Shown here: piece by piece, positions 1-64,000 of the stretch | Layout: the number at the start of each line of letters is the position of its first letter | How positions within the stretch are numbered: position 1 is the first letter of the stretch | Source of the DNA: Burkholderia metallica | GTDB lineage: Bacteria; Pseudomonadota; Gammaproteobacteria; Burkholderiales; Burkholderiaceae | NCBI RefSeq assembly: GCF_902832845.1 | Contig: NZ_CADFDB010000008.1 | Location: 1 to 64,000 of the forward strand | Length of the DNA: 64,000 nucleotides | Direction: 5' to 3' | Position numbers and translations under genes: made by a program | The notes under the pieces: model-generated | Seen by the model: the letters and a program-made list of their open reading frames with translations, nothing else | What the model was told of the DNA's origin: nothing | Database searches by the model: none

Positions 1-92
1 GCTCGCACCTGATGAACGACGGTGCGCCGGCGTGGAACGACGACGTGTTCGTGTCGTGGTCGCCGGCCAGCGGCGTCGTGCTGACGCAGTGA
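1..92 (+). CDS. ABC transporter ATPase, C-terminal fragment (PotA/PotG-like)
   Basis: This is the last 29 codons of a gene that begins outside the window, read in the frame starting at base 3 and ending with TGA at 90-92. The fragment ends in VVLTQ and resembles the tail of the TOBE domain of polyamine-type ABC ATPases. Its identity rests mainly on context: two polyamine-type inner-membrane permeases follow after 7 bases, the usual potABC/potGHI order. No catalytic motif is visible in this piece. Confidence 0.6.
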   Translation, partial: SHLMNDGAPAWNDDVFVSWSPASGVVLTQ

Positions 93-99
93 GGACGCG

Positions 100-1089
100 A
101 TGATGAGAACCTCCGCTTCCACACCTTCCGCGCCGGTGTCGACGAGCGCCGCGGGCGCCGGCGCCGGCCGCGCCCGCCCGGGCCGCTTCGCCGCGCTGTC
201 GCGCTTGTTGCCGTCGGGCCGCAGCGTCGCGATCGGCGTGCCGTTCCTGTGGCTCGCCGTGTTCTTCGCGCTGCCCTTCGTGCTGGTGCTGAAGATCAGC
301 TTCGCCGACCAGGTGATGGGGATTCCGCCCTACACGTCGCTCGTCGAGTTCAAGGACGGCGTCGTGCACTTCGCGCTGCAGCTGTCGCACTACGCGTTCC
401 TGCTGCAGGACGACCTGTACATCGCGACCTACCTCAGCTCGCTGAAGATGGCCGCGGTGTCGACGGTGCTGTGCCTGCTGATCGGCTATCCGATGGCGTA
501 CTACATCGCGCGCTCGGAACCGAACCGCCGCAACGTGCTGATGATGGCCGTGATGCTGCCGTTCTGGACGTCGTTCCTGATCCGCGTGTACGCATGGATC
601 GGCATCCTGAAGGACGACGGGCTGCTGAACCACACGCTGATCGCGCTGGGCATCATCCACACGCCGCTGCGCCTATACCACAGCGACGCGGGCGTCTACA
701 TCGGGATGGTCTATTCGTACCTGCCGTTCATGGTGATGCCGCTGTACGCGCACCTGGTGAAGATGGACCTGACGCTGCTCGAAGCCGCGTACGACCTGGG
801 CGCGAAGCCGTGGGTCGCGTTCACGCGGATCACGCTGCCGCTGTCGAAGAACGGGATCATCGCCGGCAGCCTGCTGGTGTTCATCCCGGCGGTGGGCGAG
901 TACGTGATTCCGGAGCTGCTGGGCGGCGCCGACACGCTGATGATCGGCCGCGTGATGTGGGATGAATTCTTCAACAACATGGACTGGCCGATGGCGTCCG
1001 CGGTGACGGTCGCGATGGTGATGCTGCTGCTGGTGCCGATGGCGCTGTTCCAGTACTACCAGGTCAAGGAACTGGAGGACGCGAAATGA
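100..1089 (+). CDS. Polyamine-type ABC transporter permease 1 (PotB/PotH-like)
   Basis: A 329-residue inner-membrane permease of the spermidine/putrescine type. After a basic, Ala-rich cytoplasmic N-terminus (about 45 residues) come six hydrophobic segments. The EAA loop that contacts the ATPase is visible as LEAAYDLGAKPWVAFTRI, followed by the conserved EYVIPELLGG. The start could be either of two adjacent ATGs (100 or 103); a GAGGA ribosome site at 91-95 fits the second slightly better. The stop overlaps the next start (ATGA), so the two permeases are translationally coupled and presumably form the heterodimeric channel. The substrate is inferred from family and not shown by the sequence; spermidine, putrescine or related amines are most likely. 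Confidence 0.9.
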   Translation: MMRTSASTPSAPVSTSAAGAGAGRARPGRFAALSRLLPSGRSVAIGVPFLWLAVFFALPFVLVLKISFADQVMGIPPYTSLVEFKDGVVHFALQLSHYAFLLQDDLYIATYLSSLKMAAVSTVLCLLIGYPMAYYIARSEPNRRNVLMMAVMLPFWTSFLIRVYAWIGILKDDGLLNHTLIALGIIHTPLRLYHSDAGVYIGMVYSYLPFMVMPLYAHLVKMDLTLLEAAYDLGAKPWVAFTRITLPLSKNGIIAGSLLVFIPAVGEYVIPELLGGADTLMIGRVMWDEFFNNMDWPMASAVTVAMVMLLLVPMALFQYYQVKELEDAK

Positions 1090-1925
1090 TCAAGCCGAGC
1101 AAACCGCTGTCGACGGGCGTCCTCGCCTTCGGCTTCCTGTTCCTGTACATCCCGATCATCAGCCTGGTCGTGTACTCGTTCAACGAGTCGAAGCTGGTGA
1201 CGGTGTGGTCGGGCTTCTCGCTGAAGTGGTACGCGGCGCTGCTGGACGACGACGAGCTGCTGAACGCCGCGTGGCTGTCGTTGAAGATCGGGCTGATGAC
1301 GGCCACCGCGTCGGTCGTGATCGGCACTTGGGCGGGCTTCGTGCTCGCACGCTTCGGCCGCTTCAAGGGCTTCACGCTGTACACGGGGATGATCAACGCG
1401 CCGCTGGTGATTCCGGAGGTGATCCAGGGTATCTCGCTGCTGCTGCTGTTCGTTGCGCTGGAGCAGATGTTCGGCTGGCCGAAGGGGCGCGGGATGGTGA
1501 CGATCTGGATCGGTCACGTGATGCTGTGCGTGTCGTACGTGGCGATCATCGTGCAGTCGCGGGTGAAGGAGATGAACAAGTCGCTGGAGGAGGCGGCGCT
1601 GGATCTGGGCGCGACGCCGCTGAAGGTGTTCTTCGTGGTGACGCTGCCGCTGATCTCGCAGGCGCTGCTGTCGGGGTGGCTGCTGTCGTTCACGCTGTCG
1701 ATCGACGACCTGGTGCTGTCGGCGTTCCTGTCGGGGCCGGGCTCGACGACGCTGCCGCTGGTGGTGTTCTCGCGCGTGCGGCTCGGGCTGAACCCGGAGA
1801 TGAATGCGCTGGCGACGCTGTTCATCACGGCGGTGACGATCGGCGTGATCGTCGTGAACCGGATGATGATCATGCGCGAGCGGCGCCGCATCGCCGACAT
1901 GAAGGCGGCGTTCGCGGTGGCGTGA
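1086..1925 (+). CDS. Polyamine-type ABC transporter permease 2 (PotC/PotI-like)
   Basis: A 279-residue permease with six predicted membrane segments, partner of the upstream permease. The EAA loop reads LEEAALDLGATPLKVFFVV, followed by the IDDLVLSAFLSGPGSTTLPL stretch typical of PotC/PotI proteins. The ATG overlaps the stop of the first permease by four bases and has a GGAGG ribosome site. No substrate-binding protein follows directly. A PotF-like binding protein without its own permeases lies at 27721-28836, so the two could work together, but a binding-protein gene may equally lie upstream of the window. Confidence 0.9.
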   Translation: MIKPSKPLSTGVLAFGFLFLYIPIISLVVYSFNESKLVTVWSGFSLKWYAALLDDDELLNAAWLSLKIGLMTATASVVIGTWAGFVLARFGRFKGFTLYTGMINAPLVIPEVIQGISLLLLFVALEQMFGWPKGRGMVTIWIGHVMLCVSYVAIIVQSRVKEMNKSLEEAALDLGATPLKVFFVVTLPLISQALLSGWLLSFTLSIDDLVLSAFLSGPGSTTLPLVVFSRVRLGLNPEMNALATLFITAVTIGVIVVNRMMIMRERRRIADMKAAFAVA

Positions 1926-2017
1926 CGGCGGGCGTGCCCGTACGGCGATCGGGGCGACACGCTATAGTGGTGCGACGCCCGCCCCGGGCATTCCTTCTTC
2001 CCGTTTGCCTTCGCCCC

Positions 2018-2452
2018 ATGACCACGCAACCCGACGTTTCGATCCGGCTCACCGACCGCGAGCAGCCGGGCGCACGCGACTTCATCAGCCGCAAGCTCGG
2101 CGAATTCAATCACGCGATGACGGGGCGCGCCGATGCGGCCACGCTCGACGTGTACGTCACCGACTCCGCGACCGGCGAGATCGTCGGCGGCCTGACCGGG
2201 CGTACGTCGCTCGGCCTTTTCTTCATCGACCTGTTCTACCTGCCCGAATCGCTGCGCGGCGGCGGATTCGGCAGCCGGCTGCTGAGCGAGGCCGAAGCGG
2301 AAGCGAAACGGCGCGGATGCGCGCGTGCGGTGCTCTACACGATCTCGTTCCAGGCGCCGGAGTTTTACCGGAAGCAGGGCTACGAAGCGTTCGGGGAAGT
2401 GCCGTGCGAGCCGGAAGGGGCGTCGCGCGTGTTCATGGTGAAGGTGCTTTGA
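2018..2452 (+). CDS. GNAT-family N-acetyltransferase
   Basis: A compact 144-residue GNAT enzyme that would transfer acetyl from acetyl-CoA to an unknown amine. The acetyl-CoA binding motif A follows beta-strand 4: LRGGGFGSRLL at about residues 79-89, with the R-x-x-G-x-G pattern, and the later FYRKQGYEAFG is motif B. The reading frame is open far upstream, but the ATG at 2018 gives the normal family length and begins the conserved fold. Substrate unknown; a stand-alone gene. Confidence 0.8.
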   Translation: MTTQPDVSIRLTDREQPGARDFISRKLGEFNHAMTGRADAATLDVYVTDSATGEIVGGLTGRTSLGLFFIDLFYLPESLRGGGFGSRLLSEAEAEAKRRGCARAVLYTISFQAPEFYRKQGYEAFGEVPCEPEGASRVFMVKVL

Positions 2453-2718
2453 GCGGGTTCGACCGGTTCGCGTCGCGCGGCGAGCATGATCGCGCAGTGC
2501 GAACGCCGGTATCTGGACACGCACGCATGCCGAATCGGCAATGCTCAGGCGCGTACGACGGGGCGTCCGGAGGTTCGAGCCCGACCGACACGCGCGTCAA
2601 TCCTGCCGACGGGAACGGGTCCTAGCCGTACGACATCGCCCGGTTTCGGAATGACATCGACGGTCCGCGATCTTGCGCTTGCAGTCGTTGCGCACTGCGC
2701 TCACGACACGGAACCGAC

Positions 2719-3615
2719 CTATCGAGAGGGTGTCGCCTGTTCGACGATCATGTCGTACAGTGCGCGGGCGGCCGGCGACAATTGCGCGCTCTTGCGCGTG
2801 ACGAGCACGAGTGTGCGGGACACTGCCGGCTCGACGAGCTCGATCGTGCGGATCATCGGATACGCGTTCTTCTGGATCGCGAGCTTCGGCACCACGGCCG
2901 CGCCGAGCCCTTCCGCGACGAGCCCGAGCGCCGTCGAGCTGCGCTGCACCTCGTAGAACGAATGCGGCGACACGCCGCCCGTCTTCAGCGCGCCGTCGAG
3001 CAGCCCGCGATTGCCGCTCACTTCGCCGGCGAAGATCAGCGCATGCGGCTGCAGGGCCGCCCAGCGAATGCGGCGTCGCTTCGCGAGCGGATGATCGTCG
3101 CGGCACACCAGCACGTACGGATCGCTCGTCAGCGGCACGTTGACCAGTTCGGGATGCTGATCGCCGGCGATGCCGATGCCGAACTCGGCCTCGCGATGCA
3201 GCACGGCCTGCAGCACCGACGCCGACGCGTGGTCGAGAATCTTCACGCGATCGTGCGGCCGGTGCGCGGAGAACGCGCGCAGGATACGGGGCAGGTATTG
3301 CACGCCGACCGTCGGCACGCACGCGATCGTGACGTCGCCGCGCTGGCTCAGGCCGGTTTCGCGGATTTCGGTGAGCGCGTCGGACAGCTCGTTCAGCAGC
3401 CGGCGCGCTTGCGGCAGGAACCGCCGGCCGATTTCGGTGAGGGTGGTGCGGCGTGTGGTGCGCTCGACGAGCGCGACGCCGAGAAAGGTTTCGAGCTTGC
3501 GCAGCCGCTGCGTGATGGCCGTCTGCGTGACGTGCAGCGTATCGGCCGCCTGCCGGAAGCTGCCGCCGTCGGCGATGGCGACGAAAGCCTGGACACCGAG
3601 CGTATCGATTTTCAT
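2719..3615 (-). CDS. LysR-family transcriptional regulator
   Basis: A 298-residue LysR-type regulator of normal length. The N-terminal winged helix-turn-helix covers about residues 5-65 (GSFRQAADTLHVTQTAITQR is the recognition region), followed by a type-2 periplasmic-binding-like effector domain. It is divergent from the trans-aconitate methyltransferase gene. The 137-base gap contains the inverted repeat ATGAAT/ATTCAT (3623-3628, 3644-3649), a plausible LysR site, so the likely target is that neighbour or itself. The effector is unknown. Confidence 0.9.
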   Translation of the reverse strand: MKIDTLGVQAFVAIADGGSFRQAADTLHVTQTAITQRLRKLETFLGVALVERTTRRTTLTEIGRRFLPQARRLLNELSDALTEIRETGLSQRGDVTIACVPTVGVQYLPRILRAFSAHRPHDRVKILDHASASVLQAVLHREAEFGIGIAGDQHPELVNVPLTSDPYVLVCRDDHPLAKRRRIRWAALQPHALIFAGEVSGNRGLLDGALKTGGVSPHSFYEVQRSSTALGLVAEGLGAAVVPKLAIQKNAYPMIRTIELVEPAVSRTLVLVTRKSAQLSPAARALYDMIVEQATPSR

Positions 3616-3622
3616 CAGAATT

Positions 3623-3649
3623 ATGAATCAATCACGATATTAAATTCAT
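3623..3649. promoter_or_regulatory. Inverted repeat between LysR gene and tam
   Basis: ATGAAT and ATTCAT arms, 15 bases apart, lie in an AT-rich patch just upstream of the LysR start, in the divergent promoter region. The position and dyad form suit a LysR operator. Function is inferred from position only. Confidence 0.35.
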
Positions 3650-3752
3650 TTTACTGAACTTCGCGACGATCGCAGAATGCGGTGCATCGACGGCTGCCGG
3701 CATCCCGCGCGTGGAGCAGGGCGGGCCGTTCACGCCGACCAGGAGAAACGAC

Positions 3753-4538
3753 ATGACGACCCCACTCGATCGATACGCGGCCCAGTACGTGCAATTCGAG
3801 GACGAACGCACGCGGCCGATCCGCGATCTGCTGGCCGCCGTGCCGAACACGCCGATCCGTACCGCGATCGACATCGGCTGCGGGCCCGGCAATTCGACGC
3901 AAGCGCTGCTCGCGCGTGCGCCGGACGCGACGGTCCACGGCATCGATGCGTCGGCGGACATGATCGACGCCGCGCGCAAGCGTCTGCCGGACCTGCGCTT
4001 CGACGTCGTGGATATTTCCGCGTGGGACGACCCGGGCGGGTACGACCTGATTCTCGCGAATGCGGTGCTGCAATGGGTGCCCGCGCACGACACGCTGTTT
4101 CCGGCGCTCGTCGGCCGGCTCGCGCCGGGCGGCCATCTTGCGGTGCAGATGCCCGACAACCTCGACGAACCCGCGCACCGGCTGATGCGCGAAGTCGCCG
4201 CGGCCGGCCCGTGGGCGGGCAAGCTGGGCGGCGCGGCGCGCACCGAGCGGTTCGACGCGCGGTACTACCACGCGCTGCTGTCGCCGCTGTGCTCGCGCGT
4301 GGACGTGTGGCGCACGACCTACTACCACCCGCTGCGCGGCGGGGCCGACGCGGTCGTCGAATGGTTCAAGGGCAGCGCGCTGCGGCCGTTCCTCGCGGCG
4401 CTCGACGACGACGAGCGCGCGGCGTTTCTCGCGCGCTATCGCGACGCGATCGCGGGCCCGGGCGGCTATCCGGCACTCGCCGACGGCACCGTGCTGCTGC
4501 CGTTCCCGCGCCTGTTCATCGTCGCGACGCGCACGTGA
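3753..4538 (+). CDS. tam: Trans-aconitate 2-methyltransferase
   Basis: A 261-residue class I SAM-dependent methyltransferase. SAM motif I is DIGCGPGNS (residues 40-48), and the opening MTTPLDRYAAQYVQFEDERTRP-type sequence with LLAAVPNTP closely follows the Tam family. Tam methylates trans-aconitate, an inhibitory by-product of cis-aconitate, and so protects the TCA cycle; it acts in the cytosol. ATG 3753 has a good AGGAG site at 3741-3745; the frame is open to 3711 but that start lacks one. It is divergent from the LysR gene. Confidence 0.85.
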   Translation: MTTPLDRYAAQYVQFEDERTRPIRDLLAAVPNTPIRTAIDIGCGPGNSTQALLARAPDATVHGIDASADMIDAARKRLPDLRFDVVDISAWDDPGGYDLILANAVLQWVPAHDTLFPALVGRLAPGGHLAVQMPDNLDEPAHRLMREVAAAGPWAGKLGGAARTERFDARYYHALLSPLCSRVDVWRTTYYHPLRGGADAVVEWFKGSALRPFLAALDDDERAAFLARYRDAIAGPGGYPALADGTVLLPFPRLFIVATRT

Positions 4539-4571
4539 CGCGGCAATGACCGACGCGCGGGCCGCCGTGCG

Positions 4572-5162
4572 TCAGCGCGGCGGCCGCATCGATTCCGGGT
4601 CGACCGTGCGGATGCGTGCGGTCTGCCCGTCGCGCAGGTCCTTGTACCAGAACAGCGCCACTTCGCCGTCGTTCTCGTCGTCCGCATACAGCAGGCGATC
4701 GTGCCCGCCGAGCACGAAGCCCGAGCGGGCATACGTGCTGCACGCGGCGACGTTGTTCGACTGCGTTTCCAGCCGCATGAAGCCGAAGCCGTGGCTGCGC
4801 GCCCACGATTCGGCGGCCGCGAGCAGCAACAGCGCGATGCCTTGCCGCCGGTAATGGCGGTCAACGGCCAGTTCCGCGATCTCGGCCATCCCGTTCCAGC
4901 TCTGGCCGATGGCCACGAACCCGGCGAGCCTGCCGCCGGCCGTCGCGCGAAAGAGCGCCGCGTGGCCGGTCGCCTCGTCCGCCCAGCCGGCCGGATCGAA
5001 ACCGTATTGCTTGCGGCGCGCCGGCAGTGCGCGCAGATCGAGCAAGTCCTGATACGGCGCATTCAATTCCCAGGCGATGTCGAACGAGAAGTCGCATCGG
5101 TCCAGTTCGTCGGCGGCCAACCCGCTCGTCTGTTCGATGCTGATGTGCTCGGCTCGGTCCAT
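4572..5162 (-). CDS. GNAT acetyltransferase, streptothricin-acetyltransferase-like
   Basis: A 196-residue GNAT protein. The acetyl-CoA loop is RRQGIALLLL (about 105-114), and the C-terminal half carries LETQSNNVAACSTYARSGF, LGG and a final ALFWYK, the signature region shared with streptothricin acetyltransferases (Sat). Those enzymes acetylate the beta-lysine amine of streptothricin. Chromosomal homologues in Burkholderia are common, and resistance is not shown here. The frame is open much further upstream, but the conserved protein starts at the ATG at 5162. It converges on tam. Confidence 0.75.
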   Translation of the reverse strand: MDRAEHISIEQTSGLAADELDRCDFSFDIAWELNAPYQDLLDLRALPARRKQYGFDPAGWADEATGHAALFRATAGGRLAGFVAIGQSWNGMAEIAELAVDRHYRRQGIALLLLAAAESWARSHGFGFMRLETQSNNVAACSTYARSGFVLGGHDRLLYADDENDGEVALFWYKDLRDGQTARIRTVDPESMRPPR

Positions 5163-5887
5163 GTGTCGGTGTCCTGTCGGCTGCGAGGTGGCGTGGTGGT
5201 TTGCGATGCGCGTCGCCGCTGTCGTGGCGTGCGTCGTATCGAGTGTGTTTCTGTTTCGTTTTTTTGTGAGCGCACGATTCGCCGCGCACGAAGCCGGCAC
5301 AGACCGGCGGCTTCCGTGACGGTGAAACGCGGGCAAGCCACGAGCCGGCCGGCCGCGCAAACGTGTGCGGCGCGTATGCGCCGGCCGAGGCGCTCGTTCA
5401 ACCGCCCGATTATGCTGGATTTCGGTGCGATGCCGGCTGTCGTGCGGCGTGTCGTCGATCCGGATGGCCATCGGCTGCATGTGGATGAAAGGCGACAGGA
5501 ACCCGAATAGTTGTTTACCGTTTCGTGACGACTCGATATATTCCGAAAAATATATCGAAGACGCGGCGCCGTCAGGCGCCGCGTCGTCCACCCGCTCCAC
5601 GAAAGCCGGAAGAGAGTCTGACCTGCATCGCCGGAGCAACGCGTCGTCGCGGCATGCGCAACCGGTGCGCATGCTTCACGACGCTGCAACACGAGCGGCC
5701 GCCGCGCGGCATGCCGCTTCAGCAAGCCCACACAGGCATCGAAACGAAACATCGTGCACGCGCATGACGCCCATGCGCGCGCGGCGATTCCGGTGGCTTG
5801 CGCTCGTTCATCAGTCGGTTCTTCGTCAACACGCCGCGCGTCATGCTGCGACGCAGTCGCGCGCGTCAACAACAAAAGGAAGTGAAC
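5163..5887. other. Non-coding stretch between GNAT gene and porin
   Basis: No convincing gene is present; the long open frames here are high-GC shadows. It contains a T-rich block (about 5245-5262) just before the acetyltransferase gene and two nested hairpins at 5534-5585 (listed separately). The porin leader and its ribosome site occupy the last part. Confidence 0.6.
5534..5585. repeat. Two adjacent strong inverted repeats
   Basis: CGATATA...TATATCG (5534-5540 / 5551-5557) is followed by a perfect 11-bp GC-rich stem, GACGCGGCGCC-GTCA-GGCGCCGCGTC (5560-5585). On the minus strand the GC stem runs into an AT-rich tail, as a terminator would, but no minus-strand gene lies upstream. It could be a terminator barrier or part of an untranslated RNA. 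Confidence 0.5.
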
Positions 5888-7051
5888 ATGAAAAAGACCA
5901 TCGTGGCCGCGGCCGCACTCGGGACGTTCGGCGCCGTCGCGCATGCGCAAAGCAGCGTCACGCTGTACGGGTTGATCGATGCGGGTATCACGTATTCGAA
6001 CAAGGTCGCGACGTCGGGCGGCCACGGCAAGCTCGTCAAGTACGGCGATGGCGTCGCGTCGGGCAGCCGCTGGGGCATCCGCGGCACCGAGGATCTCGGC
6101 GGCGGGCTGAAGGCGCTGTTCGTGCTGGAAAACGGCTTCGGCAGCGGCGACGGCTCGATCGGCCAGGGCGGCGCGATTTTCGGCCGGCAGGCGTTCGTCG
6201 GCCTGTCGAAGAACGGGATCGGCTCGCTGACGTTCGGCCGCCAGTACTCGTTCTCGACCGACTACATCGGCGCGAACTATGCGATGGGCAGCCAGACGCC
6301 GGCCGGCAACTACGCGTATCACATCAACGATCTCGACCAGCTGACGTCGAGCCGCATCAACAATGCGGTGAAGTTCCAGAGCGCGAACTTCGCGGGCCTC
6401 ACGTTCGGCGCGATGTACGGCTTCTCGAACTCGACGCAGTTCGCGGGCACGCCGACCACGACCGGCGCGACCGGTTCGCAGGGTTCGTCGAGCGCGTACA
6501 GCTTCGGCGCGAACTACGCGCAGGGACCGTTCGGCATCGGCGCCGCGTACACGAACATCCGCTTTCCGAACGGCGCGACGCCCGCGTTCGGCGTGAGCAT
6601 CGCGAACGTCAACACGCAAGGGCTGCGCGATCTCGAGACGGTCGGCGTCGGCGCACGCTATGCGATCGCGGCGGCGCTCGTGTGGGCGAACTGGACGCAC
6701 ACGAAGTTCGTGCCGCTGTCGGGCGAAACGTCGAAGCTGAACAACTACGAAATCGGTGGCCGCTATGCGTTCACGCCGGCGCTGAGCGGTGGCCTCGGCT
6801 ATACGTTCTCGAAGCTCGACGGCCGCTTCGACGGCAAGTGGCACCAGGTCAACGCCGCGGTCGACTACGCGCTGTCGAAGCGCACCGACGTGTACGTGAG
6901 CGCGGCCTACCAGAAGGCGTCGGGCAGCAACACGATCAACGGCCGCGTGACGCCGGTGCAGGCCGAGATCGGCTCGTCGGGGTCGTTCATCGGCAACGCG
7001 GGCGCGAACACGCAGTTCGTCACGCGCATCGGCCTGCGTCACAAGTTCTGA
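5888..7051 (+). CDS. Gram-negative outer-membrane porin
   Basis: A 387-residue trimeric porin of the Burkholderia general-porin family (OmpC/Omp38-like). An N-terminal signal peptide ends at AHA, and the mature protein opens QSSVTLYGLIDAGITY, the classic first strand of beta-proteobacterial porins. SRWGIRGTEDLGGGLKALF follows, and the last residue is Phe (LRHKF), as needed for outer-membrane insertion by the BAM machinery. The ATG at 5888 has an AAGGAAGTG ribosome site. A strong hairpin terminator follows. It allows passive diffusion of small solutes; substrate preference is unknown. Confidence 0.92.
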   Translation: MKKTIVAAAALGTFGAVAHAQSSVTLYGLIDAGITYSNKVATSGGHGKLVKYGDGVASGSRWGIRGTEDLGGGLKALFVLENGFGSGDGSIGQGGAIFGRQAFVGLSKNGIGSLTFGRQYSFSTDYIGANYAMGSQTPAGNYAYHINDLDQLTSSRINNAVKFQSANFAGLTFGAMYGFSNSTQFAGTPTTTGATGSQGSSSAYSFGANYAQGPFGIGAAYTNIRFPNGATPAFGVSIANVNTQGLRDLETVGVGARYAIAAALVWANWTHTKFVPLSGETSKLNNYEIGGRYAFTPALSGGLGYTFSKLDGRFDGKWHQVNAAVDYALSKRTDVYVSAAYQKASGSNTINGRVTPVQAEIGSSGSFIGNAGANTQFVTRIGLRHKF

Positions 7052-7068
7052 TCGACCCTGCACGCGAG

Positions 7069-7096
7069 CGGGCGCTCCCATGGGAGCGCCCGTTTT
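7069..7096 (+). terminator. Rho-independent terminator of porin gene
   Basis: A perfect 12-bp inverted repeat, CGGGCGCTCCCA / TGGGAGCGCCCG, is followed by TTTT, 18 bases after the porin stop. It is a textbook intrinsic terminator on the plus strand. Confidence 0.85.
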
Positions 7097-7257
7097 ACTG
7101 TGTCGTGCGACGAAGCGCGGCCGGAAAGCGTTTTGCTCGCGAGGCTCTGCTCGTCTGGCGCGCCGCGCGACGGAAGAAGCATTCGGGCGCGACGCGGTAC
7201 ATCGCGCCCGAATGCGAGCCGGCCCCGTGCGGGCGGCCGGCACGGTCGGCCCTGCGG

Positions 7258-9708
7258 TCAGATCGTGATCGTGACAGGGCCCGCGAGCGGCGTGTAGCCG
7301 TCGTCGAACAGGTACCACGCATCGTATTGCCCGGACGCCAGCGTCGTGTTGGCCGTGGACGAGAACAGCAGCGAGCCGGTGCTCTTCGGCAGGTACGCCC
7401 ACGACTTGTAGCTGCCCTTGGTCGGCTGCGCGCCATGCGCGAAGATGCCCACCCAGTTCTTCGGGCTGTGGCTCCACGGCGGCGCGACGTAATCGAACCG
7501 CAGCGTGCCGAACGTTGACCCCTGCGCCGCGAGCGCCGCGACGAACTGCTTGCCGGTGTTGCCGATCGCCGAATCCGTCAGCAGCGCGCCGGATTGCGGC
7601 TGCACGCAGCCGGCTACCCGGCGCAGGAAGTTCGGATCGTTCGCGTCGCGGATGCTGGCGTCGTACCAGCCGCCGTCGCCGTACCATGTGACGGCCTGCG
7701 TCGCGCCGGCGGCCACGGTGACCGACTGCTTCGTGTTCATCCCGTAGGCGTTGTCGGTGAGCTGGAACGTCGTCGCGGCGGCCCCGGCGGAGTTGTCGAG
7801 CGTGATCTGCACGTTGCCGTTCGCCACGTCGTAGCAGAGGCTGATTTCCGCACTGGAACCCGTGTTGCCGGACGATCCGATGCTGCCGCGCAACGTCTGC
7901 AGGAAGCCGTTCGGGCCGTAGACCGAATAGTCGTAGCCGCCGCCGGCATTCAGCGCGAGCGAATCCGACAGCGTCGCGCACCGGTTCGCGCCGGCCGCGA
8001 TCGTGTAATGCCGGGGGATCGTGCTCGTGCCGTCGACCCATGCCTGCAGGTGCACGCCCGCGGTGCCGGTGTTGGTCATCGTCAGCGACAGCGTGCGACC
8101 GGCGCGGTTGACCTTGCCTTGCACGAAGAACTCGTAGGGCAGGCGGCAGGCAGTGCGGCGGCCGGCCGTCTGCGCCGGCACCGCGGTGGTGGTCGGGTAC
8201 GGGATCAGCACGGCCGGGCCGTTCGGATTCATGTTGCTCGCGGGCGGCTGGATCGCGGGCACGGTCTGGTCGGCGTTCGAGAAATCGAACGCCGACGTCA
8301 GGTCGCCGCACACCGTGCGCCGCCACGGCGTGATGTTGGTTTCCTGCAGCCCGAAGCGCGCCTCCAGAAAGCGGATCACCGACGTGTGATCGAAGACCTG
8401 CGAGTTGACCTTGCCGCCTTTCGACCACGGCGAGATCACGAACATTGGCACGCGCGGGCCGAGCCCGATCGGCACGTCGCCGCTGGCCGAGCCGTCCGAT
8501 GCGGCGCCGCCGCTCGCGACGAATTCGGCGGCCGTCGAGACGGTCGACTGGCCGGTGCCGGCGGACGCGCTCGGCGGCACGGCCGGCGGCACGTGATCGA
8601 ACAGGCCGTCGTTCTCGTCGTACATCACGAGCAGCACCGTGCTGGCCCATACCGCCGGATTCGACGTCAGCGCATTGAGGACGTTGCTCACGTACCATTC
8701 GCCGCCGCTCGCGGCCCACGACGGATGTTCGCAGTACGCGTAGGGCGCGGCGATCCACGACACCTGCGGCAGCGTGCCGTTCGCGACGTCGGCCCGCAAC
8801 TGGCTGAAGAGGTTCGTGTCGTATTCCTTGCCGCCGCCCGTCGGATCGATCTGCGTGCCGTTGAGCGCCGGCGCGAGCGGATCGGTTGCGCCGAGGTTCT
8901 GGTATTGCCTGAAGTTCAGGATGACGTTGTCGCCGTAGTTGCCGTTCCACCAGAGATCGCTGCTGGAGCCGTTGTATTCGCCATAGCCGTGGCCGGCGTC
9001 GAGGCCGTTGCCCTTGTCCTGGTAGAACTTCCACGTGACGCCGGCCGTGTTCAGGCGCTCCGGCATCGTGGTCCAGCCGGTGCCCGTCATCGTGTTCGTC
9101 GTGTACGGCGAATAGCCGGCGACGTTGCCGCAGCATCCGGTCCACAGATACAGGCGGTTCGGATCGGTCGGGCCGAGCATCGAGCAGTGGTACGCGTCGC
9201 ACACCGTGAATGCGCTCGCCAGCGCGTAGTAGAACGGAATGTCGTTCTGCGTGAAGTAGTACATCGTGCCGCTCGTCTTCGCGCTGGTCCAGTTGTCGTA
9301 GCGGCCGTTGTTCCACGCGCTGTGCGTGGTGCCCCAGTCGTGAGGGAGGTCGCCGTAGTAGGTGTCGCCGTTCGCGGTGCCGGAGGGCGGGGACGGGTTG
9401 AACGGGAACACGTAGGACATGAGCCACGGCTGGCGCCACACCGGATACCCGCTCGAAATCACGACGGGCCGCGGATCGCCGAAGCCGCGCGTGCCGCCCA
9501 GCGTGCCGAGGTAGTGGTCGAACGAACGGTTCTCCTGCATCAGGATTACCACGTGCTTCACGTCCTGGATCGTACCGGTCACGGTGGCCGCCGGAATGGC
9601 CTGCGCGCGCGCGATGCTTTCGGGCAGCATGCCCGTGATCGCGGTGGCGCCGGCGAGCTTCAACGCATCGGCAATGAATTGACGTCGTGTCGTGGGTTTG
9701 TTTTGCAT
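7258..9708 (-). CDS. Secreted phospholipase C, phosphocholine-specific type
   Basis: An 816-residue enzyme of the bacterial non-haemolytic/haemolytic PLC family (PlcN/PlcH-like), which cleaves phosphatidylcholine and related lipids to diacylglycerol and phosphocholine. The N-terminus has a twin-arginine signal (TTRRQFIADALKLAGATAI, R8-R9), so it is exported folded. The phosphoesterase domain starts with HVVILMQENRSFDHYLG (residues 52-68; E59/N60 region), and two C-terminal beta-rich domains typical of this family follow (about residues 600-816). ATG 9708 is chosen because it directly precedes the Tat motif. The neighbouring HAD phosphatase and choline-binding protein suggest a choline-scavenging role. 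Confidence 0.9.
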   Translation of the reverse strand: MQNKPTTRRQFIADALKLAGATAITGMLPESIARAQAIPAATVTGTIQDVKHVVILMQENRSFDHYLGTLGGTRGFGDPRPVVISSGYPVWRQPWLMSYVFPFNPSPPSGTANGDTYYGDLPHDWGTTHSAWNNGRYDNWTSAKTSGTMYYFTQNDIPFYYALASAFTVCDAYHCSMLGPTDPNRLYLWTGCCGNVAGYSPYTTNTMTGTGWTTMPERLNTAGVTWKFYQDKGNGLDAGHGYGEYNGSSSDLWWNGNYGDNVILNFRQYQNLGATDPLAPALNGTQIDPTGGGKEYDTNLFSQLRADVANGTLPQVSWIAAPYAYCEHPSWAASGGEWYVSNVLNALTSNPAVWASTVLLVMYDENDGLFDHVPPAVPPSASAGTGQSTVSTAAEFVASGGAASDGSASGDVPIGLGPRVPMFVISPWSKGGKVNSQVFDHTSVIRFLEARFGLQETNITPWRRTVCGDLTSAFDFSNADQTVPAIQPPASNMNPNGPAVLIPYPTTTAVPAQTAGRRTACRLPYEFFVQGKVNRAGRTLSLTMTNTGTAGVHLQAWVDGTSTIPRHYTIAAGANRCATLSDSLALNAGGGYDYSVYGPNGFLQTLRGSIGSSGNTGSSAEISLCYDVANGNVQITLDNSAGAAATTFQLTDNAYGMNTKQSVTVAAGATQAVTWYGDGGWYDASIRDANDPNFLRRVAGCVQPQSGALLTDSAIGNTGKQFVAALAAQGSTFGTLRFDYVAPPWSHSPKNWVGIFAHGAQPTKGSYKSWAYLPKSTGSLLFSSTANTTLASGQYDAWYLFDDGYTPLAGPVTITI

Positions 9709-9752
9709 GATCGCTCTCTGTCTTGGATGGCGGGCTTCGCGGCCTGCGTCGG

Positions 9753-9890
9753 TCAGTGGCACGCGCTCGCGCAGTGCAGGACGGGCGTGGACGCCGAACC
9801 CGGTGCGGCTGCGCGCGCGGCCGCCACGCTGGCCGGGGTGCCCGAATCGCCGTCGCCGCAAGCGGCCAGCGTGCACAGGAGCGCGATCAT
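9753..9890 (-). CDS. Possible small lipoprotein upstream of phospholipase C
   Basis: A short open frame of 45 residues reads MIALLCTLAACGDGDSG and so on, with a lipobox-like LAAC and an Ala/Ser-rich tail ending in CASACH. It lies 44 bases upstream of the phospholipase gene on the same strand. Against it: there is no basic residue before the hydrophobic stretch from this start, no clear ribosome site, and only one family-like motif. A longer frame begins at 10028. It may be real and co-transcribed with the phospholipase, or chance. Confidence 0.4.
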   Translation of the reverse strand: MIALLCTLAACGDGDSGTPASVAAARAAAPGSASTPVLHCASACH

Positions 9891-9909
9891 GAAAACGCCG
9901 CGCCAGTGC

Positions 9910-9971
9910 GGAAAGCGGCTTTCCGACCGGCGCGGACTGACGATTGGCTTTCTATCCGATTCGAGTCGGAT
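9910..9971 (-). promoter_or_regulatory. Two dyads upstream of phospholipase C
   Basis: GGAAAG-CGG-CTTTCC (9910-9924) and ATCCGA-N6-TCGGAT (9954-9971) lie in the otherwise unassigned DNA between the phosphatase and phospholipase genes. They are candidate operator or leader-hairpin elements for the phospholipase transcript; no function can be assigned. Confidence 0.3.
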
Positions 9972-10058
9972 TCCTGAATGATTGGAATGATTGCTGCTTG
10001 CTCCGTATTTCATTACCCCTCCAGACATGAAAATGGACAGCAGAGAATATCGCCCGAA

Positions 10059-10739
10059 TCAGAACAACTTCATGACAGGCCACCCGCGCGTACCCGCCAC
10101 CTGCAAAAGTTTCGCGTCGGGATTGGTGGCGACCGGATGCGTGACGTAGTCGAGCAGCGGCACGTCGTTGATCGAATCGCTGTAGAAGTAGGTGCGTTCG
10201 AAATCGGACGGGGCGTAGCCGAGCGACGCGAGCCACGCGGTCGTGCGCACGATCTTCCCTTCGCGGAAGCTCGGCACGCCCGTGCTGCGTCCGGTGAACG
10301 CACCGTCCGGCGTGCCGTCGTCGGTATCGAGCTCGATACCGAGCAGGTGATCGATGCCGAATTCGGCCGCGATCGGCCCGGTGACGAACACGTTGGTGGC
10401 CGTCACGATGCAGCAGAGATCGCCGTTCTCGCGATGCCGGTCGACCAGGTCGCGCGCCTGCTGCGTGATCGCCGGGCGGATCACTTCGTCCATGAACTGT
10501 GCATGCCAGCGCTCGAGCACGTTGCGCGGATAGCGGGCGAGCGGCGCGAGCGTCACGGCGAGATACGCGTCCATGTCGAGCGTGCCGGCCGCATAGTGGC
10601 CGTAGTGCTCGTCGATCAGCGCCACGTGCGCGTCGTCTTCCCGCCACCCGACCCGCGTGATGAAGCGGCTCCACGCCTGGTCGCTGTCGAGCGGCAGCAG
10701 CGTGTGGTCGAGGTCGAACAGCGCGAGATTCGGGTACAT
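10059..10739 (-). CDS. HAD-IB family phosphatase (SerB-like)
   Basis: A 226-residue haloacid-dehalogenase phosphatase. Motif I is FDLDHTLL (residues 8-15, nucleophile Asp9 or Asp11), motif II the T in VTATN, and motif IV YSDSINDVPLL near the C-terminus. The size and motifs match the HAD-IB subfamily that includes phosphoserine phosphatase. The ATG at 10739 has an AAGGAA site. It sits between a choline-binding protein gene and a phospholipase C gene, all on the minus strand, so dephosphorylation of phosphocholine is an attractive guess, but substrate specificity cannot be read from the sequence. Confidence 0.85.
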   Translation of the reverse strand: MYPNLALFDLDHTLLPLDSDQAWSRFITRVGWREDDAHVALIDEHYGHYAAGTLDMDAYLAVTLAPLARYPRNVLERWHAQFMDEVIRPAITQQARDLVDRHRENGDLCCIVTATNVFVTGPIAAEFGIDHLLGIELDTDDGTPDGAFTGRSTGVPSFREGKIVRTTAWLASLGYAPSDFERTYFYSDSINDVPLLDYVTHPVATNPDAKLLQVAGTRGWPVMKLF

Positions 10740-10762
10740 GGGGGATTCCTTGGGGTGCGTGC

Positions 10763-11707
10763 TCATGCGCCGACGAGTTTCCCGATCGCGTCCTTCGCGC
10801 TCCTGCCGTCGAGGGTCGTGACGCCGTCGAGCCACTTCGACAGCACGCCGGGGTGCTTCTTCACCCATTCCTTCGCGACGGCGACGGGATCGGCGTGATT
10901 CATGATCGGCACCATCAGCTGGTTCTCTTCGTCGGTCGTGAATTTCAGGTTGGTCAGCAGCCGGCCGACGTTCGGGCAGCGTTCGAGGTAGCCGGGCGTC
11001 ACGAGCGTATAGACCTTCGCCGAGCCGTAGTTCGGCCCGAACACGCTGTCGCCGCCGTCGAGATAGGTGATCTTGTAGTCGAGGTTCATCGGATGCGGCT
11101 CCCACGCGAGGAACACGATCATCCGGTGCTCCTGCACGGCGCGCGTGACCTGCACGAGCATCCCGGCCTCGCTCGATTCGACCAGCTTGAAGCCGCCGAG
11201 CCCGAACTCGTTCCTGTCGATCATCCGCTGGATCAGCGCATTGCCGTTGTTGCCGGCGCCGATCCCGTAGATCTTGCCGTCGAGCTGGTCGCGGAATCGG
11301 GCGATGTCGGCGAAGCTCTTGAGGCCCTTGTCCGACGCGTACTGCGGCACGGCCAGCGTGTAGCGCGCGCCGACCAGGTTCGGCTGCGGCAACTGATGGA
11401 CGGCGCCGGCATCGACGAACGGCTTCACCGTGGGCGTCATGCTCGGGTCCCAGTAGCCGAGGAACGCGTCGATCTGCGCCTTCTTCACGCCGGCCAGCAC
11501 GATCGGCGGCGACGCGATCGTCTTGGTCGCCTCGTAGCCGAGACCATCCAGCAGCATCATCGCGACGCCGGTGGTGGCCGCGATGTCGCTCCAGCCGACA
11601 TCGCCGAGCGTCACCTTCTTGCAGACGTCGCCGTCCGACGCGTGAGCGGGCGCCGTGGCCAGCGCTGTCAGCAGGGTTGCAGCCAGCATCCATGCGTTCT
11701 TCATCAT
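10763..11707 (-). CDS. choX: Choline/glycine-betaine ABC transporter substrate-binding protein
   Basis: A 314-residue periplasmic binding protein with a cleavable signal peptide ending at AHA. It belongs to the ProX/ChoX/OpuAC group: KVTLGDVGWSDIAATTGVA opening, FLGYWDPSM, and WEPHPMNLDYKITYLDGGD, the aromatic-cage region that binds the trimethylammonium group. The start at 11707 has a TAGGAGA site. No cognate permease or ATPase lies in the window. The phosphatase gene follows 23 bases later, so they are likely co-transcribed. Choline is the most likely ligand; betaine or carnitine are alternatives. Confidence 0.85.
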   Translation of the reverse strand: MMKNAWMLAATLLTALATAPAHASDGDVCKKVTLGDVGWSDIAATTGVAMMLLDGLGYEATKTIASPPIVLAGVKKAQIDAFLGYWDPSMTPTVKPFVDAGAVHQLPQPNLVGARYTLAVPQYASDKGLKSFADIARFRDQLDGKIYGIGAGNNGNALIQRMIDRNEFGLGGFKLVESSEAGMLVQVTRAVQEHRMIVFLAWEPHPMNLDYKITYLDGGDSVFGPNYGSAKVYTLVTPGYLERCPNVGRLLTNLKFTTDEENQLMVPIMNHADPVAVAKEWVKKHPGVLSKWLDGVTTLDGRSAKDAIGKLVGA

Positions 11708-11831
11708 GTTGGTCTCCTAAGCAAGTGTTCCGGATCGTGTTGCCTGAATGGTCTGACGATTGAGCGTGCCGAGCGGATGAAACAAGCGAACCTGGGTCTG
11801 GCTTTGTCGTTTTGCGTACCGTATATTAGAA

Positions 11832-11858
11832 CGCACAAAATCGCAAGATCGCACAAAA
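11832..11858 (-). promoter_or_regulatory. Direct repeat CGCACAAAA in choX promoter region
   Basis: Two copies of CGCACAAAA (11832-11840 and 11850-11858), 18 bp start to start, sit about 125 bases upstream of the choX start next to AT-rich TATATTAG. Spacing near two helical turns suggests binding of a regulator dimer to the choX promoter. Inferred from position and repetition only. Confidence 0.35.
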
Positions 11859-11973
11859 ATACAACCTGCCGGTTGCCGCGCGGGCGACGGGCGGGCGAAG
11901 GCGCGAGCAATCGGGCGGCGGCCCGGGCGGCCGCGCATCAACGGATCGACAACGCAACGCAAGGAAAACGCAA

Positions 11974-12654
11974 ATGATCAGTCAGCTGGAAATCGTGTCC
12001 CGCCTGTTGCTGGCGGCATTGCTCGGCAGCATCGTCGGCATCGAGCGCGAACGCCTGTCGTGGGCGGCCGGATTGCGCACGCACATGCTGGTGGCCGTGG
12101 GCGCCGCGCTCGTGATGGTCGTGTCGGCGTTCGGTTTCGCCGATATCCAGAACGCGAAGAACGTGTCGCTGGACCCGTCGCGCGTCGCCGCGCAGGTCGT
12201 GTCGGGCATCGGCTTCCTCGGCGCCGGTTCGATCATGCTGCGCGGCGAGATCATCCGCGGCCTGACGACCGCCGCGAGCCTGTGGGTCGTGGCGGCGGTC
12301 GGGCTGGCCGTGGGCGGCGGCATGTACGTGGCCGCGATCGCCGCGACGGCGATCGTGCTCGCGATCCTGGCCGGCCTGAAGCCGATCGAGAAGCGCTTCT
12401 TCGCTGCGCGGCAGCGCTGGGGCGTGCGCATCCTCGCGAGCCGGGGCGCGGTGAAGCTGACGTCGCTCCAGGCGATGCCCGGCATCGACCACGCGCGCAT
12501 CGTCCAGTTCGTCATCGAACAGGACGACGCCGAGCCGGACGACGACCGCATCCACGTGGTGTTTTCGAAGATGACGAGCAGCGAGGTCCAGGCGGTCCGT
12601 CAATCCCTGCAGACCCTCGTGGGGATCAAAAAGATGGAGGAGAGCGCTGCGTAG
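11974..12654 (+). CDS. MgtC/SapB family membrane protein
   Basis: A 226-residue inner-membrane protein with about four to five hydrophobic helices in the first 135 residues. It carries the family signatures GSIVGIERE, GLRTHMLVAVGAAL, GIGFLGAGSI and IRGLTTAASLW, then a soluble ACT-like C-terminal region. MgtC proteins are linked to growth at low magnesium and to intramacrophage survival, partly by acting on the ATP synthase or phosphate uptake. Which applies here is unknown. ATG 11974 has an AAGGAAAA site. Confidence 0.88.
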   Translation: MISQLEIVSRLLLAALLGSIVGIERERLSWAAGLRTHMLVAVGAALVMVVSAFGFADIQNAKNVSLDPSRVAAQVVSGIGFLGAGSIMLRGEIIRGLTTAASLWVVAAVGLAVGGGMYVAAIAATAIVLAILAGLKPIEKRFFAARQRWGVRILASRGAVKLTSLQAMPGIDHARIVQFVIEQDDAEPDDDRIHVVFSKMTSSEVQAVRQSLQTLVGIKKMEESAA

Positions 12655-12697
12655 TCCGCCGTTCGCATAACATTGACGTTCATTCCGAGGACATTCC

Positions 12698-13465
12698 ATG
12701 TGGCAAGAAGAGCGATACCAGAGGATCCGGCTTCTGTTATCGAAGATGCAGCGCGTTTCCACCGACCGGATCATGGCCGAGCTGAACGTGTCGCGGGAAA
12801 CCGTGCGCCGCGATCTCGTCGACCTCGAAGCGCTCGGCGAACTGAAGCGTGTCCACGGCGGCGCCGTGCAGGTGGGCGACGAAGCGCCGATCGCCGAGCG
12901 CGCGCAGACGCACGTGAAGGCGAAGCTGGCGATCGCCCGCGCGGCGGCGCGGCTCGTCACGGGCTCGCAGACGCTGTTCATCGACGCGGGCACGACCACG
13001 ACGCTGCTGGCCGAGGAACTGGCGAAGCTGTCGGGCCTGACGATCATCACGAACTCGATCGACGTCGCGCTGAAGATGCGCTCGGGCGACCCCGGGCAGA
13101 CGAAGAACGAAACGATCCTGCTCGGCGGGATGATCGGCAGCCGCGCGGCCGCGACCGTCGGCGACGGCACGGTCGCGGAAATCTTCCGCTATCGCGCCGA
13201 CCTCGCGCTGCTGTCGCCGGTGGGCGTCGATGCGGTTCGCGGCGCGACCAACTACGACCGGATGGAAACCGAGGTGGCGCGCGCGATGGTGAGCAACGCG
13301 GCGGACGTCGCGATCCTCGCCGATTTCAGCAAGCTCGGCACGAACAGCCGGATCAGCTTCTGCGAGCCGGCGCGGATCGGCGCACTGGTGACGGACTCGA
13401 AGGCGGAATCGGTCGACAGCTTCAAGAGCCTGAAGAAAGTCGTCAGGAACATCGTGCTGTCGTAG
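12698..13465 (+). CDS. DeoR-family transcriptional regulator
   Basis: A 255-residue DeoR-type regulator. The N-terminal winged helix has VSTDRIMAELNVSRETVRRD (about residues 20-39) and the family signature LKRVHGGAV. The C-terminal sugar-phosphate-sensing domain has FIDAGTTTTLLAEEL (about 97-111) and ITNSIDVA. DeoR proteins usually repress sugar-phosphate metabolic genes, but no sugar catabolic genes adjoin. It follows the MgtC-like gene by 43 bases on the same strand and could share its transcript. Confidence 0.88.
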   Translation: MWQEERYQRIRLLLSKMQRVSTDRIMAELNVSRETVRRDLVDLEALGELKRVHGGAVQVGDEAPIAERAQTHVKAKLAIARAAARLVTGSQTLFIDAGTTTTLLAEELAKLSGLTIITNSIDVALKMRSGDPGQTKNETILLGGMIGSRAAATVGDGTVAEIFRYRADLALLSPVGVDAVRGATNYDRMETEVARAMVSNAADVAILADFSKLGTNSRISFCEPARIGALVTDSKAESVDSFKSLKKVVRNIVLS

Positions 13466-13519
13466 CGCCGCGCCGGCCATCGTGTATGCTTGCCCGCATC
13501 GCTTACAGGGCAGGACACC

Positions 13520-13885
13520 ATGAAGACATCGGCACACCCCAAGCCAGAGGTGCGGTTCAGGATGCGTATCCAGCAGGCCGACACGATCGCGGTCGGCCCG
13601 GGCAAGGTCGCGCTGCTCGAGGCCGTGCGCGAGCACGGTTCGATTTCGGCGGCCGCACGCAGCCTGAACATGTCGTACCGGCGGGCGTGGTTGCTGATGG
13701 ACGAGCTGAACCGTTCGCTGAAGTCGCCCGCGACGGTGTCCGAGCATGGCGGGCAGAGCGGCGGCGGCAGCGTGCTCACGCCGGTCGGCGAGGAAATCAT
13801 CCGGCTCTATCGCGGGATCGAGGAACGGGCCTACGCGGCGTGTGCCGACGAAATCGCCGCGCTCACGAAAATGGTGCGGCGCTGA
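13520..13885 (+). CDS. ModE-type N-terminal winged-helix regulator
   Basis: A 121-residue protein consisting only of the ModE/LysR-type winged helix-turn-helix: GSISAAARSLNMSYRRAWLLMDELN at about residues 36-60, followed by GGGSVLTPVGEEIIRLYR. It lacks the molybdate-binding (TOBE/Mop) domains of full ModE, as is common for single-domain ModE-like proteins. Molybdate sensing by itself is therefore unlikely. The gene ends 112 bases from the convergent DUF2325 gene. Its target is unknown. Confidence 0.85.
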   Translation: MKTSAHPKPEVRFRMRIQQADTIAVGPGKVALLEAVREHGSISAAARSLNMSYRRAWLLMDELNRSLKSPATVSEHGGQSGGGSVLTPVGEEIIRLYRGIEERAYAACADEIAALTKMVRR

Positions 13886-13997
13886 CGCGCGCCGCACGAA
13901 CGCTGGCCCGGCACCCGTTCACGCTGACGACGGGCTGTCACCGGCCCCGCTGCAATGAAGAGCCGCGCATGACGAACGCGGCGAAGCGAATCCGCCC

Positions 13998-15344
13998 CTA
14001 TCCGTGCCGCAGGCAGAAGCGCGGCGTGTCGCCCGTGGCGGCATCCGGCGCGATCCCGTCGCGCGCCTGCGCATCGAGCCGCCCGATCAGTTCGACGAAG
14101 CTGGCGACGCTGGCCGTGCGCAGCGGGTAGTACGCGACGTGCTGGCGCTCGCAGATGCGCTTGAGCAGGTTCATCGAATCGTGGTCGATACAGTCGACCG
14201 GAAACACGACCATGTGCGCGCCCGGCAGCGCCGCGGCCAGCAGGCCCTTGCGATCCTCGATGCCGCCGTCGTGCAGCGTCACGTCGCCGCCCGCCGCTTC
14301 GACGATCCGCTTGATCGCGCGGTTCGAGCCCGGGCGCCCGCCGACGTACACCACGCGCATGCCCTGAAGGATCGACGGCGGATCGTCCGCGCGTTCGGCC
14401 GGATCGTCCGCCGACGCCTGCACCGCCAGTTCGATCGCGCTCGCTTCGGCGCGCAACGTCTTCACCATCGCCATCAGTTCGTCGAGCCGCGCGCGCATCG
14501 CGCGGGCGCTCGCCTGTTCCGCGGCGATCCGCTGTTCGGCCGCCTCGCGGCGGCTCGTGTGCAGCGCGAGCCGTTCATCGCGCGCGGCCAGCGCTTCACG
14601 CAGTGCATGCACTTCGTCGCGCAACACGTTTTCCGCCGCCAGCGGCTGCGCGTTCACGCGCGTGGCGAGGGCATCGCGTTCGTGCAACGCCGCGTCGCGC
14701 TGCATGCTCATTTCGTGCAGGCGCGCCTGCTGCCGTTCGAGCTTCGCGAGCAGCGCGGCATTCTCCTCCTCCAGCGCGACCAGCCGCCGGATATCGGCGC
14801 GATTGGCCGCACCGACCAGGTGCGACAGCATGTGCAGGTCGCCGAACGCGGTCTGGCGCACGCTCATCGTCGCGCGCGGATGCGTCATCAGCGCCCAGTA
14901 CGCGGGCGGAATGTCGCCGCGCTTGAGCGCGTCCTTCCAGCGTGCGAGGAGTTCATCGGCATCCTTCGCGCTGTCGAATGCGCGGATCGCGCCCGCGTAG
15001 CGTTCGTCGAGCGCCTTGTGCAATGCCTTCGCGCCGGCCGTGCCGTCGATCGCGAGTTCGACGGCCGCGTGATGGATGTCGAGGTCGGTTGCATGCTGGC
15101 GATCGACGTCGGCGAACTTCGGCACGAGCTTGCGCAGTTCGTGCGTGGTCAGGCAGGTGCCGATGATCGAGCAGTGCAGGGTGGCGTCGAGTTCGGACAG
15201 GCGCGTGCGGCGCTTCAGCTCGGCCAGTTGCGCGCGCGACGGCGCGCAGCATGCGTCGATCCGCGAGCCGGTTGCCGCGGGCAGATGACCGTTCGGCGAC
15301 GAAAGATCCACCGTGCGGGCGAGGCGAAAGGGCGGAGCGTGCAT
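13998..15344 (-). CDS. DUF2325 domain protein with central coiled coil
   Basis: A 448-residue protein of unknown function. The N-terminal half (about 1-200) carries conserved Cys/His residues (CCAPSR, HCSIIGTCLTTHELR). A long heptad-rich segment at about residues 205-310 (EEENAALLAKLERQQARLHE) predicts a coiled coil. The C-terminal DUF2325 domain begins GMRVVYVGGRPGSNRAIKRI and ends with RTASVASFVELIGRL. DUF2325 proteins recur in beta-proteobacteria without assigned function. The start at 15344 has an AGAGGT site. Confidence 0.8.
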   Translation of the reverse strand: MHAPPFRLARTVDLSSPNGHLPAATGSRIDACCAPSRAQLAELKRRTRLSELDATLHCSIIGTCLTTHELRKLVPKFADVDRQHATDLDIHHAAVELAIDGTAGAKALHKALDERYAGAIRAFDSAKDADELLARWKDALKRGDIPPAYWALMTHPRATMSVRQTAFGDLHMLSHLVGAANRADIRRLVALEEENAALLAKLERQQARLHEMSMQRDAALHERDALATRVNAQPLAAENVLRDEVHALREALAARDERLALHTSRREAAEQRIAAEQASARAMRARLDELMAMVKTLRAEASAIELAVQASADDPAERADDPPSILQGMRVVYVGGRPGSNRAIKRIVEAAGGDVTLHDGGIEDRKGLLAAALPGAHMVVFPVDCIDHDSMNLLKRICERQHVAYYPLRTASVASFVELIGRLDAQARDGIAPDAATGDTPRFCLRHG

Positions 15345-15696
15345 GTTGACCTCTGTCCGGCAAGCGCGGGCCGGAGACGGATGCGCGAAAGATTCGCGAA
15401 ATATACCACGGAATATAACGGGTGAAATTCCGGAGGAATCACGCAGTTGGGTCGCGCGGCGCGGCCGGATCGTTGCTGAACGGCCGGAGCGGCCGACGGG
15501 TCATGCGCACCGAAAAAGGGGCGTGAATGACATGACGCTCCTCGAAAGCGCTCTGTCGGGTTAATCGGGCACCGCGGTGCGCATCGTCGGCCGGCCGGGA
15601 CCGTGTGCCGGCAGGGTTTTCATCAGGACATCCGCGGCGCCGCACGATCCATCATGGCGAAAGCACCGTCACCGCCAACCGCAGGAGGGCAACACC
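15345..15696. other. Intergenic region, DUF2325 gene to patatin gene
   Basis: There is no convincing gene in these 352 bases. An AT-rich patch at 15398-15420 (ATATACC, AATATAACG) is a plausible promoter for the divergent DUF2325 gene. The patatin ribosome site (GGAGG, 15684-15688) lies at the right end. Confidence 0.5.
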
Positions 15697-16581
15697 GTGG
15701 CTTCCGATTCCACTTCCTCGACCGCCTTCGTGTTCGCCGGCGGCGGCAGTCTTGGCGCGATCGAGGTCGGCATGCTCCGCGAGCTGGTCGCGAGCGGCGA
15801 ACGGCCCGATTGCGTGATCGGTGCGTCGGCGGGCGCGATCAATGCCGCCTATTTCGCCGGGCGGCCGGACGCGGACGGCGTCGCGATGCTTGAAGCGCTG
15901 TGGTGCCGGATCCGCCGCCAGGACGTCATGCCGTTCTCGATGCGCAGCCTCCTCGCGATGCTGCTGCGCAACCGGCCGCATCTGGTCGAGGCCGACGCGC
16001 TGCGCCTGCTGCTGGAAAGAAACCTGCCGTACCGGCGGATCGAGCAGGCCGCGTTGCCGCTTCACATCGTCGCGACCGACGTGCTGACCGGCGACGAAGT
16101 CGTGTTGTCCGCCGGCCCGGTCGTGGATGCCGTGCTGGCGAGCGCGGCGATTCCCGGCGTGTTTCCGTCGGTCAGCATCGGCGGCGTGGATCTCGTCGAC
16201 GGCGGCGTCGCGAACAATACGCCGATCTCCGTGGCGATTGCGCTCGGCGTCAAGCGGATCGTCGTGCTGCCGGCCGGGTTCGCGTGCGCGTTGCGGGTGC
16301 CGCCGCGCAGTGCGATCGCGCATGCGACGCACGCGCTGACGCTCGTGATTGCACGGCAACTGGTGCGCGATCTGGAGCTGTACGGGGCCCGCGCGCAAAT
16401 CCATGTCGTGCCGCCGCTCTGCCCGCTCGAGGTGTCGTCCTATGACTACTCGCAATGCGCGCAACTGATCGACAAGGCCGCGGAACGCACGCGCGCGTGG
16501 ATCGGCGAGGGCGGGCTCGCGGCGTGTGAGATTCCCGGCCCGCTGCGCGAGCACGATCATGCCGCGGCGCTGTCGCATTGA
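15697..16581 (+). CDS. Patatin-like phospholipase
   Basis: A 294-residue patatin-family acyl hydrolase with the complete Ser-Asp dyad. The oxyanion-hole glycine motif GGGSLG is at 15-20, the nucleophile elbow GASAG at 42-46 (Ser44), and the DGG motif near residue 168 (VDLVDGGVANNTP). It would release fatty acids from phospholipids, probably from the cytosol; there is no signal peptide. The GTG start at 15697 is preferred over the far-upstream ATG because of a good GGAGG site and because the fold begins immediately after. Homologues include both house-keeping and effector phospholipases; no secretion signal supports an effector role. Confidence 0.85.
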   Translation: MASDSTSSTAFVFAGGGSLGAIEVGMLRELVASGERPDCVIGASAGAINAAYFAGRPDADGVAMLEALWCRIRRQDVMPFSMRSLLAMLLRNRPHLVEADALRLLLERNLPYRRIEQAALPLHIVATDVLTGDEVVLSAGPVVDAVLASAAIPGVFPSVSIGGVDLVDGGVANNTPISVAIALGVKRIVVLPAGFACALRVPPRSAIAHATHALTLVIARQLVRDLELYGARAQIHVVPPLCPLEVSSYDYSQCAQLIDKAAERTRAWIGEGGLAACEIPGPLREHDHAAALSH

Positions 16582-16653
16582 GGGGCTCGCGCCTGCGGAC
16601 GCATGACCGACGAACGCCGGTTGTCGGGCCGCGCTCCGGAAATCCATGAAGCG

Positions 16654-16689
16654 AAAAAAAACGGCACCGTGCCGCGAGACACGGTGCCG
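16654..16689 (-). terminator. Rho-independent terminator of aldehyde dehydrogenase operon
   Basis: A 10-bp stem, CGGCACCGTG (16662-16671) with CACGGTGCCG (16680-16689), is followed on the minus strand by a run of eight T. It sits 26 bases after the aldehyde dehydrogenase stop. Confidence 0.85.
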
Positions 16690-16714
16690 CCAACGGCCTG
16701 AACGGCCGCACTGG

Positions 16715-18196
16715 TCAGTCGATCGCGTACATCGCGTGACGCAGTTCCTGATAGCTGCGCAGCCCCGCGACACCGAGTTCGCGGCCGATTCCGCTGAGCC
16801 CGAAGCCGCCCCAGCACACGTGCGGATAGATGAGCTGCGGCGCGTTGATCCACACGAGCCCCGCGCGCACGCGCTGGCGGAACTGCTTCGCGGCGGCCGC
16901 ATCGCGCGTGACGACGGTCGCGACGAGCCCGTAGCGCGTGTCGTTCGCGAGCGCGATCGCTTCGTCGTCGGTGCGGAACGACTTCACGCACGCGACGGGG
17001 CCGAACACTTCGTCGGTCCACAGCGGGTTGTCGGCCGCCGGCTCGGCGATCACGACGGGCGCCATGAAGAAGCCCGCACCGCCCGTATCCGCGACCCGGC
17101 CGCTGAACGCGACGCGTGCGCCCGCATCGATGCCGTGCTGGAGCATCGCCTCGACGCGGGCACGCTGCGCGGCCGAGATCAGCGGCCCCATCGCGACCTG
17201 TTCCGCGGCGGGCGGTGCGACGACGAGCGCACGCACGGCCGTCTCGAACGCGGCCATGAAGCGGCGGTACACGCTGTCGTGCACGAGGATGCGCGCGGTG
17301 GCCGAGCACATCTGGCCCCCGTTCGTGAAGGCACCCGCGACCGCGAGCGACACCGCGACGTCGAGATCGGCGTCGTCGCGCACGATCAGCGACGACTTGC
17401 CGCCGAGTTCGAGCGTCACGCGTTTCATGTCGACGGCGGCCGTCTGCATCACCTTGCGGCCGGCGGCCGTGCTGCCGGTAAACGAGATCTTGTCGATCAG
17501 CGGATGCGCGGTCAGCGCCGCCCCGACGTCGGCACCGCCGTTCACGACGTTGACGACGCCGGCCGGCACGCCGGCTTCGGCGACGATGTCGAGCAGCGCG
17601 TGCTCGGCGGGCGACGTGAGCTCGGACGGCTTCAGCACGACCGCGCAGCCGGCCGCGAGCGCGGGCGCGAGCTTCCACGCGGTCGTGACCATCGGAAAAT
17701 TCCACGGCATCACGAGCGCCGCGACGCCGACGGCGTCGTAAAAGCGCTCGGCCGTGACGGCGTCGCTCGGCAGCGCGACCGGCTCGGCCGCGAACAGCGC
17801 CGGGTCTTCGCACAGCGCAGCGTAATACGTGAACGTCGCGACGACGTCGCCGACATCGGCGTCGGCCTCGAACGGCGGCTTGCCGCTCACCTGCATCTGC
17901 AGCGCGGCAAGACGCTCGCGCGACGCTTCGACGCGCGCCGCGATCTGCGCGAGGATGCGGCCGCGTTCGACGGGCGGCGTGTCGCGCCAGCCGGCGAATG
18001 CGTCGCGCGCGGCGCGCACCGCGGCGTCGACGTGCGCGGCCGTCGCGAATGCCTGCCAGCCGATCGCCGCACCGGTCGATGCGTCGAAGATCGGCGCGCC
18101 GGGCGCGTCGGCCGGCGCGTGCACGGGCCGGCCGGCGATGTGCGCCGCGGGCAGCACGAAGGTGGCGGGGGAACGGGAAAGCTCGGCGGTGGACAT
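16715..18196 (-). CDS. Aldehyde dehydrogenase (probable 4-guanidinobutyraldehyde/aminoaldehyde type)
   Basis: A 493-residue NAD(P)-dependent aldehyde dehydrogenase. From the chosen start the general base is Glu263 in LELGGKSS, and the catalytic Cys297 is in FTNGGQMCSA; PWNFP and FTGSTAAGR are cofactor motifs. The ATG at 18196 is preferred to the one at 18205 because AGGA lies eight bases before it. It follows the guanidinobutyrase gene by 22 bases and shares its terminator-bounded transcript. In agmatine/arginine-derived pathways such an enzyme oxidises 4-guanidinobutyraldehyde to 4-guanidinobutyrate, the substrate of GbuA. Other aminoaldehydes are possible. Confidence 0.88.
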   Translation of the reverse strand: MSTAELSRSPATFVLPAAHIAGRPVHAPADAPGAPIFDASTGAAIGWQAFATAAHVDAAVRAARDAFAGWRDTPPVERGRILAQIAARVEASRERLAALQMQVSGKPPFEADADVGDVVATFTYYAALCEDPALFAAEPVALPSDAVTAERFYDAVGVAALVMPWNFPMVTTAWKLAPALAAGCAVVLKPSELTSPAEHALLDIVAEAGVPAGVVNVVNGGADVGAALTAHPLIDKISFTGSTAAGRKVMQTAAVDMKRVTLELGGKSSLIVRDDADLDVAVSLAVAGAFTNGGQMCSATARILVHDSVYRRFMAAFETAVRALVVAPPAAEQVAMGPLISAAQRARVEAMLQHGIDAGARVAFSGRVADTGGAGFFMAPVVIAEPAADNPLWTDEVFGPVACVKSFRTDDEAIALANDTRYGLVATVVTRDAAAAKQFRQRVRAGLVWINAPQLIYPHVCWGGFGLSGIGRELGVAGLRSYQELRHAMYAID

Positions 18197-18218
18197 GAAG
18201 GGCATCCTGTCGATCGGG

Positions 18219-19169
18219 TTAGCGGTAGGCGACGCCCGGCATCACGCAGAGCATCTCGAACGCGAGGTTCGCGCCGGTGAGCGCGGTGGTGCCGGTCGGA
18301 TCGTACGGCGGCGCGACTTCGACGAGATCCGCGCCGACGAGGTTCAGGCCTTTCATGCCGCGCACGATTTCCAGCCCCTGCTGTACGGTGAGGCCGCCGA
18401 TTTCCGGCGTGCCGGTGCCGGGCGCGAACGACGGATCGAGGCCGTCGATGTCGAAGCTCAGGTAGACCGGCGTGTCACCCACGCGTTCGCGCACCTGCGC
18501 CATCAGCGGCGCGAGCGACCTGTTCCAGCATTCCTCGGCCTGCACGACGGTGAAGCCCTGCTGGCGGCACCAGTCGAAATCGTCCGCGTGGTAGCCGGTG
18601 CCGCGCAGGCCGATCTGCGTGACCTTGTCGCATTGCAGCAGCCCGTCTTCCACCGCGCGGCGAAACGGCGTGCCGTGCGCGATCTTCTCGCCGAACATCG
18701 TGTCGTTCACGTCCGCGTGCGCATCGACGTGCACGACGGCGACCTTGCCGTATTTGCGGTGCAGCGCGCGCAGGATCGGCCATGCGATCGTATGGTCGCC
18801 GCCGAGCGTGATCGGCCGGCAGCCGTTCGCGACGATCTCGTCGTACGCCTCTTCGATACGGCGCACCGAATCCTTCAGGTCGTACGGGTTGGTCGCGACG
18901 TCGCCGATGTCGGCGACCTGCAGCGAATCGAACGGGGCCGCGCGCGTGGCCATGTTGTACGGGCGCAGCAGCACGGATTCGGTACGGATCTGGCGCGGGC
19001 CGAAGCGCGAACCCGAGCGGTTCGACGTGCCGAGATCGAGCGGTACGCCGACGAAGCACACGTCGAGGCCGTCGGTCGTCGCGGCTTGCGGCAGCCGCAT
19101 CATCGTGGCGATGCCGCCGAAGCGCGGCATCTCGTTGCCGCCCATCGGCTGATTGAATTCGCGGGGCAT
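18219..19169 (-). CDS. gbuA: Guanidinobutyrase (ureohydrolase)
   Basis: A 316-residue arginase/agmatinase-family enzyme predicted to hydrolyse 4-guanidinobutyrate to GABA and urea. All six Mn ligands are present: His126 (GGDHT), Asp149, His151 and Asp153 (HVDAHADVND), Asp240 and Asp242 (SFDIDGLDP). The opening NQPMGGNEMPRFGGIATM, RSGSRFGPRQIR and EEYD-type helix match Pseudomonas GbuA much better than agmatinase SpeB. ATG 19169 gives the family length. It lies 183 bases downstream of a LuxR-type regulator gene on the same strand, with the aldehyde dehydrogenase gene following. Confidence 0.88.
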   Translation of the reverse strand: MPREFNQPMGGNEMPRFGGIATMMRLPQAATTDGLDVCFVGVPLDLGTSNRSGSRFGPRQIRTESVLLRPYNMATRAAPFDSLQVADIGDVATNPYDLKDSVRRIEEAYDEIVANGCRPITLGGDHTIAWPILRALHRKYGKVAVVHVDAHADVNDTMFGEKIAHGTPFRRAVEDGLLQCDKVTQIGLRGTGYHADDFDWCRQQGFTVVQAEECWNRSLAPLMAQVRERVGDTPVYLSFDIDGLDPSFAPGTGTPEIGGLTVQQGLEIVRGMKGLNLVGADLVEVAPPYDPTGTTALTGANLAFEMLCVMPGVAYR

Positions 19170-19352
19170 GGGGCCGTCTCCTTGTTTTGAGGTCAAGCGA
19201 TCGGCCGATGGTAGAGGAGAACCCGCGCGCGAAGATCCTGAAGTCGCAACGTTTACATCGACGACGCTCAATGCGAACGGCGCCGCTGCATCGACCGCGG
19301 CGCCACCGATCGCGGCCGCGCCGCGACTCAGGGCCGCATCGGCGAGGAACGA

Positions 19353-20237
19353 TCAGCGCGGGAAGGCCGGCGGCGCGCCGCCGTCGTGCGGGCCGGAGAA
19401 AGGGCGCGCGGCGGCAGCCGATCCCCACGCGGCGAGTTCACGCTTCGTGCGCACGCCGAGCTTCGCGAACGCGCGCTTCACGTACGACTCGGCCGACGCG
19501 ACGCGCACGCCGAGGATTTCGGCCGTCTCCGGCACGGTCTTGCCGGACAGCAGGTGCTTGCAGGTTTCGTATTCGCGCTTCGACAGCTTCACGCGGTCGG
19601 CCGCGATGCGCGCGTCGAACTGCGCGAGCGGATGGACGTCGGGCGTCGGGTGCGCGATGCGCCGCACGGCGGTGGTCGACGCGTGCAGTTCGAGCAGCGG
19701 GAACAGCACGTCGCTGATGCTGCGAAAGCGGTTCATCTCGTCGAGCGTGAACGGCGGCCGGTCGCGGCCGCGCTCCAGCGCGATCGAATGCTGCGAATAG
19801 CGCGTGCCGCGCGCGAGCACGCATTCGTGGCCGATCCGCACGTCGTCGAACAGCCGCTGGCGGAATTCGCCGGGCGGGATCGCCGCGATGTCGCGCACGA
19901 CGAGCATCGTGCCCGTCTTGCCGCGCAGCCCCGCGAACAGCGGGTCGCTGTCGAGAAAGCGCTCGTAGTAGAGCGTCATCACGTCGGAGATTTCGGTGGA
20001 TTCGGTATCGATGCCGCTGCTGCCGATCCATTCGCAGCGATAGCCGGTGGGCATCGAGCCGTCGACGCGCGAGCGTTCGACGTGCGCGACGTCGAGCGGC
20101 ACCACTTCGTTGAGCAGTTGCGTGAGGCGCGGCACGAAGTGCGGCGTGCCGACCGTCTCGATCAGCTCGCCCAGCGCCTTGAACGATACGTTGAAGCGGT
20201 CGTTGTCGCGGTGGAAGGGGTTCACGTTGAGCAGCAT
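19353..20237 (-). CDS. LuxR-family regulator (paralogue 1)
   Basis: A 294-residue regulator with a C-terminal LuxR-type helix-turn-helix: LSKREYETCKHLLSGKTVPETAEILGV, then ASAESYVKRAFAKLGVRTKREL at about residues 225-275. The N-terminal about 200 residues do not show the autoinducer-binding signature I can recognise, so it is better called LuxR-type than quorum-sensing. It is closely similar to the regulator at 24694-25524, with near-identical last helices. It is divergent from the cupin-FAD oxidoreductase operon and upstream of gbuA, so one or both are likely targets. Start chosen at ATG 20237. Confidence 0.85.
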   Translation of the reverse strand: MLLNVNPFHRDNDRFNVSFKALGELIETVGTPHFVPRLTQLLNEVVPLDVAHVERSRVDGSMPTGYRCEWIGSSGIDTESTEISDVMTLYYERFLDSDPLFAGLRGKTGTMLVVRDIAAIPPGEFRQRLFDDVRIGHECVLARGTRYSQHSIALERGRDRPPFTLDEMNRFRSISDVLFPLLELHASTTAVRRIAHPTPDVHPLAQFDARIAADRVKLSKREYETCKHLLSGKTVPETAEILGVRVASAESYVKRAFAKLGVRTKRELAAWGSAAAARPFSGPHDGGAPPAFPR

Positions 20238-20362
20238 GCGGTTCCCCGGGTGAAAGGCGGCGCGATTGTAGCGTTCGGCGGCGCAGACGTCATTAGGGGG
20301 AAACACCGTCGGGTGTCCTGTCGATCCGTTCGCCCCGGAAAACACGGCTTGTCCCCCCCGGA

Positions 20363-20375
20363 GGGGGGCATACCG
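20363..20375 (+). promoter_or_regulatory. Shared motif GGGGGGCATACCG, copy 1
   Basis: A 13-base sequence 60 bases upstream of the cupin start, preceded by a C-run that could base-pair with it (CCCCCCCGGAGGGGGG). The identical 13-mer recurs at 25688-25700 before the amidohydrolase operon. Both copies are next to LuxR paralogue genes, suggesting a binding site for these regulators. Confidence 0.5.
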
Positions 20376-20435
20376 GGGCAGTGTAAATGAGTAACTTTGT
20401 CTCTGCTTTTTTCATTCAAGAGACGAAAGATTCAG

Positions 20436-20780
20436 ATGACCAAACTGATCAAGGACATCCTGCCACTCGGCGCAGGCATCGGCGAATTCACGAAGCTCGA
20501 CTTCGGCATGGACGAGAGCGACTGGCGCGCAGCGGAAGGCAAGAGCGGCAGCTACCTCATCGGCTGGTGGGAAGGCAAGGTCGGCTCGGTGGAGTTTCCT
20601 GAAACCGCGGCCGACGAAGCGGTGTGGCTCGTCGAGGGCCGGATCGCGCTGACCGACGTCGAAGGCAACCGCAAGGAATTCGTGCCGGGCCAGGGCTACC
20701 TGCTGCCGGCCGGCTTCGCGGGCCGCTGGGAGACGATCGAGGACGCGAAGAAGTTCTACGTGCTGCTCGAGAAGTCGTGA
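20436..20780 (+). CDS. Cupin-domain protein (DUF861-like)
   Basis: A 114-residue single-domain cupin. VEFPETAADEAVWLVEGRIALTD is cupin motif 1 (Glu-rich, without the canonical His pair), and GQGYLLPAGFAGRWE is motif 2. Its form resembles the (S)-ureidoglycine aminohydrolase-like cupins that often sit beside amine-oxidising FAD enzymes. It is the first gene of a cupin-FAD oxidoreductase-MFS operon, with 85 bases to the next start. Enzymatic or sensory role unknown. Confidence 0.8.
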   Translation: MTKLIKDILPLGAGIGEFTKLDFGMDESDWRAAEGKSGSYLIGWWEGKVGSVEFPETAADEAVWLVEGRIALTDVEGNRKEFVPGQGYLLPAGFAGRWETIEDAKKFYVLLEKS

Positions 20781-20865
20781 TGTCGGAAGCCGCCGCCGCG
20801 GTGTCGTCGTCCGTGTGACGCGCGCCCGGCGGCGGTTTCGTTTTTCGCGTGGAATGGCTGGGATC

Positions 20866-22323
20866 ATGGAAATGGAAGTCAAGGCAAGAGAGAGCGCACC
20901 GGTGCAGGCGCACGCAACGCGTGGCGCGCCGGTCGCATTGGGCGTCGAGGCGGCGCTCGCGAATACGAAGCTGTTCCCGTACTGGCTCGACAACCCCGCC
21001 GCGCCGGCCGCCGAGCCGGAACTCGCGGGCGACGTGACGGCCGACCTGCTGATCGTCGGCGGCGGCTTCACCGGGCTGTGGTCGGCCGTGCAGGCGAAGG
21101 AGCAGATGCCGCACCTGAACGTGGTGCTGATCGAGGCCGGCAAGGTCGCGCACGGCGCATCGGGCCGCGCGGGCGGGATCATCTCGACGTCGGTGATGCA
21201 CGGGCTGCCGAACGCGGTGCGCGTGTTCCCGAACGACATCGCGCAGCTCGAGGCCTTCGGCCATCGCAACCTCGACGGTTTCGAGGACACGCTGAAGCGC
21301 TACGGCATCGACGCCGACATCGAGTGGAACGGCGAGATGACGGTCGCGGTCGACCCCGAGCACCTCGCGCATCTGAAGGGCGACTACGACCTGCATCGCG
21401 AATACGGCCACGACGTCGTGCTGCTGAATCGCGACGAAACGCTCGAGCAACTGAATTCGCCGCTGTTCGCGGGCGCGCTGTGGTCGCGCAACCGCAGCGG
21501 CATCGTGCATCCGGCGAAGCTCGCATGGGGGCTCAAGCGCGCGGCGCTGACGCTCGGCGTGAAGCTGTACGAGCACACGCCGCTCGTGACCGTGACCGAC
21601 GAAGGCAGCACGGTATTCGTGAAGACGCCGAAGGGCAGCGTGCGCGCGCCGCGCGTCGTGTTCGGCAGCGGCACCGCGAAGGTCGGGATTCCCGACATCA
21701 ACCGCCGCGTGATGCAGGTGCGCGACCACGTGCTCGCGACCGAGCCGCTCACCGACGAACAGCTCGCGCGGATCGGCTGGAAGAACCGTCAGGGCGTGTA
21801 CGACACGCGCACGCAGCTCAACTATTTCCGGCTGACGAAGGACAACAACATCATCTTCGGCGGGCTGGTCAGCTATCACTTCGACGGCGATCCCGAGCCG
21901 CACCAGGACGGCCGGCGCGAAACCTACTACCGGCTCGCGCAAGCGTTCTACCGCACGTTCCCGCAACTGAGCGACGTGCGTTTCTCGCACGCATGGGGCG
22001 GCCCGATCGACTATTGCTCGCGCGGCTCGGTGTTCGCGAAGCGCTATCTCGGCGACAAGGCCGTGTTCGTCGCCGGCTATACGGGCTTCGGCGTCGCGGC
22101 GAGCCGGTTCGGCGCGTTCATGGGGCTGAACATCCTGTTCGATCGCGACAGCCCCGAGCGCAAGCTCGACATCGCGAACCAGAGCCCGAGCTACATCCCG
22201 CCGGAGCCGATGCGCTGGCTCGCCGCGAAGATCACGTTCCATGCGTTCGACGGCGCGGATGCCGAAGGCGGCTGGAAGCGCGCGTGGATCAGCGGCCTCA
22301 AGGCGATGGGCTTCCCGATGTGA
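20866..22323 (+). CDS. FAD-dependent amine oxidoreductase (DadA/PuuB-like)
   Basis: A 485-residue flavoprotein with the dinucleotide-binding motif LLIVGGGFTGLW (about 61-72), then GRAGGIIST, and a C-terminal FAD-contact region YTGFGVAASRFGAFMG. The overall layout matches gamma-glutamylputrescine oxidase PuuB and related amine-oxidising DAO-family enzymes, which remove an amino group by oxidation to the aldehyde. The aldehyde dehydrogenase and guanidinobutyrase across the LuxR gene fit an amine-degradation block. Several in-frame ATGs exist (20854, 20866, 20872); 20866 is a choice, not proof. Confidence 0.85.
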   Translation: MEMEVKARESAPVQAHATRGAPVALGVEAALANTKLFPYWLDNPAAPAAEPELAGDVTADLLIVGGGFTGLWSAVQAKEQMPHLNVVLIEAGKVAHGASGRAGGIISTSVMHGLPNAVRVFPNDIAQLEAFGHRNLDGFEDTLKRYGIDADIEWNGEMTVAVDPEHLAHLKGDYDLHREYGHDVVLLNRDETLEQLNSPLFAGALWSRNRSGIVHPAKLAWGLKRAALTLGVKLYEHTPLVTVTDEGSTVFVKTPKGSVRAPRVVFGSGTAKVGIPDINRRVMQVRDHVLATEPLTDEQLARIGWKNRQGVYDTRTQLNYFRLTKDNNIIFGGLVSYHFDGDPEPHQDGRRETYYRLAQAFYRTFPQLSDVRFSHAWGGPIDYCSRGSVFAKRYLGDKAVFVAGYTGFGVAASRFGAFMGLNILFDRDSPERKLDIANQSPSYIPPEPMRWLAAKITFHAFDGADAEGGWKRAWISGLKAMGFPM

Positions 22324-22430
22324 GCGCCCGCGCGGCGGCCCCGCGCCGGGCCGCCGTCACCGCGTGGCGACACGTTAAAACGATCCCCGGAGGGGACGGC
22401 CCGCATCGCGGGCATGGAGAGAGACACCAG

Positions 22431-23624
22431 ATGAATGTAGTCAACCTGCGGGATGAAGCGCGGCAGGAAAGCGCGCTGTTCGTCGTCGTGATGCTGCTGC
22501 TCGGCATGCTCGGGCCGACGGTCTTCCTCGGCCTGCCCGCGATCGTCGGGCAGGTCGAACGTCATTGGGGCTTCGGCGAAGCGGCGCTCGGCCTGTCGAG
22601 CTTCATCGAGGTGCTCGGCGAATCGACGGGCACGCTGCTCGTCGCGTTCGTGCTCGGCCGCCAGCCGGTGCGCTGGGTGCTCGCGGGCGCGGTGACGCTC
22701 GCGGCCGGCGCGAACCTCGGCACGCTCGCGACGCACGGGCTCGCCGCGTATTCGGCGCTGCAGTTCATCGCGGGCGTCGGCTCGGGCGGGCTGAACGGCA
22801 TCGCGCTGCGCTACCTGTCGTATTCGCGCGCGCCGGAGCGCAATCTCGGGATCATGCTGATGGGGCAGGTGACGTGGAGCATGGTGCTGCTCGCGTACGT
22901 CTTTCCGCTGTTGAGCGACGCATGGGGCGCGCACGGCGTGTTCGGCTTCGTCGCCGGCGTGCTCGGCATGTTCGCGCTCGCGGCGCCGCTGTTTCGCCGC
23001 GGCGAGACGCTGGCCGCTCCGTCGCCGGACGGCGTCGCCGGCCGGATCGACCGCCGGGGCGCGATGCTCGTGCTGTGCGCGCAGCTCGCGCTGTACGGCG
23101 GCGTCGGCGTCGTGTGGACCTTCCTCGAGAAGATCGGCACCGATGCGGGCCTGAGCGGCAAGTCGGTGTCGCTCGTGCTCGGCATCGCGAACGTCGCGAG
23201 CCTCGCGATCTGCGCGGCGATGCCGAAGCTCGGCGCGGGCGCCGGCCTGCGCCGCTGGGCGCTCGTGAACCTCGGCGGCTGCGCGGTCGCGGCCGTGCTG
23301 CTCGCGATGCCGGCATCGCCGGTGACGTTCACGCTCGGCGCGATCGTCTTCATCGGCTGCTGGACGGGCGGCGCGCTGCTGATCTACGCGACGATTCCGC
23401 AGTACGACCTGGTCGGCAAATCGGCCGCGCTGTCGCCGGGCTGCGTCGCGCTCGGCTATGGCGTCGGCTCGGTCGCGGGCGGCTCGCTGATCGAGCGCGC
23501 GGGCACGCAGTCGGCGCTGATCGCGGCGATCGTGCTGTGCGCGGCGGCGTTCCTCTGCTACCGGCGGCTGCGGCCGGCCGTGTTCGGCATCGAGCGCGCG
23601 CTCGCGGTGACGGCGCCCGAGTGA
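22431..23624 (+). CDS. MFS transporter
   Basis: A 397-residue major-facilitator protein with 11-12 hydrophobic helices. It lacks a strong canonical RXGRR loop after helix 2 but has GSGGLNGIALRYLSYSRAPERN in the region after helix 4. It follows the FAD oxidoreductase by 107 bases on the same strand, so it likely imports or exports the amine or product of that operon. The ATG at 22431 has a GGAGAGAG site. Confidence 0.8.
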   Translation: MNVVNLRDEARQESALFVVVMLLLGMLGPTVFLGLPAIVGQVERHWGFGEAALGLSSFIEVLGESTGTLLVAFVLGRQPVRWVLAGAVTLAAGANLGTLATHGLAAYSALQFIAGVGSGGLNGIALRYLSYSRAPERNLGIMLMGQVTWSMVLLAYVFPLLSDAWGAHGVFGFVAGVLGMFALAAPLFRRGETLAAPSPDGVAGRIDRRGAMLVLCAQLALYGGVGVVWTFLEKIGTDAGLSGKSVSLVLGIANVASLAICAAMPKLGAGAGLRRWALVNLGGCAVAAVLLAMPASPVTFTLGAIVFIGCWTGGALLIYATIPQYDLVGKSAALSPGCVALGYGVGSVAGGSLIERAGTQSALIAAIVLCAAAFLCYRRLRPAVFGIERALAVTAPE

Positions 23625-23753
23625 CGGTTGCGACGCGCGCCGCTGCCGATGGCGGCGCGCGTCCGGTTCGGTTCATCGGCGAAGGCGCCCGGCGCGACGT
23701 GCGATGCGTGTCGCGCCGGCCCGGCAACGCGCACACGCGCAGCGGCTTGAAGC

Positions 23754-24674
23754 ATGTTCTCGAATACCTCCGATCTCGATCTCCGGCTCATCCGGGTCTT
23801 TCTGGCCGTCGTCGACGCACGCGGCATCACGGCCGCCGAGGCGTCGCTCGGCGTGCGGCAGTCGACCATCAGCACGCAGCTGTCGGCGCTCGAAGCACGC
23901 GTCGGCTTCAAGCTGTGCGATCGCGGGCGCGGCGGCTTTCGCCTGACGTCGAAGGGCGAACGCTTCGCGGCTACCGCGCGCACGCTCGTCGCGGCCACTT
24001 CCGAATTCGTCGCGCGGGTGCGCGACATCGACCGCAAGCTGGTCGGCACGCTGTCGATCGGCCTGATCGGCCAGGCGCCGCTCGTCGAGAACGCGCGCGT
24101 GGCCGATGCGATCGGCGCATTCCGCAAGCGCGACCAGGCCGTCACGTTCGCGATGAAGGTCGCGTCGCCGCAGGAACTCGAGGAAAGCCTCGTGAACAAC
24201 CAGCTCGATCTCGCGATCGGCTATTTCTGGCATCGCGTGCCGGGGCTGCTGTACACGCCGCTCTTCACCGAGCAGCAGGTGATCTACTGCGGGCGCGGGC
24301 ATCCGCTGTTCCATGCGTCGCGGCCGGTGACGGCGGACGATCTGCAACAGCACGACTGGGTATGGCGCACCTATCCGGTGCCGGAGGAGCAGTATCCGCT
24401 GCCCGAGCGCCGCGTGACCGCGAGCGCGGACAGCATCGAGGCCGCGACGATCCTGATCCTGTCGGGCGGCCATCTCGGCTACCTGCCCGCGCACTACGCG
24501 GAGCCGTTCGAGCAGCGCGGGCTCGTGAAGGCCGTCGGACGCACGACGTTCAGCTTCGACGTGCCGCTGCATCTCGCGATGAAGCGCAGCGCGAGCGACA
24601 AGCCGATCGTCGATGCGTTCTGCGAGGATCTGCTGCGCGCGTTCAACATCAAGGCGGCCGCGCTGGCCGCTTAG
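23754..24674 (+). CDS. LysR-family transcriptional regulator
   Basis: A 306-residue LysR-type regulator. The helix-turn-helix covers about residues 8-68 (RGITAAEASLGVRQSTISTQLSALE). The effector domain has LSIGLIGQAPL and YLPAHYAEPFEQRGL. It is the last gene of the plus-strand block after the MFS transporter and converges with the second LuxR paralogue (19 bases apart). Likely target: the cupin/FAD oxidase/MFS operon; inferred from location. Confidence 0.85.
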   Translation: MFSNTSDLDLRLIRVFLAVVDARGITAAEASLGVRQSTISTQLSALEARVGFKLCDRGRGGFRLTSKGERFAATARTLVAATSEFVARVRDIDRKLVGTLSIGLIGQAPLVENARVADAIGAFRKRDQAVTFAMKVASPQELEESLVNNQLDLAIGYFWHRVPGLLYTPLFTEQQVIYCGRGHPLFHASRPVTADDLQQHDWVWRTYPVPEEQYPLPERRVTASADSIEAATILILSGGHLGYLPAHYAEPFEQRGLVKAVGRTTFSFDVPLHLAMKRSASDKPIVDAFCEDLLRAFNIKAAALAA

Positions 24675-24693
24675 GGCCACGCACGGCGCGCGT

Positions 24694-25524
24694 TCAACAA
24701 TCGACCAGCGCCCAGTCGAACAGCTCGCGGCGCGTGCGCACGCCGAGCTTCGCGAACGCGCGCTTCACGTACGACTCGGCCGTCGACAACTTCACGTCGA
24801 GCTGCTGCGCGGCCTCGGGCACCGAGCGCCCGCACAGCATCAGCCGGCAGATTTCGTGCTCGCGGCGCGACAGTTGCACGTCCTGCCGTTCGAGGCGCGC
24901 GTCGAAGCGCGCCTGCGACGCGGTATTCACCGTGCCCGACGCCACGCGCCGCGCCGCGCAGCTGCGCGCATGCAGCTCGAACATCGGGAACAGCAGGTCG
25001 ACCATCTGCCTGAAATGGAACAGCTCGTCCCTCGTGAACGCGGGCCGCCCGACGGTGCGCGCGAGCCCGAGCGCGTATTGCAGGTGCGCGTTGCCGTGCA
25101 CGAGCATGCATTCCTGCGCGATGCCCGGTTCGTCGAAGATCCGGCGGCGGAATTCGCCCTGCGCGATGCCTTCCACGTCGCGCTGCACGAGCAGCGTGCC
25201 GGGCTTGCCGCGCAGCGGCACGACCAGCGGGTCGGCGAGGCAGTAGTCCTGATAGTAGACATCCATCACGCGCAGCGTATCGGCCGCGAAACGCAGGCTG
25301 CCGCTGCCGAGCCATTCGACGACGAAGCCCGACGTGCTGCCCGCATCCGCGCGCCAGCGTTCGAGGTGCACGGCGTCGGCGTCGATGCTGTCGTTGACGA
25401 ACTCGGTGACCGCGCCGACGAAATCCGGCGTGCCGACCGCGCGCAGCGTCGCGCCGAGCGTGTCTGGGCGCACGCCGATCAGGTAGTGGCCGCGGGCGGC
25501 CGGGTCGGGCTGGAGAAGTCGCAT
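24694..25524 (-). CDS. LuxR-family regulator (paralogue 2)
   Basis: A 276-residue LuxR-type regulator. The C-terminal helix-turn-helix has LSRREHEICRLMLCGRSVPEAAQQL, then TAESYVKRAFAKLGVRTRREL. It matches the regulator at 19353-20237 nearly residue for residue across this region and in ELFHFRQMVDLLFPMFELHA against the equivalent stretch there. It is divergent from the amidohydrolase-binding protein operon, whose promoter carries the shared GGGGGGCATACCG motif. The start at ATG 25524 is chosen by alignment with the paralogue. Confidence 0.85.
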   Translation of the reverse strand: MRLLQPDPAARGHYLIGVRPDTLGATLRAVGTPDFVGAVTEFVNDSIDADAVHLERWRADAGSTSGFVVEWLGSGSLRFAADTLRVMDVYYQDYCLADPLVVPLRGKPGTLLVQRDVEGIAQGEFRRRIFDEPGIAQECMLVHGNAHLQYALGLARTVGRPAFTRDELFHFRQMVDLLFPMFELHARSCAARRVASGTVNTASQARFDARLERQDVQLSRREHEICRLMLCGRSVPEAAQQLDVKLSTAESYVKRAFAKLGVRTRRELFDWALVDC

Positions 25525-25687
25525 GGTCGGGCATCGGCGGTCAGGGGACAGCGCGACGTTACGCGAACGCCGTGCACGCGTCAGCCGGGAATTCACCGGA
25601 TCGGCCCCACGAATTTCAAGCGTTGTCCCCAAAACGACGACAAGCCTGCGCGCGCGGCGGCCGGAATTCGCCGAAGCCCCGGCGGCG

Positions 25688-25700
25688 GGGGGGCATACCG
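25688..25700 (+). promoter_or_regulatory. Shared motif GGGGGGCATACCG, copy 2
   Basis: An exact copy of the 13-mer at 20363-20375, here 75 bases before the amidohydrolase start and 17 bases before a good -10 box (TATAGT, 25717-25722). An activator site overlapping or just above the -35 position is a reasonable reading. Confidence 0.5.
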
Positions 25701-25762
25701 CCGCGAATCGTCTGCCTATAGTGAAAGCACTTCGAAAACCTGATCAACAGAAAGGACAGGCC

Positions 25763-27493
25763 ATGCAGATGCAACCGACGCCCGCCGCAACGGATTCGAC
25801 GCCGGCGGATTTCGTTCTGACCAACGCGAAGGTCTACACCGTCGATCCGCACCGGCCGTGGGCGCAGGCCGTCGCCGTGCGCGACGGCCGGATCGTTTTC
25901 GTCGGCGATACGGCGGCCGTGCAGGCTTGCGTCGGGGCGGACACGAAGGTCGTCGATGCGGCCGGCCGGCTCGTGCTGCCGGGCTTCGTCGAATCGCACT
26001 GGCACTTCGAGACGACCGCGTTCGCGTTCCAGGCGTTCGTGAACTACGAGGATCCGCAGAAGGTGCTCGCCGCGCTGCGCGCGTACGTCGACTCGCACCC
26101 GGACGAGCCGGCGATCACCGGGATGGGCTGGGTGCAGGCGACGATTCCGCCCGCGCTGCTGCGCAGGCAGACGCTCGACGCGATCTGCGCGGATCGCCCG
26201 GTGTGCCTGCTGTCGACCGACTTCCATTCGATGTGGGTGAACTCGAAGGCGCTGGAGATCGCCGGCATCGATGCGGCGACGCCGCCGGTGCAGGAAGGCG
26301 CGAGCTGGTTCGAGAAGGATGCGGTGACCGGAGAGCCGACCGGCCTGATCGTCGACGGCGCCGCGTATTCGCTGGTGTTGCAGCGGATCAGCGCGGCCGG
26401 CCTGCTGCCGACCGGCATCGACCTGTACCTGAAATCGATCCCGCCGTGGCAGAAGAAGCTGTGCGCGGCCGGCGTGACGACCGTGTTCGACGCGGGCTTC
26501 TTCGACGCGAGCGGCGACCAGTCGCTGCTGTACGAGACGCTGCAGACGATGGAGCGCGCGGGCGACCTGAAGCTGCGCGTGGTGGGCAGCGTCGCGGTGA
26601 TCGGCGAGGCTGACGACCCCGTCGGCACGCTCGTCGAATACCGCGAGCGGTACGATTCGCCGCTCGTGAAGGCGCGCGCGCTGAAGCTGTTCCTCGACGG
26701 CACCGAGGCGAACCACACCGCGTACCTGCTCGAACCGTACGCGGACCGCCCGGACACCCGCGGCGCGCCGACGATGCCGGCCGAGACGTTCAACCGCTAC
26801 CTGGTCGAAGCCGATCGTGCGAACGCGAACGTGATGGTGCATTGCGTGGGCGACGCGGCCGTGCGGATGGCGCTCGACGGCTTCGACGCGGTCAACCGCA
26901 CGAACCCGCCGCGCGATCGCCGCCACGTGATCACGCATGCGTTCCTCACGCATCCGGACGACATCCCGCGCTTTCGCCGCGCCGGCGTGATGGCGAACAC
27001 GCAGCTGCAGTGGGGCGTGGTCGACGCGTACACCGAGCAGTTGCGCGACCACTACGGCCACGAGCGATGGAGCAACATGTACAAGTTCCGCACGTTCGTC
27101 GACGCAGGCGTGACGGTGTCGATCGGCATGGATGGCCTCGCGTGCCAGTGCCGCTGCCAGCACAAGCCGCTCGAACACATCGAGTCGGGCCATACGCGCC
27201 AGCTTGCCGGCGAGCCCGATGCGCCGGTGTTCCCGGACATCGCCGAGCGCCTGAGCATTCCGCAACTGATCGCCGCGTACACGATACACGGCGCGTACCA
27301 GCTCGGGATGGAGCACGAAGTCGGCTCGCTCACGCGCGGCAAGCGCGCGGATCTCGTCGTGCTCGAAAACGACCTGTTCGAAGTCGGCCAGTACGACATC
27401 GGCCGCATCGACGTCGCGCTGACGATGATGGGCGGGCGCATCACGCACGTGGGCGACGACTTCGGCGTGCGTACCGGCGTGCAGGCATCCTGA
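25763..27493 (+). CDS. Metal-dependent amidohydrolase (YtcJ-like, amidohydrolase 3 family)
   Basis: A 576-residue amidohydrolase. The N-terminal small beta-domain begins FVLTNAKVYTVD, and the metal site motif is LPGFVESHWHFE, in place of the usual HxH as HWH. Later His/Asp ligands appear in VMVHCVGDAAV, THAFLTHPDD and SIGMDG. The C-terminus has the GSLTRGKRADLVVLENDLFEV typical of YtcJ-type proteins. The natural substrate is unknown; an N-acyl or cyclic amide of an amine would suit the polyamine context. It begins an operon with a PotF-like binding protein. ATG 25763 has an AAAGGA site. Confidence 0.85.
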   Translation: MQMQPTPAATDSTPADFVLTNAKVYTVDPHRPWAQAVAVRDGRIVFVGDTAAVQACVGADTKVVDAAGRLVLPGFVESHWHFETTAFAFQAFVNYEDPQKVLAALRAYVDSHPDEPAITGMGWVQATIPPALLRRQTLDAICADRPVCLLSTDFHSMWVNSKALEIAGIDAATPPVQEGASWFEKDAVTGEPTGLIVDGAAYSLVLQRISAAGLLPTGIDLYLKSIPPWQKKLCAAGVTTVFDAGFFDASGDQSLLYETLQTMERAGDLKLRVVGSVAVIGEADDPVGTLVEYRERYDSPLVKARALKLFLDGTEANHTAYLLEPYADRPDTRGAPTMPAETFNRYLVEADRANANVMVHCVGDAAVRMALDGFDAVNRTNPPRDRRHVITHAFLTHPDDIPRFRRAGVMANTQLQWGVVDAYTEQLRDHYGHERWSNMYKFRTFVDAGVTVSIGMDGLACQCRCQHKPLEHIESGHTRQLAGEPDAPVFPDIAERLSIPQLIAAYTIHGAYQLGMEHEVGSLTRGKRADLVVLENDLFEVGQYDIGRIDVALTMMGGRITHVGDDFGVRTGVQAS

Positions 27494-27720
27494 GCGTCGG
27501 CCCGGCTGGCCCGGCCCGGCCTGACGAAGCGACGGCGGAGGCTTTCAACCGGCTTGCGCCGTTCGTCGGCCCGCGCATCCGGCCGGAACCGGACGCGCCG
27601 ATTGTGCGGCGTGTCCCCCTATTGGCAGGGCAGACCGGCCAATTTCCTCTGGCTACATTTTCCCGGACCGAAGCACACACCGCTCGTCACGAGCGGATCA
27701 CGACATCGACGGAGGAAACC

Positions 27721-28836
27721 ATGGCAGGGGATTGGGGCAAGCATCTGGGAACGGCATGCGCGGCGCTCGCGCTGGGCGGCTGCCTGTGGGCCGGCATGCC
27801 GGCCGCGCACGCGGCGGACGTCGTCAACGTGTACAACTGGGGCAACTCGATCGGCAAGGCGACCATCGCGAACTTCGAGAAGGCGACCGGCATCAAGGTG
27901 GTCTATCAGGAGTTCGATTCGAACGAGACGCTGCAGGCGAAGCTGCTGTCGGGCACGTCGGGCTACGACGTCGTCGTGCCGTCCGACATCTTCTGGGCGC
28001 GGCAGCTGCAGGCCGGCCTCTACCGCAAGATCGACAAAAGCCAGGTGCCGAACTACGGGCTGCTCGATCCGGACATCATGAAGGTGCTCGCGAAGGACGA
28101 CCCGGGCAACCAGTTCGGCATTCCGTGGACGTGGGGCACGGATGGCCTCGGGATGAACGTCGAGAAGGTGAAGGCCGCGCTCGGCAACGACGCGCCGCTC
28201 GACAGCTGGGCGCTGCTGTTCGATCCGAAATACGCGCAGAAGCTGAAGCACTGCGGCGTCTCGGTGCTCGATTCGCCGGTCGATGCGTTCGGGATGGCGT
28301 TCGTCTATCTGAAGAAGGACCCGAACACGACGAACCCGGCCGACTACCAGGCCGCGTACGAGCTGCTGAAGACGGTGCGGCCGTACATCACGCAGTTCAA
28401 TTCGAGCAGCTACATCAACGATCTCGCGGGCGGCGACATCTGCCTCGCGCTGGGCTGGTCAGGCGACGTGAACTCCGCGCGGATCGCGGCCGCCGCCGCG
28501 AAGAAGCCGTATCACATCAAGTACGTGATCCCGACCGAAGGCAGCGCGATGTGGTTCGACATGATGGCGGTGCCGAAGGATGCGCCGCATCCCGACGCCG
28601 CGCTGAAGTTCGTCAACTTCGTGCTGTCGGAGAAGGAGAGCGCGAACCTGACGAACGACACGTCGTATCCGTCGGCCGTGCCGTCGTCGCGGCATCTGGT
28701 GCGCGCCGAAGTGACGAGCGATCCGGCCGTGTTCCCGCCCGCCGACGTGATCCGCAGGCTGAGCCTCAGCAAGCCGGTGCCGCCCGAGCTGATGCGCCTG
28801 CAGAACCGGCTCTGGACGAAGCTGAAGACCGAGTAA
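27721..28836 (+). CDS. Polyamine ABC transporter substrate-binding protein (PotF-like)
   Basis: A 371-residue periplasmic binding protein with a signal peptide (hydrophobic core, AHA cleavage). Mature VVNVYNWGNSIGKATIANFEK is the PotD/PotF opening; EFDSNETLQAKLLSG and YDVVVPSDIFWARQLQAGLY follow. The ligand-cage region includes PWTWGTDGLGMN and ALGWSGDVN. It binds putrescine, spermidine or a close analogue. No permease gene lies beside it; permeases and ATPase of the matching type end at 1925. Confidence 0.9.
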   Translation: MAGDWGKHLGTACAALALGGCLWAGMPAAHAADVVNVYNWGNSIGKATIANFEKATGIKVVYQEFDSNETLQAKLLSGTSGYDVVVPSDIFWARQLQAGLYRKIDKSQVPNYGLLDPDIMKVLAKDDPGNQFGIPWTWGTDGLGMNVEKVKAALGNDAPLDSWALLFDPKYAQKLKHCGVSVLDSPVDAFGMAFVYLKKDPNTTNPADYQAAYELLKTVRPYITQFNSSSYINDLAGGDICLALGWSGDVNSARIAAAAAKKPYHIKYVIPTEGSAMWFDMMAVPKDAPHPDAALKFVNFVLSEKESANLTNDTSYPSAVPSSRHLVRAEVTSDPAVFPPADVIRRLSLSKPVPPELMRLQNRLWTKLKTE

Positions 28837-28934
28837 GCCGGCCGCTGCGTCTTTTCACTCCCATGTACCTTTCGTGCGCCCCGCCGCTGATCGCAGCGGG
28901 CGGGGGCGCGCGCGTCCCGACGACCACCCACACC

Positions 28935-30461
28935 ATGAAAATCACACACATGACGGCGCTGTGCGTGCTTGCGTTCGAAGCGGCTTGCGCATTCGCGCAC
29001 ACGCCGCGGGCAACCGACGCGAGCAGGATGCAGGCGCTGCAGGCGCAGGTCACCGCGCTGCAGCAGCAGGTGAACGAACTGCGCGCGAGCATGCTGGCGG
29101 CGCAGCCCGCCGGCGCGGCAACGGCTGCCGCACCGGCCGCCGATGCAGCGCCGGCCTTCACGAACGACGACCTGCAGCAGATGCGCGAGCAGATCGCGAA
29201 CGCATCGCTGAAGGTCGACTCGCTGCAGGAAGCGGCGACCACCGGCCCGCTCGCGGGCCTGAGCATCACCGGCTACGTCGATCCGGTGTACCTGTTCAAC
29301 CGCGCGCAGCGCACGTCCGGCTTCCAGTTCCTGAATCACGACCCGGGCGCGTACGACTACTTCAACAGCACGATCGGCGACGTCTACCTCGACATCAAGA
29401 AGACCTTCGGCGTCGGCCCGATGGCGCCGTCGGCGGAGGTCGTGATCCAGCCGAACCGCGGTTTCGGCAACGTGTTCAGCAATTCGCACGGCGGCGTCGG
29501 CAACAACATCGTCACGCAGGCGGTGGTTACCGTGCCGCTCAGCACGACGCGCACGTTCGAGATCGGGATGATGCCGAGCCTCGCCGGCTACGAGGTGCAG
29601 CCGTCGACGCAGATGCTGACGCTCACGCACGGACTGCTGTACGACTTCAGCGAGCCGGGCAACCTGATCGGCGTCGGGCTGAAGGGCTCCAACGCGGCGA
29701 TGACGCGCTTCTGGCAGGTCGTGATCGGCAACGAGGTGCTGCGCACCGCCGGCGCGATCGCGAACGCGGCGAACAACACGACGAAAACCAACTGGACGCC
29801 GACGATCACCGCGCGCTTCGACAACGCGACGTCGACCGCGTTCGACTTCGGCGTGTCCGGGATGCTCGGCCGGCAGTCGCTGTTCTCGCCGTGCGCGCAG
29901 GCGGGCGGTTACGGCTACCAGTGCAACGGTTCGTCGCCGACCGGCCTCTACAAGTACGTGGAAGCCGACGTCACCTATACGCACGACAAGACGCAGGTCA
30001 ACGCACAGGTGGACTACGGCGAACTGCAGAAGGGCGCATGGAACGGCGGCACCGCGCGCTGGTACGGGATGTCGCTGCTCGGCCATACCAAGTGGACGAC
30101 GTCGTGGGTCGGCCGCATGGGTGCGACGCTGCGCTTCGACTACCTGAACAACACGTCGAACGGCGGCGGCGGCACGAACATCCAGTACGGGCTCGCGGGC
30201 GGCAATCCGTCGGTGAACGGGTCGAGCGGCTTCGGCATCGATCCGGCGTGCTTCCAGGGTTCGTCGACGAACGGCACCGAGTGCAAGGGCGCGCAGCGCT
30301 ATGCGATCACGGCCGACCTGCTGTTCTATCCGACGCAGCAGATCACCGTGAAGCTCGAATACCGGCACGACGCGGCGAACCATCCGGTATTCGTGAAGAA
30401 CGACGGGTCGTACTCGCGCAGCAACGACCTGGCCGGGATGCAGTTCATCTATTCGTTCTGA
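28935..30461 (+). CDS. DUF3138-type outer-membrane protein
   Basis: A 508-residue probable outer-membrane beta-barrel. A signal peptide ending at AFA is followed by a short coiled coil (MQALQAQVTALQQQVNELR, about 32-50), then alternating strands rich in aromatic and Gly residues. The C-terminus ends in Phe (FIYSF), the usual barrel signal. The architecture fits the DUF3138 porin-like family found in Burkholderia next to amine and opine transport genes. It probably forms the outer-membrane channel for the substrate taken up by the binding protein encoded just upstream. Confidence 0.75.
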   Translation: MKITHMTALCVLAFEAACAFAHTPRATDASRMQALQAQVTALQQQVNELRASMLAAQPAGAATAAAPAADAAPAFTNDDLQQMREQIANASLKVDSLQEAATTGPLAGLSITGYVDPVYLFNRAQRTSGFQFLNHDPGAYDYFNSTIGDVYLDIKKTFGVGPMAPSAEVVIQPNRGFGNVFSNSHGGVGNNIVTQAVVTVPLSTTRTFEIGMMPSLAGYEVQPSTQMLTLTHGLLYDFSEPGNLIGVGLKGSNAAMTRFWQVVIGNEVLRTAGAIANAANNTTKTNWTPTITARFDNATSTAFDFGVSGMLGRQSLFSPCAQAGGYGYQCNGSSPTGLYKYVEADVTYTHDKTQVNAQVDYGELQKGAWNGGTARWYGMSLLGHTKWTTSWVGRMGATLRFDYLNNTSNGGGGTNIQYGLAGGNPSVNGSSGFGIDPACFQGSSTNGTECKGAQRYAITADLLFYPTQQITVKLEYRHDAANHPVFVKNDGSYSRSNDLAGMQFIYSF

Positions 30462-30570
30462 CCGCTTTTTCCGCTCCGGCCGGCGCGTGTGCCGGTCGGT
30501 CAGTTGCACGACGCATCCCGTTGCGGGCCGCGCGGGCCCGGAACGCATCCCACACACAGGAGATTCGACC

Positions 30571-31647
30571 TTGAAGCTGCACACCTTCGTGACCGACGTC
30601 ACCGATCCGCGCGAGCGCGGCCGCCTGATCGGCGAGCGCTTCGCGCCGGCGATCCGCGAAACGGTCGCGCTGTATCTCGCGTTCTTCCCGAAGCTCGGCA
30701 TCGCGCCGCAGCGGGCGCGGGAGATCGGCGAAGCGAGCGTCGCCGCGCTCGGCGCGTGGTGCCCGCGTCTGGCCGCCGAAGTCGACGCGATCGCCGACGG
30801 CGTCGACCTGCCGCGCTGGCAGCTCGCGTGCCTGAACGCGCGCACCGAGATTCTCGCCACCGCGCCCGCGTCGGCCGAAGGCGAGTGCTCGACGACGGTC
30901 TACGCGCCGGCCGGCCCGCACGCACCACGCACGCTGCAGACGTGGGACTGGCACGACAGCCTCGCGCCGCAGGGGCTGCTGATGCGGTTCGCCACGCCGC
31001 ACGGCCGCACCGTCAAGCTGTTCACCGAATGCGGGATGCTCGCGAAACTCGGCGTGAACGACGCGGGGCTCGGGCTGCACTTCAACATCCTGCATCACGC
31101 GAGCGACAACGACGGCGGGGGCGTGCCCGTGCACGCGATCGCACGACGGCTGCTCGAAGACGCGACGACGGTGCAGGAAGCGATCGACATCGCGCGCACC
31201 GCGCGCGTGAGCGCATCGACGGTGCTGACCGCGTTCACGCGGCACGACGCGAACCCGCGCGCGGCGAGCATCGAGCTGAGCCCGTCGGGCGTCGGCGTCG
31301 TGGTGCCGCGTCCGGACGGCTGGCTGCTGCATACGAACCACTTCCTAGATCGCGCGTTGAGCGGCGGCGAGTGCATGCCCGACAGCTCGACCACGCGCGA
31401 ACGCTTCGCGCACCTGAACGACGTCGTGAGCGGGATGACGGGCGCCGACGTGCGTGCGCGCGCGGCGGCGATGTGCGGGGCGGCCGGCGACCAGGCGGTG
31501 GTGTGCTTCCATCCGGACCTGTCGATGCCCGACACCGAGCGCTGGGAAACGCTGCTGACCGTCGGCATCGATACCGACGCGTGCGCGCTCGACTACGTGG
31601 CCGGCACGCCGTACGCGCTCGCGCGCGACGGGTTTCAGCGGTTCTGA
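30571..31647 (+). CDS. C45-family autoproteolytic acyltransferase/hydrolase
   Basis: A 358-residue protein of peptidase family C45 (acyl-CoA:6-aminopenicillanic-acid acyltransferase-like Ntn hydrolases). The predicted autoprocessing nucleophile is Cys in GECSTTVYAP (about residue 109), with NARTEILA just before and TWDWHDS after, both family features. It would cleave an amide or transfer an acyl group. The start is probably TTG at 30571, eight bases after AGGAG (30558-30562); no ATG begins the conserved region. As last gene of the amidohydrolase-binding protein-DUF3138 operon, it suggests the transported compound is an N-acylated amine. Confidence 0.82.
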   Translation: MKLHTFVTDVTDPRERGRLIGERFAPAIRETVALYLAFFPKLGIAPQRAREIGEASVAALGAWCPRLAAEVDAIADGVDLPRWQLACLNARTEILATAPASAEGECSTTVYAPAGPHAPRTLQTWDWHDSLAPQGLLMRFATPHGRTVKLFTECGMLAKLGVNDAGLGLHFNILHHASDNDGGGVPVHAIARRLLEDATTVQEAIDIARTARVSASTVLTAFTRHDANPRAASIELSPSGVGVVVPRPDGWLLHTNHFLDRALSGGECMPDSSTTRERFAHLNDVVSGMTGADVRARAAAMCGAAGDQAVVCFHPDLSMPDTERWETLLTVGIDTDACALDYVAGTPYALARDGFQRF

Positions 31648-31705
31648 TCCGCCGGATGCGGGCCGGTGGCGCGGCGTGGGCGGGTTGCCCGTGCCGCGCG
31701 CACGC

Positions 31706-33091
31706 TCATGCGTCGATGCGTTCGACCTTGCCGACCAGCAACCCGTACGACAGGCTGCCGGCAAGCGCCATTGCGGCGATGTAGGTGATCGCGCGCGAGA
31801 AGTCCGCGCCGTCCACGAGCAGGCCGATCACGATCGGCGTGGCGATCGCCGACAGGTTGCCGATCAGGTTGAACACGCCGCCCGTGAGGCCGAGCAGCCG
31901 CGCGGGCGCGAGCCCCGACACGAGCGACCACGTGATCGACGCGAAGCCGTTGCCGAAGAACGCGATCGTCATGAACGCGATCACCCAGCCCGTCGACGTC
32001 ACGTAGTTCGCGCCGATGATGCAGGTCGAGATCAGCAGCCCCGAGATGATCGGCAGCTTGCGCGCGAAGCCCTGCGACGCGCCGCGGCGCATCAGCCAGT
32101 CCGACAGCACGCCCGAGCACAGCACGCCGACGAACGCGGCGAGGAACGGCAGCGACGCGAGGAAGCCCGACTTGATGAAGTCCATGCCGCGATACTTGAC
32201 GAGGTAGGTCGGGAACCACGTGAGGAAGAACCACAGCGTCGAGTTCAGCGCGAACTGGCCGAGGTAGATGCCCCACAGCTTGCGCCGGCCGAGCACGACG
32301 CCGAGGTCGCGCCACGTCGACGGTGCGCGCTCGCTGCGCGCCGCGACGCGGTCCTCGAGATCGACGAGCCCGCCGCCGTCGCGGATCAGCGCGATCTCGG
32401 CCGCGTTGACGCCACGGAACGCGCGCGGCTCGCGATACACCGCATACCAGATCGCGGCCCATGCGATGCCGGCAAGGCCGGTCGCGACGAACACCATGTG
32501 CCAGCCGAGATGCACCTGCAGCCACGCGAGCACCGGCGTGAGGAACGCGAGGCCGACGAACTGGCCCGACGTGTAGCCGCCGATCGCGCTCGCGCGTTCG
32601 CGGGTCGGGAACCAGGTCGTCACCACGCGATTGTTGATCGGATAGGCCGGCGCTTCGAGCGCGCCGACCGCGAGGCGCAGCACGATCAGCCCGACGAACG
32701 AACCCGCGAAACCGAGCAGCAGCGTCGCGGCCGACCACAGCGCGAGCGCGCCCGCATACAGCATGCGCGGCGACACCTTGTCGACGAGCCAGCCGCCCGG
32801 AATCTGCATCAGCGCATAGGTCCAGCCGAACGCGGAGAACACGAGGCCCGCGCGCACCGGATCGATATTCAGCTCCTTGAACAGCGCGGGCGCGGCGATC
32901 GACAGGTTGCTGCGGTCGAGATAGTTGATCACGACGGTGACGAACAGCAGCGCGAGGATCAGCAGGCGCTTGCGGCTCGGCTGCGCGGTCTGTGCCGCGG
33001 GTGCGCGGGCGGCGGCGTCGGATGCGGCGCCGGCGTGGGCGGGCTGTCGTTCCGGCGGGTTGGCATGGGTGCGTGACGCGGAAGGGGCCAC
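31706..33091 (-). CDS. MFS transporter, anion:cation symporter (ACS) family
   Basis: A 461-residue, 12-helix major-facilitator protein. VINYLDRSNLSIAAP in helix 1 and GWTYALMQIPGGWLVDKVSPR at helices 2-3 are the hallmarks of the ACS family (glucarate, galactonate, hydroxyphenylacetate, phthalate transporters). GTG at 33091 is chosen because GGAG lies six bases before it; a longer frame starts at ATG 33121. It is convergent with the C45 gene. The substrate is likely an organic anion; unknown. Confidence 0.85.
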   Translation of the reverse strand: MAPSASRTHANPPERQPAHAGAASDAAARAPAAQTAQPSRKRLLILALLFVTVVINYLDRSNLSIAAPALFKELNIDPVRAGLVFSAFGWTYALMQIPGGWLVDKVSPRMLYAGALALWSAATLLLGFAGSFVGLIVLRLAVGALEAPAYPINNRVVTTWFPTRERASAIGGYTSGQFVGLAFLTPVLAWLQVHLGWHMVFVATGLAGIAWAAIWYAVYREPRAFRGVNAAEIALIRDGGGLVDLEDRVAARSERAPSTWRDLGVVLGRRKLWGIYLGQFALNSTLWFFLTWFPTYLVKYRGMDFIKSGFLASLPFLAAFVGVLCSGVLSDWLMRRGASQGFARKLPIISGLLISTCIIGANYVTSTGWVIAFMTIAFFGNGFASITWSLVSGLAPARLLGLTGGVFNLIGNLSAIATPIVIGLLVDGADFSRAITYIAAMALAGSLSYGLLVGKVERIDA

Positions 33092-33310
33092 GATCGTCTC
33101 CTGTGTTCTGTGCCCGGCCATCGCCCGCGAGCGGGGCGGCCGGATCGAATAGCTTTGGAGCGAACGTTAGAGCCGTGGCGCGCGGTGCGTCAACATTTGA
33201 ACAGGCATCCCTATTAATGGGACGTCACGCGCTCACTATGTGGGAAAGGGCGACGAGCGCGTCACGGGCAGGCGCGGGAGCGACGGCGGGGATGAACGGG
33301 CCGGCGATGC

Positions 33311-33679
33311 CTAGCTGGGTGCGCTGTCGTCCTGGTAACCGCTCTTGCCGACGAAGATTTCCTTCAGCGCGGCGCGCAGTGCGACCGGATCGTACTGGCC
33401 GGGCGCGAGATGGATCACGTAGCGCGTGTGGCCGTCGAGCCGTGCGGCGACGGCGGGTTCGAGTTCGACGACGATCGCGGTGTCGGTCAGGCGCACCGAC
33501 AGATCCTTCACGCGCGCGTTGATCTGGTCGCGCACCATCACCTCGATCAGCGCGTCGTCCGGAAAGCGCGACAGCGCGAAGCAATAGTCCTGCTCCGCAT
33601 CGTGGCAGTAGATGTTGGCGAAGCTGTCGTCGTCGTCGAGGTCGGACGTTGCCGCGCCGATGGTGGCATGGAGTTCCAT
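33311..33679 (-). CDS. Small protein, possibly Imm10-like
   Basis: A 122-residue soluble protein with no signal peptide or membrane segment. Sequence features: an acidic DLDDDDSF near residue 13, FALSRFPDDALIEVMVRDQ, then HTRYVIHLAPGQYD. The layout is reminiscent of small Imm10-type immunity proteins, but I cannot confirm this, and no toxin gene is adjacent. ATG 33679 has AGGAA eight to ten bases upstream. The HxlR gene precedes it on the same strand across a tandem repeat. Confidence 0.65.
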   Translation of the reverse strand: MELHATIGAATSDLDDDDSFANIYCHDAEQDYCFALSRFPDDALIEVMVRDQINARVKDLSVRLTDTAIVVELEPAVAARLDGHTRYVIHLAPGQYDPVALRAALKEIFVGKSGYQDDSAPS

Positions 33680-33700
33680 GAACGGGGGTTCCTGGGTAAT

Positions 33701-33736
33701 GGGTTATCGGGGTTATCGGGGTTATCGGGGTTATCG
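33701..33736. repeat. Tandem 9-bp repeat (GGGTTATCG x4)
   Basis: There are four perfect copies of GGGTTATCG plus a degenerate copy (GGGTAATGG) before and a G-run after. On the minus strand the HxlR gene runs into the repeat and takes its stop codon from it (TAA at 33731-33733). Repeat-number change would alter the distance to the next gene but not the HxlR reading frame before the stop. Confidence 0.9.
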
Positions 33737-34123
33737 GGGGGAGCGGGTTGCCGTTTCGATCGCAGTCGCGGCGTCGGGCGTCGAAGCGGCATCGCACGGC
33801 GCATCGGCGTCGCGCGCCTTCAGCCACAGCCCGAATTCGCGCATCACGTCGACCACCGGCCGCAGCCGGTCGCCGTCCGCGCTCAGATCGTACTCGACCC
33901 GCACCGGCACTTCCGGATAGACGGTGCGCCGCACGAGCCCGGCGTCCTCTAGTGCGCGCAGGTCGAGAGTCAGCATCCGCTGCGAGATGCCGGGCATGTC
34001 GCGCCGCAGGTCGCTGAAGCGCCGCGGCCCGTCGAGCAGGTACGACACCAGCAGCAGCCGCCAACGGCCGCCGAGCAGGCGCATCGCTTCTTCAACGGAA
34101 CAACCTGTCGCACTCGTTTTCAT
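33731..34123 (-). CDS. HxlR-family transcriptional regulator
   Basis: A 130-residue winged-helix regulator of the HxlR type: CSVEEAMRLLGGRWRLLLVSYLLDGPRRFSDLRRDMPGISQRMLTLDLRALEDAGLV pattern, with Cys8 in the position used by redox- or aldehyde-sensing members. The last about 15 residues (TPDAATAIETATRSPR) are low-complexity and end in the tandem repeat. It is divergent from the glutathione S-transferase gene, a likely target. Confidence 0.85.
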   Translation of the reverse strand: MKTSATGCSVEEAMRLLGGRWRLLLVSYLLDGPRRFSDLRRDMPGISQRMLTLDLRALEDAGLVRRTVYPEVPVRVEYDLSADGDRLRPVVDVMREFGLWLKARDADAPCDAASTPDAATAIETATRSPR

Positions 34124-34260
34124 CCTGCTGAACCCTGGTCGGTAAATTTTTTGTGACTACGGCACAAACGACTGCCGTCTTCCCGGCGCTGCGCCGATGC
34201 GAGATAGTAGCGCCCGCGTCGCGGCGAATCGATACACGGACAACGAAACGAAGGACACGC

Positions 34261-34899
34261 ATGAAGCTCTATCACGCTCCCGGCAGCTGTTCGCAGGCCA
34301 TCTGCATCGTGCTGCGCGAAGGCGGCCTCGACGCGGAGATCGTCAAGGTCGACCCGCGCAAGCATGTGCTCGAGGACGGACGCAACTACTACGACGTGAC
34401 CGAACTCGGCTACGTGCCGCTGCTCGAACTCGACGACGGCACGCTGCTGCGCGAAGGGCCGGCGATCGCGCAGTATCTCGCGGATCTGTGTCCGCACGCC
34501 GCACTTGCGCCCGCGTACGGCACGCTCGCCCGCTATCGGCTGATGGAGTGGCTGAACTTCCTCACCGCGGAAATCCACAAGGGTTTCATTCCGCTGCTGT
34601 ATGCGGTGCAGGCGGGGCAGTACGTCGACCCGGCGAGAACGAAGCTCGACAGTCGCTTTGCGTGGATCGACCGCCAGCTTGACGGCAACGCGTTCCTGAC
34701 GGGCGACACGTTCACGGTCGCCGATGCGTACCTGTTCGCGCTGACAGGCTGGGGCAAGGCCGCATGGATGCGCTCCGTGTACCACGCGGATATCGACCTC
34801 ACCCGGTATGCGCATCTGCGCGCGTGGTACGAGCGGGTGCGGGCGCGGCCGGCGGTGCAGCAGGTGCTGCAGGGCGACGCGCGGCCGAACGCGGCCTGA
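34261..34899 (+). CDS. Glutathione S-transferase, beta-class-like
   Basis: A 212-residue GST. The N-terminal thioredoxin-like domain has MKLYHAPGSCSQAICIVLREGG (Cys10 region, as in bacterial beta GSTs) and VPLLELDDGTLLREGPAIAQYL, with the conserved cis-Pro and glutathione-binding acid. The helical C-terminal domain has FTVADAYLFALTGW. It conjugates or reduces electrophiles in the cytosol. AGGACACGC precedes ATG 34261. The divergent HxlR gene may control it. Confidence 0.9.
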   Translation: MKLYHAPGSCSQAICIVLREGGLDAEIVKVDPRKHVLEDGRNYYDVTELGYVPLLELDDGTLLREGPAIAQYLADLCPHAALAPAYGTLARYRLMEWLNFLTAEIHKGFIPLLYAVQAGQYVDPARTKLDSRFAWIDRQLDGNAFLTGDTFTVADAYLFALTGWGKAAWMRSVYHADIDLTRYAHLRAWYERVRARPAVQQVLQGDARPNAA

Positions 34900-34914
34900 C
34901 ACAGCCCGACGCGT

Positions 34915-35925
34915 TCAGCGCGTCAGCGCCAGCACCAGGTACGCCGCATAGCCCGCGCCGTTCGCGAGCAACGCCCAAACCGCGAGCCCGCGCGTGCGCG
35001 CATTGATGCGCAGCCACACGGCCGCCGCGAGCGTGATGATCACGCCGGTCAGCACTTCGGGGCGCGGCTCCCACGGCGTCAGCATGATGCCGATCGCCGG
35101 CAGCAGCGTGCCCTGGAACACCATCGCGCCGGTGATGTTGCCGAACGCGAGCGTATCCTTCCCGCGGCGAATCCACAGCACGCTGTTGATCTTTTCCGGC
35201 AATTCCGTCGCGATCGGCACGATGATCAGCGACAGCAGCAGTGCCGACACGCCGAGCGCGTGCGACACGCCTTCCACGCCGTGAATGAAACCCTTCGCAC
35301 CGCCGACCAGCAGCGCGACGCCGAGCAACAATTGCAGCGCGATGGTCGCCAGGTTGGTCGGCAGGCCCGTACGCGCCAGGAACATCGCATGCGGCGCCTC
35401 GGTGCCGTGCCCGGCATCGACGAGCTGGCTTGACGCGCGGAACGTCATCGCCACGTACATCACGTAGATGCCGACCAGCATCACCGCGAGCAGCCCGCGC
35501 ACGGCCCAGTTGTGATGCGGAACGAACATCGCGACGGTGGCGAGCGAGAACGCGGCGAGGAAGGTGTTCATGTCGCGCACGAAGCCCGTGCGTTCGGGCG
35601 CGATCGTGCCGCGCAGCCCGCGCGAGCGGATCACCGCGAGCGTCATCAGGAACGTGGTGAGCGTCGCGAGCATCAGCGGCGCGCCGAGAATCGCGCCGAC
35701 GCCGATCTCCTCGTTCACGGCCTGGTTCGCGGTGCCGCCCGCCAGCGCGAGCAGCGGCACCATCGTTTCGGGCAGTGCGGTGCCGACGGCCGCGAACAGC
35801 GACCCGGTGACGCCTTCGGAAATCTTCAGACGTTCGCCGAGATGTTCGAGCGCATTGGTGAAGACTTCGGCGGCGACGAGGATGACGACCAGCATGAACG
35901 CCAGTTCGACGAACATCAAGGTCAT
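34915..35925 (-). CDS. Cation exchanger (sodium/calcium exchanger family), probable Mn2+ exporter
   Basis: A 336-residue inner-membrane protein with about ten to eleven helices in two homologous halves. The alpha-repeats with acidic residues are GTALPETMVPLLALAGG (first half) and PIATELPEKINSVLWIRRGK (second half), each with the Pro-Glu pair that binds the metal in CaCA-family antiporters. ATG 35925 has a GGAGGT site. Its 5' leader carries a yybP-ykoY manganese riboswitch aptamer (36049-36157), so the exported ion is more likely Mn2+ than Ca2+. That assignment is inferred from the riboswitch and not from the protein. Confidence 0.85.
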   Translation of the reverse strand: MTLMFVELAFMLVVILVAAEVFTNALEHLGERLKISEGVTGSLFAAVGTALPETMVPLLALAGGTANQAVNEEIGVGAILGAPLMLATLTTFLMTLAVIRSRGLRGTIAPERTGFVRDMNTFLAAFSLATVAMFVPHHNWAVRGLLAVMLVGIYVMYVAMTFRASSQLVDAGHGTEAPHAMFLARTGLPTNLATIALQLLLGVALLVGGAKGFIHGVEGVSHALGVSALLLSLIIVPIATELPEKINSVLWIRRGKDTLAFGNITGAMVFQGTLLPAIGIMLTPWEPRPEVLTGVIITLAAAVWLRINARTRGLAVWALLANGAGYAAYLVLALTR

Positions 35926-35988
35926 GCGGCACCTCCGCAGGCAGCGGCGGCATGTGAGGAGAGAGCGGGGACGAACATGGGGACTCCG

Positions 35989-36034
35989 TGGTCGGACGCT
36001 GACGAACCATGGCACATCCGCCGACGTCCGACCA
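35989..36034 (-). promoter_or_regulatory. Expression-platform hairpin of the Mn riboswitch
   Basis: A perfect 10-bp stem, TGGTCGGACG / CGTCCGACCA on the minus strand, with a 26-base loop, lies between the aptamer and the exchanger gene. Inside the loop CCATGGT (36012-36006) is complementary to ACCATGG (36057-36051), the 3' strand of aptamer stem P1, so the two structures can compete. There is no U-run, which favours control of translation or Rho access over an intrinsic terminator. Confidence 0.55.
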
Positions 36035-36048
36035 GGAACGACGCGATG

Positions 36049-36157
36049 CGCCCATGGTCTCGCCAAGCCGATCAGGCCGAACGCGCCACGGCCGCAGGCC
36101 GAGTGTGTTGACGCGTTCGCTTTCCGGGGGCGGAAAGCTGGCTACTCCCCAAAGACG
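36049..36157 (-). ncRNA. yybP-ykoY manganese riboswitch aptamer
   Basis: Read on the minus strand, the leader contains the two invariant blocks of this class. GGGGAGTAGCC (36150-36140) follows CGTCTTT, and GGCTTGGCGAGACC (36067-36054) is followed by ATGGGCG. The flanking CGTCTTT and ATGGGCG can pair to form P1 (with G-U pairs). GTCAACACACTCG in between also fits proteobacterial members. This class binds Mn2+ and turns on manganese efflux or homeostasis genes. It is located about 125 bases upstream of the exchanger start on the same strand. Confidence 0.85.
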
Positions 36158-36166
36158 GAAAGCAGT

Positions 36167-36445
36167 CTAGCCGAGCGGGTCGCTTTCGGCAAGCTTGCGC
36201 TTCGGTCTCCGTTCGTCGGGCGGGGAACGCGCGGGCGCGGCGGATGCTTGCGACATGCGGGGTAGCAAGCGGCGTGCGCGCGGCGACGTCACGTACGTGT
36301 CGTTTTCGATCATCTGCTGCGAAGCATCCAACCGTTCGCACTCCTCGATGTTCGAACCGATCGGCACTTCGTATGCTTCGGTCGTGCGCGTACGCGACCG
36401 CGTGATCTGCGGTGCGGCGGGTTTGCATGCCGCGCGTCGTCGCAA
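36167..36445 (-). CDS. Possible small hypothetical protein
   Basis: A 92-codon frame with a TTG start, no ATG near the front, and codon choice typical of the host (mostly G/C third bases). The middle reads like protein (TTEAYEVPIGSNIEECERLD, QMIENDTYVTSPRARRLLP), and the tail is Pro/Arg/Lys-rich. It ends just before the manganese riboswitch on the same strand. I recognise no family. Against it: start uncertain and no obvious ribosome site. Confidence 0.45.
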   Translation of the reverse strand: MRRRAACKPAAPQITRSRTRTTEAYEVPIGSNIEECERLDASQQMIENDTYVTSPRARRLLPRMSQASAAPARSPPDERRPKRKLAESDPLG

Positions 36446-37084
36446 CGCGGCCGGCCGCGCGTGTCGCGAGTAAATAATGCCACTGAATTTTTACGGAATG
36501 GCAGAAATCGGTATTTTATGGATGGCGTCGCGCGAATGATCGAATAACGATTGAAGCGCTCGAATCATTGAATGGCGGGCCATCTCTGCAGTCATGCAGA
36601 ATTAATCGGTCGCTGATAATTAAAATGAAAGAATAATCCCGGCGATCTGAAGGCTTGCGAGGCGCTGCATCAACGCCGGCAAAGGATTCCGTTCCATACG
36701 GCAAAAGCGCCGATTCCGGCGAATGATTGCCGATAAAGCCCGCAACGCACAAATAATCCCGCTTTCTTTCAATTGGCAGACACTGTCCGCCGTTAGCATT
36801 ATCGCGGGATTTTTAATATCCGAATGATCTTTGACAACGCGGCGCAGCACCGCCTATTTTTGTGTTGTCATAAATTTGGGTCATATAAAAGTTGTCCAAA
36901 CTGCAGGGGGCGTCCGAGCACCAATCTCGCCAGCAGTTTGCTGTGTCTGTATCAAGTTCAGTCTCTTAGAAGTCCAATCCCCAACCGCCGACTGCCGACC
37001 GTGCAACGCGAGTGGCGGGTCGGTCTGCGCGTTTCGCAGGCGTTGGCGGCCTGTGTGAAGCGGTATCCGAACCAAAGGACAGAG
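36446..37084. other. Long AT-rich promoter region upstream of the S10 peptidase gene
   Basis: About 640 bases without a convincing gene, clearly more AT-rich (36470-36900) than the surroundings. A sigma-70-like promoter is visible: TTGACA (36831-36836), an 18-base spacer, and TATTTT (36855-36860), leaving a leader of over 200 bases. Such AT-rich islands in Burkholderia are often bound by H-NS-type silencers; that is an inference. Confidence 0.5.
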
Positions 37085-38932
37085 ATGAAACCAGACAGGA
37101 GCTGTACCGGCAGCCGCCGTGGCCGTCACGGCCGGTTGGCCGGGCTAGGTGCATTGACCGTCATGACCTTGGCGCTCGCCGCGTGCGGCGGCGACGATTC
37201 GTCGTCCGTCGGCGCGTCGAGCCTCGCGCAAGCCACCGCCAGCGCACAGGCCGGCGCGCAACAGGCGGCCGGCGCGCAGACGCCGGCCAACCAGCCGTAC
37301 GTCGACCCGGTCGCGTATTCGATGAATGCGACCGACGGCCTCGCGCCCGCGCAGGTGTCCGAGAAAGCGGCCGTCATGCATTACCAGTGGAAGAACGGCG
37401 GCACGACCGTCAACTACACGACGACCACCGGCCACCTGACCGCGCAGGACGCGAACGGCAATGCGGAAGCGTCGATGTCGTATGTCGCGTACACCGCGCC
37501 GAGCACGAACGGCAAGCCGCGCCCCGTCACGTTCGTCTACAACGGCGGCCCCGGCTCGTCGTCGATCTGGCTGCGGCTCGGCTCGTTCGCGCCGACCCGC
37601 GTCGCCACGCCCGATCCGCTGTTCGGCAGCAACTGGCCGAACTATCCGCTCGTCGACAACGCCGAAAGCCTGATCGATACCACCGACCTCGTGTTCATCG
37701 ACCCGCCCGGCACCGGGCTGTCGGAAGCCGTGTTGCCGAACACCAACCAGAAGTACTGGGGTTCCGATGCGGACGTGAACATCATGCGCGACTTCATCCA
37801 GCGCTACCTGAACGTCAACAGCCGCGGCACGTCGCCGATCTACCTGTACGGCGAATCGTACGGCACGCCGCGTACCGACATGCTCGCGCTCGCGCTCGAA
37901 TCGGCCGGCGTGCACCTGACGGGCATCGTGCTGCAGTCGGCGATCCTGAACTACTTCGCGGATGCGGTGGAGGCGGTCGCGATCACGCAGTCGACGGAAG
38001 GGCTGCTGCTCGACACCGATACGGTGGCCGGCTATCTGCCCGGCTATGCGGCGGTCGCGGCGTACTTCAACCAGGTGTCGCCGGCGCCGGTGAACCAGGA
38101 TCTGTACGCACTGCAGACGGAACTGTTCACGACGCTGATCTACAACCAGCTGCAGAAGTATTCGCAGTCGTGGGTGTTGAGCCAGCTCGGCATTCCGGAT
38201 GCGCTCGGCACGCCGGTGTTCCCGAGCGATGCGACGCTGAAGCTGTGGTCGATCCCGTCGAGCCTCACGCAACAGGCGCTGCGCGGCTACTTCAACGCGA
38301 ATCCGTTCGGCACGAGCCTGCTGCCCGGCACGACGATCGGCCGGTATGACGGCCGCGTGTCGTTGCCGAACTCCGATCCGCGGCTGCAGGACGACGGCGA
38401 TCCGTCCGATATCCTGATTTCGCAGCCGTTCACGAACGCGCTCGCGACGCAGATGCCGGATTACCTCGGCTACACCGCACCGAACGCGACCTACCTGCCG
38501 CTGAACGACAACATCATCGAGGTCTGGGACTTCTCGCACGACGGCCAGCCGATGCCCGACACGATCCCAGATCTGCTCGGTGCGCTGCAGCTCAACCCGA
38601 AGCTTCGTGTGCTCGCGGAGAACGGATTCCACGATCTCGCGACGCCGTTCTTCAACACCGAGAAGCAACTCGCGCGGCTGCAGACGGTGAAGGGCCTGAA
38701 TCCGAAGCTGCAGGTGAACTTCTTCCAGGGCGGCCACATGATCTACCTGGACGACGTCGCCCGTCCGCAGATGAAGCGGGACCTGAAGACGTTCTACAAG
38801 GGCGCGCGGATTCCGACGGCGCTGACGCTGCATACGCTGCCGCCGCCGTGGCCGGATGAAAACCCGCCGAGCGTACCGACCGGCAGCGTCCCCGGCGCGA
38901 CCGCCGGGACGACGCTGGCGGCGGCGCCGTGA
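37085..38932 (+). CDS. S10 serine carboxypeptidase-like lipoprotein
   Basis: A 615-residue exported peptidase of family S10. The lipoprotein signal has a basic N-region and lipobox LALAAC (Cys34), with Asp at +4 and none at +2, so outer-membrane placement is likely. The catalytic triad is complete: Ser258 in GESYGTPR, Asp517 in HDLATPF and His551 in GGHMIY; the oxyanion loop is NGGPGSSS. S10 enzymes remove C-terminal residues at acid pH. ATG 37085 is chosen because the signal peptide starts there; the frame is open upstream. Confidence 0.88.
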   Translation: MKPDRSCTGSRRGRHGRLAGLGALTVMTLALAACGGDDSSSVGASSLAQATASAQAGAQQAAGAQTPANQPYVDPVAYSMNATDGLAPAQVSEKAAVMHYQWKNGGTTVNYTTTTGHLTAQDANGNAEASMSYVAYTAPSTNGKPRPVTFVYNGGPGSSSIWLRLGSFAPTRVATPDPLFGSNWPNYPLVDNAESLIDTTDLVFIDPPGTGLSEAVLPNTNQKYWGSDADVNIMRDFIQRYLNVNSRGTSPIYLYGESYGTPRTDMLALALESAGVHLTGIVLQSAILNYFADAVEAVAITQSTEGLLLDTDTVAGYLPGYAAVAAYFNQVSPAPVNQDLYALQTELFTTLIYNQLQKYSQSWVLSQLGIPDALGTPVFPSDATLKLWSIPSSLTQQALRGYFNANPFGTSLLPGTTIGRYDGRVSLPNSDPRLQDDGDPSDILISQPFTNALATQMPDYLGYTAPNATYLPLNDNIIEVWDFSHDGQPMPDTIPDLLGALQLNPKLRVLAENGFHDLATPFFNTEKQLARLQTVKGLNPKLQVNFFQGGHMIYLDDVARPQMKRDLKTFYKGARIPTALTLHTLPPPWPDENPPSVPTGSVPGATAGTTLAAAP

Positions 38933-38997
38933 GCGGCCCCGAGCGACGGACTCCTTGTCAAAGGAACCCTCTCTTCATCCATTGAATGCGAGCGATC

Positions 38998-39417
38998 ATG
39001 TCCCTAATCAAATTGATGCGGCGTATGTCCCCGTTGATCGTGCTCGGTGCCGTGATGAGCAGTGCCTACGCGTTGCCGCCGCAGGCGGTGGCGCCGGTGA
39101 AGCTGCCGCGCGGCGGGCACGGTGTCGACGGGCCGTTCTTTCCTGCCACGCGCGCGGCGCCGGTGTTGCCGTCGACCGGCGCGACGCTGCAGCAGCAGGC
39201 GCAGCAGCGTGTCGATGCGCGGCTCGGTGCCAATACGGTGCTGAGCAACGGCGCGGCCGTGACGAAGGCGCAGGCGCAGAGCAACGGTCTCGGCTTCGTG
39301 TCGAAGCACTTCGACGAGATCGATGCGAAGCACACCGGCCGCGTGACGATGAACGACGTGCGGCAGTTCATCCGGCAGCGGCAGGTGCAGGCGCAGCAGG
39401 ACCAGCAGGACGAGTGA
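38998..39417 (+). CDS. Exported small protein with a degenerate EF-hand
   Basis: A 139-residue protein with an N-terminal signal peptide (KLMRRMSPLIVLGAVMSSAYA). A Gln/Ala-rich middle is followed near the C-terminus by HFDEIDAKHTGRVTMNDVRQFI, which matches one EF-hand (D-x-K-x-T-G-x-V, acidic position 12) with weakened calcium ligands. It is probably periplasmic. It starts 65 bases after the S10 lipoprotein gene and may be co-transcribed. A start at 38986 is also possible. Function unknown. Confidence 0.7.
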   Translation: MSLIKLMRRMSPLIVLGAVMSSAYALPPQAVAPVKLPRGGHGVDGPFFPATRAAPVLPSTGATLQQQAQQRVDARLGANTVLSNGAAVTKAQAQSNGLGFVSKHFDEIDAKHTGRVTMNDVRQFIRQRQVQAQQDQQDE

Positions 39418-39608
39418 CGTAGCAGGCAGGGCGGCGGCCGGTGCGACATGCTTCGCACCGGCCGCCGGAAGATGAACGACAGGCGCCAGACGGCCTGGCG
39501 CGCGCAGCGCCGCCATCGACGCCGGTGAAGTTGCTGAGCGTTACGAGCCGGTGCGTGTCGAACGCGACCGGCGAGCAGCAGAGCGGCGACACCACCCGCG
39601 CGACGGGT

Positions 39609-41099
39609 TCACGCCGAGGCCAGCGCCGAGCGTCGGGCGGACAGGCGATTCCACAGCATGCTGGAGCGGCTGCCGCTGCGGCAGTACGCGAGCACCGGCT
39701 TCGGCAGCGTGTCGACCAGTTCACCGAATGCGTCGATCTCCGCGTCGCCGATGCGGTCGCGCTCGACCGGCAGGTAGCGTGCTTCGAGGCCCAGTTCGCG
39801 GGCCGCCGCGGCGATTTCGTCGAACGCCGGATGTGCGTCGCCTTCGCCGTCCGGCCGGTTGCAGATGATCGAGCGGAAGCCGGCAGTGCGGATCGCCTTC
39901 AGGTCGGCCGGCGTGATCTGCCGCGACGCGGAGAAGCCGTTCGACGCCGTCGCGCGACACTGTTCGATCGCGCTGCGGAAACAGGCGATCGCGAAGTCGA
40001 CGTCCTGCTCCGTCGTGAAGCGGCCGAAGCTCACGCGCACGGTGCGGCCTGCCGTCTGCGCATCGAGGCCGATCGCGGTCAGCACGTGCGACGGTGCGCC
40101 GCTGGTCGAGTTGCATGCGGACGTCGACGACACGGCCAGCGCTTCGCCGAGCATGAACGGGAAGAAGCCGGGCGCATTCACGGTGAGGCTCAGCGTGTGC
40201 GGGATGCGGCGCGCGGCGGCCGCGTTCTGCGTGACGTCGCCGAGTGCGACCAGCGCATCCGTCAGGCGGGCGCCGAGCGCCGCGATCCGCGCGGTTTCGC
40301 CGTCGAGCTTTTCGGCGGCCAGTTCGCACGCCACGCCCATGCCGACGATCTGGTGCGTGGCGAGCGTGCCCGAGCGCAACCCGCGTTCGTGCCCGCCGCC
40401 GTGGATCTGCGGCGCGATCCGGTTCGCGATGTCGCGGCGCACGAACAGCGCGCCGATGCCCTTCGGGCCGTACACCTTGTGCGCGGACATCGACAGCATG
40501 TCGATGCCGAGCGCGCGCACGTCGATCGGCGTCTTGCCGAGCGCCTGCGCGGCGTCGACGTGGAGCAGCGCGCCCGCCGCATGCACGATGCGCGAGATCG
40601 CGCCGATATCGGTCAGCGTGCCGAGTTCGTTGTTCACGAGCATCAGCGACACGAGGCCCGTGTCGGGGCCGATTGCGGCAGCGACCGCGTCGGCGGTGAT
40701 TTCGCCGTCGCGCGTGGGTGTGACGAACGTGACCGACGCGCCATGCTTCGACAGGTTCGCCATCGTGTCGAGAATGGCCTTGTGCTCGATGCGGCTCGTG
40801 ATCAGGTGCCGCTTGCCGGTCGCGTTTTCCGCATAGCCCTTCAGCGCGAGGTTGTTCGATTCGGTGGCGCCCGACGTCCAGACGATTTCGTCGGCATCCG
40901 CGCCGATCAGCGCGGCGACTTGCGCGCGGGCCTGCTCGACCTTGTCTTTCGCCAGCCGGCCGGCGGCGTGCGAGCTCGATGCGGGGTTGCCGAAGATGCC
41001 GTCGAAGCCGAGGCAGGCCGTCATCGCGTCGATCACGCGCGGATCGGCGGGCGTCGTGGCGGCGTAGTCGAGGTAGTGCAGCGTGGTGGTGTCGCTCAT
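39609..41099 (-). CDS. Cysteine desulfurase fused to DUF442/TIGR01244 phosphatase-like domain
   Basis: A 496-residue two-domain protein. Residues 1-385 form a class V aminotransferase of the NifS/IscS type: opening HYLDYAATTPADPRVIDAM, His106 in the IEHKAIL helix, PLP lysine Lys208 (SAHKVYGPKG) and the mobile-loop persulfide Cys329 (SSTSACNSTSG). Residues about 388-490 are a DUF442-like domain with the P-loop CRSGSRSS (Cys473), as in the beta-lactamase-hydrolase-like sulfur-transfer family. The fusion implies sulfur passing from Cys329 to Cys473. ATG 41099 is taken because the conserved fold starts there. No isc/suf genes adjoin. Confidence 0.85.
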   Translation of the reverse strand: MSDTTTLHYLDYAATTPADPRVIDAMTACLGFDGIFGNPASSSHAAGRLAKDKVEQARAQVAALIGADADEIVWTSGATESNNLALKGYAENATGKRHLITSRIEHKAILDTMANLSKHGASVTFVTPTRDGEITADAVAAAIGPDTGLVSLMLVNNELGTLTDIGAISRIVHAAGALLHVDAAQALGKTPIDVRALGIDMLSMSAHKVYGPKGIGALFVRRDIANRIAPQIHGGGHERGLRSGTLATHQIVGMGVACELAAEKLDGETARIAALGARLTDALVALGDVTQNAAAARRIPHTLSLTVNAPGFFPFMLGEALAVSSTSACNSTSGAPSHVLTAIGLDAQTAGRTVRVSFGRFTTEQDVDFAIACFRSAIEQCRATASNGFSASRQITPADLKAIRTAGFRSIICNRPDGEGDAHPAFDEIAAAARELGLEARYLPVERDRIGDAEIDAFGELVDTLPKPVLAYCRSGSRSSMLWNRLSARRSALASA

Positions 41100-41294
41100 G
41101 TCCGTCTCTTGCTCATTGCGTAGTGCGAGAAATGATACGGGGGACAGGAGGGAAAAAGGATCCAAAGTGGGCTGTCGATTCAGCTTGATAGGGAATAACG
41201 TTTTCTCGTTTAACGGAATGAGGGAAATTTTTTATCGCATGGCCCGGTCGCCCGCATGCGGGCGGCGGTGCGGCCGGGCCGAGGCCGCCGGCTT

Positions 41295-42308
41295 TCAAGG
41301 CCGGCCGTTTCCGGCCGAATCGAACCGGGTGTGCACGAGCACCTTGCCGACGACGCGGCCGGACTCCAGCGCCTCGTGCGCGTCGACGATGCTTTCCAGC
41401 GGAACCTTCATGCCGATTCTCGGCGAGTACGCGCCTGCCGCCACGCACGCGACGACGTCTCTGGCGGCCTGCTGCTTGACGTCGTCGGGCACGTGGTAGA
41501 TGTAGACGAAGCGCAGGACACAGCCATGCATCATCGCCTTCAGCAACGGAACGGACAGCTCGTCCGTTGCATGGGTCATCGCATAGGAACTGATCACGCC
41601 GCCTTGCGACACGCACGCCAGGTCGATCTCGAGATTGGATTTCAGGTCGACGTCGACGATTCGGTCGATGCCGGCTCCTCCGGTTGCGTCGAGAATGCGC
41701 GTTGCCGCGTCCGCCGCGTGCCGGTCGACGACCAGATCGGCGCCGTTCTGCTGCGCGACGATCGCCTGTTCGGCGTTCGTGACCGATGCCGCCACCCACG
41801 CGCCGGCCCATTTCGCCAGCAGGATGGCCGCGGTGCCGACGACACCCGCGCCACCGTGAACCAGCACACGTCGTCCCGTCAGGCTGCCGTCGGCGAACAG
41901 GCAGCGGTGCGCGGTCAACGCCGGGATGCCGAGGGAGGCGCCCACGTCGAACGACGCGTGAGCCGGCAGATGCACCGCTTGGCGCGACGGGACCACGACG
42001 TATTCCGCAGCCGTGCCCGTTGCTCGGCCGTATTGCGCCTCGTAAACCCAGACGCGCTCGCCGATGCGCTTCGGCGACACGTGGATGCCGACGGCGTCGA
42101 TGACGCCCGCGCCGTCCTGATGCGGAACGATGCGCGGGTATTGCAGCGCGGACGAGAACCCGGTCCGCGCTTTCACGTCGGTCGGATTCAGCCCCGACAC
42201 GTGGATACGGACGCGTACCTCGTCGGGCCCCGGTTCGGGCATCGGCCATTCACCGACGGTCAATACATCCCGGGCTGCACCGTGACGCTCGTAGAAGGCT
42301 GCCTGCAT
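41295..42308 (-). CDS. Zinc-independent quinone oxidoreductase (MDR family)
   Basis: A 337-residue medium-chain dehydrogenase/reductase of the NADPH:quinone reductase type. GroES-like N-domain with GLNPTDVKARTG and PHQDGAGVIDAVG; Rossmann motif VHGGAGVVGTAAILLAKWAGA at about 146-166. Zinc-binding cysteines are absent. ATG 42308 has a GGAG site eight bases upstream and is preferred over 42335. It is divergent from an HxlR regulator gene, a very common pairing in which quinones or aldehydes induce the reductase. Confidence 0.87.
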   Translation of the reverse strand: MQAAFYERHGAARDVLTVGEWPMPEPGPDEVRVRIHVSGLNPTDVKARTGFSSALQYPRIVPHQDGAGVIDAVGIHVSPKRIGERVWVYEAQYGRATGTAAEYVVVPSRQAVHLPAHASFDVGASLGIPALTAHRCLFADGSLTGRRVLVHGGAGVVGTAAILLAKWAGAWVAASVTNAEQAIVAQQNGADLVVDRHAADAATRILDATGGAGIDRIVDVDLKSNLEIDLACVSQGGVISSYAMTHATDELSVPLLKAMMHGCVLRFVYIYHVPDDVKQQAARDVVACVAAGAYSPRIGMKVPLESIVDAHEALESGRVVGKVLVHTRFDSAGNGRP

Positions 42309-42420
42309 CTGTTGCACTCCAATTGTTTTCACCAAGGTGGCAGGCCATGTGGACTGGACTGCCGGACGGGAAAATTCTGGGTCGCAGGGATACGGATCGC
42401 AAGTAAGTACGAGTTTGATA

Positions 42421-42441
42421 TATAGGGTAAATATTTATACT
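42421..42441. promoter_or_regulatory. AT-rich dyad between quinone oxidoreductase and HxlR genes
   Basis: The perfect 10-bp palindrome TAAATATTTA (42428-42437) sits inside TATAGGGTAAATATTTATACTA just before the HxlR start, overlapping its likely promoter. HxlR proteins bind AT-rich dyads of this kind, so autoregulation and control of the divergent reductase are likely; inferred. Confidence 0.5.
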
Positions 42442-42449
42442 ATTGGCGC

Positions 42450-42785
42450 ATGGAAAAGACGAATACACACGGGTACCGATGCACGGTGGAGGCGACCGTC
42501 GATGTCATCGGCGGAAAGTGGAAGCCGTTGATCATTTACTATCTGCTCAGGGGTACGAAGCGATTCGGCGAGCTGCGCACCGCCATTGGTGGTGTCACGC
42601 AGCGCTCGCTGACGTTGCAGCTTCGGGAGCTCGAGGCGCACGGCATCATTGCCCGGGAAGTATTCGCCGAGGTTCCGCCCCGTGTCGAATATTCGTTGAC
42701 GGAGGTGGGGCGCACGCTCGCGCCCGTGCTCGACGCGATGAAAGACTGGGGCGACGGCTACGTTGCTCACAGTGAAACGCGGTAG
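42450..42785 (+). CDS. HxlR-family transcriptional regulator
   Basis: A 111-residue winged-helix regulator: YRCTVEATVDVIGGKWKPLIIYYLL with the conserved sensor Cys11, GELRTAIGGVTQRSLTLQLREL recognition helix, then VPPRVEYSLTEVGRTLAPVLDAM. Normal HxlR length. The reductase gene starts 141 bases away in the opposite direction. Leader short; the ATG at 42450 follows the AT-rich dyad by 12 bases. Confidence 0.88.
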   Translation: MEKTNTHGYRCTVEATVDVIGGKWKPLIIYYLLRGTKRFGELRTAIGGVTQRSLTLQLRELEAHGIIAREVFAEVPPRVEYSLTEVGRTLAPVLDAMKDWGDGYVAHSETR

Positions 42786-43330
42786 ATCCGATAGGAATCG
42801 TCCCTGAAGCGAAAGCCGGTGGCTCGCCGCGTCGCCGTCGCGACCGAACCGTGCCACGGCAAGCGCCGGATCATCTCGACGGGGCGCTCCTTCAGCCGCC
42901 CGGGGGCGGGCTACGTAAAAACCGTCGGGCCGCTGCGTGGATCGAAGCGGCTGCGTCGTCCTTGCCCGCGAAGCGATCCGCGGCTGCCCGATGTCCATGA
43001 GGGATTCCCCCTGTCACGCGCGAGCCGGCGTCCCGCCGGTGCCGTAGCCACGGCGTCGCGCTTCCCCGCAGGCGCTTCCCGCCCGTCGCCCCCGATTATT
43101 TGCGTTTCGCGAATGGCGCGTTCGCCGGTTGTTCGATACCCGATTCGCGCCCTTGCACCTATCGTGGTGACGTCGGCCGCATGAACGCAATGCATCGCAA
43201 CGCAACACGTCGCACCCGCACCGCGGCCGGCACTTCCCCGCGACTCGCGTCGCACACAAAAGACATCGGACCTAGCTCATGCGCAGGCGCCGCAGCGCGC
43301 GCAGGCGAACCTGTGTCCACGGAGACGGAC
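42786..43330. other. Intergenic region before the MFS gene of the hap locus
   Basis: 545 bases with no convincing gene; open frames here lack any recognisable protein pattern. It holds the hap-type promoter (43098-43165, see the motif feature), followed by an untranslated leader of about 160 bases to the MFS start. Confidence 0.55.
43098..43114 (-). promoter_or_regulatory. 17-bp hap-locus motif, copy 1 (MFS promoter)
   Basis: ATTTGCGTTTCGCGAAT on the plus strand is the exact reverse complement of the element at 45673-45689. It forms an interrupted dyad (TTTGCG-TTT-CGCGAA) of LysR-operator form. Thirty-six bases downstream comes CCTTGCACCTATCGTGG, matching the block at the same distance in the hapC promoter. 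Confidence 0.7.
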
Positions 43331-44584
43331 ATGAAAGCAAACGAGTGGGATACCTCATACGAGTGGAAGGCGGTCACGCTGCTGGCGCTCGGCTTCGGGC
43401 TGGTCGGCCTCGACCGCTGGCTGATCGCGCCACTGTTCCCGTCGATCATGAAGGACCTCAACCTGAACGCGCAGGATGTGGGCAACTGCATCGGCGTGCT
43501 CGGCCTGTCGTGGGGCATCTTCGCGGCGCTGATGGGCGGCATGTCCGACAGGATCGGCCGCAGGAAGGTGCTGATTCCGGCCATCGTCGCGTTCTCGCTG
43601 CTGTCGGGTTTCTCGGGCCTCGCGGGCGGGCTGCTCGGGCTGATGGCGATTCGCGGCCTGATGGGCGTCGCGGAAGGCTCGTTCTGCCCGACCAGCTTCG
43701 CGGCGACGGCCGACGCGTCGCATCCGCGGCGGCGCGGGCTGAACCTCGGCCTGCAGCAAAGCGGCTTCGCGCTGTTCGGGCTCGCGTTGTCGCCGATCAT
43801 CGCGACGCAGTTGCTCGGGTTCGTGTCGTGGCGCTGGGTCTTCGCGCTCGTCGCCGTTCCCGGCCTGATCCTCGGCGCGATCATGTTCTTCGTGATCCGC
43901 GAGCCGAAGGTCGCGAAGGAAACCGCGTCGGAGCATGCGCCGGCGTCTCTCCGCCATGTGCTCGGCAGCCGCAACATCCTGGTCGCGATGGCCGCCCTGT
44001 GCTGCGCGATGACGGGTGTGTTCGTGCTCGGCGCGCTGCTGCCGCTGTACCTGACCGACTACCTCGCGCTCGGCACGCAGAAGATGGGCCTCGTCGTGTC
44101 GGCGATCGGCTTCGGCGGGTTTCTCGGGCAGTTCGGGCTGCCGGGCCTGTCCGACCTGGTCGGCCGCCGCCTCGCGAGCATCGTCGGCTTCGCGGGGACG
44201 GCCGTGATGCTCTACCTCTTCCGCGGCCTCGGCCCGCAGCCGCTCGCGCTGTTCGGCGTGCTGTTCGTCGCGTCGTTCTTCACGCTCGGGCTGGTGTCGC
44301 TGCTGTCCGGCCCGGTGGCGACCGAGGCCGCGCCCGTCGGGCTCGTGTCGACGTCGATCGGCGTGGTGGTCGGCGTCGGCGAGATCTTCGGCGGCGGCAT
44401 CGCGCCGGCGATGGGCGGCTACGTCGCCGCACACTTTGGCATCCAGAACATTCTGTGGCTGCCGATGGTCGCGGTGCTGCTGGGCATCGTGGTCAGCCTG
44501 CTGCTGAAGGAAACCGCGCCGGCCGTGCTGCAGCGCCGCGCGGCCGTGCAGCCGGCGCTGGCGGCCGGCGAGCAGTCGCAGTAA
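43331..44584 (+). CDS. MFS transporter of the hydroquinone locus
   Basis: A 417-residue major-facilitator transporter with 12 helices. The signature loop after helix 2 is MGGMSDRIGRRKVLIP and the equivalent loop in the second half is GLSDLVGRR; GLDRWLIAPLFPSIMKDL is in helix 1. ATG 43331 follows GGAGACGG. Its promoter shares two sequence blocks with that of hapC, so it is co-regulated and likely imports an aromatic precursor of hydroquinone or exports a toxic intermediate. The substrate is not known. Confidence 0.85.
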   Translation: MKANEWDTSYEWKAVTLLALGFGLVGLDRWLIAPLFPSIMKDLNLNAQDVGNCIGVLGLSWGIFAALMGGMSDRIGRRKVLIPAIVAFSLLSGFSGLAGGLLGLMAIRGLMGVAEGSFCPTSFAATADASHPRRRGLNLGLQQSGFALFGLALSPIIATQLLGFVSWRWVFALVAVPGLILGAIMFFVIREPKVAKETASEHAPASLRHVLGSRNILVAMAALCCAMTGVFVLGALLPLYLTDYLALGTQKMGLVVSAIGFGGFLGQFGLPGLSDLVGRRLASIVGFAGTAVMLYLFRGLGPQPLALFGVLFVASFFTLGLVSLLSGPVATEAAPVGLVSTSIGVVVGVGEIFGGGIAPAMGGYVAAHFGIQNILWLPMVAVLLGIVVSLLLKETAPAVLQRRAAVQPALAAGEQSQ

Positions 44585-44730
44585 GGCCCGCGCGGGGCGG
44601 CGGGCGCAGGCGTGGGCCGGCGCCGCCACCGATTGACATCCATTGCGTGACACAGTGACGCCTTTCGCATGACCCAGCCCGTTATCCGCGCGGTTAGACT
44701 GCCGGTTTCGCTGTCGAAAAAGGGCGCGGC

Positions 44731-45660
44731 ATGGACCGGTTTCTGAGCATCGAGGCATTCGTCAGGGTAGCGGAGGCGAGCAGCTTCGCCGAGGCGGCGC
44801 GGCAGCTCGGCGTGACCAGCTCGGTCGTGACGAACCGCATCCAGCAGCTCGAGAAGTTCGTCAACGCGCCGCTGTTTCATCGCAGCACGCGCCACGTGCG
44901 CCTGTCCGAAACGGGCGAGGCGTTCTATCGCGAGTGCGCGGAGGTGGTGGGGCGCGTCAACGAGTTGACGGACCAGATGCGCGAACTTCGCGCGACGCCG
45001 ACCGGGCGGCTGCGCATCCAGATGCTGCCCGGTTTCGCGCTCGATCACTTCGGCGCGCCGCTGATGGCATTCAACCGGCGCTACCCGGGCATTCAGCTCG
45101 ACGTCATCGTCAACGACCGTGTCGTGGACCCCGTCGAAGAAGGGTTCGACATCGCGTTCCAGATCTTCCCGCCGATCTCCGAGTCGCTGATCGAACGGCG
45201 GCTGTTCACGGTCAGGCGCCTCTTTTGCGCGTCGCCCGCCTACCTTGAAGCGCATGGTGCGCCACAACATCCGCGCGACCTGCTGCAGCACACCACCGCG
45301 CTCTATTCGGGCTATCCGTCGCGCAATCGCTGGACGATGACGCGCGGCGACGAGGTCGTCGAAATGGAGCTGCCCGGCATGATCCGCTCGAACTCCGTGC
45401 ACCTGCTGCGCGAGTACGCGCTGTCGGGCGGCGGCGTCGTGTGTCTGCCCACGCTCGTGGCGAGCGACGCGCTCGTCGCCGGCCGGCTGGTGCCGATCCT
45501 GACCGACTTCCAGCTCGCGCCGCTCAGCTTCGCCGCGGTGTATCCCGCAACGCAGCGACAGGCATTGAAGGTGAAGGCGCTGGTCGAGTTCCTCGCGGAA
45601 ACGATCGGCGACGAATCGCCGTGGGACCGGCCGCTTCTGGAGCGCGGCTGGGTGCGTTGA
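44731..45660 (+). CDS. LysR-family regulator of the hap locus
   Basis: A 309-residue LysR-type regulator. The helix-turn-helix includes SSFAEAARQLGVTSSVVTNRIQQLE (about 16-40). The effector domain has LRIQMLPGFALDHFG and ends WDRPLLERGWVR. It sits between the co-regulated MFS gene and hapC, 115 bases before hapC on the same strand, which makes it the likely activator that reads the shared 17-bp dyad, with hydroquinone or a pathway intermediate as inducer. Inferred from location. Confidence 0.88.
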   Translation: MDRFLSIEAFVRVAEASSFAEAARQLGVTSSVVTNRIQQLEKFVNAPLFHRSTRHVRLSETGEAFYRECAEVVGRVNELTDQMRELRATPTGRLRIQMLPGFALDHFGAPLMAFNRRYPGIQLDVIVNDRVVDPVEEGFDIAFQIFPPISESLIERRLFTVRRLFCASPAYLEAHGAPQHPRDLLQHTTALYSGYPSRNRWTMTRGDEVVEMELPGMIRSNSVHLLREYALSGGGVVCLPTLVASDALVAGRLVPILTDFQLAPLSFAAVYPATQRQALKVKALVEFLAETIGDESPWDRPLLERGWVR

Positions 45661-45672
45661 ACCGCGCGGATT

Positions 45673-45689
45673 ATTCGCGAAACGCAAAT
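45673..45689 (+). promoter_or_regulatory. 17-bp hap-locus motif, copy 2 (hapC promoter)
   Basis: ATTCGCGAAACGCAAAT is identical, in inverted orientation, to 43098-43114. A weak -35 (TTGTTG, 45712-45717), a 17-base spacer and TAGAGT (45735-45740) follow. The block CCTTGCCCCTAGAGTGG begins 36 bases after the motif, the same spacing as at the MFS promoter. It looks like an activator-dependent promoter. Confidence 0.7.
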
Positions 45690-45775
45690 GCCGTAGTCGC
45701 CGTCCCGTGCCTTGTTGCGGCGGGGCCTTGCCCCTAGAGTGGAATCCAACAAGCGGTTCAACTCAGGAGACAGAA

Positions 45776-46270
45776 ATGACCGACACGGCATTCCATACCG
45801 TCTTTGGCTCGCTCGCCGGCTACCGGAAGGGCGAGATCGAAATCACCAGCGGCAGCGCCCAGCACTACGCGTTCTCGAATGTGTTCGAGATCGCGTCGAA
45901 GTCGGCCCCTTACGAAAAGGTCGTCGCCGGCAAGAACCTCGAATACGTGATCGAAGTGCTGAGGACCGACGGCCAGTCGCCGTGGTTCGCCTGCGCGCAC
46001 GACGAGTTCGCGATCCAGATGGATGGCGAAGTCCGGATCGATTTCATCAAGCTCGATACGCCGCCGCAGTCGGCGCGCGGCACCGTGCGCGCCGGCGCGG
46101 AGCCGGCCGGCCGGAAGATGGGCTACGTCGTGCTGCGCCAGGGCCATCAGGCGCTGCTGCCGGCCGGCTGCGCGTACCGCTTCACCGCGAGCCAGCCGGG
46201 CGTCGCACTCGTGCAGACCGTCCTGGGCGAGCTGTCCGTCGAGAAGTGGGCCGACATCTGCCTGCACTGA
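45776..46270 (+). CDS. hapC: Hydroquinone 1,2-dioxygenase small subunit
   Basis: A 164-residue soluble protein matching the size and place of HapC, the small subunit of the two-component Fe(II) hydroquinone dioxygenase. With HapD it opens the ring of hydroquinone to 4-hydroxymuconic semialdehyde. The fold is cupin-like at the C-terminus (VLRQGHQALLPAGCAYRFTA). Assignment rests mainly on gene order: hapC-D-E-F-G-H-I is fully conserved here. AGGAGA lies before ATG 45776. It is the first gene of the operon. Confidence 0.85.
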   Translation: MTDTAFHTVFGSLAGYRKGEIEITSGSAQHYAFSNVFEIASKSAPYEKVVAGKNLEYVIEVLRTDGQSPWFACAHDEFAIQMDGEVRIDFIKLDTPPQSARGTVRAGAEPAGRKMGYVVLRQGHQALLPAGCAYRFTASQPGVALVQTVLGELSVEKWADICLH

Positions 46271-46308
46271 TCCGTCCGACCTCATTCGACATTTCCAGGA
46301 GACACGTC

Positions 46309-47328
46309 ATGGCCACCCTCGACACCCTCGACCTTTCCACGGGCTTCGCCGCCGATCTGGTGCAGGCCAGCGAAGCCGATGCCGTTACCGGCTACCGCCG
46401 CTTCCAGCTCGGCGCGTTCGCATTCCAGCGCGACGAATATTTCGTGAAGATCAGCTGGCCCGCGAAAGGCCAGACGCGCACGCACGCGATTCCCGCGGAC
46501 GCGTTCCTGCGCGCGATGATGCGCGACGTCGCGTGGGGCTTCTTCTACGGCTGGGTGAACTTCGACCACGTGTTCGGCACGCGCAATCACTACGGCAAGG
46601 TCGACATGTATGCGGGCACCTTCAACGGCATCCTGAAGGACGCCGGGGTCGACTACACGGAGACCTTCGAAACGCCCACGATCATGGCGACCTTCAAGGC
46701 GATGCTGCACGACTGGACGAACGCGGGCTTCGATCCGTTCGCGGCGCCGGAGGAAACCGGGACGGCGTTCGGACGCAAGCACGGCGACAACGGTTCGGCG
46801 ATCGAGCGCACGCGGATCGCGACGCGCCGCATGCCGGGCCTCGAAGGCGATTCGCCGCTGCGCGACGATCTGCCGGTCAACCGCGCGTTTCTCGACGTCG
46901 CGCAGGACGAACCGGAAGTGCACGTCGAGCCGGGCTTCGAAGGCGAACTGCACGCGTTCAACCTGTTCAAGTACCTGTCGCGCTCGGACGTGACGTGGAA
47001 TCCGTCGGTCACGTCGGTGTGCGGGCGCAGCCTGTTCTGCCCGACCACCGAGGAATTCATCCTGCCGGTGTTCCATGGAAACGACCGCGTCGAATGGTTC
47101 CTGCAACTGTCCGACGAAATCGTGTGGGACATCGGCGACAAGAACACCGGCGCGCCGCGCGCACGCGTGACGATGCGCGCCGGCGACATCTGCGCGATGC
47201 CCGCCGACATCCGGCATCAGGGCTATTCGACGAAGCGCTCGATGCTGCTGGTGTGGGAGAACGCGACGCCCGACCTGCCGCAGCGCTACGAGAGCGGCGA
47301 GCTCGCGCCGTATCCGATCGCGTTCTGA
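46309..47328 (+). CDS. hapD: Hydroquinone 1,2-dioxygenase large subunit
   Basis: A 339-residue protein, the size of the known large subunit (about 38 kDa). It is rich in aromatic and His residues (FYGWVNFDHVFGTRNHYGK; AGDICAMPADIRHQGYSTKR), with a cupin-like C-terminal half that would hold the Fe(II). It is weakly related to other extradiol dioxygenases, as described for this family. The gap to hapC is 38 bases with CAGGAGA before the start. It works as a heterotetramer with HapC in the cytosol. Confidence 0.87.
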   Translation: MATLDTLDLSTGFAADLVQASEADAVTGYRRFQLGAFAFQRDEYFVKISWPAKGQTRTHAIPADAFLRAMMRDVAWGFFYGWVNFDHVFGTRNHYGKVDMYAGTFNGILKDAGVDYTETFETPTIMATFKAMLHDWTNAGFDPFAAPEETGTAFGRKHGDNGSAIERTRIATRRMPGLEGDSPLRDDLPVNRAFLDVAQDEPEVHVEPGFEGELHAFNLFKYLSRSDVTWNPSVTSVCGRSLFCPTTEEFILPVFHGNDRVEWFLQLSDEIVWDIGDKNTGAPRARVTMRAGDICAMPADIRHQGYSTKRSMLLVWENATPDLPQRYESGELAPYPIAF

Positions 47329-47332
47329 CCGG

Positions 47333-47380
47333 CGCTTCCGTTTCCGCTTTCGCTTCCGCTTTCGCTTCCGCTTTCGCTTC
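47333..47380. repeat. Hexamer tandem repeat between hapD and hapE
   Basis: There are eight six-base units alternating GCTTCC and GCTTTC (one GTTTCC, the last GCTTCA) in the 75-base gap. There is no hairpin. The pyrimidine-rich RNA might affect message stability or Rho access within the operon; repeat number could vary between strains. Confidence 0.85.
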
Positions 47381-47403
47381 AAGCGATACACCGAGGACGA
47401 TTC

Positions 47404-48870
47404 ATGCAAACCCAACTCTTCATCGACGGACGCTTCGTCGACGCCGTCGACCGCGGCACGATCGACGTGCTGAATCCGCACGACGGCACCGTCATCACGA
47501 AGATCGCGGCCGCCACCGCGGCCGACGTCGACCTGGCCGTCGCAGCCGCGACCCGCGCGTTCCCCGCGTGGTCGGCGCTGCCGGCCGCCGAACGCGGCCG
47601 CCTGCTGCTGCGCCTCGCCGACGCGATTGAGGCCAACGCGGAGGAACTGGCGCAGCTCGAATCGCTGGACACCGGCCACCCGATCCGCGATTCGCGCTCG
47701 CTCGACGTGCCGCGCACGGCTGCGTGCTTCCGTTATTTCGGCGGCATGGCCGACAAGCTGCAAGGGTCGGTGATTCCCGTCGAAACGGGCTTCCTGAACT
47801 ACGTGCAGCGCGCGCCGATCGGTGTCGTCGGCCAGATCGTGCCGTGGAATTTTCCGCTGATGTTCACGAGCTGGAAGATGGGCCCCGCGCTCGCCGCCGG
47901 CAATACCGTGGTGCTGAAGCCTTCGGAAATCACGCCGCTGTCGACGCTGCGCATCGTCGAGCTGATGGCCGAAGTCGGGTTTCCCGCGGGTGTCGTCAAC
48001 ATCGTGCCGGGCTACGGGCACACGGCCGGCCAGCGGCTCGCCGAGCATCCGGGCGTCGGCAAGATCGCGTTCACCGGGTCGACGGCGACGGGCCGGCGGA
48101 TCGTCGAAGCGTCGCAGGGCAACCTGAAGCGCGTGCAGCTCGAACTGGGCGGCAAGGGCGCCAACATCGTGTTCGACGATGCCGACCTCGACGCGGCGAT
48201 CAACGGCGCCGCATGGGCGATCTTCCACAACCAGGGGCAGGCGTGCATCGCCGGCTCGCGTCTCGTGCTGCACGAACGCATCGCGGACGCGTTCCTCGAA
48301 CGCTTCGTCGCGCTCGCATCGTCGATCCGCCTCGGCAACCCGCTCGATCCCGATACCGAGATGGGGCCGCTGACGTCGAAGCAGCACCTCGATCGCGTGC
48401 TGTCGTACGTCGACGTCGCGCGCGAGCAGGGCGGCCGCGTGCTCGCCGGCGGCAGCGCGCCGCAGGACCCGGCGCTCGCCGACGGCTACTACGTGCGCCC
48501 GACGATCATCGAGGCCAAGCGCGCGACGGACCGCATTGCGCAGGAGGAAGTGTTCGGCCCGTTCGTCACCGTGCTGCGCTTCGGCAGCGATGAAGAAGCG
48601 CTCGCGATTGCCAACGCGACCGAGTACGGGCTCGGCAGCGGCCTCTGGACGCGGGATCTGTCCCGCGCCCACAAGACGGCGTCGCGGATCGACGCGGGCA
48701 TGTGCTGGATCAACTGCTACAAGCGCGTCAATCCGGGCAGCCCGTTCGGCGGCGTGGGCAAGTCGGGCTACGGCCGGGAAATGGGCTTCGAGGCGATGCA
48801 CGACTACACCGAGGCGCGATCGGTGTGGGTCAACGTCGACGGCAACGTGCCGCCGCACTTCAAGCGTTGA
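47404..48870 (+). CDS. hapE: 4-hydroxymuconic semialdehyde dehydrogenase
   Basis: A 488-residue aldehyde dehydrogenase. The general base is Glu247 (LELGGKGAN), the catalytic nucleophile Cys281 (FHNQGQACIAGSR), with cofactor motifs PWNFP (147-151) and FTGSTATGRR. In the hap pathway it oxidises 4-hydroxymuconic semialdehyde to maleylacetate using NAD+. The position between hapD and the maleylacetate reductase gene fixes the assignment better than the sequence alone. The next start is eight bases after its stop. Confidence 0.9.
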   Translation: MQTQLFIDGRFVDAVDRGTIDVLNPHDGTVITKIAAATAADVDLAVAAATRAFPAWSALPAAERGRLLLRLADAIEANAEELAQLESLDTGHPIRDSRSLDVPRTAACFRYFGGMADKLQGSVIPVETGFLNYVQRAPIGVVGQIVPWNFPLMFTSWKMGPALAAGNTVVLKPSEITPLSTLRIVELMAEVGFPAGVVNIVPGYGHTAGQRLAEHPGVGKIAFTGSTATGRRIVEASQGNLKRVQLELGGKGANIVFDDADLDAAINGAAWAIFHNQGQACIAGSRLVLHERIADAFLERFVALASSIRLGNPLDPDTEMGPLTSKQHLDRVLSYVDVAREQGGRVLAGGSAPQDPALADGYYVRPTIIEAKRATDRIAQEEVFGPFVTVLRFGSDEEALAIANATEYGLGSGLWTRDLSRAHKTASRIDAGMCWINCYKRVNPGSPFGGVGKSGYGREMGFEAMHDYTEARSVWVNVDGNVPPHFKR

Positions 48871-48878
48871 GGATTGCC

Positions 48879-49946
48879 ATGGATCGCTTCGTCTATCAGG
48901 GCACGCCGTCGCGCGTGGTATTCGAATGGGGGGCGCTCGCCCGGCTGCCGGACGAGCTGTCGACGCTCGGCGCGCGCCGCGCGCTGATCCTGTCTACGCC
49001 CGAGCAGCGGCCGCTCGCCGAGCGCGTGGCGGCGATCCTGGGCGAGCGTGCGGCCGGCATCTGCGCGCAGGCGGTCATGCACGTGCCGGTCGAGGTCGCG
49101 CGCGCCGCTCGCGAGATGGCCGGCGAACGCGACGCCGATTGCTGCGTCGCGATCGGCGGCGGATCGACGATCGGGTTGGGCAAGGCCATTGCGCTCGAAT
49201 CGGTGCTGCCGATCCTGGCCGTGCCGACGACGTATGCCGGCTCGGAGATGACGCCGATCTTCGGGCTCACGGAAGGCCGGCTGAAGCGCACCGGGCGAGA
49301 TGCGCGCGTGCTGCCGCGTACGGTGCTCTACGACCCGTCGCTGACGGTGTCGCTGCCGCCGGACATTTCGGCGGCTTCGGGCATCAATGCGATCGCGCAT
49401 GCGGTCGAGGCGCTCTATGCGCAGGACGCGAACCCGGTGATCAGCCTGATGGCGGAAGAATCGATCCGCGCGCTCGGCGAAGCGCTGCCGGTGATCGTGC
49501 GCGATCCGGCGCACCGCGCGATGCGCAGCCGCGCGTTGTACGGCGCATGGCTCGCGGGAACCTGCCTCGGCGCGGTGGGGATGGCGCTGCACCACAAGCT
49601 GTGCCATACGCTCGGCGGCACATTCAACCTGCCGCACGCGCAGACGCATGCGGCGATGCTGCCGCATACCGCGCACTACAACCACGCTGCCGCGCCCGAT
49701 GCGCTGCGCCGCGTGGCGCGCGCGCTGGGTGGCAGCGACGCGGCCGAAGCCGGCCCGCTGCTGTTCGCGCTGAACGCGCGGCTCGGCATTGCGCCAGCGC
49801 TCGCCGACCTCGGGATGCCGCAGGCGGGCCTCGACGAAGCGGCCGATCTTGCGTGCCGCAACCCGTACGCGAATCCGCGGCCGGTCGAACGCGCGGCGAT
49901 TCGCGCATTGCTGCAGCACGCATGGGAAGGGCGCGCGCCGCAATGA
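48879..49946 (+). CDS. hapF: Maleylacetate reductase
   Basis: A 355-residue iron-containing alcohol-dehydrogenase family enzyme. GGGST (cofactor loop), PTTYAGSEMTPIFG and the His-rich HHKLCHTLGGTFNLPHAQTHA carry the metal-ligand region typical of maleylacetate reductases (TftE/MacA/PnpE). It reduces maleylacetate to 3-oxoadipate with NAD(P)H, linking to the beta-ketoadipate pathway. ATG 48879 lies right after hapE, so the two are translationally close. A final Gln ends the protein (GRAPQ). Confidence 0.9.
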   Translation: MDRFVYQGTPSRVVFEWGALARLPDELSTLGARRALILSTPEQRPLAERVAAILGERAAGICAQAVMHVPVEVARAAREMAGERDADCCVAIGGGSTIGLGKAIALESVLPILAVPTTYAGSEMTPIFGLTEGRLKRTGRDARVLPRTVLYDPSLTVSLPPDISAASGINAIAHAVEALYAQDANPVISLMAEESIRALGEALPVIVRDPAHRAMRSRALYGAWLAGTCLGAVGMALHHKLCHTLGGTFNLPHAQTHAAMLPHTAHYNHAAAPDALRRVARALGGSDAAEAGPLLFALNARLGIAPALADLGMPQAGLDEAADLACRNPYANPRPVERAAIRALLQHAWEGRAPQ

Positions 49947-49974
49947 ACGCCACGATGCGTCAAAGGAGACAGAC

Positions 49975-50847
49975 ATGCACCACGACCCCCAAGACGGCGA
50001 CGCCGCGCTGACCGAGCAGGTCGTCGCCAGCTTCGACGGTACGCCGAACCCGCGACTGCGTGCGTTGATGCAGAGCCTCGTGCGGCATCTGCATGCGTTC
50101 GTCAGCGAAACGGCGCTGACCGAGGCGGAGTGGATGGCCGCGATCCGCTTCCTGACCGACACGGGGAAGATGTGCGACGGCGCGGTGCGACAGGAATTCA
50201 TTCTGCTGTCGGACACGCTCGGCGTCTCGATGCTGGTCGATGCGATCAACCATCGTTTCGCGACCGGCGCGACGGAGACGACCGTGTTCGGTCCGTTCTA
50301 CATCGAGGGGATGCCCGAGCGCGCGTATGGCGAGAACATGGCGCTCACGCCGGGCGTGCCGGCGATCGTGCGTGGCCGGGTGCTGACCACCGACGGCGAG
50401 CCGGTGGCGAACGCCGTGCTCGACGTGTGGCAGACGGCGGACAACGGCATGTATTCCGGGCAGGACACCGCGCAGCCGCACGGCAACCTGCGCGGCCGCT
50501 ACCGGACCGACGCCGAGGGCCGCTACGCGATCGCGACGATACTGCCCGTCAGCTATCCGATTCCGACCGACGGCCCGGTCGGGAAGATGCTCGACGCCAC
50601 GGGGCGACATCCGTGGCGGCCCGCGCATCTGCACTTCATGATCGATGCGCCGGGATGCCGGACGCTCGTCACGCACCTGTTCGACGAAGACGATCCATAT
50701 CTGACGTCGGATGCGGTGTTCGGCGTGAAGCCGTCGCTGATGGTTGCGTATCGCCGGCGCGATGCGGACGATGCGCTCGCCCGTCAGTTCGGCCTGAGCG
50801 GCCCGTATCGCGAAGTGACGTACGACTTCGTTCTCGACCGGAGCTGA
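49975..50847 (+). CDS. hapG: Intradiol ring-cleavage dioxygenase (hydroxyquinol 1,2-dioxygenase-like)
   Basis: A 290-residue intradiol dioxygenase. The Fe(III) ligands are in place: Tyr160 (DNGMYSGQD), Tyr194 (PVSYPIPTDGPVG), His218 and His220 (HPWRPAHLHF). The N-terminal dimer helix domain (TPNPRLRALMQSLVRHLHAF) is the hydroxyquinol/catechol 1,2-dioxygenase type. It would open hydroxyquinol (1,2,4-trihydroxybenzene) to maleylacetate, giving the cluster a second entry besides hydroquinone. AAAGGAGA precedes ATG 49975. Confidence 0.9.
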   Translation: MHHDPQDGDAALTEQVVASFDGTPNPRLRALMQSLVRHLHAFVSETALTEAEWMAAIRFLTDTGKMCDGAVRQEFILLSDTLGVSMLVDAINHRFATGATETTVFGPFYIEGMPERAYGENMALTPGVPAIVRGRVLTTDGEPVANAVLDVWQTADNGMYSGQDTAQPHGNLRGRYRTDAEGRYAIATILPVSYPIPTDGPVGKMLDATGRHPWRPAHLHFMIDAPGCRTLVTHLFDEDDPYLTSDAVFGVKPSLMVAYRRRDADDALARQFGLSGPYREVTYDFVLDRS

Positions 50848-50852
50848 CCGTC

Positions 50853-51164
50853 ATGGCGCGATTTTTTGCGGTGTTTGCGACGGACCAGCCGGGCATGCGC
50901 GACGTGCGCGATCGCATGCGGCCGATTCACCGGACGTACCTGCGCTCGGCCGATCAGCACGGCGTGGTGGTGCGGCTCGGCGGCCCGACGCTCGACCCGC
51001 ACGGCGACGCGATGAACGGCACGCTGCTCGTCGTGGAGGCGGACGACATTCACGCGGTGATGCGGTTCGTCGGGAACGATCCGTATGTGAAGGAAGGGCT
51101 GTTCTCGCGCGTGGAAGTGCGGCCGTGGGACTGGAGCCTCGGCAACCCCGAGCAGCGGGTGTGA
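50853..51164 (+). CDS. hapH: YciI-family protein
   Basis: A 103-residue YciI-like ferredoxin-fold protein: RFFAVFATDQPGMRDVRDRMRPIHRTYL, then the conserved DPYVKEGLFSRVEVRPWDW. It lies five bases after hapG and matches the position of hapH in the known order. YciI proteins include a muconolactone-isomerase-like, His/Asp-dependent dehalogenase; the role in hydroquinone catabolism is not established. Confidence 0.88.
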   Translation: MARFFAVFATDQPGMRDVRDRMRPIHRTYLRSADQHGVVVRLGGPTLDPHGDAMNGTLLVVEADDIHAVMRFVGNDPYVKEGLFSRVEVRPWDWSLGNPEQRV

Positions 51165-51167
51165 GGC

Positions 51168-51503
51168 ATGGAAGCGCGACAACTCTGCCGCTTCTCCGAA
51201 GTGCCCGACGGCGGCGCGCGGGTCGTCGACGACGCATGCATCGGGCGCCCGGTGATCGTCGTCAGGCGCGGCGAGCAGGTATGGGCGTATGTGAATCGTT
51301 GCCCGCACTTCTCGGTGCCGCTCGATTTCGTACCGGGCAGCGTTTCCTGTTACCGGTCGCAGGTGCTGATGTGCGCGCATCATAGCGCGCTGTTCCGGTT
51401 CGATGACGGCGTGTGTATCGATGGGCCTTGCTCGGGGGCGGCGCTGGAGGCGGTGGCCGTCGAGGTGGATGCCGCTGCGTGGATCGTCTGTCGGGGTGCC
51501 TGA
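51168..51503 (+). CDS. hapI: Rieske-type [2Fe-2S] ferredoxin
   Basis: A 111-residue Rieske ferredoxin. The cluster ligands are Cys45-x-His47 (NRCPHFSVPL) and Cys69-x-x-His72 (MCAHHSALF), with all four present. It follows hapH by three bases and is the last gene of the operon, as hapI in the known cluster. It may keep the dioxygenase iron reduced or serve an unseen oxygenase. The products of hapA and hapB, which feed 4-hydroxyacetophenone in other hosts, are not encoded here. Confidence 0.9.
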   Translation: MEARQLCRFSEVPDGGARVVDDACIGRPVIVVRRGEQVWAYVNRCPHFSVPLDFVPGSVSCYRSQVLMCAHHSALFRFDDGVCIDGPCSGAALEAVAVEVDAAAWIVCRGA

Positions 51504-51702
51504 TTCGGGGGTGACTTAAGAGGATGCGCGCGGAGGCGGTTGATGCGATGACTTTCGTATTTTTAAATCAGTAAAACTAATCATTTTAACGGTGTCGGTT
51601 GTTAGACACCTGAGCGAGCGCGATTTCTTGTGCAGCATCGAGCGAGCACCTGCCACGCAGCGCGTGGCGGCCTCGCATTTTCATAAAAAAGACGGAGACG
51701 AA

Positions 51703-52791
51703 ATGAAACTCGGGTTTGGAGCACTGGCGATTCTCGCGGTGGCGCAGGGCGCATGGGCGCAGAGCAGCGTGACGATGTTCGGGCTGATCGACGCGGGCAT
51801 TTCCTATGTCAGCAACGAGAGCGGCGGAAAGAACGTCAAATTCGACGACGGCATATTCGCGCCGAATCTGTTCGGCTTGCGCGGCACGGAAGATCTGGGT
51901 GGCGGATATCGCGCGACGTTCGCGCTCGTGAACCAGTTCTCGATGGCGAACGGCAGCATCGTCGGGACGGGGATTTTCGGGCGCAACGCGTACGTCGGCC
52001 TCGAAAGCAATCGGCTCGGCAGCATCACGCTGGGTAACCAGTACGACTTCATGGTGGATGCGCTGTTTTCAAGGAACAACGCGATTTCACGGGATATCTC
52101 GGGGTTGTACGGTTTCCGCAATGGCCCGTTCCAGCGTCTCGCGCTTCCGGACAACCCGACCGGTGCGTTCGACTGGGACCGCACGGCAGGCAGCAAGCCG
52201 ATCGCGAATTCCGTCAAGTACAGCTCGCCGACGATCGCGGGGTTTTCGGGTGGCGTGATGTATGCGTTCGGCGGGGTGGCCGGGTCGGTGGGCGCCGACA
52301 ACGCCGTCAGTGCCGGGGTGAACTATGAAGCAGGGGCGTTCGGCGTGGGAGCGGCGTATACGAACGAGAAATACGGGCCCGCGCCCGGCGTGCCGTCCAC
52401 CAGCGTGCGCAACTGGGGCGTCGGGATGCATTACGACTTCGGTGTCGTTACCGCGAATGCGCTGGTGACGACCGTGCGCAATGCGTTCAACGACGCCGGC
52501 GTGTGGATGGCCGAGGCGGGCGGACTGTGGCACGTCAGGCCGGATGTCGTGCTGGGCGCGAAGTACATGTACATGAAGGGCAACGAAGCGGTGAACGACA
52601 ACCACGCGCATCAGGTCAGCGTTGCGCTTCAGTACCTGTTCTCGAAGCGGACGATGGTTTATGTGTCAGCGGATTATCAGCGGGCGAACAGCGGCGCGAA
52701 TGCGCAGGTCAACGGCGTGCTGGATCCGAACGGAGCGTCGAGTTCCGCGAGCCAGGCGGTGGCGCGGGTGGGGGTGCATACGGTGTTTTGA
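51703..52791 (+). CDS. Gram-negative outer-membrane porin
   Basis: A 362-residue trimeric porin with a signal peptide ending at WAQ, mature QSSVTMFGLIDAGISYV, LFGLRGTEDLGGGYRATF, and a terminal Phe (GVHTVF). It is the same family as the porin at 5888-7051 but clearly divergent. An AT-rich promoter patch lies at 51555-51595. It follows hapI by 199 bases and may serve uptake of the aromatic substrate. ACGGAGACG precedes ATG 51703. A terminator follows. Confidence 0.92.
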   Translation: MKLGFGALAILAVAQGAWAQSSVTMFGLIDAGISYVSNESGGKNVKFDDGIFAPNLFGLRGTEDLGGGYRATFALVNQFSMANGSIVGTGIFGRNAYVGLESNRLGSITLGNQYDFMVDALFSRNNAISRDISGLYGFRNGPFQRLALPDNPTGAFDWDRTAGSKPIANSVKYSSPTIAGFSGGVMYAFGGVAGSVGADNAVSAGVNYEAGAFGVGAAYTNEKYGPAPGVPSTSVRNWGVGMHYDFGVVTANALVTTVRNAFNDAGVWMAEAGGLWHVRPDVVLGAKYMYMKGNEAVNDNHAHQVSVALQYLFSKRTMVYVSADYQRANSGANAQVNGVLDPNGASSSASQAVARVGVHTVF

Positions 52792-52811
52792 CGGCGTCGC
52801 GGTGCCGCGCT

Positions 52812-52931
52812 TCATAGGGTCTGCAGGTCGTCCGTCGGCACATACGAGACCGCATCGTCGAGCGCATCAATCGGAAAACGGGCCGGACGGCCCGTTTTCT
52901 TTTCCACTATTACTGCCTTGGTGGTTGCCAT
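52812..52931 (-). CDS. Tiny protein overlapping the porin terminator
   Basis: A 39-residue frame, MATTKAVIVEKKTGRPARF then PIDALDDAVSYVPTDDLQTL, with host-like codons and a balanced composition. It begins six bases after the stop of the 83-residue gene upstream on the same strand. Its codons for KKTGRPARF are the inverted repeat that terminates the porin gene on the other strand. No ribosome site is clear and no family is recognised. It may be a real second gene of the divergent operon, or chance. Confidence 0.45.
   Translation of the reverse strand: MATTKAVIVEKKTGRPARFPIDALDDAVSYVPTDDLQTL
52874..52900 (+). terminator. Terminator of the second porin gene
   Basis: Stem CGGGCC-GGAC-GGCCCG flanked by AAAA and TTTTCTTTT, 88 bases after the porin stop. 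The A and T runs on both sides let it work in both directions. It overlaps a possible tiny coding frame on the minus strand. Confidence 0.75.
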
Positions 52932-52937
52932 ACGCGC

Positions 52938-53189
52938 TTACGCGGGATTCATGACGGCGCCGCCGCTTGCGCCGAAGTAATCCTTGACCACCCGCTTCGG
53001 CACGGCCGTACGGGTCAGTTCCGGAAGATTGCGCATCAGCGGGACATCGCCACCGCTTGCATGCAACGTCACGCCGCACCGGGCGAAACAGGCGACGGCA
53101 TCCTGCACCGTACCGCGTTCCAGGATTTCGGTAATGCGGTTGACGTTTCCGCGCAATTTAATGCCTTCCGCGATGCCAAGTTTGCTCAT
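52938..53189 (-). CDS. Hypothetical protein, 83 residues
   Basis: A small basic protein (MSKLGIAEGIKLRGNVNRI opening, ILERGTVQDAVACFARCGV middle, VPKRVVKDYFGASGG near the end) without signal peptide or membrane segment. AGAGG precedes ATG 53189. It is divergent from a ribbon-helix-helix regulator gene across a strong inverted-repeat operator, an arrangement common for phage-type switch genes and toxin-antitoxin loci. Function unknown. Confidence 0.7.
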   Translation of the reverse strand: MSKLGIAEGIKLRGNVNRITEILERGTVQDAVACFARCGVTLHASGGDVPLMRNLPELTRTAVPKRVVKDYFGASGGAVMNPA

Positions 53190-53216
53190 ATCTGCCTCTT
53201 TTTCTAGAGAAGGTGA

Positions 53217-53280
53217 GTCACGGAGTGTGACGTGAGTGACTTTAGGGCATGGCTTGAGGCTCGAATAGCCATGCTAAAGT
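53217..53280. promoter_or_regulatory. Operator region with nested inverted repeats
   Basis: A near-perfect 14-bp inverted repeat, ACTTTAGGGCATGGCT (53239-53254) against AGCCATGCTAAAGT (53267-53280), with a 12-base spacer and two extra G in one arm, abuts the regulator start. Beside it GTCAC-GGAGT-GTGAC (53217-53231) forms a second dyad. Together they fill the 97-base divergent promoter gap and are the expected binding site of the ribbon-helix-helix protein. Confidence 0.65.
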
Positions 53281-53286
53281 GATTGC

Positions 53287-54090
53287 ATGGTTGATAAACT
53301 AAAAGAACCCACGGAGCCGCTGTTTGCTCGTATTCCGGTGAGTCTCAAGAGGCGTCTGGTCGCCTCGGCGAAGGCGCAGGGGACGAGCGTCGGACGGGAA
53401 CTCGCGCGTCTTCTCGAGGAGCGCTTCGATTCGGGGTTGTCGGCATCTTTACAGCGCCAGTTCGACGAATTTCGGCGCGCCCAAGGTGCCGAGCGAGCAG
53501 TTTGGCTGGAGAATAATCAGGCGTTTCTTGAAGAGCATTTGCTGGAATGTGTAAAAGCCGCGCAACGCGGCGATATTGCGGCGCTCGTCAAGCTCGGCAG
53601 TGCAGTTCGTGCGGCTCAACGCCATCGCCGACGTGGACGTGCGGGGATCGACTCGAGAATTGAAGCGCGAAAGCGCGCGTTGTTGCAGGAGCAAGCAGCC
53701 AGGGACGAGGCGGCGAGGGTTCAGCAAAATTTCATATTTGGCACGGGTGAGCCCATCGAGGATTTTCAACTGCATCCCGAGGAGCGTTGGCGGCAAAATC
53801 TGATCAAGCAGCTGAATAACATGCCGACCGGGACTAAAAAGAAGCTGGCTGTGGGGCTTGGCTGGCGGTCGATGTCCCGCGTAAGTCACATACTTGCGCC
53901 GAAGGGGCAGAAAGGGCATCGGCCGATTTCGAAGGCGCTCGCAACGAAGATTGCAGAGATTCTCGAAATCGATTTCAAGGTGCTGGACAAGATCGAGCCC
54001 GATCGTGACATCGCGGGAATGCTTCACGCTGGCAGGAAGCTGGAGAAGGTTCTCGGTGACGTTGCAAAAATAGGGCCCCGATCCAAGTGA
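53287..54090 (+). CDS. Ribbon-helix-helix (Arc-type) DNA-binding protein with C-terminal helical domain
   Basis: A 267-residue protein. Residues about 8-46 (FARIPVSLKRRLVASAKAQ then SVGRELARLLEERF) form an Arc/MetJ-like ribbon-helix-helix that would contact DNA through its beta strand. A basic, helix-rich linker follows (residues 105-145), and the C-terminal part (about 180-240) has a helix-turn-helix-like stretch (GLGWRSMSRVSHILAPKGQ, then ISKALATKIAEILEI). Such two-module proteins are unusual. The divergent operator abuts its start, so autoregulation is likely. First gene of the probable island. Confidence 0.75.
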   Translation: MVDKLKEPTEPLFARIPVSLKRRLVASAKAQGTSVGRELARLLEERFDSGLSASLQRQFDEFRRAQGAERAVWLENNQAFLEEHLLECVKAAQRGDIAALVKLGSAVRAAQRHRRRGRAGIDSRIEARKRALLQEQAARDEAARVQQNFIFGTGEPIEDFQLHPEERWRQNLIKQLNNMPTGTKKKLAVGLGWRSMSRVSHILAPKGQKGHRPISKALATKIAEILEIDFKVLDKIEPDRDIAGMLHAGRKLEKVLGDVAKIGPRSK

Positions 54091-54182
54091 GTGTGCATCG
54101 CTGGCCCGGGCGTCCGGAATCGCCTGCGCGCAGGCCGGATCGGGGGCGCCACCCGACCAACGTACGACTCCTCCGGCACTTC

Positions 54183-54237
54183 TTGCCCGCTATCCGATTT
54201 TCAGTATAATGAACCCACGTTCGGAATGTCGAACGTG
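54183..54237 (+). promoter_or_regulatory. Sigma-70 promoter with downstream dyad operator
   Basis: TTGCCC (54183-54188), a 16-base spacer and a perfect TATAAT (54205-54210) are followed at once by the inverted repeat CACGTTCG-GAATGT-CGAACGTG (54216-54237) covering the start of transcription: a classic repressor-controlled promoter. The next recognisable gene begins at 54387, leaving a leader of about 165 bases that holds a GTCGGA-CTA-TCCGAC hairpin (54256-54270). Confidence 0.6.
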
Positions 54238-54386
54238 AGGAATCAAGCATCCAGAGTCGGACTATCCGACGCCAACCTGCCCTCCCGGGCAAGGTGGACG
54301 CCTTCAGGCGATGCGGCCGATTTACGGCAACGAAGCGGGAGCAGCATGGCTGGCACCGGTTCGATAACCACTCATCCGGAGCTACC

Positions 54387-54728
54387 ATGCATCAAGCTAC
54401 CTCTACCTCCTGCGCCGCGGTCTGTGAAGACTGGTCGCATTTTCTTCCCGGTTTCACGCTGACGCATACGGTTCATCTCGTATCGGGATTGAATCCGGGC
54501 ATCGTCTCGACGGCGGCCGCCGTGCTCGAAGGTGAAACGGCGACGGTCGACCGTTGGGCCATCGCCCGCTGCGGCGACGTGCTCGACCAGAAGATCGTTC
54601 TCGCGGAAATGACGGAAAGGCAGGCGGTTCGACTGCGTGACCGGCTTGCGGCGCTCGATGGCGTGCTTCGTACGAGGATCGAGCATCATTTTGTTCGAGC
54701 GGGGGCGGCTGTGTCCGGCACGTCGTGA
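54387..54728 (+). CDS. Hypothetical protein, 113 residues
   Basis: A small soluble protein with no recognised domain: HFLPGFTLTHTVHLVSGLN, LEGETATVDRWAIARCGDV, ending in a basic helix (TERQAVRLRDRLAALDGVLRTR). CGGAG stands eight bases before ATG 54387. It is driven by the promoter-operator at 54183-54237. Its codon use is close to the host average. Function unknown. Confidence 0.6.
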   Translation: MHQATSTSCAAVCEDWSHFLPGFTLTHTVHLVSGLNPGIVSTAAAVLEGETATVDRWAIARCGDVLDQKIVLAEMTERQAVRLRDRLAALDGVLRTRIEHHFVRAGAAVSGTS

Positions 54729-54769
54729 CGGCATCGGCGGCGTTGGGCTGATGGTCGACCGCCTCGTAC

Positions 54770-54868
54770 ATGCGCGTACTGCTGGCCCAGTGTGGACTCG
54801 TGAAGCGGTACGAGGACGGTACCTTTGCGCTTACCGTGGCGGCCCGCAGGCGATTGGCTGCAAGTTGA
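54770..54868 (+). pseudogene. Winged-helix-like remnant
   Basis: A 32-residue frame, MRVLLAQCGLVKRYEDGTF then ALTVAARRRLAAS, reads like the end of a winged-helix regulator (AGLV-x-R-x-DG-x-F-ALT pattern) but has no room for the rest of the domain; an in-frame stop lies at 54749-54751. It is most likely the surviving tail of a deleted gene, or chance. Confidence 0.3.
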
Positions 54869-54967
54869 TGAAGAAGCGCGGCGGCCGCAATGCCATCGCG
54901 ATGTGCCGCTTGGCAGCTGCAGACACTACCGAGATAATCAGCGGGTTCAATTTCCGGGGTGAACGTT

Positions 54968-55477
54968 ATGCCGCTGTCCTCCACACAAATCGGCGCAATT
55001 GGCGAGAACTTGCTGGTCAATGCCGTTATGAAGGGTAGCTGCGGCCGGCTTTCACCGTTTCAGCCTCTGGCCGATGACGACGGCATTGATTGCTTGTTCT
55101 GGGACAAGGCGACCGGCCAATCAGTCGCCATCCAACTGAAGTGCCGGACCGTCACCCTATATAAGCCCGGCACCAAGGAGCGAGGAAATCAAGCCCACTT
55201 TGAAGTCAGGAAGACGACCTTCAACGAGATGCGTCGTGCGTATCTGGTCGCAGGGCTCTGCAACGAGGAGCTGACAGGTTTTGTCGTGACATGGTTCGTG
55301 CCGATGTCGATTTTGCCGGAACTCGCTCGCAATAGTGCATCCAAGTGGGTCATCCGGCCCAACAAGTCGGAAAGTAGCGCGGACCGCTTTGCGCCTTACC
55401 GGTGTACTTCGGTCGATGAGCTAGTCCAGCGGATCATCGCGATCTGCGAGCCAAACAAAATTGTGGCCGCACTGTAG
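54968..55477 (+). CDS. DUF4365-like protein (probable PD-(D/E)XK nuclease fold)
   Basis: A 169-residue protein. STQIGAIGENLLVNAVMKG, DDDGIDCLFWDKATGQ and VAIQLKCR give the E...GID...(x-Q-L-K) pattern of the restriction-endonuclease-like fold seen in DUF4365 and related families: Glu14, Asp41, Gln57 and Lys59 are the candidate active-site residues. Proteins of this type occur near restriction and defence genes. ATG 54968 is chosen; GTG 54959 also fits. Stand-alone gene. Confidence 0.65.
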   Translation: MPLSSTQIGAIGENLLVNAVMKGSCGRLSPFQPLADDDGIDCLFWDKATGQSVAIQLKCRTVTLYKPGTKERGNQAHFEVRKTTFNEMRRAYLVAGLCNEELTGFVVTWFVPMSILPELARNSASKWVIRPNKSESSADRFAPYRCTSVDELVQRIIAICEPNKIVAAL

Positions 55478-55526
55478 TTTTCTTAAATCCATTTGTTCCC
55501 CCGCAGGCTTACCCATGTTCGATCGC

Positions 55527-55564
55527 CACATTGGCGTCAAGCCTGCATCCCCTTCGCCAATGTG
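55527..55564. repeat. Perfect 10-bp inverted repeat
   Basis: CACATTGGCG (55527-55536) and CGCCAATGTG (55555-55564) with an 18-base loop, 50 bases after the DUF4365-like gene. There is no T-run, so it is not a standard terminator. Confidence 0.6.
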
Positions 55565-55736
55565 CCGTTACCGGTTATTAGGGATGGAGGCACTGAAAAG
55601 AGATTCAGGGCCCCCCTTTAGCATTAATTCTGGTTAGGCTTGTTGGGTAAGACTCAGCCGGCAGGTAAGTGTCCCCGTAATCAAAACCACAACAAGGGCC
55701 CCGTATCTGAAACTAATGCACCTCAGCAAATAGCAA

Positions 55737-55900
55737 CTTCGAATAGTTTCACTTAACCGGGCGAATTCCGCTTAAACCCGACAAAAAGCGTAGAAAAATC
55801 AGTTGCTTCCACGCTTCAGTTCTTGCATCCCGGGAACAGACACGGTGCGAACTTCAGCGTCATCCGAAGCGCTGCTCTCGTCTGCACGCTTCGAATAGTT
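55737..55900. repeat. Direct repeat CTTCGAATAGTT
   Basis: Two exact 12-base copies (55737-55748 and 55889-55900), each followed by four variable bases and TTAA, 152 bases apart. They could be the footprint of a recombination event or two copies of a protein-binding site. Confidence 0.5.
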
Positions 55901-56114
55901 CTATTTAAGGTGACACCATGGCCACCGATGGCCGTTCGCATCGGACGATTGCGCCGTAGCGCGCAAGCGCGCGCCAACGTCGTCGGCGTGAGCGTCTTCG
56001 TCGTGGGCCGGCATCAAGACTTCGCCGGAAACGATAAGGAAGACCTCCGACTGTACCGACGAAGACTGCCCCGGCACGGAGGGGCAAATCTCAAGGAATA
56101 CTTGTCGCTACCGC

Positions 56115-56345
56115 TCATCGAAATGGAATGCTTTGGTGGCATCTTGTAACGTCGCGGATATTCGTGACCCAGTGCATGGCACGCGTCGCTCCGTAAAGTG
56201 CTTCAGCGAAAAGATGCAGATATGGAGAAGAGACCGACGTTTGTAAGCGGCGCTCCTTCAGCTTCTTGAATGCCTGGCTTCGATTGGGCGCAAAGATGAT
56301 GAGGTCGTTGATGTGCTCGGCGACCGGCGTGCGCCCGGGTTCGGT
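56115..56345 (-). pseudogene. Possible gene remnant (C-terminal piece)
   Basis: A 77-codon open stretch with no start codon at its front (it begins right after a stop). It reads like protein: TPVAEHINDLIIFAPNRSQ, FKKLKERRLQTSV, PYLHLFAEALYGATRAMHW. No family recognised. It lies just downstream of the 489-residue gene on the same strand. Confidence 0.35.
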
Positions 56346-56448
56346 TGGTCGAACTCAGGCGCACGAGCTCGCACGTTTATGGGCGGGGGCCGTGATGACT
56401 GCAGCACACTAGAAACAGGGTCGAGGCAGTTGCGTTAGATTTTTCCAG

Positions 56449-57918
56449 TCAGGCGTGAATGGCGCTTTCGGGTCCAGGATTCTCCTCTCGCGCTCCTTTC
56501 ATCACGTGTGAAAACAGGTTCATCAACTCCTGCGAGCTGCGATTTTTCACCGCGAACTCAAGCAACTGCTGCTGATGCGCTTTGCGTATGCTCTGGAGCG
56601 ATGCGTATGCCCGTGCTTCACCTGCACGCAAGTTACCGAAATACATCTGACTGTAGATTTGTCCGATAAGCTCACCTGAGTGTGCGCGAACTGACGTGTC
56701 AACATCAGTTCCACTTCCTGCCCACGGAAATACGGCATACGTCCGATTGCTGCGACTTCCCGGAAGCTCCCTTGCGGTCCGGACGCGCCGGTGCTCTGAC
56801 TCACCTTCCCAGTTCCCCGTAACGTAGAATGTGCTGACAACCGCGAAAGCAAAGATGGTCAGGTGTTCCGCATTTCCATGCACCTGTTGTGCGTTGCGCT
56901 TCTCACCACCTCCTCGGCCTGGCATGTAGTGGTCACGCAATGCGAAGCTCCACTCGGCTGCTAACTCAATGTTTTCTCGCGTCATAGGCAGGTCGAACAA
57001 GTTGGCATCAATAAACCGCCCGTTGGACCCGAAGAAGCGGGACAGCAAATCAACAAGCCCGGCCTTTTGTCCCTCCCTGTTGTCAGGCCAGTCCTCTATG
57101 ACAGCCGGGACGAAATCGAAACCGTGTGCGTTAAATTGGCTCAGAAATTCAAAGCTCACCACCGCGGCCTCACGGCCAAGCTTGTCCTTACGGCACCACT
57201 CTAACAGCGCACGATTGACCGCTAGGTTGGCAGAAATTCGTGCAGGAAGACTCGGGGGCAGCGTGCCCACCAAAGATGAATCCGCACACCATTCACTGAC
57301 CTGCCGTTTCATTTGCGACAGCACTTCAAACGAACATGCTCGAGTAATCTCGATAGGGGTGGTCATATGGAGAGACAATCCGGCTGAGACATGTTTCGCA
57401 TAGCTGGAATCGAGTGTTCGCCTGTCCTGCCACGTTTCTAGCCACGCGAGGGCAGCACCGAATTCGCAATCTCCGTTCAGCGGTAACTGCGTATTCGTGG
57501 AAAACGAAGACGGCGCCAGCCATCTCGTCATCCTGTGGTACGGGCCGGATTCGTCGTCAAGGCAATCTACAAGTTGCCGTCTGGCGTCCAGGAACGTATG
57601 CCCCTCCGACCCGACGTCGGCATCTGAGGCGATTTGTGTTAGAAAACGCATGGACTCGTCGCCCTGCGGAACGATATAGCGTTCCCCCTCCGGGCTAGTA
57701 CCCCACCGTTCGGTCGGCAGTTCAGCCAAAAGCCACAACATCCATTTGTTGTGTACGCGGTTCGCCGGGGCCTTGAATGCCCGTGCGAGAACGGGAATGT
57801 CATCGCAGGGCGCCGCACGCAGGATATCGGCAGCCTGCGGTTGCGAAATAGACAGAATTGCTGCCGTCTTGGGTTTTACCGTACGCCAGTCGCCATCTCG
57901 TTGTTCCGCCGTTGTCAT
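56449..57918 (-). CDS. Unrecognised 489-residue protein
   Basis: A large soluble protein with no signal peptide, no membrane segment and no nucleotide-binding motif I can see. Features: Pro/Ala-rich front with PCDDIPVLARAFKAPANRVHN; several Trp-rich helices (WMLWLLAELPTERW, WLETWQDRR); a central RISANLAVNRALLEWCRKD; and a Gly/basic patch (MPGRGGGEKRNAQ). It is mostly helical by composition. It follows the small acidic Cys-rich gene by 62 bases on the same strand and lies near the Gabija-like pair, so a role in island maintenance or defence is possible but unproven. Confidence 0.7.
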   Translation of the reverse strand: MTTAEQRDGDWRTVKPKTAAILSISQPQAADILRAAPCDDIPVLARAFKAPANRVHNKWMLWLLAELPTERWGTSPEGERYIVPQGDESMRFLTQIASDADVGSEGHTFLDARRQLVDCLDDESGPYHRMTRWLAPSSFSTNTQLPLNGDCEFGAALAWLETWQDRRTLDSSYAKHVSAGLSLHMTTPIEITRACSFEVLSQMKRQVSEWCADSSLVGTLPPSLPARISANLAVNRALLEWCRKDKLGREAAVVSFEFLSQFNAHGFDFVPAVIEDWPDNREGQKAGLVDLLSRFFGSNGRFIDANLFDLPMTRENIELAAEWSFALRDHYMPGRGGGEKRNAQQVHGNAEHLTIFAFAVVSTFYVTGNWEGESEHRRVRTARELPGSRSNRTYAVFPWAGSGTDVDTSVRAHSGELIGQIYSQMYFGNLRAGEARAYASLQSIRKAHQQQLLEFAVKNRSSQELMNLFSHVMKGAREENPGPESAIHA

Positions 57919-57944
57919 CGTGCTTTCCTAATTTCATTCTTTAA

Positions 57945-57973
57945 GGCTGGGCCGCGATTCGCAGCCCAGCTTT
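57945..57973 (-). terminator. Hairpin between the small acidic gene and the 489-residue gene
   Basis: Stem GCTGGGC / GCCCAGC with a loop of 9-11 bases, seven bases after the small gene on the minus strand. The T-run after it is poor, so it may be an attenuator that lowers expression of the second gene. Confidence 0.4.
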
Positions 57974-57980
57974 CTGCCAG

Positions 57981-58220
57981 TTACGCCGGGTCGTGGAAGT
58001 CCTCGCCGTCGCCGCAATCGCCATCGTTGGGCCCGTTGCACTCCAGGCAATGGCCATCGACATTGCCGCTGTTACGGACATCGACGTCGAGCATGTCGTC
58101 GATGTGGTCGCATTCGTATGCGGCCAGTGTTTCGTCGGTCACATGTGCCTCGAGCATCGTTGGGTCATCCTGCGGGCAAGTATCGCAAGCAATCGGGCGG
58201 TGATTTTTGTCGTATTTCAT
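57981..58220 (-). CDS. Small acidic Cys-rich protein
   Basis: A 79-residue, very acidic protein with two Cys pairs, CDTCPQDD (about 13-20) and CLECNGPNDGDC (about 58-69), and a His in KNHRP and in YECDHIDD. It could bind one zinc ion or an Fe-S cluster; its charge resembles DNA-mimic or small adaptor proteins. ATG 58220 has GAGGA upstream. It is encoded directly before the 489-residue protein. Family not recognised. Confidence 0.6.
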   Translation of the reverse strand: MKYDKNHRPIACDTCPQDDPTMLEAHVTDETLAAYECDHIDDMLDVDVRNSGNVDGHCLECNGPNDGDCGDGEDFHDPA

Positions 58221-58591
58221 CGTCGTGTCCTCTGGTGCCTCCGCGACTTCGGGGAGAGCTGGTTCCAAGTGTTACCGGTTCGATTTCAGCAGATGACGTC
58301 GAAAAAATCACGGATTGGAAATCCCACCCCCCCTTCGCTATGACGCGGGAACTGGCGATTTGACCCGAGGTTTCGGCCAGCCGCTGACGTTGGTGCCCGA
58401 CGAGTCACACGGTTTCACCGCGGAACGGGGTAAACACCGTCCAGCCTATAAGGAGACAAAAGAGGAAGACATCAAGCCGAAACGGCTTTGCTCCCCGACG
58501 TCCGAGTCATTGCACGTAGCCACTGACCCGGCATGCCGACTTCGTAGAGGTTGCCGCGCCAGGGGGTAGGATTCAACGAGCCGTTTACGAA
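58221..58591. other. Intergenic region after the Gabija-like operon
   Basis: 371 bases without a convincing gene. On the minus strand AAGCCG-TTT-CGGCTT (about 58480-58496) with pyrimidine-rich sequence after it could be a weak terminator for the helicase gene. The right part must hold the promoter of the small acidic gene. Confidence 0.45.
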
Positions 58592-60481
58592 TCACGTCAC
58601 GTTTACCACGACCCATCCCAGTGCTTCCAGACGACTCCGATGCGCGTCGGTCAACCTTGTTTCATGGATAGCGAACGCCAGGAAGTGTCGCGGACGAGTC
58701 GCCGCCACGAAAAGATTGTTGAGCCGGCTTATCGTGTTGACATCCTTTTCGGTAAGGCTCGATTTTTCTCCGCATAGAAATGGCAGTGATGCGTTGACGT
58801 CGTACTTACGGTTGTAGACGCATTCGAGGACCAATGTTGCCGCATGGGTCTCGCCTTTCACCGCTGCGATAGTCTGCACAGACAGACCGTGGGCGACAGT
58901 CTCCGATTGAGTGAGGCTTAGGGGCGCTGGCTGCGACTCACTGAAACGGCTGATTTCACGCTCTCGCAGGTCATCAAGCGTAATGACTTGTCCAGTAATC
59001 GACGACAAACGCACTGCCAAGCCGGTCAGAACGACGTCCCAGTCGCTCGCAACGGCGGACGGCGTAGGCACATGTAGCAGGCTCTCGACCATCGCGTTGG
59101 ACGCGCGAAAAGCTGTCTCTTCAGCGTAGGTTTCCAACTGGCGCCAGGTCTTTGCTTCCTTCGCTGGTGGCCAGTTCAGGTCGCGCAAAAGGTGAAGAAG
59201 GGCAACTCGCGTACGCGACGCCGCCTCCGCGAGATTGCGGGCCTCCGCACGCGCGGCCGCCGCCATCTCCAGCGACCTATGCAAGTTCACTACGTATGAG
59301 GCTTTTCCTGCCGCGGGAGCATCGACAGCAGCGTAGTCCCCAAGGAATCGCCCACAGCCCTTCGTCGTCGTCTCGTCCTTCCGTTGTCCCACGGCCTTGA
59401 TACCGTACCGGTCGATTTCGGCCTGCGGTACCAGTTGGGCGGCTCTCGCTGCAAAGGCCGGTATTACGGACTTCACGCTTTCGTTACTGAACGTGAAAAG
59501 CGTGACTGGGAGATTGCTCTCGAGATTGTCTCCGACGATGTCTTGGCCAAACGCGCGCAAGCTGTTCGCAACGCCCGCGATGCTGGCGCCGAAGCGCTTA
59601 CTCGTCGATACCGGGAGAGAATCAGGCAAGGGGAAAGCTGCGGCAGCAGTGTCTCCAATCCGCAAGATGCGCTGATTCACGTCGCCGAAGCGTTGAAAAA
59701 CACTTTGTGTACCCATGGCGCTTTTGAGAAGCGCGTCTTGAGCGTCGCTCGTGTCCTGCATTTCGTCAACAAATACGAGCGGAAATCTGTGCCCCAAGGC
59801 TTCGGAGAGCGCGGGATAGTTCGCCAAAGCGTGCTGAGCAAAGGCGAACATGTCGTCGTAACGAAAGATTCCGTCCGCGGTCAGCGACTTCTTGAGGTCC
59901 TCAATAAGGACATAGGTGGGTGCAGTGTCGCTCGGTAGCGTTCCGTCTGCGCACGATAGCTCCAGTTCCGGACCGATATAGCGCAGCGACCGTAACGCCG
60001 GAGCGAACTTGAACGGCGAATTTTTGGCCAAAGCCCTCAGCTTGTAGTCTGCATGGATTCGTAGCTCGGAAATCCGTCGACACTCATTGTCGTCAATCAC
60101 CCGCACCTCTACGCCGCAGCTACGAAGCAGCGGTAACGACACGAATTTGTGAATGAACGTCTGGATTGTCCCGATAAAGTGAGGGTGGGAGAAAAGGAGC
60201 GCCCCGTAGCGGCTTTCACGGAGCCTAGCTTCGATTTCCTCGCGAGCAACGTTCGTATGCGAGACGACACAAATGCCTCGGTTCGCGTGCTGCCATTTCT
60301 TCGCCAGAATGGATAACTTCGCAGCCAAGAGTGTCGTCTTTCCGCTTCCGGGCGCAGCTTGGACGTCTACGCTGCCGTCCGCCAACAGAACGACTTGACG
60401 CTCTGGATGCGTAAAGTCCAGCGAGGGGTACTCAACCTGCAGTTCATCGATGTCTGCCTGAGTAATCGCGGGGATGCTCAC
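58592..60481 (-). CDS. gajB: UvrD/Rep-like helicase of a Gabija-type system
   Basis: A 629-residue superfamily 1A helicase. Walker A is QAAPGSGKTTLL (about 41-52), motif Ia VVSHTNVAREE, Walker B LVFVDEMQD (235-243), motif III QSVFQRFGDVNQRI, and motif VI near the end is LFVAATRPRHFLAF. In Gabija the helicase partner (GajB) senses DNA ends or nucleotides and activates the nuclease GajA. The start overlaps the end of the upstream nuclease gene by four bases (60478-60481), so the two are made together. It is longer than the Bacillus GajB (about 490 residues), which may reflect extra sequence in the middle. Confidence 0.85.
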   Translation of the reverse strand: MSIPAITQADIDELQVEYPSLDFTHPERQVVLLADGSVDVQAAPGSGKTTLLAAKLSILAKKWQHANRGICVVSHTNVAREEIEARLRESRYGALLFSHPHFIGTIQTFIHKFVSLPLLRSCGVEVRVIDDNECRRISELRIHADYKLRALAKNSPFKFAPALRSLRYIGPELELSCADGTLPSDTAPTYVLIEDLKKSLTADGIFRYDDMFAFAQHALANYPALSEALGHRFPLVFVDEMQDTSDAQDALLKSAMGTQSVFQRFGDVNQRILRIGDTAAAAFPLPDSLPVSTSKRFGASIAGVANSLRAFGQDIVGDNLESNLPVTLFTFSNESVKSVIPAFAARAAQLVPQAEIDRYGIKAVGQRKDETTTKGCGRFLGDYAAVDAPAAGKASYVVNLHRSLEMAAAARAEARNLAEAASRTRVALLHLLRDLNWPPAKEAKTWRQLETYAEETAFRASNAMVESLLHVPTPSAVASDWDVVLTGLAVRLSSITGQVITLDDLREREISRFSESQPAPLSLTQSETVAHGLSVQTIAAVKGETHAATLVLECVYNRKYDVNASLPFLCGEKSSLTEKDVNTISRLNNLFVAATRPRHFLAFAIHETRLTDAHRSRLEALGWVVVNVT

Positions 60482-62463
60482 GACGTTACTCCCGGCGAAG
60501 CTACAACGCCCGTACCCACGGCGGACGCGGCGCCGGTTGCGGAGGGTGTGGCGGGAGTCTTCACGCTGTCTGTGGTCACGTAGCGAAGCGCATTCTGGAG
60601 ATAGGTCGGAAGCTTCGCCAAAAGACTCGGACCCGAGCCGTAATTTCCAGTCTTGAGCAGATGAGCACAGAATTGAGCGGTGATGGCTTTTGACGCTTGT
60701 TTCTTCTTGAGAGGCTTGTAGACGTTTGCGGCGATTTCGTGCGCCGCCTTCCCGTCTTTAATGTAACCATCCCAGACCATCTGACTCAGCTTGAGCTCGG
60801 CTTCAATCTCGGCTTGGGCCAAATAGCCGTCCTCGCCAGCCCTCCTGGCCAACGCGACCGCATCGTGTAGCAGCTTTGCGCAACCCGACGCGGCCATATC
60901 GTATTCCAACGTCCAGTCGTCAGAAACGAAAACCTTGGTAGAACCGCCTTCGGCGCGCTTCTCTTTCCGTTGCACATGGTCAGCAATCTCGAGGGCCGTG
61001 TACTGGTCGAAGAAGCGTTTTCCTTCTTTCTGGCGCTCCACGTAGTCGATGTGAGTTGGAACGATGTCGCGGTCAGTAATGCATGCTACGGGGATAGGTA
61101 GGAGCTCATCGTTCTGACGCTGAAGGATGCGCGCGTACCTGAACAGGCCGACCGTGCCTACGTTGACGATGGACACGCCGTGTTCCGAGAACGACAACCC
61201 GCACTGGGTGGCTAGCGTCGGGAGCAGAATGGCTTCGGCTGCGCCTTCAACGATGACGACCGAGCGAGCAAAGAATAGGTTCGCCTTTGTGCTGTCGAGG
61301 AAGCGCTGAAGGAATGCGTAGTCTCCATCTTCGAGTTTGGTGAAGCCTTTCCTTAAAGGGTAAGGCTTACCCTTAACCATCAAAATCGTGCTTTCAACCG
61401 GTGCTGCCGATGCGAGCGTGGGGCTGTGGGTGCTTATCAGCACCTGCACGGGCTGCTCGTTGCGCTCCGCGTGTTCACGGAATAACTCAAGAACGCGGCC
61501 TTGTAGCTGGGGATGAATGTGCGCTTCGGGCTCTTCAATAAGCAGAAGAGCCAGCTCCTCGCCTTCGCTTAGGAGAACGAGCTCCGCCGACATGAAGAGG
61601 ACATTGTTATAGCCGAGACCGCGTGCACATTGTTCGAATTCCGAGACTCCGATTGGTGGCAACAGAGAAAGTTCTAGCTTCTCCAGGATTTGGAGAAGTG
61701 ACATCCTTGATGAGATGCCAATGCGCGACGATAGCTGGTCGCCGGAAAACGAGACCCGAGCAAGGTGCTTGTCGTTAACCTCTTGCTGTACAGCCTTAAT
61801 AACCTCGCTCGAAGAGATTCGATGCTGAGCCTGCTGCATAAATCCCACAAGTGTCGTCGGTTGCTTGGACGCATCGTCACGGTCGAAATCGTCATGCTCC
61901 TGGCCTATGATGTTCTTGTGAGCCTGCAAGATTTGCGAAAGTCGTGACTGGCGACCCGCGCGCAATTCAGCCTCCGCGTCACGTAGCGGTCTCAGATAAG
62001 TAGCGCGAATGAGGTCCCGAACTGAGCTGCCAATTTCGATACCCGAGCCGTCATGCCCGGACATCACGACGGTGACGACGTTCCCGCGGTTCCGACCAAT
62101 CGGTTTGCCGAATTTTGCGGTTACGTGGACTACAAGATAGGGGTCGCCTGAACTCGGGTACGTCAGCCATTCAACGACTGTCGCTCGTTGTTCTTTCGAC
62201 AAGTCGTGGAACTCGGCTTCGAGCCAGAGTGTTTTCGCACGAGTGTCCCCTTCGATATGAAAGTCGTGCTCCTGAATTCTCAAGAATTCATAGCTCGTGG
62301 TCAGTAGCACATGCCGAATTGCATCGATGACCGACGTTTTGCCGGCGTCGTTCTCCCCGACGAGCACATTCAGACCCGAAGCGAACTCGAGTTGCAAATC
62401 CGTGCCGCTTTCCTTGGAGCCAAACACGCGGAAGTTTTCACCACTTATTCGATGTAGGTACAC
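60478..62463 (-). CDS. gajA: OLD-family ATPase-TOPRIM nuclease of a Gabija-type system
   Basis: A 661-residue OLD endonuclease. The N-terminal ABC-ATPase has Walker A GENDAGKTS (36-44), signature/Walker B LLLIEEPEAHIHP (306-318) and the H-loop STHSPT. The TOPRIM nuclease domain starts VVIVEGAAEAILLP (Glu406) with the DxD of ACITDRDIVP (Asp464, Asp466). GajA nicks DNA when nucleotide levels fall during phage infection, and with GajB it forms the Gabija supercomplex. The start is GTG 62463, with GAAGAGAAA upstream. A class 2 OLD label (nuclease plus UvrD neighbour) is equivalent. Confidence 0.87.
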   Translation of the reverse strand: MYLHRISGENFRVFGSKESGTDLQLEFASGLNVLVGENDAGKTSVIDAIRHVLLTTSYEFLRIQEHDFHIEGDTRAKTLWLEAEFHDLSKEQRATVVEWLTYPSSGDPYLVVHVTAKFGKPIGRNRGNVVTVVMSGHDGSGIEIGSSVRDLIRATYLRPLRDAEAELRAGRQSRLSQILQAHKNIIGQEHDDFDRDDASKQPTTLVGFMQQAQHRISSSEVIKAVQQEVNDKHLARVSFSGDQLSSRIGISSRMSLLQILEKLELSLLPPIGVSEFEQCARGLGYNNVLFMSAELVLLSEGEELALLLIEEPEAHIHPQLQGRVLELFREHAERNEQPVQVLISTHSPTLASAAPVESTILMVKGKPYPLRKGFTKLEDGDYAFLQRFLDSTKANLFFARSVVIVEGAAEAILLPTLATQCGLSFSEHGVSIVNVGTVGLFRYARILQRQNDELLPIPVACITDRDIVPTHIDYVERQKEGKRFFDQYTALEIADHVQRKEKRAEGGSTKVFVSDDWTLEYDMAASGCAKLLHDAVALARRAGEDGYLAQAEIEAELKLSQMVWDGYIKDGKAAHEIAANVYKPLKKKQASKAITAQFCAHLLKTGNYGSGPSLLAKLPTYLQNALRYVTTDSVKTPATPSATGAASAVGTGVVASPGVTS

Positions 62464-62824
62464 GTTTTTTCTCTTCGCGTAGATATGTTATTCTCAGGCC
62501 GCTTCTTCTAACGCAGCGCGTCTTACGATTCCGCATCTGCGCGAGAGTCTTCCGTTCCGATATGTCACGCGCGTTGCGGCCGGCACTAGACATTGTTCGA
62601 GAAGCCGCGGCCGCAGTGGTGAAGGCCCGATGCAGACCCAGCATGAGGCTGATTGAGTTATGGTGGGTGACGCATGTCGTTCCCTTGCCGCTATGCGGCG
62701 AGCGTGAGCGTCTCATCATGCGCACATAGGTCGGGATGCAACGCGCGGACGCGGCATGACCACGGTAGCTGCGCCGCTCACGGTTCCGCAGCGCGACCAT
62801 CAGCGGCATGGTGGCACGCGTCGC
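62464..62824. other. Intergenic region upstream of gajA
   Basis: 361 bases; no convincing gene. The part nearest gajA (62464-62510) is AT-rich with ATAACATATCTACG on the minus strand, a likely promoter. Open frames across the rest have Arg/Ser-rich, unconvincing translations. Confidence 0.45.
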
Positions 62825-63772
62825 TTAGAGCTGACCGGTCAGCAGTTGGTGCATAAGAGCGACATGATGGTAAATCTGCCGCTCTTTGCTTTTCCCCAAC
62901 CCAGGGTAGTGTTGTGCCGCGACGTCGTCAGCGTAATCCTGCAATGCTTGGTCGTTGCCAAACTTTCGCGGAAACTGCCGAGCGCGCGCGACAAGTTTCC
63001 CCGTGGCCTGGAGGAATTTTTCGCCGACTGTGCCAACGTTGAGTTCAACGTCGTCGGAAACGAAGTGCTCAACCCACACGTCTCCCCCTCGTTCCTTGAA
63101 CGTGCCATGTATCGCCACTGCGGCGGCAGGGCCGCCACCCGCTTCAAACGTGGCCCCAAGGACTGTGTAATCACCGAATCCGACCGCGACTTGCTGATAG
63201 TTCAGGTGTCGGTCGGTGAAGAATTCGATGCCGACGTAGTCGGCATTGCGCGCCTTGCGTTGGAAGTCGTCGCGCACATCTACAACCTTTTCACGAGGAA
63301 GCATCGCTCGATGCGCCGCGCTCATTCGCTCGTGCAGGTTGATATGGAATCGAATGTTCGCCCGTTCTGCTAGCCGTTGTACCTGAGCGTCTGACAGCCG
63401 AGCATTCAAGTACAGCAGGGCAATGTCACGCTCGCGATGTTGCGTGAGGAAATCTCTGATTTGCTCCGCGGTCGTCGCTTGCGAGCACAGCAGGCCAGGA
63501 ATCAGAGAACGGTGCGCGTCGATAGTTTCCTCGATAGGCTCAATCCAACCATCGAGGCCTCGGCCATGGAATTCGTGCTGATAGGGGTTCGTAACGACAA
63601 TCAGGTTGTCATTTGCTACCCCGAAATCGTTCAACAGTCGCTGCAGCTCCGCATGTGCATGATTGACAGGCTCTAGTACTGGAATAACGACGTTTCGAAG
63701 CGGTTGGTTGCCACGCAATGAACGTAATGCCCGTATCTCCGACTGCCGAGCGTAAAGATAAGGAAAATACAA
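62825..63772 (-). CDS. Protein resembling the sce7725 / Beta-protein family
   Basis: A 315-residue soluble protein. From the likely TTG start it begins MYFPYLYARQSEIRALRSL, the characteristic opening of the sce7725 family (YFPYL-x-(G/A)-(K/R)-Q). Further features: VIPVLEPVN, LLYLNARLSDAQVQRL, and FFTDRHLNYQQVAVGFGDYT, a TIM-barrel-like layout. The TTG has GAGAGGG seven bases before; ATG 63790 is the alternative. The family usually sits next to an sce7726-type gene; the partial gene upstream may be that. Function unknown. Confidence 0.7.
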   Translation of the reverse strand: MYFPYLYARQSEIRALRSLRGNQPLRNVVIPVLEPVNHAHAELQRLLNDFGVANDNLIVVTNPYQHEFHGRGLDGWIEPIEETIDAHRSLIPGLLCSQATTAEQIRDFLTQHRERDIALLYLNARLSDAQVQRLAERANIRFHINLHERMSAAHRAMLPREKVVDVRDDFQRKARNADYVGIEFFTDRHLNYQQVAVGFGDYTVLGATFEAGGGPAAAVAIHGTFKERGGDVWVEHFVSDDVELNVGTVGEKFLQATGKLVARARQFPRKFGNDQALQDYADDVAAQHYPGLGKSKERQIYHHVALMHQLLTGQL

Positions 63773-63814
63773 AGTTTGGCCCTCTCGCATTCCGCCATGC
63801 AGGCGGAGAGAGCG

Positions 63815-64000
63815 TTAGGTGAGCTGGAAGCTGACGTTCTCTCTCAATGCAGAGAGTGCGGTTTCTCTCTGGCGCCCTGACAACGGAGTGGCGTAGCCAA
63901 GCACGCGCAAGCTCTCCGGCAGCGCGGTCACAAAGCGCACGGTTTCCCCGTCAGTTTTCCTTTTTCTTAATGCGTCGACAAAGATAGCATGCGCCTCCAG
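63815..64000 (-). CDS. Partial gene at the window edge, C-terminal 61 residues
   Basis: Open to the right edge, ending TAA at 63815. The visible tail reads AHAIFVDALRKRKTDGETV, ALPESLRVLGYATPLSGRQ, ALRENVSFQLT. It lies 42 bases upstream of the sce7725-like gene on the same strand, so it is probably its operon partner (an sce7726-type protein by analogy). The tail alone does not prove this. Confidence 0.6.
   Translation of the reverse strand: MEAHAIFVDALRKRKTDGETVRFVTALPESLRVLGYATPLSGRQRETALSALRENVSFQLT

Follow-up and report, generated by a model that had tools for sequence, protein, structure and literature searches.

We propose that the two 17-bp dyads at the hydroquinone (hap) locus of Burkholderia metallica are recognition binding sites (RBS) of the LysR-type regulator encoded between them, and that this regulator would switch on both the MFS transporter gene and the hapC operon; we put the probability of this reading at about 0.87. 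Control of both promoters by this protein had been suggested in the preliminary description, and it is still the best-supported reading, in view of the conserved dyads, the way in which they track the LysR gene, and the footprint mapped on a homologous site in Pseudomonas strain WBC-3; binding in Burkholderia, activation and the nature of the inducer are the steps that we infer.

Results

In the window, by which we mean the whole analysed stretch of 64,000 nucleotides, ATTCGCGAAACGCAAAT forms the hapC-promoter dyad and its exact reverse complement forms the MFS-promoter dyad (Table 1), and with up to 3 mismatches allowed no further match to it was found there. Each dyad is followed, 36 bases later, by a “second block” (CCTTGCACCTATCGTGG at the MFS promoter and CCTTGCCCCTAGAGTGG at the hapC promoter), exactly at the coordinates and spacing first described. 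The dyads have the form ATT-N-GCG-NNN-CGC-N-AAT with T-N11-A inside, an imperfect dyad of the kind expected of a LysR-type RBS as read from the sequence. We read the second block mainly as the -10 region rather than as a second site of the regulator, and the block resembling an activation site would be the one, overlooked at the time, that adjoins each dyad directly (GCCGTAGTCGCCG and GGCGCGTTCGCCG, 9/13 identical).

Table 1. Features of the two promoters and the hap locus in the window
Feature	Position	Strand	Basis
MFS-promoter dyad, predicted recognition binding site	43098..43114	-	reads ATTTGCGTTTCGCGAAT on +
MFS-promoter block adjoining dyad, GGCGCGTTCGCCG, predicted activation binding site	43115..43127	+	conservation, likeness to 45690-45702
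MFS-promoter second block, likely -10 hexamer TATCGT (43160-43165)	43151..43167	+	constant dyad distance
MFS transporter gene	43331..44584	+	Pfam MFS_1 5.6e-48
Gene of the LysR-type regulator predicted to bind both dyads	44731..45660	+	Pfam HTH_1 1.6e-18, LysR_substrate 1.9e-38; orthologues
GATT preceding hapC dyad, conserved alongside	45669..45672	+	2.00 bits (36 genus promoters)
hapC-promoter dyad, 17 bp	45673..45689	+	12 bases past lysR stop codon
hapC-promoter block adjoining dyad, GCCGTAGTCGCCG, predicted activation binding site	45690..45702	+	conservation; WBC-3 footprint alignment
hapC-promoter likely -35 hexamer TTGTTG	45712..45717	+	sequence; 17 bp ahead of TAGAGT
hapC-promoter second block, likely -10 hexamer TAGAGT (45735-45740)	45726..45742	+	constant dyad distance
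hapC, hydroquinone dioxygenase small subunit	45776..46270	+	precedes hapD; 58-95% identity to genes so placed elsewhere
hapD, hydroquinone 1,2-dioxygenase large subunit	46309..47328	+	Pfam PnpCD_PnpD_N (PF18191) 3.7e-86
Operon remainder: aldehyde dehydrogenase, maleylacetate reductase, intradiol dioxygenase, YciI-like and Rieske proteins	47404..51503	+	domain searches

The PnpCD-type large subunit identifies a hydroquinone dioxygenase operon, and the genes that follow hapD stand in the order that annotation gives for B. multivorans and for Pseudomonas sp. JS425; an MFS transporter is likewise annotated at the homologous B. multivorans locus. The hapC product had no match in Pfam or NCBIfam. 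Our sigma-70 scan of 42700-46000 found no consensus promoter, and no autoregulatory dyad was found before lysR, where the best sites had 3-5 mismatches across 35 genus loci and 5 in the 146-bp gap of the window.

The whole-genome search proposed earlier bore out the rarity of the exact motif: the 17-mer occurs twice in 7.55 Mb, both times at this locus, and the sole copy with 1 mismatch lies on contig 5 within a reading frame that we named hutI-like by eye. Less favourably for the proposal, the looser dyad ATTNGCGNNNCGCNAAT has 26 genome sites at up to 1 mismatch (2 with none, 24 with one), and the same pattern read backwards, our control, has 4.

Both dyads were found again in related genera, and the hapC dyad also in Pseudomonas, so the dyad of the exact motif does recur upstream of hapC in related species. 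At hapC it matches RTTNGCGNNNCGCNAAY with 0 mismatches in 35/35 fetched genus loci and with at most 2 in all 24 family loci having MFS, LysR and hapC; the best site upstream of the MFS gene has at most 1 mismatch in 35/35 and at most 2 in 24/24 of the same loci. Across 36 genus promoters, conservation at hapC amounts to 1.95 bits in the dyad, 1.80 in the next block (averaged over positions 1-14 past the dyad) and 0.88 in the 56 bases upstream, with 1.89, 1.92 and 0.68 bits, respectively, at the MFS promoter. The spacing from dyad to second block is kept in 36/36 genus hapC promoters and in 35/36 MFS promoters, the remaining one being 1 base longer; outside the genus, the MFS spacing is usually 1 base longer. 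In Pseudomonas the RTTNGCGNNNCGCNAAY-like dyad stands upstream of the hydroquinone dioxygenase operon, as at PnpM-type loci, at -102 to -108 from the hapC start codon, and the consensus has TTGTT at the offset of the likely -35 of the window. Our -10-distance pattern matched 0/19 Pseudomonas promoters, although their consensus shows TA..GT at an equal offset.

The motif also tracks the regulator. Within the genus it is present (at most 1 mismatch) in 36/36 genomes with the LysR orthologue and in 1/29 without. We surveyed 80 named hap loci, against a background in which 4.6% of mononucleotide-shuffled regions contain the dyad. At up to 2 mismatches the dyad is present in 44 of the 47 loci whose neighbouring LysR is at least 80% identical and in 12 of the 14 where that identity is 65-80%; the exceptions are three close-LysR loci with 3 mismatches and two Cupriavidus loci (LysR 73-74%) with 4. 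The fetched stretch contains no LysR at 19 loci, 8 with the dyad and 11 without; a LysR of the same family is held by 7/8 genomes of the former group (61-88%) and by 1/11 of the latter. In one genome (G407) the dyad is present and LysR was not found. The dyad-less Achromobacter loci make a soft control, because hapC there gives the impression of lying inside a longer operon, and the co-occurrence is in part the inheritance of one cluster, since LysR, MFS and hap genes are mostly linked. At loci L165-L167 no site was seen past lysR. In the genomes of genus g24 the site past lysR is diverged.

A free-centre pattern, ATTYGCGNNNCGCRAAT, is less selective: it matches 35/35 genus genomes with LysR but also 8/26 LysR-less ones, and 105/398 family genomes. 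We looked at two of its off-locus places: the match in L173 lies inside a reading frame, and genome G059 (L104), where the motif matches, has neither LysR nor the promoter layout, the -10 block being missing at the expected distance.

Discussion

Based on our findings, we propose the following mechanism. The dyad would serve as the T-N11-A-type RBS of the LysR regulator, the block immediately downstream as its activation binding site (ABS), and the conserved stretch about 45 bases past the dyad as the -10 element. A tetramer would sit on the RBS, and the inducer would bring it into contact with the activation site, so that RNA polymerase could be recruited to promoters that lack a consensus -35/-10 pair and both the MFS transporter gene and the hapC operon would come on. 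If the MFS promoter also reads lysR, a positive loop may result. LysR-type RBS/ABS promoters have a T-N11-A dyad near -65. The Burkholderia pair is like them in dyad type, in the adjoining block that resembles an activation site and in the absence of a consensus -35/-10 pair, and may be like them in position: the dyad centre would lie at -66 by the inferred -10 boxes or at -72 by alignment to the mapped WBC-3 start, which puts the predicted start sites near 43172-43178 (MFS) and 45747-45753 (hapC). It differs from them in no point of principle; its sequence and its targets are particular.

The regulator is best read as related to the PnpM-type regulators that are known from hydroquinone operons in Pseudomonas. 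In a midpoint-rooted tree, in which two long outside branches were flagged, the regulators of PnpM-type loci group together and apart from those of about 51% identity (33/37 rows, support 97/91); the comparison covered Pseudomonas regulators encoded beside hap operons rather than PnpM itself. At the WBC-3 pnpC promoter, GTT-CGCGTTTCGCA-AAC was footprinted with both PnpM and PnpR, two proteins 44% alike that use this common site, and inducer extends the protection downstream (PMC5603801). The JS425 copy of the 17-mer is this footprinted site letter for letter; it differs from the MFS dyad of the window at 4/17 positions (1, 4, 14, 17), and the outer bases are GTT..AAC in WBC-3 and ATT..AAT in Burkholderia. 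By alignment, the block that adjoins the Burkholderia hapC dyad overlaps the inducer-extended footprint. The two systems have the pathway and the head of the operon (pnpCDEFG in WBC-3) in common and differ in that WBC-3 has two regulators and we found one in Burkholderia, in that the second target of PnpM is pnpA1M whereas the second target predicted here is the MFS transporter, and in that the gap before lysR carries no dyad in the window. The main inducer at the homologous WBC-3 promoter is reported to be para-nitrophenol, with hydroquinone about 10-fold weaker.

In P. putida DLL-E4, as in Burkholderia, a LysR gene stands beside the hydroquinone genes; its product PnpR, 85% identical to PnpM, is reported to be involved in regulating PNP degradation, and the accessible part of that account describes neither an MFS target nor a binding site (PMC4871426). 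Loss of pnpR lowered pnpA induction from 519- to 7-fold but had little effect on that of the dioxygenase genes (25.7- to 21.6-fold and 35.4- to 30.7-fold) (PMC4871426). Sole control by the local LysR is weakened by this last result, and the operators might be real but bound mainly by another regulator, such as a second LysR encoded elsewhere, acting by itself or alongside the local protein. Such sharing has its precedent in the common site of PnpR and PnpM, and the LysR clade of about 51% identity has comparable dyads at hapC promoters of its own; against it, none of the 35 candidates scored in the genome (of 185) reached E 1e-60 as a second LysR, and dyads without an adjacent LysR mostly go with a family member elsewhere in the genome. 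We consider this unlikely, if the least unlikely of the alternatives.

That one promoter works and the other dyad is the relic of a duplicated promoter would explain why three blocks recur in equal order and spacing; each promoter is more conserved than its own upstream flank, however, and the MFS dyad (at most 2 mismatches) is retained in 17/17 loci without hapCD alongside, which makes a relic improbable. Some LysR proteins act as repressors. Repression at the dyad fits poorly with a dyad centre near -66/-72 and with the lack of a consensus sigma-70 promoter, and the homologous PnpM activates pnpC; it seems to us about as improbable as a relic. The inverted pair by itself is weak evidence, because the window holds 10 exact inverted 17-mer pairs (including 2 self-overlapping palindromes) and 40 first-order Markov simulations (mean 2.75) also reach a maximum of 10. 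A chance repeat within two GC-rich promoters is nevertheless scarcely credible, since both dyads recur across genera, their distance to the -10 box nearly constant, and the Pseudomonas dyads too lie upstream of hapC. The strong evidence lies in constant spacing, promoter location and conservation.

More tentatively, one regulator clade may couple the hydroquinone operon with an aromatic transporter, with operator specificity set largely by residue 30 of the regulator, which we take to lie within the recognition helix; we hold this possible rather than probable. Serine occupies residue 30 in 35/35 fetched genus loci and in 23/24 family loci with MFS and hapC (1 unread), where the sites end in T, and a basic residue goes with GTT..AAC sites: arginine in 17/17 Pseudomonas copies read and lysine in 22/22 copies of the separate clade of about 51% identity. 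In 17 genomes, hapCD is found at another place, less than 6 kb from a Lys-type paralogue and with its own GTTCG..CGAAC-like dyad, and the first regulator retains the transporter only. Our early reading, that hap loci with a LysR of about 51% identity have no dyad, was wrong, because the search core required ATT..AAT; an RTT..AAY search finds sites there (perfect in L106, GTTCGCGTTTCGCGAAC; one mismatch in L105), and we therefore dropped a clean contrast between the clades. If the residue-30 idea is true, these genomes would represent a natural replacement of regulators with insulated operators, and the inducer may be not hydroquinone itself but something handled by the transporter.

As judged from sequence comparison, the operator is very like one mapped earlier in a Pseudomonas and is a solid but ordinary example of its kind. 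What appears new is the MFS transporter promoter as a second predicted target, with the link between residue 30 and the outer operator bases as a lead; a search of open-licence papers found none that deals with the present operator, or with the transporter as its target, in Burkholderia. Our findings would extend the Pseudomonas-mapped operator to a large set of bacteria of the Burkholderia type and provide a compact promoter signature for searches, in which GATT, dyad and activation block are followed by the -10 about 45 bases past the dyad. With hap genes and transporter divided between two LysR clades, nature may have set up a test of the way in which LysR operators diverge.

Promoter architecture and gene context

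From sequence comparison, we propose that the dyads before the MFS transporter gene and hapC are both recognition sites of the local LysR protein, which would activate the MFS gene and the hapC operon; we put the probability of this reading at about 0.87. The sequence bears out the preliminary description: both 17-mers are present, and each is followed by its second block after a gap of 36 bases. The dyad has the form ATTNGCGNNNCGCNAAT, which contains the T-N11-A typical of LysR sites. From the dyad on, the two promoters have three blocks in common: the dyad, GNCGNNNTCGCCG directly after it, which had been overlooked, and CCTTGCNCCTANNGTGG, which contains the likely -10 boxes (TAGAGT for hapC, TATCGT for MFS). 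TTGTTG lies 17 bp upstream of the -10 box in the hapC promoter, and inspection of the MFS promoter sequence revealed no good -35. Counting back from the likely -10 boxes places the centre of the dyad at -66 in either promoter; aligned to the mapped pnpC start of Pseudomonas WBC-3, it would be at -72.

Features of the window discussed here
Feature	Position	Strand
Direct repeat, first copy	19446-19495	
Direct repeat, second copy	24733-24782	
Quinone oxidoreductase-like gene	41295-42335	-
HxlR-type regulator gene	42450-42785	
Dyad, MFS promoter	43098-43114	
MFS transporter gene	43331-44584	+
LysR gene	44731-45660	+
Dyad, hapC promoter	45673-45689	
hapC, hapD, rest of hydroquinone operon	downstream of LysR, to 51503	+

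The gap between the lysR stop codon and the hapC dyad is 12 bases long, and the Burkholderia multivorans annotation gives the identical gene order (MFS transporter, LysR, hapC, hapD, remaining operon). hapD encodes the large subunit of a PnpCD-type hydroquinone dioxygenase; hapC, which matched no Pfam or NCBIfam model, is named from position and homology. Upstream of the MFS promoter, the HxlR-type gene, matched below cut-off by the NCBIfam models RrpB/RrpA, is divergent from a gene that by eye resembles a quinone oxidoreductase. The window also holds an exact direct repeat of ~50 bp, its copies 5.3 kb apart, unrelated to the dyads.

Specificity and conservation of the dyads

Pairs of exactly inverted 17-mers are nothing unusual in the window (10 versus a mean of 2.75 in simulations); the case for the dyads rests on placement and conservation, not on the inverted pair itself. 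Frequent occurrence of the motif away from hap genes had been named as evidence against it. In the whole genome (7.55 Mb), the exact dyad has two copies only, its sole one-mismatch copy lying within a hutI-like reading frame; the loose dyad did not prove so selective, with 24 further one-mismatch sites versus a total of 4 for the backward control pattern.

A LysR orthologue (at least 94% identity) is present in 36 of 65 genus genomes, and the motif (at most one mismatch) occurs in 36/36 of these versus 1/29 of the others. Inheritance of the whole cluster explains this co-occurrence in part, and a free-centre pattern is less specific, occurring in 35/35 genus genomes with the LysR and also in 8/26 without it (family draw). 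Across 36 genus promoters of each kind, the dyad and the next block carry 1.95 and 1.80 bits in hapC promoters (0.88 upstream), and 1.89 and 1.92 bits in MFS promoters (0.68 upstream), with a constant dyad-to--10 distance in 36/36 and 35/36, respectively. Beyond the genus, 24 loci of the family contain MFS, LysR and hapC (L109-L132); in all 24, the best site upstream of MFS and that upstream of hapC each have at most two mismatches. The hapC distance is unchanged in all 22 that match the -10 pattern; of the MFS promoters, 17 have one extra base, 2 keep the distance and 5 do not match the pattern. Sites have diverged in Cupriavidus and genus g24, and none follows lysR in L165-L167. In g24 (L157-L164), the LysR orthologue (69-70%) precedes a related site, for example GTTCGGCAATCGCAAAA, with ACTCGC and a -10-like block after it; no hap gene was matched within the 3.5 kb flanks fetched, and the next gene downstream in L157 resembles, by eye, an alpha/beta hydrolase.

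Scanning genome contigs for hapD relatives found 331, of which the best 80 were analysed; close relatives therefore weigh most, and several are genomes already in the genus and family sets. Among these 80, the dyad (at most two mismatches) was found in 44/47 hap loci whose neighbouring LysR is at least 80% identical, in 12/14 at 65-80%, and in 8/19 with no LysR in the fetched stretch; 4.6% of mononucleotide-shuffled regions reach this level. For those eight, seven genomes hold a same-family LysR (61-88%) and the eighth is G407; contig ends close upstream limit the view of adjacent genes in L243 and L245 (G407). For the 11 loci with neither dyad nor LysR in the fetched stretch, such a LysR occurs in a single genome, whose other hap locus adjoins one. 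The dyad-less Achromobacter loci are a soft control, because hapC there seems internal to a longer operon. In L150 (LysR 81%), the dyad, with one mismatch, precedes a hapE-like aldehyde dehydrogenase gene, and hapC and hapD gave no match.

Regulator residue 30 varies along with the outer site bases. It is Ser in 35/35 genus loci, Arg in 11/11 adjacent and 6/6 distal Pseudomonas copies read, and Lys in 22/22 copies of a separate ~51%-identity clade (L267-L269 were left out of this reading). Outer bases are G and C in 19/19 Pseudomonas sites, and the final base is T in 36/36 hapC and 36/36 MFS sites of the genus and in 23/24 and 24/24 of the family. However, the single family hapC site ending in C (L132) has a Ser regulator, the g24 and Cupriavidus regulators (Asn, Gly) pair with other site ends, and loci with LysR and MFS but no adjacent hapCD have Ser in 13 and Gly in 4 with a final T in 17/17. 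We regard the association as a lead rather than a result, and one evolutionary event may lie behind it.

Relation to known operators

In Pseudomonas sp. WBC-3, PnpM and PnpR protect a region with GTT-CGCGTTTCGCA-AAC (positions -80 to -64 of pnpC), and with inducer the PnpM footprint also covers -61 to -51 (PMC5603801), a stretch that falls in the block conserved after the Burkholderia dyad. The same 17-mer lies upstream of a hapC homologue on a plasmid of Pseudomonas sp. JS425, spaced from the start codon in agreement with the start site stated for WBC-3. The window's site is thus of an already known kind of operator. In WBC-3, induction was ~349-fold by para-nitrophenol and ~36-fold by hydroquinone (PMC5603801). 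It is not certain, however, that the window's site answers to a single LysR alone. In P. putida DLL-E4, pnpR loss strongly lowered pnpA, while the hydroquinone dioxygenase genes were still induced 21.6- and 30.7-fold, where the wild type reached 25.7- and 35.4-fold (PMC4871426); because of this result, we lowered our confidence in the LysR operator from 0.90 to 0.87.

The MFS dyad is kept in 17/17 loci having LysR and MFS without adjacent hapCD (L133-L149), with at most two mismatches to a core, RTT..AAY, that also admits GTT..AAC; by the stricter ATT..AAT core, one has three. All 17 genomes carry hapD elsewhere, in every case with a 51-52% LysR less than 6 kb away. The hapC promoters there (L290-L306) have a perfect RTTYG-N7-CRAAY dyad in 16/17 and one with a mismatch; their common form, GTTCGGCAAACGCGAAC, has two mismatches to the stricter core, and two further hapD copies in these genomes (L307, L308) differ from the looser form at one position. 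The hapC promoters beside the ~51% LysR clade (L105, L106, L281, L282, L288-L306) have in common a stretch around TANTTTCCCTRG, which precedes their GTTCG..CGAAC dyad by ~20 bp; it is an inverted repeat, CYAGG..CCTRG, in L281, L282, L288 and L289, and is possibly another regulator's site. What seems to be new is the MFS promoter as a predicted LysR target.
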